Shown one piece after another: positions 1 through 26,625 of a stretch of DNA of 26,625 bases (position 1 is the stretch's first letter; every line of letters begins with the position of its first letter). Origin of the DNA: a virus; the IMG/VR virus record IMGVR_UViG_3300032294_002548, positions 1 through 26,625 of that record; one strand, given 5' to 3'. The notes under the pieces are model-generated. The model was not told the origin of the DNA. It was given only the letters and a program-made list of their open reading frames with translations, and made no database searches. The position numbers were made by a program, and so were the translations under genes.

Positions 1-165
1 AGCAAACAGTGCATTTTGTTCTTGAAATGTTCTTAAAGTATGTGAAAATCTACATATTGCTCTACCCTTAAGAGCCTCACATATCTCAGCATAAATCTTT
101 GTTACTTCTGGTCTTAATGATGGGTGTAATAATTTAATTCTATCAAGCGTTACTTTATCTTGCAT
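1..165 (-). CDS. Endolysin, M15-type peptidase, N-terminal part (continues at the window end)
   Basis: This is the first 55 codons of a cell-wall peptidase, starting at an ATG at 165 and running off the window at base 1. It begins MQDKVTLDRIKLLHPSLRP and ends with FQEQNALFA, an arrangement usual in phage M15 endolysins, where a TFxEQNALYA segment precedes the zinc-binding core. The reading frame joins exactly to the open frame at 26625-26266, which starts GRNGNKGRIVTNARGG and carries the catalytic residues. Together they make 174 residues, a normal length for a stand-alone phage M15 peptidase. No signal peptide is visible, so the enzyme would need the holin, encoded 21 bases upstream (187-600), to reach the peptidoglycan. 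The gene closes the long minus-strand late arm. The family call is firm because of the C-terminal half; the bond cut is inferred from the family. Confidence 0.9.
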   Translation of the reverse strand, partial: MQDKVTLDRIKLLHPSLRPEVTKIYAEICEALKGRAICRFSHTLRTFQEQNALFA

Positions 166-186
166 AAACCTTTAGTTTAATTTTAG

Positions 187-600
187 TTATTTATCTAAAT
201 TGGTTTTCTGAATATTCTCATCTCGATCTAAGTACTTCTTAATTAACTTATAAAAGCTAAAACCAAAACCGGCTTGAAAATGTTCATCTATTGATTTAAG
301 CTCTATCATGGCTATTGCAAAGCCAACAATATTTATGATCGGTACACTAGGTAAAAACACTAAACCAACAATATGACATGTAATGATCACTATATTATAA
401 GATATAATCTTGCTTATAGTTGCTGCCATCTTTCGTGATGTTACTTTAACACCTAATTTTAAACATACTGCTAGTGCAATAATATAATCGAATATAATGA
501 ATGCAAACACAACAGCAACAATTGTCTGAATTGGTGCGAAGAATAAGCTTAAAGCAACAAGTATATTTTTAATGTTAAATATATCTAATATAGTAGTCAT
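187..600 (-). CDS. Holin, small multi-pass membrane protein
   Basis: A 137-residue protein with three or four hydrophobic segments (roughly residues 10-30, 31-47, 66-82 and 86-100) and a charged C-terminal tail ending DRDENIQKTNLDK. The segment around residues 37-60 (FDYIIALAVCLKLGVKVTSRK) has the Asp, then hydrophobic helix, then LGVKVTSRK layout seen in phage holin families such as phage_holin_4. Its role would be to form lesions in the inner membrane at the end of infection and release the endolysin. The context is strong: the M15 endolysin starts 21 bases downstream on the same strand, and the connector gene ends just upstream. Its leader is very short and joined to the preceding gene, so it is probably expressed as part of the head-lysis operon. 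Family membership is by eye; membrane nature and position are clear. Confidence 0.75.
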   Translation of the reverse strand: MTTILDIFNIKNILVALSLFFAPIQTIVAVVFAFIIFDYIIALAVCLKLGVKVTSRKMAATISKIISYNIVIITCHIVGLVFLPSVPIINIVGFAIAMIELKSIDEHFQAGFGFSFYKLIKKYLDRDENIQKTNLDK

Positions 601-606
601 TTTAAT

Positions 607-1101
607 TTAGCATCTTTTTTTGGTATATATACCACCTTTATTTACTTTCTTCTGAACAATATCTTGAACACCATAACTTTCTTTTTCTTCATCAAACCAA
701 ACTTTAAAGCCGGCCAATAATGAATTAGCAATCGCTGATGTGCTCTTTTGAAGCAAACCAATTCTTTGACTATCAGCAGCACTATCAAAATTAGATGATT
801 TAGTTGTAATACCAAATTGATTGATACTAAGCCCAAGTTGCGGTATAAGATTGGCATAAGTAAGATAAGCCATTGCTGGCTGTATCTTATGTACTAATGT
901 TTGATCTAATGATGTCATGCCGCTGATAGGCGTATCAGTTTCAAAATAACCTTGCAATCTATCAAAGTTCTCTTTACCAATGATCGATTTAAAATTATTC
1001 TCAAACAATACATCAACAATAATCATTAAAGGTTCAAGTTCAACTAATTGTTGAACTTTGGTAACTCTTTTGATGTAAGCTTCATCTACAATGTGTTGCA
1101 T
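607..1101 (-). CDS. Putative head-tail connector protein
   Basis: A 164-residue soluble protein just downstream of the portal gene (8-base gap) and 6 bases before the holin. It contains IIVDVLFENNFKSIIGKE near residues 27-45 and then HKIQPAMAYLTYANLIPQ near 88-105, a mostly helical layout like connector proteins found next to portals in Bacteroidota phages (early helix, a short 'I.G...FD.L' stretch, then a helix with 'QPA.AYL.Y'). The usual role of such a protein is to bind under the portal ring and join head to tail. I infer the role from position and helical pattern, not from a diagnostic motif. The C-terminus is basic (KKVNKGGIYTKKRC). It could also be an uncharacterised structural protein. 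Confidence 0.5.
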   Translation of the reverse strand: MQHIVDEAYIKRVTKVQQLVELEPLMIIVDVLFENNFKSIIGKENFDRLQGYFETDTPISGMTSLDQTLVHKIQPAMAYLTYANLIPQLGLSINQFGITTKSSNFDSAADSQRIGLLQKSTSAIANSLLAGFKVWFDEEKESYGVQDIVQKKVNKGGIYTKKRC

Positions 1102-1109
1102 ATTTTAAT

Positions 1110-2207
1110 TTAGATTTGTTCTGATTGATTAACTTTTAATTTAATTGGGTTCATCTTAATTTGAAGACCCCAACCCGATTCTGAAAGCATCTTATTCATT
1201 TCACTTTCAATAACTTTTCTTAGTGAACTTACAATAGTATCATCATAAATTTGATAAGCTGTTTGAATAACTGATGCATTGTCAAAACCATTATTGGTTG
1301 CAAGGCCGGCGATAGCCGGATTTGTGACTTGATGAGCAGATAAGATCATTTGTCTGTTGTTCTCTACGATTGCAATATACGAATTATCATTCAAATTATA
1401 GTTAATTGCATCAATTTTTGTTGCTTCTGCTTCTGATGGGGCAAACAATAACACTGCTTTACCTGCATTGTCTGAGCCTCTAAACTCTCTTTCAAGTCTA
1501 TTAACTATATCATCTTGTTCATCTTCACTATACTCACCAAATATTGTAACCATCAAACGAGGTGCCCAACCATTAAGTGTATTACTTAATGCAAACTTAC
1601 TCATTTCATCTTCTAAAAGAATTGAATTGATTGCACTTGCATAGCTAGGTGTATTGTATATATCATTATTTAACGTAACTGAATAACGATAGTAACTATC
1701 TGTATCAATATCTTTTTTGTAAACCTGGTAAATAGTTTGTTTATTAGTACTTGATTTACGTTTGCCCCAGTCTGGGCTGAATACAAATGATGTTGGTTGC
1801 AATTCTTCATTTAAGTTTGAACCAACTCTTACGTTACTAACCGGTACGTGACTTAAATAATTATAAATGCTTTGAGTTGGTCTAACTTTCAATATAAATT
1901 GGTTAAAAATAACATAATCATTGATAACACCCAAAACTGTTTGATCAAGTGGTTTTGATGAATATTGATTAAATAATGCAAGTTCTTCTTCTGTACCCAA
2001 AATTTCAAAATCATCTAGCATATTAATCTTAGTTCTGATAATAGCAGCATGAGTTGGTGATTTTTCAATTAATTCTAAGATTTTATCTGGGTATAAATTA
2101 TCAAAACCCCAAGAAAAATAACCATTTTGCTTTTGAGCATAATACTGATATGGCAAAGAATTTAATTTTGCATTTTCAGTTAGTTTAATTAATGTTGATT
2201 TACTCAT
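1110..2207 (-). CDS. Portal protein
   Basis: A 365-residue protein with the layout of a phage portal, the dodecameric ring at one capsid vertex through which DNA is packaged and to which the tail attaches. Near residues 35-60 it has the sequence FDNLYPDKILELIEKSPTH followed by AAIIRTKI, the YP..L..L...SP...A.I pattern common at portal N-termini. A central acidic/basic helical region (EYSEDEQDDIVNRLEREF) and a C-terminal segment with QMILSAHQVTNPAIAG resemble the stem and wing regions of PBSX/HK97-type portals. It is shorter than many portals (400-500 residues). The start ATG overlaps the stop of the upstream gene by one base (TAATG), implying translational coupling. Unusually, it lies downstream of the major capsid gene and far from terL. 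No other gene in the window is a better portal candidate. Confidence 0.75.
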   Translation of the reverse strand: MSKSTLIKLTENAKLNSLPYQYYAQKQNGYFSWGFDNLYPDKILELIEKSPTHAAIIRTKINMLDDFEILGTEEELALFNQYSSKPLDQTVLGVINDYVIFNQFILKVRPTQSIYNYLSHVPVSNVRVGSNLNEELQPTSFVFSPDWGKRKSSTNKQTIYQVYKKDIDTDSYYRYSVTLNNDIYNTPSYASAINSILLEDEMSKFALSNTLNGWAPRLMVTIFGEYSEDEQDDIVNRLEREFRGSDNAGKAVLLFAPSEAEATKIDAINYNLNDNSYIAIVENNRQMILSAHQVTNPAIAGLATNNGFDNASVIQTAYQIYDDTIVSSLRKVIESEMNKMLSESGWGLQIKMNPIKLKVNQSEQI

Positions 2208-3052
2208 TACAGTAGATTTTTAATTTCTTTTTTTAAGTTATTGTTAATAGTACTATAGGTGTTACTGTTTGTTGTTAACTGAAAAGTAATTGATGCTCTA
2301 TCAGTTACTTTATAATCATTACTAATCATTACATTATCAAAATATAACATATCTGTTTCACTATACAAAATAACAACATAAGGTGAATTAACTGATAATT
2401 GATAGAATGCATTATAATTAACTGTTTCAAATTCAATTAAATTAACATCTAATTCAATTAAGTTAAGTGATACTTCTTCAATAGCTATACTCTTTGCGAT
2501 AGCAGGGTTTATAGTTATTAATGAATTAATCTGATTAGCTGATGATTTAACTATATAGTTGTTTTTTTGTAAAAACAAAACATGACTAAATCTAGTTGCT
2601 AAGTATTCAGAACATACTTGATTAGCATTCTTTGTAATCTTCTTATATACTGAATATGATAGATCAATTAAGTTCTTAGTTATATCAGTTGCTATATACT
2701 CTATAGTCTGAATATCACTTGTATTAGTGACTTCTTTGATTGTTTTAGTGTTATTCTTGACTGCATTATTAATCAATATATATTGACCCCCTAGATCAAT
2801 TATAAGGCTTACTAGCTTATTATTGAATATAACATCATTCTGATTAACTGTAAGGCTTATAAGGGCATCTATTGAGTTTTTTGACTTAATATAGCTTATA
2901 TTAGCTGTATTTATAATCATATCAATAGCTGTTATAGTATGATCAGATATAAGATCAACAACTTCTTTATCTACATTATATTTAAGTAAAGCTATATCAT
3001 CAAGTATATATAATGACTGTATTGTTTGTACTGAATAATTAATGCAATTCAT
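2207..3052 (-). CDS. Unknown 281-residue protein between capsid and portal genes
   Basis: I do not recognise this protein. It is rich in Ile, Asn, Ser and Thr, has no obvious signal peptide or long membrane segment, and seems to alternate helical stretches in the first two thirds (VDLISDHTITAIDMIINTA) with a beta-like C-terminal third (SPYVVILYSETDMLYFDNV). The stop overlaps the portal start by one base, so the two are probably co-translated. Just upstream lies a strong terminator hairpin (3079-3106), then a leader with the ACTATTAAA element 9 bases from the start. This gene therefore probably opens a new transcription unit (unknown protein, portal, connector, holin, endolysin). A structural or assembly role is likely from position only. 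Confidence 0.7.
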   Translation of the reverse strand: MNCINYSVQTIQSLYILDDIALLKYNVDKEVVDLISDHTITAIDMIINTANISYIKSKNSIDALISLTVNQNDVIFNNKLVSLIIDLGGQYILINNAVKNNTKTIKEVTNTSDIQTIEYIATDITKNLIDLSYSVYKKITKNANQVCSEYLATRFSHVLFLQKNNYIVKSSANQINSLITINPAIAKSIAIEEVSLNLIELDVNLIEFETVNYNAFYQLSVNSPYVVILYSETDMLYFDNVMISNDYKVTDRASITFQLTTNSNTYSTINNNLKKEIKNLL

Positions 3053-3078
3053 ATCTCTTTTTAGTTTAATAGTTCAAT

Positions 3079-3106
3079 AAAAAAAGTCGTGATCAATGAC
3101 CACGAC
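3079..3106 (-). terminator. Rho-independent terminator after the capsid-region genes
   Basis: On the minus strand the arms GTCGTG and CACGAC are extended inwards by G-U and TCA/TGA pairs, and are followed at once by seven T residues. It lies between the 175-residue structural gene and the 281-residue gene, so it would end the capsid transcript before the portal-lysis unit. Confidence 0.8.
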
Positions 3107-3138
3107 CTTTAATTTAAACAAACAGATTATGAGTATTT

Positions 3139-3666
3139 TTAGATGAATTGATAATCACCTGAAACAAGGGTTGGCACAAGACCATCAAGAATTGACGCTA
3201 GGGCTGGTTCAGCACCGGTCAATTCAACTGAATAACCTTGCGCATCTGCAACAGCAGCACCCGTCACGTGATTCAATACACTAGCTTTAAGACCATTTGT
3301 AAGGCCCAAGGCTTTATATAAACCATTTTTGGTTTTAACGATAGCAACAACTTTGCTAACACCCAAGTTCATGTGAAACAGTCTAGCTGAGTTATTATCT
3401 TCTGAATAAGAATATCTTACAACATGATTAAAGTATCTGTTGTTATTGCTAACAACAAGGCTATCATCAGCACTACCACTTTCGTCTTCAAGATCAACTT
3501 TATACCAAGTCAAACCTGAAACAAATGCAGTAATTTGACCTTCTGTTGAACCAGAAGTGGCAATAGTAACACTATCAACATCAGCCAAATTTGCAAGATA
3601 AACTTCTTGAATACCTGCTACACCATAAGAACATGATTTTTCAAGATTTGCATTAATTAAGCACAT
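3139..3666 (-). CDS. Putative structural protein (tail-tube or minor capsid type)
   Basis: A 175-residue protein with a beta-rich, low-charge sequence. The N-terminus has SCSYGVAGIQEVYLANLADV near residues 11-30; a Cys followed by a Gly-rich turn and 'I..VYLANL' is often seen in abundant structural proteins of Bacteroidota phages. The middle has alternating hydrophobic strands (GQITAFVSGLTWYKVDLEDE) and the C-terminus repeats small residues (AEPALASILDGLVPTLVSG). Codon use is richer in G and C than in neighbouring unknown genes, as in the major capsid gene, which suggests high expression. It lies directly after the major capsid gene with a hairpin between, and a terminator follows it. I favour a tail-tube-like or capsid-decoration role; the sequence alone does not decide. 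Confidence 0.5.
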   Translation of the reverse strand: MCLINANLEKSCSYGVAGIQEVYLANLADVDSVTIATSGSTEGQITAFVSGLTWYKVDLEDESGSADDSLVVSNNNRYFNHVVRYSYSEDNNSARLFHMNLGVSKVVAIVKTKNGLYKALGLTNGLKASVLNHVTGAAVADAQGYSVELTGAEPALASILDGLVPTLVSGDYQFI

Positions 3667-3695
3667 ATTTTTTTTTTGAGTTTTTGTTTAATTTA

Positions 3696-3714
3696 GGGGG
3701 TCATTAAGACCCCC
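3696..3714 (-). terminator. GC-rich hairpin after the major capsid gene
   Basis: Arms GGGGGTC and GACCCCC enclose a five-base loop. On the minus strand it is followed by TAAATTAAAC, a weak U tract. It may partly terminate or protect the capsid transcript, so that the 3139-3666 gene is read at a lower level. Confidence 0.6.
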
Positions 3715-3743
3715 ATTATTTTTGATTATTGATTAGTGTTAGA

Positions 3744-4628
3744 TTACTTTCTGATTACAACGTCAGCACCAATGGCATAGTTAACACCGAATCTGAATTT
3801 AGCAATCATTCTGAATTTGTCATCACCTGTTGAATCTGACATGTTGATAACTTTAATCTCACCTTTGGTATCGAAGTCATAACCGTAGGCCAAGTTATCA
3901 GCATTAGTCATGAACCATTTGCCACTTGCAAGACCAGAAGTAGGTACAAGTTCAAGTTCTCTATTGATATGACTTACAGTATTTGCTCTATTTTCAGAAG
4001 CACCACCGACAAGGCTAAGCTTATTGATTGCAGCATTATACATATCAAGATCTTTCTTGTTCATGAAAACCTTTAAGCTAGGTTTAGAAAGCAAGTTAGC
4101 ACTTGCACTAAAATAAAATGCTTCAAACTGATCAACAATGTTAGACAATGAGATAGTTGCACCAGTAACTTCTGTTACAGCAGTATCAGCATCAGCCAAA
4201 GTATAAAGACCGACGACTGTATCACCAGTTGTACCACCCCAGATCTGGGTCTCAACACCTTTACCAAATCTTTCTAAGATATAAGCTACCAAGAATTCTT
4301 GCAAAACAGCAGGTACTGTATCAGGTGCTGTCATCAAAGCAGCAGCGTGCAATTTTTCAATTTCTTCAACACACATTTCTGTGTTTATTGCATATTTACC
4401 AGTTTTTAGGGTTCTTTGAGCAATGCTGATTGAACCTGCATCTTCAAAGTCGCAAGTTGCTTCTTTAAATAAAGTACCTGAATCTGAAAATACTGATAAT
4501 TTTGTTTCGTCGGTTACACCAGCATAAGCACGACCGAAGTTTTCTAAGCTGTTACCAACAAACAAGGCTGGGCCAAACAATGCGCCCGGGTTGGTCATAG
4601 TATAAACTGAATTAGCTGTAGTTGCCAT
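3744..4628 (-). CDS. Major capsid protein (HK97-like fold, inferred)
   Basis: A 294-residue protein directly after the scaffold and protease genes, the usual place of the major capsid protein. It is rich in Ala, Gly, Thr and Val, with few Cys, and ends in beta strands (KFRFGVNYAIGADVVIRK) like the P-domain end of HK97-type capsid proteins. A segment near residues 170-195 (FEAFYFSASANLLSKPSLKV) followed by FMNKKDLDMYNAAI matches the 'helix, then strand, then m....d....' layout of the A/P domains. Codon choice is the most GC-tolerant in the window, fitting a highly expressed gene. A long A-rich leader with a TACTATTAAC element precedes the ATG at 4628, and a GC hairpin follows the stop. The fold is inferred from context and composition; the protease and coiled-coil scaffold upstream make the call strong. 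Confidence 0.8.
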   Translation of the reverse strand: MATTANSVYTMTNPGALFGPALFVGNSLENFGRAYAGVTDETKLSVFSDSGTLFKEATCDFEDAGSISIAQRTLKTGKYAINTEMCVEEIEKLHAAALMTAPDTVPAVLQEFLVAYILERFGKGVETQIWGGTTGDTVVGLYTLADADTAVTEVTGATISLSNIVDQFEAFYFSASANLLSKPSLKVFMNKKDLDMYNAAINKLSLVGGASENRANTVSHINRELELVPTSGLASGKWFMTNADNLAYGYDFDTKGEIKVINMSDSTGDDKFRMIAKFRFGVNYAIGADVVIRK

Positions 4629-4693
4629 CTTTTTTAATTTTTTGTTTAATTGTTTATTTTGTTGTTAATAGTAATATTGATTAATTAACTAAC

Positions 4694-5251
4694 TTATTTT
4701 TTATTTTTCTTTTTTGATAAGATATATTCAACCATCTTGTTTTCAACCTTATCTTCATTAGTTGCAAGTTGAACAGCAACAGGTCTAACCATTTCAGCCA
4801 TCTTAGTTTCTAAAGCTGATTTAGCTTCTGATAAAGTAGTTGTTTGACCTTCTAATTCTTGAATTTTAATATTCAATTCATTAATAACGTTTTTCAAAGC
4901 CTCAATTTCAGCATCTTTTTCAGCCAATTTTTTTGACATTTCGTCTTCAACATCAACTGATACATTACCGTCTTCAACCTCTACCTCTACACTAGATTCA
5001 GATTCAGCAGGCATTTCAACTTTGCCGTCTTTTACAACAAGCAAACCACCACTCATGACTTCGTATTCACCGTCTTCTAATGCAATCATTTCACCTGCAT
5101 CATTCATAACAGTAACCGCAAGTGTTGCTTCATCTACATTAACGATTCTACCATCAGCAAGTGTTACTTCTGCCATTGCCACTTTGATTTGTTCTTTGAT
5201 TTCATTTATGCCTTGCAATGCAAGCATAATATTTTTAAGCATTTTAACCAT
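4694..5251 (-). CDS. Capsid scaffold-like protein
   Basis: A 185-residue acidic protein. Residues 25-80 form a small beta-rich domain (ADGRIVNVDEATLAVTVMND, then GGLLVVKDGKVE). An acidic linker follows (SSVEVEVEDGNVSVDVEDE, about 86-104), and then a long coiled coil (about 105-155, with heptads such as KLAEKDAEIEALKNVINELN). The C-terminus is very basic (YILSKKKNKK), typical of scaffolds that bind the inside of the capsid shell through a basic tail. It sits between the XkdF-like protease and the major capsid gene, the usual order. A scaffold is cleaved or leaves the prohead during maturation. The ATG at 5251 has a leader of about 30 bases after an ACTATTAAC element; the Met at codon 4 is an alternative start. 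Confidence 0.75.
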   Translation of the reverse strand: MVKMLKNIMLALQGINEIKEQIKVAMAEVTLADGRIVNVDEATLAVTVMNDAGEMIALEDGEYEVMSGGLLVVKDGKVEMPAESESSVEVEVEDGNVSVDVEDEMSKKLAEKDAEIEALKNVINELNIKIQELEGQTTTLSEAKSALETKMAEMVRPVAVQLATNEDKVENKMVEYILSKKKNKK

Positions 5252-5305
5252 TTTATTTAAATGTGTTTAGTTAATTATTTTTAGTTAATAGTGAGATTGT
5301 TAAAG

Positions 5306-5875
5306 TTACTTAGCTAACTCGTTTTTAATCTGATCAATAAGATCATAAACTGATACTTTAGATAGTTTAGTTTTTTCTTCAATCTTAAGCATAGCCTCAA
5401 TGCTATACCCTTTAATTTTGCCATCTTTAATTAATTGCCAAAGATTTGAATCTTCAATCTTTAAACTCATAAACCAAGTGCCAATAGGTAGATCATAACC
5501 TAATGAATTTGATTTATCTTCTTTATCAGTTTTAAGCCAACTTTCAAATAATTTAACTTTATTTGAATTAAGTGCTAATTTAGAATCATGCTGAATATTG
5601 CTTACAACATCTTTATTCTTGCTAACATAACTTAAAGCAAGTTTGGCAATTGTATCAGCATCAAATTCAATATAGAACTCTTGATTATCAATTAATCTAT
5701 AAATCTTTTGATTTGGTATAAGCACCGGCCCGGTGACAATCATTTTATCTTCATTAAGATTAATCTTAACTTGATCATTCATTACAATAAAGTATTCACC
5801 AATGGCTGGCTTATCAACTAAGCTGACAAGATCAATTTCTGATTCATCATCTATAATTACTTTGTATTCTTTCAT
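5306..5875 (-). CDS. XkdF-like prohead protease
   Basis: A 189-residue protein matching the XkdF/Peptidase_S78_2 type of phage serine protease, which matures the prohead by cutting scaffold and capsid proteins. Visible marks are LVSLVDKPAIGEYF near residues 16-29 (these proteins begin with a '..VD.PAI' segment), MIVTGPVLIPNQKIYR at 45-60, a likely catalytic His in NIQHDSK (His96), ESWL at 111-114, LPIGTWFMSLKI at 129-140 and the likely nucleophile in GKIKGYSIEA (Ser158). All the expected blocks are present, so it is probably active. It follows the tape-measure gene by only two bases (5875/5878), tying the head module to the tail module in one transcript. The scaffold gene lies downstream. Confidence 0.85.
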   Translation of the reverse strand: MKEYKVIIDDESEIDLVSLVDKPAIGEYFIVMNDQVKINLNEDKMIVTGPVLIPNQKIYRLIDNQEFYIEFDADTIAKLALSYVSKNKDVVSNIQHDSKLALNSNKVKLFESWLKTDKEDKSNSLGYDLPIGTWFMSLKIEDSNLWQLIKDGKIKGYSIEAMLKIEEKTKLSKVSVYDLIDQIKNELAK

Positions 5876-5877
5876 TT

Positions 5878-8583
5878 TTAAAGTGTACTTAAAACGTTTA
5901 TTTTTGTTACATTATCTTGAACTTTATTAATTTCTTCAACTGAAACAACAACAGGTCTATTAGCTAATTGATTAATACTATTCAAGATAGCATCATTAAT
6001 AGTATTTGTGTTACTTACTTGTACTGATTGACTAGGTGCTGATGTAACAAAACCACCATTTGCATAACCTTTTCTACTTTTTTCAAGATAGCCAAGAATA
6101 TCTGCATATTTTGGGTTATCTACTATTCTTTTAGGTACAACATATTCACCTTCGTGAACAATACCAGCAGGCTTATAACCACTAGAATCAGGTTTACCTG
6201 AACCATTACCTGTGTAACCCCCTTCGGCAAACCCTTCGGTAAATAAAGGTGTTATAGTAGCTGCTAGAATGGCTGCTAAGGCTGTGATAGCTGCAATAGT
6301 AGCAATACCAAAGGTTGGGTCTTTCAAAGCACTAGATGATGCTAGATTGGCTATAGCAACGCCTGATTGAGCAAGTGCTGATAACCTAGCAAGTCTTGCT
6401 TTTTCTCTTTCAGCATTCTTTTGATTCTCAAGTTCTTGAGCTCTTTGAGCTTCAAGTCTTTTAATGTTTTCTTCTTCTGCTTTTTGTTGTTCAAGTAATT
6501 GAGCTTTTTGAGCAGATACAACAGCATTTGCACTCTTTTCAGATTCTAACTTGTCTTCAATAGATTTTTTTTGAGCAAGTATGCTATTGATTTGAGTTTG
6601 ATTATTTGATTTAACAGCATCACTTAACTTACCATTCAGCTCTAACTGTTTTGCTGTTAATTCAGCAATTGTATCAGTTGTTGCACTAGCTTGTTCATTA
6701 AGTGCATCTAATTCATCATTAATTCTATCTCTCTTAGCAGTTGATTCTTCAATCTGAGCATTAATGTTATCAATATTAGCTTTAATTGCATTAAGTCTCG
6801 CATCAACAAAAGTTGTTAATGTAGCTGTTACATTTTGAGCAATTTCATTAAGACCATTGACAGTACTTTGAAACGACTCTTCTTGAACTTTATTAATTTC
6901 AGCATTTGCATCTTTATCAATTTTAATTCTTTGATCAGCATTCTTTTCTTGTTCAATTCTAACTTTTTGAGCAAATGCACTTTCAATATCACTCTTAGTT
7001 TTTTCTAATGCTGCAAACTCTTCAACTCTATTTTTATTACCTTTAAGAACTTTCATTCTAGCTTCAATAATAGCAGTTGCTGCATCAGCTTCTGATTGAA
7101 TTCTTTTTAAATTAATCTCTTCTGTTGCATTAAGATTTTGTTGTTCTAATAATCTAACTTCATTTATAGCATTAATTCTAGTTTTTGCTGTTTCAAATTG
7201 ACTTTCTGCAACAGCTTTATTACTATCAATCAATAATTGATTACCAGCAATGTTATTTTCAATTGCTAATGTTGTACTTAAGCTTGAACTTGTTTGATTA
7301 ATTATTGCTGCAATCTCTTTGCTTGCAGCTTTTAGATCAACAATTGCTAAATTCTGAATACGTTTAATATCTTCTGCTGATGCATTTAAGCTTTGCAAAA
7401 AGTTAGCAATTTCTTGCTTTCTTGTTTCATTTCTTGCTTTAATTTCTTCTGCTCTTTTATCATCAATTTTCTTTTGAGTTTCAGCAGCAAATACTTCAAT
7501 AGCTATTTCAGCATCTTTAACTTTAATCAATTGTTCTTTATAAGCATCACTGCTTTCACTTAATAATGATAGTCTATCTTGTTCAAGTTTTAATTCAGCA
7601 TCTAGTATAGCCTTTTTTTGATCTATACTTTCTTTACCTTTTGCTTGACTAATCTTTAATTCTCTATTTAATTGAGCAAGTTTTAACTCACTTAATTTAA
7701 TAATTTCTTCTGTTTGACGCTTAACTTTGATTTCTTCACGTTCTCTGTTTGTTGCATCAGAAACATTACCAAAGAATTCTTTAATTTCTTTTTTTGCTGC
7801 TGTTAAATCAAATGTAAAAACAGATTTAATTAACCTACCAGTCGCAAATAATGCTTCTGTTATACCTGCAAAAACAGCTTTAAATTCATCACCAAAACTG
7901 CCTACACTAGCCTTAATAGCATCAAAGTTTTCAACTATTGTAACCAATGCAACTAATAACAAACCAATGCCTGTAGCTGCTATAGCACTCTTAGCAGCAA
8001 GACCAAAACCTTGCCATGCTGCTCTTGCTAAATTAAGACCTTTGCCTAATAAAGTTGTTTGACCAATTAACGTATTAAATAACTTATTCTGAATTGAGAA
8101 TGCTTCTGATATTGCTTGAATTGATTGAATAACAGTTAATACCTGCAAGAACTTTAATTCAGCCTTTTCAGCTTGCTCTGCACTAAGACCCAATTCATCA
8201 CCAAACAGTGATGCACCTGCTGTTGCCAAACCAAATGCACCAGCGGCAGCTTGACCAAACCTTGCAAGACCTTCGACTCTATCAGCAAATGTTGTATCAG
8301 ATGTTCTTTCATCAATGATCTTTAATTGAGTATTAACATCTCTTAATTCTCTTTCAAGTTGATTGTACGATTGAGTGCCGAATTCGGCTTGTTCAAACAA
8401 TGCTTCAAGATCACGTTTCTTTGCTGTCAGTTCACCAACTGACTTTGCTGATCTATTTAAAGTTGAATTAAGTTCATCAATATTATTTGAAGAAGTCGCC
8501 GTTGAGTTAGCGACTTCTTGCATTACATCATTTAATTTTGAAACATCAGATGAATCAATTACTATTTTATTTGTAGATGTCAT
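5878..8583 (-). CDS. Tail tape measure protein
   Basis: A 901-residue, Ala/Lys/Glu-rich, largely helical protein. Residues 1-115 are coiled coil with the phrase TAKKRDLEALFEQAEFGTQS, common at tape-measure N-termini. A hydrophobic stretch lies near residues 195-220 (AIAATGIGLLLVALVTIV), followed by a long coiled-coil rod (about 270-740) and a second hydrophobic stretch near 755-780 (IATIAAITALAAILAATI). The C-terminal part, from about residue 784, has GFAEGGYTGNGSGKPDSSG and GIVHEGEYVVPKRIVDNP, a signature of tape-measure C-termini in many siphoviruses. The protein sets tail length and helps DNA enter the host membrane; if fully extended as helix it would fit a tail of roughly 130 nm. A TAAACTATTAAC-like element precedes the ATG at 8583. 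Confidence 0.93.
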   Translation of the reverse strand: MTSTNKIVIDSSDVSKLNDVMQEVANSTATSSNNIDELNSTLNRSAKSVGELTAKKRDLEALFEQAEFGTQSYNQLERELRDVNTQLKIIDERTSDTTFADRVEGLARFGQAAAGAFGLATAGASLFGDELGLSAEQAEKAELKFLQVLTVIQSIQAISEAFSIQNKLFNTLIGQTTLLGKGLNLARAAWQGFGLAAKSAIAATGIGLLLVALVTIVENFDAIKASVGSFGDEFKAVFAGITEALFATGRLIKSVFTFDLTAAKKEIKEFFGNVSDATNREREEIKVKRQTEEIIKLSELKLAQLNRELKISQAKGKESIDQKKAILDAELKLEQDRLSLLSESSDAYKEQLIKVKDAEIAIEVFAAETQKKIDDKRAEEIKARNETRKQEIANFLQSLNASAEDIKRIQNLAIVDLKAASKEIAAIINQTSSSLSTTLAIENNIAGNQLLIDSNKAVAESQFETAKTRINAINEVRLLEQQNLNATEEINLKRIQSEADAATAIIEARMKVLKGNKNRVEEFAALEKTKSDIESAFAQKVRIEQEKNADQRIKIDKDANAEINKVQEESFQSTVNGLNEIAQNVTATLTTFVDARLNAIKANIDNINAQIEESTAKRDRINDELDALNEQASATTDTIAELTAKQLELNGKLSDAVKSNNQTQINSILAQKKSIEDKLESEKSANAVVSAQKAQLLEQQKAEEENIKRLEAQRAQELENQKNAEREKARLARLSALAQSGVAIANLASSSALKDPTFGIATIAAITALAAILAATITPLFTEGFAEGGYTGNGSGKPDSSGYKPAGIVHEGEYVVPKRIVDNPKYADILGYLEKSRKGYANGGFVTSAPSQSVQVSNTNTINDAILNSINQLANRPVVVSVEEINKVQDNVTKINVLSTL

Positions 8584-8613
8584 ATAACCGTTTTTTTAAG
8601 TTAATAGTTTGAC

Positions 8614-11600
8614 TTATACGTTATAAAAATTAGTTAAATTAGTTTTATAACCTTTGATCTCTGCAACTGATGTATTTAGATTATATCTGATACTAGCTAT
8701 TATGTAATCATCATGATCAATCTTAACAATGTTTGATCTATTCTTTAACTGTTTATAATCATTAACTGACATATAAACTTGAAAAGTACTTAATGCAGAA
8801 TTGTTAAATTGTTTTTGATTAAGTAGCATATAATATTGACCATAAAGTGGTTGTTCATAAAACTTAAATACATTCAAGTTACCTGTTGTATAGTCTTCAA
8901 ATTGTTTATTGATTATATAACGTCTATATGACTTAATTAAGTTAGTTTTAAGCAACTTATTTGAGTTATTAATGTTAACCCAGACGTTTGATTCAGAACG
9001 ATTATATAAAGCAACATTTAAACATGTGAATAACTTAGCATTTTGAGGTAATTCAGTGTTTTTAAAACTAGGTAACTTAGGTATAAACTTAAGTAATCTA
9101 TTAACACTTGTCTCGTATGCAGATTGAGGTATTATATCAAAGAAGTAATTAGAATAAGTTACATCTTTATATTGACTTTTTCTGTTGTCAATAATATTTG
9201 CAAGCACCGGCTCAGTTTCATAGTTAAGAAAATAATAACGATAAGGGTTAACCCATACATCTGTTATATCTGGGTTATATATCTTAATATTTAATATGTT
9301 ATCATCATATATTGTTAAAAATGGTTTATATGATGATGAACCTAATAGCTGTGTACCATCGTACGAATCAGTACCAACAAAAGTTGAATCAAATAAATTA
9401 GCAGTATTAGCATCATAAATTGGCAAAGGCCAATCAAATGATTTAAGTACTTTAGCACTTGCATCAAATACATCAGTTATTTTAAAATTAGCTCTAGCTT
9501 CTGCAACAGCAGGGTCAAGTAATATAGTTGAACTATTATTAAGTATAACTTCAAAATCAAAACCCATGCTTATGTTATTACTGAATGCAGCAGTGCTGCC
9601 TGTAAAACTAGTTGCAGTATATTTATCTAATCTTTTAATTATAAAATGATCTGAATAAGCAACTGCATTAAATGGTAATTGCCATTCTTGACCATTAATT
9701 CTGTAATTAGATGATGTTAATGCAAAGTTATTAATAGCAGTTACAATATCATTTATAAATGTTGTTCTATTAGTCGAATTATTTGGTACTTGAGTAATAC
9801 CTAATTGAACATAAAATGTTTGATTTCTATCACCTTGACTACCTGTATAAGATATTGTTCTATCACCAAAGGCAAATTTAAGATAAATAACATCAGCCGG
9901 CGGGCTCAATGGTGCTTTATATAAAACATTTGTAATCGGTACATCAACTCTTAAATATTCATCATTATTAATACTTGCTTTAACAACATTTAAAGCACCT
10001 ATAGTATTATAAAATATTTCTGAATAATTAGGGTTAAGGTCATAATAATACTTAACACCATTAAACTCTCTATAAACACCTTGTATTTCAGTAAACTTTT
10101 TACCTGCACCTACACCGTCAATAAACGCTGTTATATAGTCTTCTTCACTTATGTAAGTATCAGATGATGCTTCTTCTAATCTTGATGTTTCACCTGTTGT
10201 TCTTACAGTTGCAAGCGTTATACCTGTAACTGTTGTACCAGTCAATTGATTAAATTCATTATTAATAACTGTTGAACCAGTTTCAGCAATTCTTGTAAAT
10301 TGAACTTCTAATAAATCATCAATTATAATTTCTGTTGGTACTGTTTGAACATTTGATTCATCGTAACCTGAGATATTAAGTGCATCAATTTCATTATTTA
10401 TATTAGTTTTAAAATCATTTATTGTATCACCAACGTTAATATTATAAAATGTATTTGTATTTATAAATTCATCATAACTTTCAGCGTTAGCAATACTATG
10501 TAATTCGATTAATTTAGACGTAGGTACTCTATCACTAAAATTAATTGTTAAACCATCAAATGAAGTAATTGTAAATGTTGAATCTGATATAAACTTAATT
10601 AAATCAGCTATTGTAATATCGAGTTCTGGTGCTTGTTCAAATAATTCATTTATTGTTAATTCTAAACCTGCTTTAAAATTAACATCAAAACTATAATTAA
10701 ACACTGGGCCAACAACATCAATACCTTTGTAACCCTTAATGTCAAATATTAATTCTATAACTTCACCTTCATTTACAAAATATTGATCACTTGTTGTAAT
10801 ACCAGTTGTTAGTCTTATATCATTATTTTGATCATATATATTTAAAGTTGCTTCATAAGTAGCACCTGTTGCTAAAACATTAAATGTTGCTGATGAATTA
10901 TAAATATAAAATTTAGCCGTTTGATCAGCTATAAATGTTGATGTTATTTGTGTATTATAAATATGATATATATCACTACCTGTGTCGTCTACATAACTTA
11001 CATATTCTTTTTTACTAAATTTAGTATCAAATGCATCTACAGTCGATTTTTCATTTAGTTCTACTGTACATTCTGTAGAAGTTGATGTATCATTTGTAAT
11101 ACCTATTTCAACATATTTTGGTATATATTTAAAATTAAATCTTTCATCGGCTATAAAACATTTAACTCTATCAATATTTTCAGGTTGGTCTAATAATTTA
11201 ACAACATTGTTTGGTAAAATAAAATTAGTAATATCTAATGAATAATTATAAATTAATATTTTAAGAAACTCATAAGCATTAAATACTAATGCAAAGTTAC
11301 GATAGTTAACAGCATTACTTTTATTTTGTTCATTAAGTATTGATGTTTGATAACTGAATGGTGATACAACACTATCATTACTTATAACTGAATAAGCATC
11401 ATATAAACCAATACCCTCAATAAATCTTGAATATATAGGTTGTGAAAATATTTGAATACCTTGTGAAAATAAATAATTATAAAAGTTAAGAACTTCTTCA
11501 CGAGGTTCTTCATCATTATAATTCATTAAATCATCTAAAGTAACAACTAACTTTTCACTATTTGTTGCTAGTCTAAATGCGTAATACCAAAAAAATGAGT

Positions 11601-12018
11601 TAATCTTTTTAGTTAATAATGATTTTAAGAAACCATTCAATTCAACAAATGAACATTCAAGATTATTCTTATTATCTTTTAAAACATATAAAGTACCATC
11701 GATTGTGATCTCATTATTGATCACCATTTTCGCATCATAAATATATCTTTTATTCTGATAATAGTTAAGCACTTTAACATTATTATCATTTAGGTCAATT
11801 ACAAAACTATATGTCTTTGTAAACGCATAGTTATACAAGTCATTATATTTGAATTGACTATCTTCTAAAGTTATTTCACTACTTACAATTAACTCATTAT
11901 AGTCAGTATTTAATTTTAAATATCTAATATCATTAGCTGTATCAATATTATTTTCAAAAAGAAACTGATTACTTGGGGTAACTGTTTCAGCTACATATAA
12001 TCTAACATCATTCTGCAT
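8614..12018 (-). CDS. Large tail-tip / baseplate-type protein
   Basis: At 1134 residues this is the largest protein in the window. It has no signal peptide or long coiled coil and is rich in Asn, Tyr, Thr and Ser with alternating hydrophobic strands, a beta-structured tail protein. The N-terminus (about residues 35-110) has TDYNELIVSSEITLEDSQFKY then KTYSFVIDLNDNNVKVLNYY, similar to tail or baseplate proteins in Bacteroidota phages where '...TKTYSF.I...N' is common. A later module (about 700-800) resembles part of the neighbouring 774-residue protein: YVQLGI, then TFINDIVTAINNF, then a short strand motif. The C-terminus ends SIRYNLNTSVAEIKGYKTN. Placed between the tape measure and the other large tail gene, and 5 bases from the latter, it is probably a tail hub, distal tail or central fibre protein that contacts the host. 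No catalytic domain is seen. Confidence 0.65.
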   Translation of the reverse strand: MQNDVRLYVAETVTPSNQFLFENNIDTANDIRYLKLNTDYNELIVSSEITLEDSQFKYNDLYNYAFTKTYSFVIDLNDNNVKVLNYYQNKRYIYDAKMVINNEITIDGTLYVLKDNKNNLECSFVELNGFLKSLLTKKINSFFWYYAFRLATNSEKLVVTLDDLMNYNDEEPREEVLNFYNYLFSQGIQIFSQPIYSRFIEGIGLYDAYSVISNDSVVSPFSYQTSILNEQNKSNAVNYRNFALVFNAYEFLKILIYNYSLDITNFILPNNVVKLLDQPENIDRVKCFIADERFNFKYIPKYVEIGITNDTSTSTECTVELNEKSTVDAFDTKFSKKEYVSYVDDTGSDIYHIYNTQITSTFIADQTAKFYIYNSSATFNVLATGATYEATLNIYDQNNDIRLTTGITTSDQYFVNEGEVIELIFDIKGYKGIDVVGPVFNYSFDVNFKAGLELTINELFEQAPELDITIADLIKFISDSTFTITSFDGLTINFSDRVPTSKLIELHSIANAESYDEFINTNTFYNINVGDTINDFKTNINNEIDALNISGYDESNVQTVPTEIIIDDLLEVQFTRIAETGSTVINNEFNQLTGTTVTGITLATVRTTGETSRLEEASSDTYISEEDYITAFIDGVGAGKKFTEIQGVYREFNGVKYYYDLNPNYSEIFYNTIGALNVVKASINNDEYLRVDVPITNVLYKAPLSPPADVIYLKFAFGDRTISYTGSQGDRNQTFYVQLGITQVPNNSTNRTTFINDIVTAINNFALTSSNYRINGQEWQLPFNAVAYSDHFIIKRLDKYTATSFTGSTAAFSNNISMGFDFEVILNNSSTILLDPAVAEARANFKITDVFDASAKVLKSFDWPLPIYDANTANLFDSTFVGTDSYDGTQLLGSSSYKPFLTIYDDNILNIKIYNPDITDVWVNPYRYYFLNYETEPVLANIIDNRKSQYKDVTYSNYFFDIIPQSAYETSVNRLLKFIPKLPSFKNTELPQNAKLFTCLNVALYNRSESNVWVNINNSNKLLKTNLIKSYRRYIINKQFEDYTTGNLNVFKFYEQPLYGQYYMLLNQKQFNNSALSTFQVYMSVNDYKQLKNRSNIVKIDHDDYIIASIRYNLNTSVAEIKGYKTNLTNFYNV

Positions 12019-12023
12019 AATCT

Positions 12024-14348
12024 TTAAGCTCTAAATGTATTGTTGTTATTTTTATTAATAGTCTTATACTTTATATTCAATACATATCTATTATCAGCTT
12101 CTATCTTGTATTCAATGTTTGTAAGCACTTCTAAAGCCAATGTTTGACCTGAATAATATGTTTCTATCAAATATACTTTCTCACTGTCTACGAGGTCTTT
12201 AAGCCTGTTATATTCGTCAATATCATTTGTAACATATTCAACTTCATAAGTGCTATCAAGATTCTTATTTATAACAGTTTGATTTGAGTTAAATATATCA
12301 AGATCACTAACAACCTTACCATTATTCAGTACTAATTGATTAGTTTCAACAGTCTCTTTTACTTTACCCAAAACTGATAAACTATCAAAACCACCCAAGT
12401 GATTTTTATAAACAAATGTTGTAACAGTTTCATCATTATCAACAACTTTAATGTTAATAATAGCCGGTTGAACATATCTTTCATATTGAAGATTTGAACC
12501 TTCTGTTGATTTTAAAGCAAGTGGCACAATCATTTGTTTTAACTTAGCACCATTATATTGTCTTTTATAATAAGCATTAACAAATTGATTAGCTGTAAAG
12601 TTAATCGTTGCTATACCATTAACTTCTGTACTGTTAGAAGCTGGTCTAAGTTGTATAATAGTATCACTACCTACTTCATTACCATTAACTATATCTAATG
12701 TACCGTCGTCATAGATTAAATATATTTGATCATAAGCTGTGTAGATATTAATTGTTTCACTTTCGCCAACTAAGTTAATTAAATGCATGGCTGATAATGT
12801 AACAGTTGATGCATAAGCAACTTCACCTTCGCTATCTTCTTTAACAATCATATCAACCGTTTGTAATTGACTTTCTGTTGTTAAATCAGAATAAAGTAAT
12901 GAATAAATAACATCTGTTGGTTTTGAATAACGATAGTTATTCATATACTCAATCATTGGTCTTGTTGGTTGACTTTCGTAATAACCTTTGTAAACACCAT
13001 TTAAACCTGGTTCAGTTATATTAATGTTAGGGCCAATCGATATATTACTTACTCTTATTTGAGTTGAATCAGTTGCAGTTAAAGCAAATGTAACTTGAAT
13101 ATAACCAAAATTATCATTGAATTTTCTTGTGTTGTATGTAATACTACCTGTATCAATTGCATAACCAACTGATAGATCACCAACATTTAATTGATAATCT
13201 AAGAAAGCTTGCATTTCAATTAAGAATTCATCTAAGTTTCTTGCTTGTACTTCACTAGATGCAAAATCACTAGCTGTTGATGTAAGAATAATATCTATAT
13301 CAGCGTAGTCACTACCTATTTGATAAAAATTAACATTAGGTGTAAATGCATTAACTGTTGTATCATAATAAAATCTTAGAAAACAGTTTCTTCTATTATT
13401 TTCATCAACAGTATTTGGGTATAGTTCACTAGCTAAGTACTTACTATATACTTCACGAGAACTTAAGTTATTAATCTTTGCATCAATAACGTTAGCTGTA
13501 AAGAATTGACTATTATATAACGAGTTATATGTGCTAATTACAAACTTATAAAACGCATTAGGGTGATATGCATAAGCATTAAACTGGTAAGGTATGACGT
13601 TTTTATTCTTAGTTACTCTAAGTAGATCACTTAACGTAACATTGTAATTATTATCAGCTTGATAGTTTTGAGATAACTTACCTAAGTAATCAAGATTATA
13701 ATTACTATCTCTGTTTAAATGTTGTTCTTCATTGATTATATAGTTATAATTTTCTTGTTTATAAACATCAACGTTTAACTTAAAGTTAGATAATGTTTGA
13801 TCATCTCTTTCAACACCTGTTGCAAGTTCTTCTGTATCAAGTATGACACCTGAACCTAATATAAAATAACCTAAATTATATTGTTCACCTTTAAATTTAC
13901 TTCTAATTTCAATCTTATCATTATTACGACTTATAGTGTAATAACTTGGTAATAATGATCTAAGTAAATTACTTAAATCTTCATAGAATGATTCAGTACT
14001 ATCATATTCAGAAGGTGATAATATATTAGCAGTTAATGTAGCACCTGTTAAGTTTACTGTACCAATGACACCAAGTTGTATGAAGACATTGATTGGGTAT
14101 AATATATTTGATGTACTATATAATTGAAGTATAGTAGTTGATGTATTTAAGTCACTAATATTAAACTCTAATACTAACTTATATTGATTACTACCTATAA
14201 CTGCTGAATTAGCTTTAACAATATACTTACTATTACTTGCAACTAAATCATCAAATGGTTGATTTAAACTTCTTGCATTGCTACCAGCAAATTGTAATGA
14301 AGGCCAATTATTAATTGTTTTTAAAGTATCAAATTGTGTTTGTGCCAT
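12024..14348 (-). CDS. Large tail protein, possibly distal tail or fibre
   Basis: A 774-residue beta-rich protein with high Asn, Thr, Tyr and Ile. Residues 70-180 hold a module with NVFIQLGVIGTVNLTG, FYEDLSNLLRSLLPS and YYTISRNNDKIEIRSKFKG. A related pattern lies in the 1134-residue neighbour, suggesting a shared domain. The middle and C-terminal thirds show repeated strands and the phrase TRPMIEYMNNYRYSKPTDVI. The C-terminus returns to YLIETYYSGQTLALEVLTNI, similar in style to receptor-binding or distal tail proteins. It opens the tail operon: its ATG at 14348 is preceded by a long leader with GAACTATTAAAT and by one copy of the 26-bp repeat (14394-14419). Its product probably assembles at the tail tip with the 1134-residue protein. 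The exact role is not visible. Confidence 0.6.
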   Translation of the reverse strand: MAQTQFDTLKTINNWPSLQFAGSNARSLNQPFDDLVASNSKYIVKANSAVIGSNQYKLVLEFNISDLNTSTTILQLYSTSNILYPINVFIQLGVIGTVNLTGATLTANILSPSEYDSTESFYEDLSNLLRSLLPSYYTISRNNDKIEIRSKFKGEQYNLGYFILGSGVILDTEELATGVERDDQTLSNFKLNVDVYKQENYNYIINEEQHLNRDSNYNLDYLGKLSQNYQADNNYNVTLSDLLRVTKNKNVIPYQFNAYAYHPNAFYKFVISTYNSLYNSQFFTANVIDAKINNLSSREVYSKYLASELYPNTVDENNRRNCFLRFYYDTTVNAFTPNVNFYQIGSDYADIDIILTSTASDFASSEVQARNLDEFLIEMQAFLDYQLNVGDLSVGYAIDTGSITYNTRKFNDNFGYIQVTFALTATDSTQIRVSNISIGPNINITEPGLNGVYKGYYESQPTRPMIEYMNNYRYSKPTDVIYSLLYSDLTTESQLQTVDMIVKEDSEGEVAYASTVTLSAMHLINLVGESETINIYTAYDQIYLIYDDGTLDIVNGNEVGSDTIIQLRPASNSTEVNGIATINFTANQFVNAYYKRQYNGAKLKQMIVPLALKSTEGSNLQYERYVQPAIINIKVVDNDETVTTFVYKNHLGGFDSLSVLGKVKETVETNQLVLNNGKVVSDLDIFNSNQTVINKNLDSTYEVEYVTNDIDEYNRLKDLVDSEKVYLIETYYSGQTLALEVLTNIEYKIEADNRYVLNIKYKTINKNNNNTFRA

Positions 14349-14393
14349 GATTGTTTTTTTTTTGATTTAATAGTTCTGTATTAGATAATACAA

Positions 14394-14419
14394 ATTTTTA
14401 GTTTCGTACTCATTTATGT
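14394..14419. repeat. 26-bp repeat, copy 1 of 4
   Basis: The plus strand reads ATTTTTAGTTTCGTACTCAT and ends TTATGT. It is identical to copies at 23335-23360, 23468-23493 and 23910-23935, and is extended here to 30 bp of identity with the copy at 23335 (both have ACAA before it). It lies in the 77-base gap between the completion-like gene and the 774-residue tail gene, about 50 bases upstream of the latter. The minus strand reads ATGAGTACGAAACTAAAA inside it. Confidence 0.9.
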
Positions 14420-14425
14420 ATATAC

Positions 14426-14887
14426 TTAATTAAAAGCATTAGCAAATATATTTTCAAGATTATCTTCAAATTGACTTATAATTGCATCATTAATACCAAA
14501 CCCAACGATACGTTCAACATCTTCTTGAATAACCTTTAAGAAGTTTCTAGGTCTTATACCTTTTTTATAAATGCTATTTCTAATCATATATGCTGTCTGA
14601 ATATACGTTTTATCATTAAACTTAATCTTATTCTTTAATACCCATCTGTAAATAACTGAAAATGGTATCTTCTTCATCAAAGCCTTACGACCTTTATCAA
14701 GATAAATAGCATAGTTATTCATTCTTATATCAATAGTATTATTATCAGTAAAGACTTCAACTGATTTAACTAGTTCTGAATTAATATTTAACTTAGCCAA
14801 GTTAATAATGTTTTCAGTTACTATATCAAATATGTCTTTTCTGAATTGTTCTAATACTTCATCAACGTTGACCGGTTTTAATTGCAT
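14426..14887 (-). CDS. HK97 gp10-like head-tail / tail completion protein
   Basis: A 153-residue protein with a helix-rich N-terminus, followed near residues 55-70 by NNYAIYLDKGRKALMKKIP. The '.YA.YLdkGR' pattern is a hallmark of HK97 gp10-like completion proteins, which sit at the head-tail interface. After it come VIYRWVLKNKIKFNDKTY and AYMIRNSIYKKGIRPRNFL (about 93-117), where 'I..W..nK', 'ay.irrsI...GirPr.FL' is the usual continuation. It overlaps the upstream 147-residue gene by 10 bases, a clear sign of an operon. The protein would seal the connector and permit tail joining. Function is inferred from these motifs and from position between the terminator-like protein and the large tail proteins. 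Confidence 0.75.
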   Translation of the reverse strand: MQLKPVNVDEVLEQFRKDIFDIVTENIINLAKLNINSELVKSVEVFTDNNTIDIRMNNYAIYLDKGRKALMKKIPFSVIYRWVLKNKIKFNDKTYIQTAYMIRNSIYKKGIRPRNFLKVIQEDVERIVGFGINDAIISQFEDNLENIFANAFN

Positions 14888-15321
14888 GTTGAATATCTAA
14901 ATGTTACGTTAAGTGTAAGTAATACACCTGATATATTATTTGAAAACTCTCTATGAGTACTTAAGAATTCAATTGAATTAACTTTTAAAACACTTTCATT
15001 TTGTTTTAATAATGTTATAAACGTATTTGCTAATGCTTCTTGAGCATCAACTATATCTAAATCATTATCTTGATCTTCACTTAAATCATCACTCGTATTA
15101 GCGTCACTATGATCAAGAAACCATAAGTTGATAGTTGCTATCGTTTGTAATGGTTGATTGACTGTATCAGCCTTATTAATCGGTTTAAGCAGTACTATTT
15201 TAGGCCATTCAGCAGTAGTACCGTACAAGTCAATTACAAACTCTTGTAAGTGATTAAATGTAGTACCTGATATAAGGGCTGCTGTATCAGCACATACAGT
15301 TATAATTTCTTTTATTGTCAT
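14878..15321 (-). CDS. Putative tail terminator-type protein
   Basis: A 147-residue protein with an N-terminal helix, then strands (EWPKIVLLKPINKA, about 38-51; TIATINLWFLDHSDA, about 62-76), an acidic insert (SDDLSEDQDNDLDIVDAQEA), a helix (ALANTFITLLKQ) and C-terminal strands (ISGVLLTLNVTFRYSTC). This strand-strand-acidic loop-helix-strand pattern, with 'vi.L.Pi' and a '...W/LFLd.sd' phrase, is common in tail terminator proteins of Bacteroidota phages, which cap the tail tube and join it to the head. It starts one base downstream of the chaperone-like gene and overlaps the completion-like gene. I infer the role from fold pattern and position; motifs alone are not decisive. Confidence 0.55.
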   Translation of the reverse strand: MTIKEIITVCADTAALISGTTFNHLQEFVIDLYGTTAEWPKIVLLKPINKADTVNQPLQTIATINLWFLDHSDANTSDDLSEDQDNDLDIVDAQEALANTFITLLKQNESVLKVNSIEFLSTHREFSNNISGVLLTLNVTFRYSTCN

Positions 15322-15322
15322 T

Positions 15323-16105
15323 TTATTTAAGTAATTTAGTTTGTAGCTTTAATGCTTTATTTAGAATTTCGCTGTATATCATCAGCAATCTTGGCTTCGA
15401 TGTTTTGTACATCAATTTCAAGCAAAATGTATAGAAGTACAGAATGCAACGATTCGTATAATAACTCATTAAACTCTTTAAAGTTCTTTGAGATTTGCTT
15501 TGCTGTAGCGATAAGATTGTATCTTGAGTAAAAGTCTGAATAATACCCGCTATATTTGCTTCGTTTACTTTTTGATTCGCCAAATAGACCTGAGTACTGA
15601 CTGAGTAAACTTTTTTTTTAAGTTCAAAATACTCAAAATAAGGTTTAAATATGCTTGCTCTAACTGACCAAAATAATTTAGTTCTTCTTTCTAATTCATT
15701 CTTAAAACTATCACTATGTTTAGCTGTAAATCTATCAAATGTGCATAATATAAATAACTTATGTAAGTCATCTATTGTGAATTCATCTTCTGATTTCTTT
15801 GATGCTGATAAGATTTCATTAAATAAATATAAACCTGCATCATCAAGATTTTCTAATAACTTAAACTTTTCATCATTAATTTCAAATTCAAATTTTAAAT
15901 CTGGTTTATAAGTATATTCAGTTAACATTTGTTTGAAACTTTCTTCTACTTTAGAAACAGGCATTGATGTAATAAAATCAATATGAGTATTCATCAATAC
16001 TGCTAAGTATTGCATCATCTTGACGGCAGGTACATAATTGTTATTATCTATCTCTCTGAATAGTTTTAATTGCTCAAACGTAATATCTAAGTTATCTTGA
16101 TTCAT
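15323..16105 (-). CDS. Tail assembly chaperone-like protein (zero-frame product)
   Basis: A 260-residue open frame. Residues 1-165 look like a real protein, mostly helical (ITFEQLKLFREIDNNNY, FTIDDLHKLFILCTFDRF, ELERRTKLFWSVRASIF). After a run of nine A residues (codons 163-165, bases 15619-15611) the character changes: the zero frame becomes odd (NRCILYFYTFCLKLMYKTSK) and uses codons rare elsewhere in the window. The -1 frame from the same point is open for 84 more residues and looks more natural (FKEFNELLYESLHSVLLYI). This is the layout of lambda-type tail chaperones, which are made in two forms by -1 slippage upstream of the tape measure. The gene overlaps the WYL-like gene by 14 bases and ends one base before the terminator-like gene. 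The chaperone role is inferred from position and the frameshift. Confidence 0.6.
   Translation of the reverse strand: MNQDNLDITFEQLKLFREIDNNNYVPAVKMMQYLAVLMNTHIDFITSMPVSKVEESFKQMLTEYTYKPDLKFEFEINDEKFKLLENLDDAGLYLFNEILSASKKSEDEFTIDDLHKLFILCTFDRFTAKHSDSFKNELERRTKLFWSVRASIFKPYFEYFELKKKVYSVSTQVYLANQKVNEANIAGIIQTFTQDTILSLQQSKSQRTLKSLMSYYTNRCILYFYTFCLKLMYKTSKPRLLMIYSEILNKALKLQTKLLK
15357..15611 (-). CDS. -1-frame extension of the chaperone-like protein
   Basis: If the ribosome slips back one base on the A9 run at 15611-15619, translation continues as SLLSQYSGLFGESKSKRSK and so on for 84 residues to a TAA at 15357-15359, giving a 249-residue fusion. The end of this frame (YNLIATAKQISKNFKEFNEL, then LHSVLLYILLEIDVQNIEAK) has helical periodicity and normal codon use, unlike the zero frame. 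It is either a programmed frameshift or a sign that the homopolymer is one base short in this sequence. The other alternative frame meets a stop within about 16 codons. Confidence 0.6.
   Translation of the reverse strand, partial: SLLSQYSGLFGESKSKRSKYSGYYSDFYSRYNLIATAKQISKNFKEFNELLYESLHSVLLYILLEIDVQNIEAKIADDIQRNSK
15611..15619 (-). other. A9 slippery run, probable -1 frameshift site
   Basis: On the minus strand nine consecutive A residues read as three in-frame Lys codons (after CTT), followed by GTT TAC. Such a run allows tandem slippage. No clear downstream stem was seen in the following 40 bases. Confidence 0.65.
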
Positions 16106-16568
16106 TGTCTTCTTCTGTTTGTTCTTCTTTTATTTCACTAAATATATCATGCATAGATACAAAAAAATCTGTTGTATCAATGTCTTCATCATACTCATCA
16201 TTAATTGCTAATTGAGCAACTATGCTATTTAAATCTTTATCGTTTTTTCGGTATAAAGGTGGTATAGTAAATAATCTATTGGTTACACCTAACTCTTGTA
16301 TATTTTCATTAAACTGAATATTACCTAAAAGATAAATTCTATATCTCTGATTGGTTAAACCATTTAGTAATGAGTATGAATTATTGTTTGTAACATAACC
16401 TCTTAATGCCCATCTACCACTTTTAGATAGCTTACCTAAAGCAAGTGGTGCCACTTGTCTATTTGCAATATAAGGTGACCATTTGTTTGAATAATTTATA
16501 TTAATAACAAGTCTGTTATTGATAGCAAACTTTAAATCTTCAATAAGTTTTTTTGTTACAATTGCCAT
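16092..16568 (-). CDS. WYL-like domain protein in the tail operon
   Basis: A 158-residue protein. Residues 5-90 resemble a WYL-type small beta barrel: DLKFAINNRLVININY (about 11-26), then NRQVAPLALGKLSKSGRWAL (36-55), RGYVTNNNSYSLLN, and RYRIYLLGNI (75-84). In WYL domains the matching parts are 'i..Ai.....i.i.Y', 'R.v.P..l....g.W.L.gy' and 'yR.frl.rI'. Such domains usually bind nucleic acids or nucleotides in bacterial regulators; here no DNA-binding helix-turn-helix is present, so the barrel may serve a structural or regulatory role. The C-terminus is acidic (NDEYDEDIDTTDFF, then EEQTEEDNESR). It is preceded by an AACTATTAAATC leader and overlaps the chaperone-like gene by 14 bases. The fold call is by eye. 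Confidence 0.5.
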   Translation of the reverse strand: MAIVTKKLIEDLKFAINNRLVININYSNKWSPYIANRQVAPLALGKLSKSGRWALRGYVTNNNSYSLLNGLTNQRYRIYLLGNIQFNENIQELGVTNRLFTIPPLYRKNDKDLNSIVAQLAINDEYDEDIDTTDFFVSMHDIFSEIKEEQTEEDNESR

Positions 16569-16586
16569 AACTTTTTGATTTAATAG

Positions 16587-16916
16587 TTATAATATTATGA
16601 TTAAAATAGTTATCGTTATAACGTTGATTAGAAGGCTTGCTTTGATCACATGACTCTTTATATTACTCATACGTTTAGACTGTCTTAAATCGCCTTCTAG
16701 GCTATCTCTTACTTGTCTACAATCATCTAGTAAAAGTAATTCAGTCTTTAATGAGTCAATCTTATAATTCTTTGTAACTAATGACTTTGTAAGTAATCTT
16801 TGATTGACTGGTGTAAGTATTAAATTAGAATCATTCTTAATAAAGACTGGGGTTTGTGAGTAACTTTTGAACACTATCAATATGAACAGTGTCAATATGC
16901 TGAATAGTTTTTTCAT
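16587..16916 (-). CDS. Small secreted/anchored membrane protein, possible spanin partner
   Basis: A 109-residue protein with a signal peptide (MKKLFSILTLFILIVFKSYS, cut probably before Gln21), a periplasmic region of about 65 residues with coiled-coil potential (YKIDSLKTELLLLDDCRQVR, then DSLEGDLRQSKR), and a C-terminal membrane segment (about 91-109, ending ITITILIIIL). A signal peptide plus a C-terminal membrane anchor joined by a coil is the layout of unimolecular spanins, although no lipobox Cys is seen. The gene overlaps the upstream 73-residue membrane protein by 80 bases in another frame, like many Rz/Rz1 pairs. It lies between terL and the tail genes, away from holin and endolysin, which is unusual for lysis genes. 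It could instead be another membrane protein; a lysis role is an inference. Confidence 0.55.
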   Translation of the reverse strand: MKKLFSILTLFILIVFKSYSQTPVFIKNDSNLILTPVNQRLLTKSLVTKNYKIDSLKTELLLLDDCRQVRDSLEGDLRQSKRMSNIKSHVIKASLLINVITITILIIIL

Positions 16917-17058
16917 ATTCTTGTTTTTTGATTTCTTGCAACTGTTTGATGTCTCTTTCAGTTGATCTATTATTATGTTTTAAGTTATATTTCATTAAGC
17001 CAATCGCTATAAGTATAACACAAATGAATATAAGTAAGTGTTTAAAGATGTCTTTCAT
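16837..17058 (-). CDS. Small type-II membrane protein, possible inner-membrane spanin
   Basis: A 73-residue protein with one N-terminal membrane segment (about residues 5-23, KHLLIFICVILIAIGLMKYN) followed by a charged helical tail (RSTERDIKQLQEIKKQEYEK). This is the layout of an Rz-type inner-membrane spanin, though shorter than usual (120 residues or more). The ATG at 17058 shares its base with the last base of the terL stop codon, and its 3' part overlaps the secreted 109-residue gene by 80 bases. Together the two small genes may form a lysis pair that acts on the outer membrane. Family membership is not certain from sequence alone. Confidence 0.55.
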   Translation of the reverse strand: MKDIFKHLLIFICVILIAIGLMKYNLKHNNRSTERDIKQLQEIKKQEYEKTIQHIDTVHIDSVQKLLTNPSLY

Positions 17059-18377
17059 TATACAATTCTGAATGTTGTTTTTTTAACTGAACTATTATTT
17101 TTAACTTGATAACAATAAAACAAGAACGTATCAACAAAATCAGGTGAATGACCTAATACTTTTTTCATATCATCTTTATTTGAAACATTATCACCAACCA
17201 TTGTTATTGATTTTAATTCACGTCTTATTCTATCTTTTAATGTTATACCATTTATAATCATATTTTCAAATTCAGGCAATATAACTATTTGATTTTGTTT
17301 TAAATAAGATGTTAATTCTGTTCTAAGTTTTTGGGTCATGTTGAACGGTGTATAACCATAACGTCTTAGATCAAGACCACTACCAACACCGCTCGCATCA
17401 TAAATAACATTTTTAGATTTAATTTTATGAGTCATAACAAGTTCATTAATCTGATTAGTTATACTTGTATTATCAGATATGTTCTGAAAACGTAAATCAA
17501 TTAATACATTACCATCAAAAACTGAAAATACAGTTAAGTCTTTACCTGTTGATGCAATATCTACACTTAGTATCTTTGTATTATTTTGATTAGCATAAAC
17601 AATATCAAATAAATTATCTAAATAGTTATGATCAAAGAATCTATTATCTAATTGATCATAATACCAATCACCCATCATTCTTGCTAATGTTGCCTCATTC
17701 TTATTCTTACTTAAATTAGATACATAATCACTTGCTAAGTTATCAATGTTATCTTCAAATGTTGCTGATACGAACTTGATTGATTCATCTAATTCTTGCT
17801 TTAAAAAAGGCTCATAGAAGCGATCTCTTAACCAGTTGTCGCTTGGGTTACATGTTAGTAATATCTTGTTCTTAGCTACTGTATTTGATCTAACACGAGC
17901 AGTTAGTACTTCAAATGCTTTCTCTGTTATACGTTGTGCTTCATCTATCAGTAAATAGTCAATGTTTGGCCCATTTAAATAGTTAAATTCTGGGTCTGAT
18001 GGTCGTGGTGAACATTCAACAAGCATAATGCTTGATTGATTATATGTACATCGAATAACATCATCTTTTGAATCTAAGTTAAATCTAATAACATCTTTCT
18101 TATAAGCTTTATTAATGATACTAGCAATCTTTATAATTTCTGGGTATATAACAGTTCTTAGACTTTTGATAGTTGATGATGCAATCATTATCTTAAGGTT
18201 TCTTCGTTTATTTTGCATGATTTGTTTAACGCAGAAGTATGCTGATAAGAATGACTTACCACCACCCATAGCACCCCCATAGACGATGATATAACTATCT
18301 AAGTCAGTTAGATAATCATAAGCTAACTGTTGCTTTCTATTAAGCTCTATAAGTCTTTTATTAGAAGTTGATTTCAT
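17058..18377 (-). CDS. terL: Terminase large subunit
   Basis: A 439-residue DNA-packaging motor with ATPase and nuclease domains. Walker A is GGAMGGGKS at residues 34-42, Walker B is YLLIDEAQRI with Asp145 and Glu146, and the coupling motif is ILLTCNPSDNW (172-182). In the nuclease half the metal-binding acidic residues are in ILSVDIASTGKD (Asp273, Asp280), NVIYDASGVGSG (Asp327) and GHSPDFVDTFLF (Asp413, Asp416). All key residues are present, so it should be active. It packages phage DNA into the prohead through the portal and makes the cuts. It overlaps the small-subunit-like gene by 17 bases and is followed with no gap by the two membrane protein genes. Confidence 0.97.
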   Translation of the reverse strand: MKSTSNKRLIELNRKQQLAYDYLTDLDSYIIVYGGAMGGGKSFLSAYFCVKQIMQNKRRNLKIMIASSTIKSLRTVIYPEIIKIASIINKAYKKDVIRFNLDSKDDVIRCTYNQSSIMLVECSPRPSDPEFNYLNGPNIDYLLIDEAQRITEKAFEVLTARVRSNTVAKNKILLTCNPSDNWLRDRFYEPFLKQELDESIKFVSATFEDNIDNLASDYVSNLSKNKNEATLARMMGDWYYDQLDNRFFDHNYLDNLFDIVYANQNNTKILSVDIASTGKDLTVFSVFDGNVLIDLRFQNISDNTSITNQINELVMTHKIKSKNVIYDASGVGSGLDLRRYGYTPFNMTQKLRTELTSYLKQNQIVILPEFENMIINGITLKDRIRRELKSITMVGDNVSNKDDMKKVLGHSPDFVDTFLFYCYQVKNNSSVKKTTFRIV

Positions 18378-19029
18378 CAGTATTCAAATTATCATTTATA
18401 TCTTCTAAACGTGATTTAAGTACATCACGTTTAACATCAGCAAGTGTCATTTTATTGTTCTTTAAGAAGTCATCATATTGTTTAAGCACTTGCAGATATT
18501 GTTTCTTATCATCTGAATATTTAAGTTCATCAATTAACTCTACATATCGTTTATGTTGATTAATAGCTAGTACTAGACTATTCTTCATCATCTGTAAGCT
18601 AAAGTAATATTCAGCACATTCTTTATTCTTCATTACAGTCATTTTAAACTGATACTTGTATGTTGAAGACGATGTGTTGCCGGGTCTTATAATATCAAAT
18701 GCTTTTGTAACATCATTTGTTTCTGCAAGTGCTTCAATATAGTTTTGTATTGTGCTGTCAGAAAAGTCAATTTTTGGTATCTTAAAGCCGGGGCCTTGTG
18801 ATTTTCTCTTTGTTAAATTTGTTTCTGTCTGATTTATTTCTGTTGAATTATTTGTATCTAATTCATCAGTTTCTATATCAAAAATTTCTGTCTGATTATT
18901 TCTATCAGATAATTTACTTTCTGTAAGATTTATTTCTGTATTAGAATTTGAATTAGACATATTACTTTCTGTGTTAAGATTTTCTGTCTTAACTTTTCTG
19001 TCTTTAGATTTTGTTTGTAGTCTAATCAT
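18361..19029 (-). CDS. Terminase small subunit-like protein with a repeat-built N-terminus
   Basis: A 222-residue protein just upstream of and overlapping terL. The part from about residue 78 looks like a terminase small subunit: GFKIPKIDFSDSTIQNYIEA, then LAETNDVTKAFDIIRPGNTS, where an 'Y.eal..t.dv.kA....' helix-turn-helix precedes a helical oligomerisation part (YVELIDELKYSDDKKQYLQV and onward). The first 77 residues are low-complexity 16-residue repeats (14-29, 30-45, 46-61, 62-77), built of TE, NLTE, STEIN and similar. The DNA under them is the 48-bp-period heptamer array that continues upstream past the start codon. The true start is therefore uncertain: Met1 (19029) lies inside the array and Met24 is an alternative. 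The role would be to bind pac DNA, load TerL and set the first cut. Confidence 0.7.
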   Translation of the reverse strand: MIRLQTKSKDRKVKTENLNTESNMSNSNSNTEINLTESKLSDRNNQTEIFDIETDELDTNNSTEINQTETNLTKRKSQGPGFKIPKIDFSDSTIQNYIEALAETNDVTKAFDIIRPGNTSSSTYKYQFKMTVMKNKECAEYYFSLQMMKNSLVLAINQHKRYVELIDELKYSDDKKQYLQVLKQYDDFLKNNKMTLADVKRDVLKSRLEDINDNLNTDEINF

Positions 19030-19327
19030 TTCTGTTAAATTATTTCTGTCTGTTTATTTTCTTTCTGTCTTGAGAATTTCTCTATTAAAATTTCTGTAGA
19101 ATTATTTTCTCTCATTAGATTTCATCTCTTTCTGTAAGATTTATTTCTGTCTGAAAATTTCTCATTAAATAATTTCTTTCTGTCTTGAGAATTTCTCTCT
19201 AATTATTTCTGTGTAATTCTTTTCTTTCTCTTATCAGATTTTGTTTCTGTGTTAAGATTTTCTGTAGCAGAATTTGTGTCTAATTCATTTGTTTCTGTGC
19301 TATCAGTTTCTGTTATAGCATTTGTAT
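18803..19327. repeat. 48-bp-period TTTCTGT heptamer array, candidate pac site
   Basis: The plus strand has 20 exact TTTCTGT heptamers (ACAGAAA on the coding strand) between 18822 and 19313, plus variants such as TTTCTAT, TTTCTCT and TTTGTAT. Spacings are almost always 15, 14 and 19 bases, which sum to 48. Starts at 18822, 18870 (variant), 18918, 18966, 19014 (variant) and 19062 are exactly 48 apart; two more tracts (19129/19177 and 19244/19292) repeat this after phase shifts. The array covers the 5' third of the terS-like gene, the 173-base gap and the 3' third of the preceding gene, so it ignores coding boundaries. Direct repeats of 26 bp (19058-19083, 19173-19198) and 22 bp (18966-18987, 19244-19265) lie within it. 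Confidence 0.9.
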
Positions 19328-19583
19328 CAGTATAGATATTATCTATATCATCTGATTCTATATCAATATTCTCTATAATTGGTTCTGATAAAACTGAATT
19401 AACCCAGTTTCTGACAGCATCTACTACTCTAGCTACGCATGTACTACAGCTAGTCATCTTTTTATTCATATTTAATTGACTATTAGCAACTTGAAAAAAC
19501 AACTTACGTTGTTCATAAGTAATCATTTGCATTTTATCAATCTTATTTAACTCAATTTGCAGTTGTAAAGCTAGTTCTTTCAT
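19203..19583 (-). CDS. Unknown 126-residue protein with CxxC and repeat tail
   Basis: I do not recognise this protein. Residues 1-65 form a helical domain with a short Cys pair (TSCSTCVARVVDAVRNWVNS, Cys at about 46 and 49), reminiscent of small zinc-binding or packaging-region proteins that precede terS in Bacteroidota phages. The C-terminal part (about 85-126) is the same low-complexity repeat as in the terS-like N-terminus: ETDSTETNELDTNSATEN followed by LNTETKSDKRKK. The peptides ENLNTE and ELDTN occur in both proteins, and the DNA under ENLNTE is identical over 22 bases. The ATG at 19583 has a long leader with GACTATTAATATTAATAAC. It may help terminase bind DNA, but this is a guess from position. 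Confidence 0.65.
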   Translation of the reverse strand: MKELALQLQIELNKIDKMQMITYEQRKLFFQVANSQLNMNKKMTSCSTCVARVVDAVRNWVNSVLSEPIIENIDIESDDIDNIYTDTNAITETDSTETNELDTNSATENLNTETKSDKRKKRITQK

Positions 19584-19627
19584 TGTTTTTCTTGTTCTTT
19601 TTTACTTCGTTATTAATATTAATAGTC

Positions 19628-19939
19628 TTATTTAGTTGAATTAACAACAAAATCACTTAAATACTCGTTATATTCTTCTTTTATAAACGGCATCATGGTT
19701 ATAAAACTACGTATTACAATACATTCTTCATATTCTTCATCTAAGATATAATCATAAGTTAACTGTGCATAGTAATAAGCTAATGTATCTAGTAACTGTT
19801 GATCTTGTAAGTTAATTAAGTCATACAATTCAGACATAAATTGTTCATTATTGATTTCTGAATTATACGCAACTCTATGAATTAGTTCATTAAGTTTTGA
19901 ATGTACTTTTGCAAGTGTAATTTTATGTGATTGTTTCAT
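19628..19939 (-). CDS. Unknown 103-residue helical protein
   Basis: A small, acidic, wholly helical protein (KVHSKLNELIHRVAYNSE, then SELYDLINLQDQQLLDTLAY, then DEEYEECIVIRSFITMMPFI). No membrane segment, signal or known motif is seen. It is preceded by a leader with GACTATTTATATTTAAATAA at 19961-19982, the same 22 bases as before the 102-residue gene. This spacing and the lack of overlap suggest its own transcript. It lies between the sigma-like gene and the gene before terS. It could be a regulator or assembly protein; the sequence does not say. Confidence 0.65.
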   Translation of the reverse strand: MKQSHKITLAKVHSKLNELIHRVAYNSEINNEQFMSELYDLINLQDQQLLDTLAYYYAQLTYDYILDEEYEECIVIRSFITMMPFIKEEYNEYLSDFVVNSTK

Positions 19940-19960
19940 TTGATTTGATGGTTATTCTTG

Positions 19961-19982
19961 TTATTTAAATATAAATAGTCAG
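19961..19982 (-). promoter_or_regulatory. 22-bp leader/promoter-like element, copy 1
   Basis: On the minus strand it reads TGACTATTTATATTTAAA then TAA, about 22 bases before the ATG of the 103-residue gene. An identical 22-bp copy is at 21037-21058. It belongs to the wider ACTATTWA family that precedes many genes here. Confidence 0.55.
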
Positions 19983-19995
19983 GGTTTATAAAAAG

Positions 19996-20694
19996 TTAAT
20001 CATTGATCAAATTATTTTTATAAAGTTTGGCAACTCTTGCTAGTACTTGATGTTTGATGTCTAGCTTGTTTAAACTGTCGTAATACTTGAGATAGTATTT
20101 AATCTTCTTTCTAAGTAATGATAGATTAGTTCTGTCAATTTGCTGATGATAGACTTCTTTCTTAGATCTTGTAATATAAGTGATTACTTCTTTTAATTCA
20201 AACTCTGTGAGTATTTCTGATAGTTTATTTATTAGCTCTTGAGTCTCAGTTTTAATTTCATTACTATCGAATAAATGATAATATAGTTTATTGTCATTTA
20301 ACTCTATGTCTTTAAGCTCATAATTAGCTTCTAACGCTTTGTTTTGATAATAAGTATAGTGAGTATCAATATCGTTTTCTAAAGGCTTATAATCGTTTCT
20401 ACGAGCATTCTTGATCTTATTACTGATGATTACATACATGTAGTTTTTGAAGATGTATGCATTAGTTGTTTTTGATGCTGTGTACTTGTCAAAATTGATT
20501 TTATAAATCTCTAAATAAGCGTTATTAATCGCTTCTTCAAATTCTTCTTTTGTTAGATCAAAGTATTTATTTTTGAATCTTGAGTATTCATTTTTAAGTG
20601 TATTCAGAAGTATTGCAGTCATGCACTCTTTTGATTTAAGATCATAACTATAAAGATCTCGTTCTTTCTTTATTGTTGTCTGTTTGCTTGTCAT
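19996..20694 (-). CDS. Sigma-factor-like protein
   Basis: A 232-residue basic, helical protein with the layout of a small sigma-70-family factor. Residues 45-100 resemble region 2: FDLTKEEFEEAINNAYLEIY, KINFDKYTASKTTNAYIFKN and YMYVIISNKIKNARRNDYKP, where 'd.eea...vy..iy....f' and '.f..yl..i..N...n.rR' are the usual pattern. Residues 150-205 resemble region 4: a helix, LTEFELKEVITYITRSKKEV, and RTNLSLLRKKIKYYLKYY as a recognition-like helix. If real, it would direct host RNA polymerase to phage promoters, a common way to switch on late genes. The gene is followed by packaging and structural genes, consistent with that. It is divergent, and a non-sigma DNA-binding protein is possible. Confidence 0.5.
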   Translation of the reverse strand: MTSKQTTIKKERDLYSYDLKSKECMTAILLNTLKNEYSRFKNKYFDLTKEEFEEAINNAYLEIYKINFDKYTASKTTNAYIFKNYMYVIISNKIKNARRNDYKPLENDIDTHYTYYQNKALEANYELKDIELNDNKLYYHLFDSNEIKTETQELINKLSEILTEFELKEVITYITRSKKEVYHQQIDRTNLSLLRKKIKYYLKYYDSLNKLDIKHQVLARVAKLYKNNLIND

Positions 20695-20704
20695 GTTTCT
20701 TTGA

Positions 20705-21013
20705 TTACTTGATCTTGTTAATTATTTCTTCAATTTCTTGCGCAGCAAATGATGTTGCTGCTGCTAATACAAAGCAACCAGCGACTATAGACATTAAATG
20801 TGGCCCGGCCACGCAGTTAAGGAATAGATTAATTAGTAAACTAGATTGAAAAGATAAACACTTAGTGCAGTTAGCAATTTTGATTAGATAGTAATGAATG
20901 ACGTTTTTAGGTTCATTCTGATAACTTATGTTTAATTTAACTTTAATCTTTTCAAAGTTATTTGTAATTAGACTAGCGAGTAAAGGCAATAAAATTAAAG
21001 TTGTTGTTAACAT
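20705..21013 (-). CDS. Small membrane protein with Cys pair
   Basis: A 102-residue protein with an N-terminal hydrophobic stretch (about residues 1-17), a central segment with IANCTKCLSFQSSLLINLFL (Cys at about 49 and 52) and a hydrophobic C-terminal half (SIVAGCFVLAAATSFAAQ). The 'C..CLSF.s.l' phrase in front of a membrane helix is seen in small phage membrane proteins related to DUF1360-like families. The function of those is not known; holin-like or superinfection-related roles are possible. It is 10 bases upstream of the sigma-like gene, so both are probably on one transcript. Its leader (21037-21058) carries the GACTATTTATATTTAAATAA element. Confidence 0.6.
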   Translation of the reverse strand: MLTTTLILLPLLASLITNNFEKIKVKLNISYQNEPKNVIHYYLIKIANCTKCLSFQSSLLINLFLNCVAGPHLMSIVAGCFVLAAATSFAAQEIEEIINKIK

Positions 21014-21036
21014 TGTATGTATTCTGTTTGTGTTTT

Positions 21037-21058
21037 TTATTTAAATATAAATAGTCAG
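21037..21058 (-). promoter_or_regulatory. 22-bp leader/promoter-like element, copy 2
   Basis: Identical over 22 bp to 19961-19982. It stands 24 bases before the ATG of the membrane protein gene and would serve the membrane protein and sigma-like genes. Sequence further upstream is not conserved between the two copies. Confidence 0.55.
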
Positions 21059-21091
21059 CTTTTTAGTAAAAGTCACTAGTTATCTATATTA

Positions 21092-21760
21092 TTATTTTAA
21101 ATTTAAAAAGTCTTGGACTTTAAGCGTTATTTCTTTTTCTGTAAGATTAAGTTTATGTAATTTTTTTTGGAAAAACAAACCATCGATTTTTGTATCAATT
21201 TCTTCAAGTATTGTTCGTTTAATTAGTTTAAAATTCAAATCAATTAGATCTTTAGTGTATAAGTACTCTTTGTAAATCTGCACTTGATGTCTATTTGTAT
21301 CTTTATGATCATTTTTATTTACACTTAATTTATATTTCATTTTTGCAAGTCTTTTGCCGGAAACTGAACGAATCAAAATATAATTATCATCGTTATCAAT
21401 AGATGTAATTACATGATCTAATTTATCTGAGTAATTTAATTTACTGTAACCAAAATTTTGATCTAATATACTTTCATCATTTGTCTCTGCATATTGATCA
21501 TATATTCTGTATATTTCTTCATGAGTTTTATGGACTCTAGTACTTGGTCTATATGCTCTGCAAGTAAAACTTGATCTGTTATTCAAATTACGTCTTGCAA
21601 TCAATCTGATTATATTTTTGTTTTCATCAAAAACAATTGCATCAATACCAAGTTCGTCAAGATGTTTAAATTGATCTGAATACTCAATATTCAAATATGT
21701 TGAATTTGGAATTACTTGTTCAATGTAGTTTGCTAGATTTTGTTCAATTAAGTTGTTCAT
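21092..21760 (-). CDS. Unknown 222-residue protein
   Basis: I do not recognise this protein. It is basic and soluble. Residues 28-60 read KYSDQFKHLDELGIDAI-like and then VFDENKNIIRLIARRNLNN; 'GIDaiv.d....i..i..R' faintly recalls the core of PD-(D/E)xK nucleases, but the catalytic Lys is not in place. The rest is Lys/Asp/Asn-rich with two long helices at the end (LIDLNFKLIKRTILEEID, then KEITLKVQDFLNLK). It is the first gene after the polymerase terminator on the minus strand, so it starts its own transcript, probably from the AATGACTATTTAAAATTATA leader (21775-21795). A nucleic-acid role is possible but unproven. Confidence 0.6.
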   Translation of the reverse strand: MNNLIEQNLANYIEQVIPNSTYLNIEYSDQFKHLDELGIDAIVFDENKNIIRLIARRNLNNRSSFTCRAYRPSTRVHKTHEEIYRIYDQYAETNDESILDQNFGYSKLNYSDKLDHVITSIDNDDNYILIRSVSGKRLAKMKYKLSVNKNDHKDTNRHQVQIYKEYLYTKDLIDLNFKLIKRTILEEIDTKIDGLFFQKKLHKLNLTEKEITLKVQDFLNLK

Positions 21761-21879
21761 TTTTTTAACTGCTTTATAATTTTAAATAGTCATTATTTTT
21801 TGAAAAGATTATCTTTATGATATTACAGATCGTTCTTTTATTTTATTTACTGATGACTATTTTTTTGGAATAAGCAGTT

Positions 21880-21966
21880 ACTTCATATAAAGCGTTTTAA
21901 AGGCTTACAACCATCAAATGATATTAGATACTAAAATTATAAAGCAAGGGTTCTACGAGGCTTATA
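21880..21966. repeat. Inverted repeat flanking the polymerase module, left copy
   Basis: This 87-base segment matches the reverse complement of 23815-23901 at about 74 of 87 positions. The first 21 bases (ACTTCATATAAAGCGTTTTA plus A) are identical, and ATATTAGATAC.AAAATTAT differs at one base. It lies in the 301-base gap (21761-22061) between the 222-residue gene and the polymerase terminator. The rest of that gap is AT-rich with only the leader element and the terminator seen. Confidence 0.85.
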
Positions 21967-21986
21967 GACCCCTATAAACGAATAAA

Positions 21987-22007
21987 ACCACGCCTTATGA
22001 GCGTGGT
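21987..22007 (-). terminator. Terminator of the polymerase gene
   Basis: Arms ACCACGC and GCGTGGT with a seven-base loop, followed on the minus strand by TTTTATTC. It lies about 55 bases after the polymerase stop codon and would keep the polymerase transcript apart from the rest of the minus arm. Confidence 0.85.
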
Positions 22008-22061
22008 CATTATATAACTGGAAATATTTTTGAATTATATGTAATTTAGAATGATTCTAAA

Positions 22062-23270
22062 TTAATTTAATGGTTTAATGGTGATCATATCTTCATCAAT
22101 AAAGTGAGACATAACTAAATAGACGTAATCAAGATCACTTTCTTGGACTGTTATGCTATCATATCTACTCAAGAACCAAACTTGTTCATTCATTAGATGT
22201 GTTTTAATTTTATTGAATACATCTGCTTCTGCTGATTGCATTACATTAGCTTTTTGCTTGTAATTATAATGATGCTGATAATGTGTCAAGACACGATAAC
22301 TCTCCGGAAACTTGCTAAAGAATTGGTGCATAACATTACATGTCATTTTGACTGTAAACAACTGCTTATTGAAGTGCCTCTTAAATTCATTTCTGGACAT
22401 GTTTAAAGACGTTCTAAGCTCATCATATAGATCATTAGCTTTGAGATACTCTAATAGCTTAGAATCGTTGCTAACGTGCTTAGCAAGCATGTAGATAAGA
22501 CATGTCTTTATATCTAATTCATATAACTGTTCATTGCTATCATGTTGCAATGCTTTTAATGCAAGTTTTGGAAGATTAGTAAAGCTTGTACCAAGCCTGC
22601 CAGTTTTACAATTGATCGAGTAATAGTTTTGATCATTAAACTCATTGATAGCATATTGATTCTGTTCATTTAAATCTGATAGTTTAGTTGTATCAATCTT
22701 ACAGTAACTAGAACAGAAGTGTTCGTAGTTAATTAGCGGAGATTGATGTTTAACATACTTACTGCTTATAGATGTCATGAAGTTTATGTTAAAACGATTA
22801 AGCGTGGTTTTAACGGAATTACGAGATATATATTTTTTTTCTCTCACTTCTGCTTTAACTGTGTATATCTCATTGCATATAGTGTAAACAACAACATCAT
22901 TCATAACTGGAATGCTGGTTGATCTTACTAAACTATAAGCTGTACTATCATGTGTTAATGCTGAGTATGTCTTACCATTTTTTGGATTTACTTCTTTGTT
23001 GATCAGATTGTAAAATTGAAGATCTTTAAGTATCTTAACTGCTTTTTGCTTATCACCAAAGATTTTTTGAAGTATCTCTAAATTAAGTTTTTTAAAGTCA
23101 TAATACTCAAGTGATGAAGCTTTTGCTATCTCTCTTGCTCTCTCATGTCTGTAAAGTTCACTTAGAATGTACAGATACTTAGTTATGTCATTCTTGTTGA
23201 TCAAGTACTTATCGACAAGTGACCAAACTTTATCATCATGAAATCTTGTTAATCGTAATGTTGCGTTCAT
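22062..23270 (-). CDS. Compact family-A-like DNA polymerase
   Basis: A 402-residue protein with the motif series of family A polymerases. SINCKTGRLGTSFTNLPK (TGRL at 223-226) matches the 'TGRLSS..PNLQNIP' block of Pol I. ELDIKTCLIYMLAKHVSND is motif A, with Asp253 in the place of Pol I Asp705. Residues 293-305 (RNEFKRHFNKQLF) fit motif B with Arg293 and Lys297. FFSKFPESYRVL matches 'yf..yPgv..y'. VMQSAEADVFNKI (344-355) matches the 'iQGtaAD..k.a' helix before motif C, and SRYDSITVQESD gives motif C as Tyr-Asp371-Ser instead of His-Asp-Glu. The N-terminal 150 residues are helical with a winged-helix look, so there is no room for a 3'-5' exonuclease domain. It would copy phage DNA, perhaps with host primase and helicase. 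A T7-like RNA polymerase is less likely because of the TGRL block. Confidence 0.8.
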   Translation of the reverse strand: MNATLRLTRFHDDKVWSLVDKYLINKNDITKYLYILSELYRHERAREIAKASSLEYYDFKKLNLEILQKIFGDKQKAVKILKDLQFYNLINKEVNPKNGKTYSALTHDSTAYSLVRSTSIPVMNDVVVYTICNEIYTVKAEVREKKYISRNSVKTTLNRFNINFMTSISSKYVKHQSPLINYEHFCSSYCKIDTTKLSDLNEQNQYAINEFNDQNYYSINCKTGRLGTSFTNLPKLALKALQHDSNEQLYELDIKTCLIYMLAKHVSNDSKLLEYLKANDLYDELRTSLNMSRNEFKRHFNKQLFTVKMTCNVMHQFFSKFPESYRVLTHYQHHYNYKQKANVMQSAEADVFNKIKTHLMNEQVWFLSRYDSITVQESDLDYVYLVMSHFIDEDMITIKPLN

Positions 23271-23334
23271 AATCGTTCTGTTTGCTTTATACTAGTATAT
23301 AGTGCAAATATTAGAATTATTACGGACTTTACAA

Positions 23335-23360
23335 ATTTTTAGTTTCGTACTCATTTATGT
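23335..23360. repeat. 26-bp repeat, copy 2 of 4
   Basis: Identical to 14394-14419 and, with four more bases on the left, identical over 30. It lies 65 bases upstream of the polymerase ATG. On the minus strand it ends in AAATTTG, and this TTTG stands 18 bases before TAATATTTG, close to a Bacteroidota promoter for the polymerase gene. Confidence 0.9.
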
Positions 23361-23467
23361 CTCTCTATTCTCAATCTTCTGAAAAACATAAACTTATAAG
23401 CTTAATTAGAATCATTATAAATTACATATTACTGTTATAAAATTGGGTTATAAGTGTTATATGTTAA

Positions 23468-23493
23468 ATTTTTAGTTTCGTACTCATTTATGT
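23468..23493. repeat. 26-bp repeat, copy 3 of 4
   Basis: Same 26 bases, 133 bases after copy 2. To the right the match to copy 4 continues (CTCTCTCTTTCTT), giving 39 identical bases. It lies about 48 bases before the plus-strand 86-residue gene. Confidence 0.9.
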
Positions 23494-23540
23494 CTCTCTC
23501 TTTCTTTCGGACTTAACTATTATAAATAAAAGACATTAAA

Positions 23541-23801
23541 ATGAAGTTAAATAAAATTCAGAATATAATAGATACCAAAGTAAAAGATGGAAGTATGGTC
23601 TTATATGATGTCATAGATTATAAAGTCATATCAGTCACAATAGATGATAGCTATATACATAATCTAATCAAAATACATGTTGAGCTAACAAAGCTCAACA
23701 TGGAAGTTATAACTATCACATTAGATGCAATCAAAACCAACAATCATATTGAGATATTTTTGGAAACTAATGAACATATATCAGTATTACCATTAGAATA
23801 G
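23541..23801 (+). CDS. Unknown 86-residue protein
   Basis: A small plus-strand gene with the leader TTAACTATTATAAATAAAAG just before it. The protein is beta/helix mixed (KVKDGSMVLYDVIDYKVISV, then VELTKLNMEVITITLDAI) with no known motif, no signal and no membrane segment. It is the first plus-strand gene beyond the divergent centre, between two copies of the 26-bp repeat and next to the right copy of the inverted repeat. It may be an early regulator or a replication helper, but this is only position. Reading-frame length and codon use suggest it is real. Confidence 0.55.
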   Translation: MKLNKIQNIIDTKVKDGSMVLYDVIDYKVISVTIDDSYIHNLIKIHVELTKLNMEVITITLDAIKTNNHIEIFLETNEHISVLPLE

Positions 23802-23814
23802 CTTTAAAACGTCA

Positions 23815-23901
23815 TATAAGCCTTATAGAAGCCTTGTAATATAATTTTGGTATCTAATATCATTTAAGATCTATAAGCCTTTAAAACGCTTTATATGAAG
23901 T
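23815..23901. repeat. Inverted repeat flanking the polymerase module, right copy
   Basis: The reverse complement of this segment matches 21880-21966 at about 74 of 87 positions, with 21 identical bases at the outer end (TTATATGAAGT side). It lies in the 380-base gap 23802-24181, which also holds copy 4 of the 26-bp repeat, the 31-bp repeat and the promoter of the next gene. Confidence 0.85.
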
Positions 23902-23909
23902 CATGTAGT

Positions 23910-23935
23910 ATTTTTAGTTTCGTACTCATTTATGT
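23910..23935. repeat. 26-bp repeat, copy 4 of 4
   Basis: Same 26 bases; shares CTCTCTCTTTCTT to the right with copy 3. It starts nine bases after the right inverted repeat. Confidence 0.9.
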
Positions 23936-23963
23936 CTCTCTCTTTCTTGGAATCTAACCAATA

Positions 23964-24110
23964 AAAATATTTCTTATAAGATTAGGTTATTTTTATGTTT
24001 TTTATGAACTTTTTAAAAAAGCATACTACTTATGTATATAAGGGGCAGATAAGAAGATAACCAATACTTATTCTTATTTAGACCAATTATAAATTACTAA
24101 AATAACCGAT
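23964..24110 (+). repeat. Duplicated upstream regulatory block, copy 1
   Basis: Two parts match the region before the 175-residue gene. Bases 23964-23994 are identical over 31 to 25382-25412 (contains CTTATAAGATTAGGTTAT). Bases 24067-24110 match 25474-25517 at 43 of 44 (contains ATTTAGACCAATTATAAATT). Between them both copies have ACTACTTATGTATATAAGGG. A weaker third relative is at 24618-24648, before the 209-residue gene. Confidence 0.85.
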
Positions 24111-24115
24111 GTAAA

Positions 24116-24147
24116 TTTGGTAAAACAGATAAAGCTATCTAAATTTG
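24116..24147 (+). promoter_or_regulatory. Bacteroidota-type promoter of the 129-residue gene
   Basis: TTTG at 24116-24119 and TAAATTTG at 24140-24147 fit the Bacteroidota -33 TTTG and -7 TAnnTTTG elements with a 20-base spacer. Transcription should start near 24153, giving an A-rich leader of about 30 bases. Confidence 0.8.
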
Positions 24148-24181
24148 CATCAAGATAAGTTAAACTAAACAAACAAAAATT

Positions 24182-24571
24182 ATGAGAACAACAAAAGACT
24201 CACAAGAAGCACTATTAACGCAAGCTCAACAAATGATCATTGATTTTAAACATGAAGCAAGTATGGTAAGCAATCAAGATCTTTATAACTTTATCAGATC
24301 TTTCTTTTTAAGACAAGATGTAAAAGATACTTTAAATTTAGTTAGATTTTTAGTTATTGATGACAATCGTAGAACAGAAAAAAGTATTAAAAAACTCAGA
24401 TCAAATTATAACACATTATTTGATCTTAATAATCTAAATGATATTCTAATCAGATTTGAAGGGCCAGCACTTTATAACTTAGAATTGTTTGCATATTCAA
24501 TTGCTTTAAACTATGAACATGCAACAGATTATCTTTTTAGTAGGTTGGTTCAATTTAATGATGCTAGATAA
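24182..24571 (+). CDS. Unknown 129-residue early protein
   Basis: A wholly helical soluble protein (SQEALLTQAQQMIIDFKHEA, then LYNFIRSFFLRQDVKDTLNL, then LYNLELFAYSIALNYEHATD). No known motif is seen. It has a clear host-type promoter and a strong terminator 12 bases after the stop (24583-24606), so it is a stand-alone cassette. Small, separately controlled genes of this kind in phages often take over host functions or block defence, but nothing in the sequence shows which. The leader ACTAAACAAACAAAAATT is typical of translation initiation without a Shine-Dalgarno sequence in Bacteroidota. Confidence 0.7.
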   Translation: MRTTKDSQEALLTQAQQMIIDFKHEASMVSNQDLYNFIRSFFLRQDVKDTLNLVRFLVIDDNRRTEKSIKKLRSNYNTLFDLNNLNDILIRFEGPALYNLELFAYSIALNYEHATDYLFSRLVQFNDAR

Positions 24572-24582
24572 TAATAACTTTA

Positions 24583-24606
24583 TAAGGTCCCGTTTCCGGG
24601 ACCTTA
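24583..24606 (+). terminator. Terminator of the 129-residue gene
   Basis: Perfect arms AAGGTCCCG and CGGGACCTT with loop TTTC, extended by T-A pairs, followed by TCTTATATA. The hairpin core is the exact reverse complement of the one at 25351-25372, while the flank TATCTTATATA is in the same direction in both. Confidence 0.85.
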
Positions 24607-24667
24607 TCTTATATATCAAAATATTTATTATAATATTAGGTTATAATTGGTATTTTGAATTATTTTA

Positions 24668-24687
24668 GACTATTTATAATTAAATAA
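24668..24687 (+). promoter_or_regulatory. Promoter-like leader element of the 209-residue gene
   Basis: GACTATTTATAATTAAATAA lies 25 bases before the ATG. It resembles the 22-bp minus-strand elements. A TTAGGTTAT block precedes it by 23 bases, the same distance as in the copy before the 175-residue gene. No good TAnnTTTG is seen here. Confidence 0.45.
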
Positions 24688-24712
24688 AAAACTTAAACAA
24701 ACAGACAACATT

Positions 24713-25342
24713 ATGATACCATTAGTTAATAATATTAGATATTTTTTTAATTCTAAAAAATATGATGACAACTCAACTATTTTGTCAAAATTAATTGAAA
24801 CTATAGACAAAGATTCTTACTTATTTGATGATGATAGACAAGTAAAATATTATCAGTACATCACTGATGACTGGTATGAACCAATTATAATTAAGATTAT
24901 TGATAATAAAAGAACTCTAATATTAAATGAAAATCAATATTATGATTATAATTTACTTGTATATAATGAAAACTTTAAACATGAGGTAATTTTCATGTCT
25001 AAAAAACAATATGAAGATCTTATATTTGGTTTAATGGTTGGGTGTTTTGATAAGAAACAAAAAAACATGAAGACAGTTAAAGAACTAATCAATAATCAAT
25101 CATTAAATTTAATCTCAAATAGTAATTCTATAATTGATGTAGCCAATGATTTTTTAAATTCTGATAATTTTTTCACATCTGAAACTCTTAAAAAAAATGG
25201 TACAGTAAATTTAAATGGTATTGAATATAAATATATTGTTGAAAAGTGGTTACATGATGAAAAAATAAAATTGTATTCAATAATTGTTACAATCTTAAAT
25301 GAAAATCAAGACCAATTTGGTTATTATTTTATTGATGAGTAA
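24713..25342 (+). CDS. Unknown 209-residue early protein
   Basis: A soluble, Lys/Asp/Asn-rich protein of mixed helix and strand (YQYITDDWYEPIIIKIIDNK, then YEDLIFGLMVGCFDKKQKNM). The C-terminal part has VNLNGIEYKYIVEKWLHDEK and ends LNENQDQFGYYFIDE. I do not recognise any family. It is the second of three cassettes, with its own leader and a strong terminator (25351-25372) 8 bases after the stop. AT content is higher than in the structural genes. It is probably expressed early; the role is unknown. Confidence 0.7.
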   Translation: MIPLVNNIRYFFNSKKYDDNSTILSKLIETIDKDSYLFDDDRQVKYYQYITDDWYEPIIIKIIDNKRTLILNENQYYDYNLLVYNENFKHEVIFMSKKQYEDLIFGLMVGCFDKKQKNMKTVKELINNQSLNLISNSNSIIDVANDFLNSDNFFTSETLKKNGTVNLNGIEYKYIVEKWLHDEKIKLYSIIVTILNENQDQFGYYFIDE

Positions 25343-25350
25343 TAATAATC

Positions 25351-25372
25351 AAGGTCCCGGAAACGGGACCTT
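25351..25372 (+). terminator. Terminator of the 209-residue gene
   Basis: Arms AAGGTCCCG and CGGGACCTT with the stable loop GAAA, followed by ATCTTATATA. The core is inverted relative to the hairpin at 24583-24606. Confidence 0.85.
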
Positions 25373-25381
25373 ATCTTATAT

Positions 25382-25517
25382 AAAATATTTCTTATAAGAT
25401 TAGGTTATTTTTGGTACTTTTAGTTAATTCTGACTACTTATGTATATAAGGGCAAGATAAACAAAGATCATATCTTATTCTTATTTAGACCAATTATAAA
25501 TTATTAAAATAACCGAT
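25382..25517 (+). repeat. Duplicated upstream regulatory block, copy 2
   Basis: Shares 31 identical bases (25382-25412) and 43 of 44 bases (25474-25517) with the region before the 129-residue gene, with ACTACTTATGTATATAAGGG between. In this copy the distance between the TTAGGTTAT block and the ACTACTTAT block is about ten bases shorter, one helical turn, which keeps the two on the same face of the DNA. Confidence 0.85.
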
Positions 25518-25522
25518 ACAAG

Positions 25523-25554
25523 TTTGGTAAGTATAAAAAATCGTCTTATCTTTG
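25523..25554 (+). promoter_or_regulatory. Bacteroidota-type promoter of the 175-residue gene
   Basis: TTTG at 25523-25526 and TATCTTTG at 25547-25554 with a 20-base spacer, the same geometry as the promoter at 24116-24147. Transcription should start near 25560. Confidence 0.85.
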
Positions 25555-25586
25555 TATCACAAACTTAAACAACAAACAAACAAATT

Positions 25587-26114
25587 ATGAAAACAGTAAA
25601 TGAAACATCTGCAATTAACTTACTATCTGATGCACAATTAAGATGGTATATTTCAGACCCATCTTTAAGTAAAAAAAGACGTGCTAAATATGAAGCTGCT
25701 CTTGAAGAACGTTCTAATTATAGAATGAGTTTAAATAATCAAGCTGGTAAATGCATGACTGCGATATTAGATACATTTGATTTGGGTATTGATTTTAATC
25801 GAGAAAAAGCAATTGATAAATTAATAAAAGATCTTACTCACCATAAAAATATAAATTTATTTCAGAATGCTTATTTTGAATTAAGTAGAGATGTAGAATC
25901 TCATGAAGAGATTAATCATTATAGAATTTTACATCAGTGGTTTGTAAATTCAAATCATTCAGAAGAATTACTAAATACAATTCATTCAAGACTTTTAAAA
26001 GAAAAGTATATTGTAAGTGATTTTTTTAATTTTCTTGAAGGTCAAATTGCAAGAATTGAATTTAATCAAATCATGCAACAAGCAGAAAAATACAAAGAAG
26101 AATGTTCATATTAG
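25587..26114 (+). CDS. Unknown 175-residue early protein
   Basis: A soluble helical protein that opens MKTVNETSAINLLSDAQLRW. It has a basic segment near residues 27-45 (SLSKKRRAKYEAALEERSNY), which might bind nucleic acid, and helical stretches to the end (LKEKYIVSDFFNFLEGQIAR). No known family is recognised. It is the last plus-strand gene and has the clearest host-type promoter of the window. Two hairpins follow (26180-26198 and 26224-26240), where this arm meets the endolysin gene coming from the other side. Confidence 0.7.
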   Translation: MKTVNETSAINLLSDAQLRWYISDPSLSKKRRAKYEAALEERSNYRMSLNNQAGKCMTAILDTFDLGIDFNREKAIDKLIKDLTHHKNINLFQNAYFELSRDVESHEEINHYRILHQWFVNSNHSEELLNTIHSRLLKEKYIVSDFFNFLEGQIARIEFNQIMQQAEKYKEECSY

Positions 26115-26179
26115 TTTAATGTTAGTTTAATGTCGTGATAGTCTCTTTGCTTTATACTATGTCTGTCACAATCACACCA

Positions 26180-26198
26180 AAGGGCCTCATGGGCCCTT
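26180..26198. terminator. Convergent hairpin 1 between the two arms
   Basis: Arms AAGGGCC and GGCCCTT with loop TCATG. It stands about 65 bases after the 175-residue gene stop and about 70 before the endolysin stop on the other strand, so it may stop transcripts from both sides. The U tract is weak. Confidence 0.65.
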
Positions 26199-26223
26199 AA
26201 GTGTTTTATATGGTATCTAACAT

Positions 26224-26240
26224 GTCCCGGGAACCGGGAC
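26224..26240. terminator. Convergent hairpin 2 between the two arms
   Basis: Arms GTCCCGG and CCGGGAC with a three-base loop, followed on the plus strand by CCTTTAAAAT. Its arms resemble those of the two cassette terminators. It lies 26 bases beyond the endolysin stop. Confidence 0.65.
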
Positions 26241-26265
26241 CCTTTAAAATGATTTATATTATGTT

Positions 26266-26625
26266 TTAGAACTTAATATATTTAACACCATTCTCTATAA
26301 AAGATTGTTTAGGGTCATTATATCTAATTAAAGCATCTGATATTCTTAACCCATTGGTTTTTTCAAAGTGTGGTAAATCAACAAGATTGCCTCGCCAATC
26401 ACCACCCCATGACCAACCATATTTCTTAAAAATTCTAACAACTTCTACCCAATCAGCAATACCATCATTATCAAAATCAATATCTGATTGCCAACTGGCA
26501 CTTTCAAATGTACCATTTCTATCTCTATCAACAAGTAATACTATATCAATAGCAGCACCATAATTATGCCATGATTGACCACCTCTTGCATTTGTTACGA
26601 TTCTACCTTTATTACCGTTTCTACC
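26266..26625 (-). CDS. Endolysin, M15-type peptidase, C-terminal part (starts at 165)
   Basis: The remaining 119 codons of the endolysin, entering at base 26625 and ending with TAA at 26266-26268. They contain the zinc-site blocks of M15 (VanY/L-Ala-D-Glu type) peptidases: GGQSWHNYGAAIDI (His75 and Asp82 in the joined protein), GWSWGGDWRG (with Asp131), and LPHFEK (His141). Between these blocks is DIDFDNDGIADWVEVV, a DxDxDG loop like a calcium-binding site, usual in Bacteroidota phage enzymes of this kind. The protein would cut peptide bonds of peptidoglycan at the end of infection. The tail of the gene faces the plus-strand cassette arm, with two hairpins between them. Confidence 0.92.
   Translation of the reverse strand, partial: GRNGNKGRIVTNARGGQSWHNYGAAIDIVLLVDRDRNGTFESASWQSDIDFDNDGIADWVEVVRIFKKYGWSWGGDWRGNLVDLPHFEKTNGLRISDALIRYNDPKQSFIENGVKYIKF

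Follow-up and report, generated by a model that had tools for sequence, protein, structure and literature searches.

We found that a short motif, repeated directly about 33 times, forms a regular array on the minus strand of the viral DNA analysed here (the window, 26,625 nucleotides), and that this array runs from the 3' end of a 126-codon open reading frame (ORF) through a gap into the 5' third of a terS-like gene. As the initial annotation had noted, the array disregards gene limits, since it spans the end of an ORF, a stop-bearing gap and the terS-like start. It is well supported that selection in the array acts on nucleic acid rather than on protein, and we regard the array as a multi-site recognition element, probably one for a DNA-binding protein. 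As our leading reading, it may be the pac (or cosB-like) site of the phage, to which we give a substantial but less than even chance and for which we infer the identity of the 222-aa protein as TerS, its binding to the boxes and the initiation of packaging. The features concerned are as follows.

18803..19327, minus strand: about 33 boxes forming the motif array (minus strand T-N3-ACAGAAA, plus strand TTTCTGT-N3-A), in a 14-15-19 cycle of 48 bp
19203..19583, minus strand: 126-aa ORF, whose C-terminal 40 or so residues are encoded by the array
19030..19202, minus strand: inter-ORF gap of 173 bp in which each of the three minus-strand frames contains stops; 11 boxes, 7 of them exact
18361..19029, minus strand: terS-like gene, 222 aa, putative role from its position beside terL and its helical layout
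18949..18960, minus strand: second candidate terS start, with the ATG at 18960 overlapping the inverted-repeat arm TGTCTAATTCA
17058..18377, minus strand: terL, large terminase (Terminase_6N / Terminase_3, phrog_979)

The exact heptamer TTTCTGT was present 20 times on the plus strand within 18822-19313, compared with five same-strand copies in the remaining 26 kb (4376, 9179, 10329, 12872 and 21136) and a single copy on the opposite strand of the window. When variants were included, 33 boxes were counted in minus-strand order from 19327 down to 18809, all facing the same way on the transcribed strand, and the minus-strand spacing between them cycled through 14, 15 and 19 bases, which sum to 48. 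Autocorrelation of the segment, a check proposed in the initial annotation, gave 48 as the top lag (0.57), and position arithmetic identified six exact 48-base steps connecting the boxes at 18809, 18857, 18905, 18953, 19001, 19049 and 19097. The recount and the arithmetic therefore bore out the earlier description of 20 exact heptamers with 14/15/19 spacing and six 48-base steps. In the upstream part (19135-19327), the 48-base steps were retained in a shifted register; the steps were irregular (23 and 19-19) where the parts join. A tandem duplication of 115 bp was found inside the array. The array was the sole dense site cluster in the 26.6-kb window. The three-box pattern TTTCTGT-N8-TTTCTGT-N26-TTTCTGT, which has 15- and 33-base steps, occurred three times in the window and in none of 100 window shuffles, and a chance origin of the array was rejected on this basis. 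Under a first-order Markov model of the array, the commonest simulated heptamer had a mean of 4.9 copies, whereas 20 were observed. A count of 22 was reached in one of 2000 simulations, under a null that leaves low-complexity words possible.

Comparison of the copies revealed that the boxes were 78-93% identical, whereas the spacers were 40-46% identical, with 31% expected from composition. In particular, the 12 coding boxes that are read in frame as Thr-Glu all carried T at offset -4 (12/12), a wobble position in codons that specify seven amino acids (Ala, Asp, Ser, Leu, Val, Asn and Phe), and all carried A at offset +6, the seventh base (12/12), although this is the first base of T, N, S or I codons; offset +7 was random in the same boxes. 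The naive probabilities of these two invariant positions, 6e-5 for the T and 1e-5 for the A, are indicative and not exact because the copies are related by duplication. From the invariant T and A, the motif is therefore T-N3-ACAGAAA, given on the minus strand as TNNNACAGAAA, with 16 occurrences inside the array and two in the rest of the window. Boxes in the gap had a mean of 0.45 mismatches each, compared with 0.50 for those in the upstream ORF and 0.71 for those in terS, so that the gap boxes were kept as well as the coding boxes. The exact boxes in the gap occupied all three frames (2/2/3), which agreed with the earlier statement that the heptamer is used in more than one reading frame. The initial annotation had concluded from such features that selection acts on DNA; its nucleotide-level part was upheld by the box conservation, the wobble T and the first-base A, although selection at the RNA level would also be compatible with these observations.

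These comparisons also bear on two readings in which the boxes are not recognised as nucleic acid. The array could be a protein-level repeat, namely a 16-aa coding repeat (TExxxTExx.DxN...) forming an acidic disordered tail, whose middle was recently frameshifted. Consistent with this, one 16-aa register is common to the end of the 126-aa ORF and the beginning of terS (TETDSTETNELDTNSA and TEIFDIETDELDTNNS), the in-frame boxes encode Thr-Glu, and the copies are tandem-duplicated, including the 115-bp unit. However, the constraint in the array did not track the reading frame as that of a coding minisatellite would: the boxes were kept equally where no frame is open, every 48-bp unit contains an additional box in another frame, and the invariant wobble T and codon-first A are not explicable by protein constraint. 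A constraint on protein only was rejected on account of these two bases, and we consider the protein-level reading improbable. Alternatively, slippage and duplication could have produced a neutral, functionless minisatellite, and tandem duplication does link the copies, but decay would strike boxes and spacers alike, whereas the spacers are near random and the boxes and their spacing are kept. The difference in identity between boxes and spacers led us to reject a neutral repeat, which is highly improbable.

Two ATG codons of the terS-like gene, at 19029 and 18960, retain the conserved part of the protein, and both are located within the array; part of the array must therefore be translated as an unstructured head. 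The array encodes residues 1 to about 75 of the terS-like protein, which are predicted to be disordered. In a single-sequence model of the 222-aa protein (mean pLDDT 53), the first 90 residues were disordered, while residues 92-215 were helical, with two short helices followed by long helices. The gene fits a small-terminase layout, as it lies immediately 5' of terL, overlaps its 5' end by 17 bases and encodes short N-terminal helices followed by long ones. On the basis of gene position and the helical model, the 222-aa protein is likely to be the small terminase (TerS). The protein had no Pfam or NCBIfam match and a non-significant PHROG match, a fold search with the single-sequence model gave no usable match, and single-sequence scans of IMG/VR found no homologue. 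The TerL profile weakly matched, over a C-terminal stretch only, 'Gene 2 protein' PDB chains (4ife, 4idh, 5c10 and others; 2.6e-5) as its nearest sequence relatives of solved structure; we take these chains to be Sf6 gp2, a headful terminase. The best TerL matches in the phage collection were to Bacteroidota phages (about 27%), and the nearest named phage was Nonlabens phage P12024S, with 35% for the capsid protease and 24% for the portal.

The array lies within the first third of the gene that directly precedes terL, a location in or next to terS/terL as expected of a pac site, and its nucleotide-level constraint holds irrespective of coding, as would also be expected. We propose that selection on nucleic acid would keep the 33 or so direct copies of the 11-bp motif at distances of 14, 15 and 19 bp, while ribosomes would read through the array and so produce the unstructured tails of both flanking proteins. 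Multiple molecules of the small terminase, or of another protein whose gene lies beside it, may bind the boxes; the bound protein would mark the concatemer and recruit TerL, which would make its first cut near or within terS.

Several known packaging sites resemble the array in part. The pac site of phage P1 consists of short repeats inside the gene of the pac-cleaving small subunit, namely seven hexanucleotides with Dam sites within about 160 bp. The present repeats likewise lie in part inside a putative small-subunit gene, whereas the P1 site has no regular 48-bp lattice. In phage lambda, cosB contains three R sites to which the small terminase, encoded nearby, binds with IHF-assisted bending; this is similar to the present array in having several copies of a short motif near the small-terminase gene, although lambda has far fewer copies. 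The SPP1 pac site comprises three sets of direct repeats that span promoters and the beginning of terS (PMC4737164), and it overlaps the coding sequence of the gp1 DNA-binding domain (PMC6316719). SF6 TerS shows little sequence specificity when it binds pac, and how TerS chooses pac is debated (PMC4737164). The array resembles the SPP1 and SF6 pac sites in placing direct repeats over the start of the small-terminase gene beside terL, in both non-coding and coding DNA. It differs from SPP1 pac, which has a few repeats each of boxes A, B and C, in that a single motif is repeated about 33 times along a 48-bp lattice, and from SF6 pac in that the box sequence itself is conserved. The initial annotation had named the array a candidate pac site in or next to terS; the location and the SPP1 precedent spoke for this proposal, and a role in packaging is plausible.

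If the array does direct packaging, it would be a version of a known type of element, unusual in its length and regularity. To our knowledge, known pac or cos elements are far shorter than this array of 33 boxes and 519 bp, which counts against packaging. Packaging signals are known in detail for just a handful of model phages, and the array would be a convenient system for studying how a terminase or another phage protein counts and spaces its sites. Additionally, DNA-level selection that overrides coding in two adjacent genes bears on the annotation of such protein tails.

It had been suggested earlier that the regular steps suit a ring of TerS subunits wrapped by DNA. The phase analysis did not support this suggestion: at periods of 10-11 bp, the box positions had a vector strength of 0.02-0.06 and thus no phase coherence, and the dominant AA period in the array was 16.2 bp. 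With steps of 14, 15 and 19 bp, consecutive boxes face different sides of the helix. A TerS ring wrapped by DNA with phased contacts was therefore rejected, and an arrangement in which all boxes face one ring with the DNA wrapped around it is unlikely; a flexible DNA-binding domain, or a filament instead of a ring, would be needed. On a more speculative reading, which we consider unlikely, the array would be a new kind of packaging or recognition element, in which about 33 equivalent sites make up a long lattice with a fixed 14-15-19-bp rhythm off helix phase. The protein reading it would be a phage protein that forms filaments or lattices and not a ring. Such a lattice would have grown through terS and its neighbour, with the site translated as the disordered head of its own recogniser.

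A further reading is that a protein on the DNA boxes, or a factor on the mRNA sequence ACAGAAA, controls the transcription or translation of terS and the late operon. The single orientation of the boxes on the transcribed strand is compatible with such an operator or RNA target, and both candidate terS start codons come shortly after boxes. Moreover, a perfect 7-bp hairpin encloses the box at 18987, the array contains a perfect 11-bp inverted repeat (TGTCTAATTCA at 18949-18960 and TGAATTAGACA at about 19277-19287), and its fold surpassed those of shuffled sequences. The RNA fold of the array had a z-score of -5.7 against plain shuffles, which shrank to -3.9 against dinucleotide shuffles of the spacers with the boxes fixed (0 of 200 as good); several control stretches also reached z -2 to -3. 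However, the absolute folding energy was weak (-72 kcal/mol, whereas other stretches of 525 nt gave -85 to -103 kcal/mol), the hairpins varied from one unit to the next, and the local structure was barely above that obtained by permuting intact spacers (16 of 150 equally good). Much of the fold z-score was due to words that recur in the spacers. Since the score shrank under nulls that preserve boxes and spacers, structured RNA was rejected as the main signal. An RNA target would not need the strict 14-15-19 spacing, Rfam gave no match for the array, and 33 sites would be excessive for an operator. We therefore consider control by an operator or RNA target rather unlikely.

The strongest rival to the packaging reading, although an unlikely one, is a replication origin in which the boxes are iterons: a phage initiator would bind the direct repeats and melt neighbouring AT-rich DNA. 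Phage lambda O, for example, binds iterons inside gene O. Gene-embedded direct repeats are typical of phage origins, as in SPP1, where oriL lies inside gene 38 and is bound by gp38 (PMC6316719). The array shares this embedding with SPP1 oriL and the lambda origin, but their repeats are few and are bound by the initiator from that gene, whereas here the gene holding most of the array directly precedes terL. The plus-strand GC skew was negative from 1 to 19.5 kb and rose to around zero or higher at about 19.5 kb, just past the array, although the genes remain on the minus strand up to 23.3 kb. However, this shift coincides with the boundary of the late-gene block, so that transcription could account for it. 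Additionally, no distinct AT-rich unwinding region was apparent, and family searches recognised no initiator, helicase or primase beside the array, where many neighbours are without annotation.

The array might also be a centromere-like partition site of a phage-plasmid. Plasmid centromeres, such as the heptad arrays of omega proteins and the sites of ParR and TubR, are built of many short direct repeats. On the other hand, family searches covering most window proteins found no ParA-, ParM- or TubZ-like gene, and the array is located at terS and not beside partition genes. We judge this reading very improbable.

The N-terminal part of the 126-aa ORF contains a short NKK..C.TCVA motif common to proteins upstream of terL in L130 and L127; the latter proteins have an additional cysteine-rich N-terminal part that the 126-aa ORF does not have. 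A 232-aa protein (19996-20694) showed a weak sigma-70 family match (E 4e-4, under the curated cut-off), and a sigma-70 region 2 protein is likewise annotated upstream of terL in phage P12024S. Sigma-70-like promoter matches were fewer than the shuffle mean.

Across the collections searched with TerL profiles, the closest TerL had about 32% identity. No close relative was found by single-sequence TerS and TerL scans of IMG/VR, by the TerL profile scans or by a P-loop pattern scan, nor among 397 genomes of one family, and the array pattern was absent from 395 genomes of the phylum. A blastn search of the array against phages gave only short matches that carry no weight. Among 218 distant TerL relatives, dense heptamer clusters were not enriched near terS (4 of 23 clusters, in 14% of windows), and site clusters at terS are thus no general rule of the group.

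Two distant parallels were found, both of which are weak hints in favour of the packaging reading. The exact three-box pattern occurred in only one other IMG/VR contig, the unrelated L361 (50% GC), where it sits at the terS/terL junction, a placement with a prior chance of about 2%; this is a single case within coding sequence, and its 15+33 spacing was demanded by the search itself. Some of the L361 copies resemble a recent 33-bp duplication. Between terS and terL of this contig (13649-13745), seven CTGT(G/T) copies were observed at 11-, 12- and 22-bp steps in helical phase, two of which are similar to DnaA boxes (TGTGGATAA). The other parallel is a distant TerL clade (L058, L072 and L082), in which the 700 bp or so preceding each member's own terS contain 9-13 copies of TAAACAA. 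In these three related Bacteroidota-type contigs, GTAAACAA clusters (1200-1650 in L058, 6790-7180 in L072 and 7090-7450 in L082) occupy a long intergenic region directly 5' of terS and are possibly a pac/cos or origin element. The GTAAACAA copies were present in both orientations and were frequently paired 9-10 bp apart.
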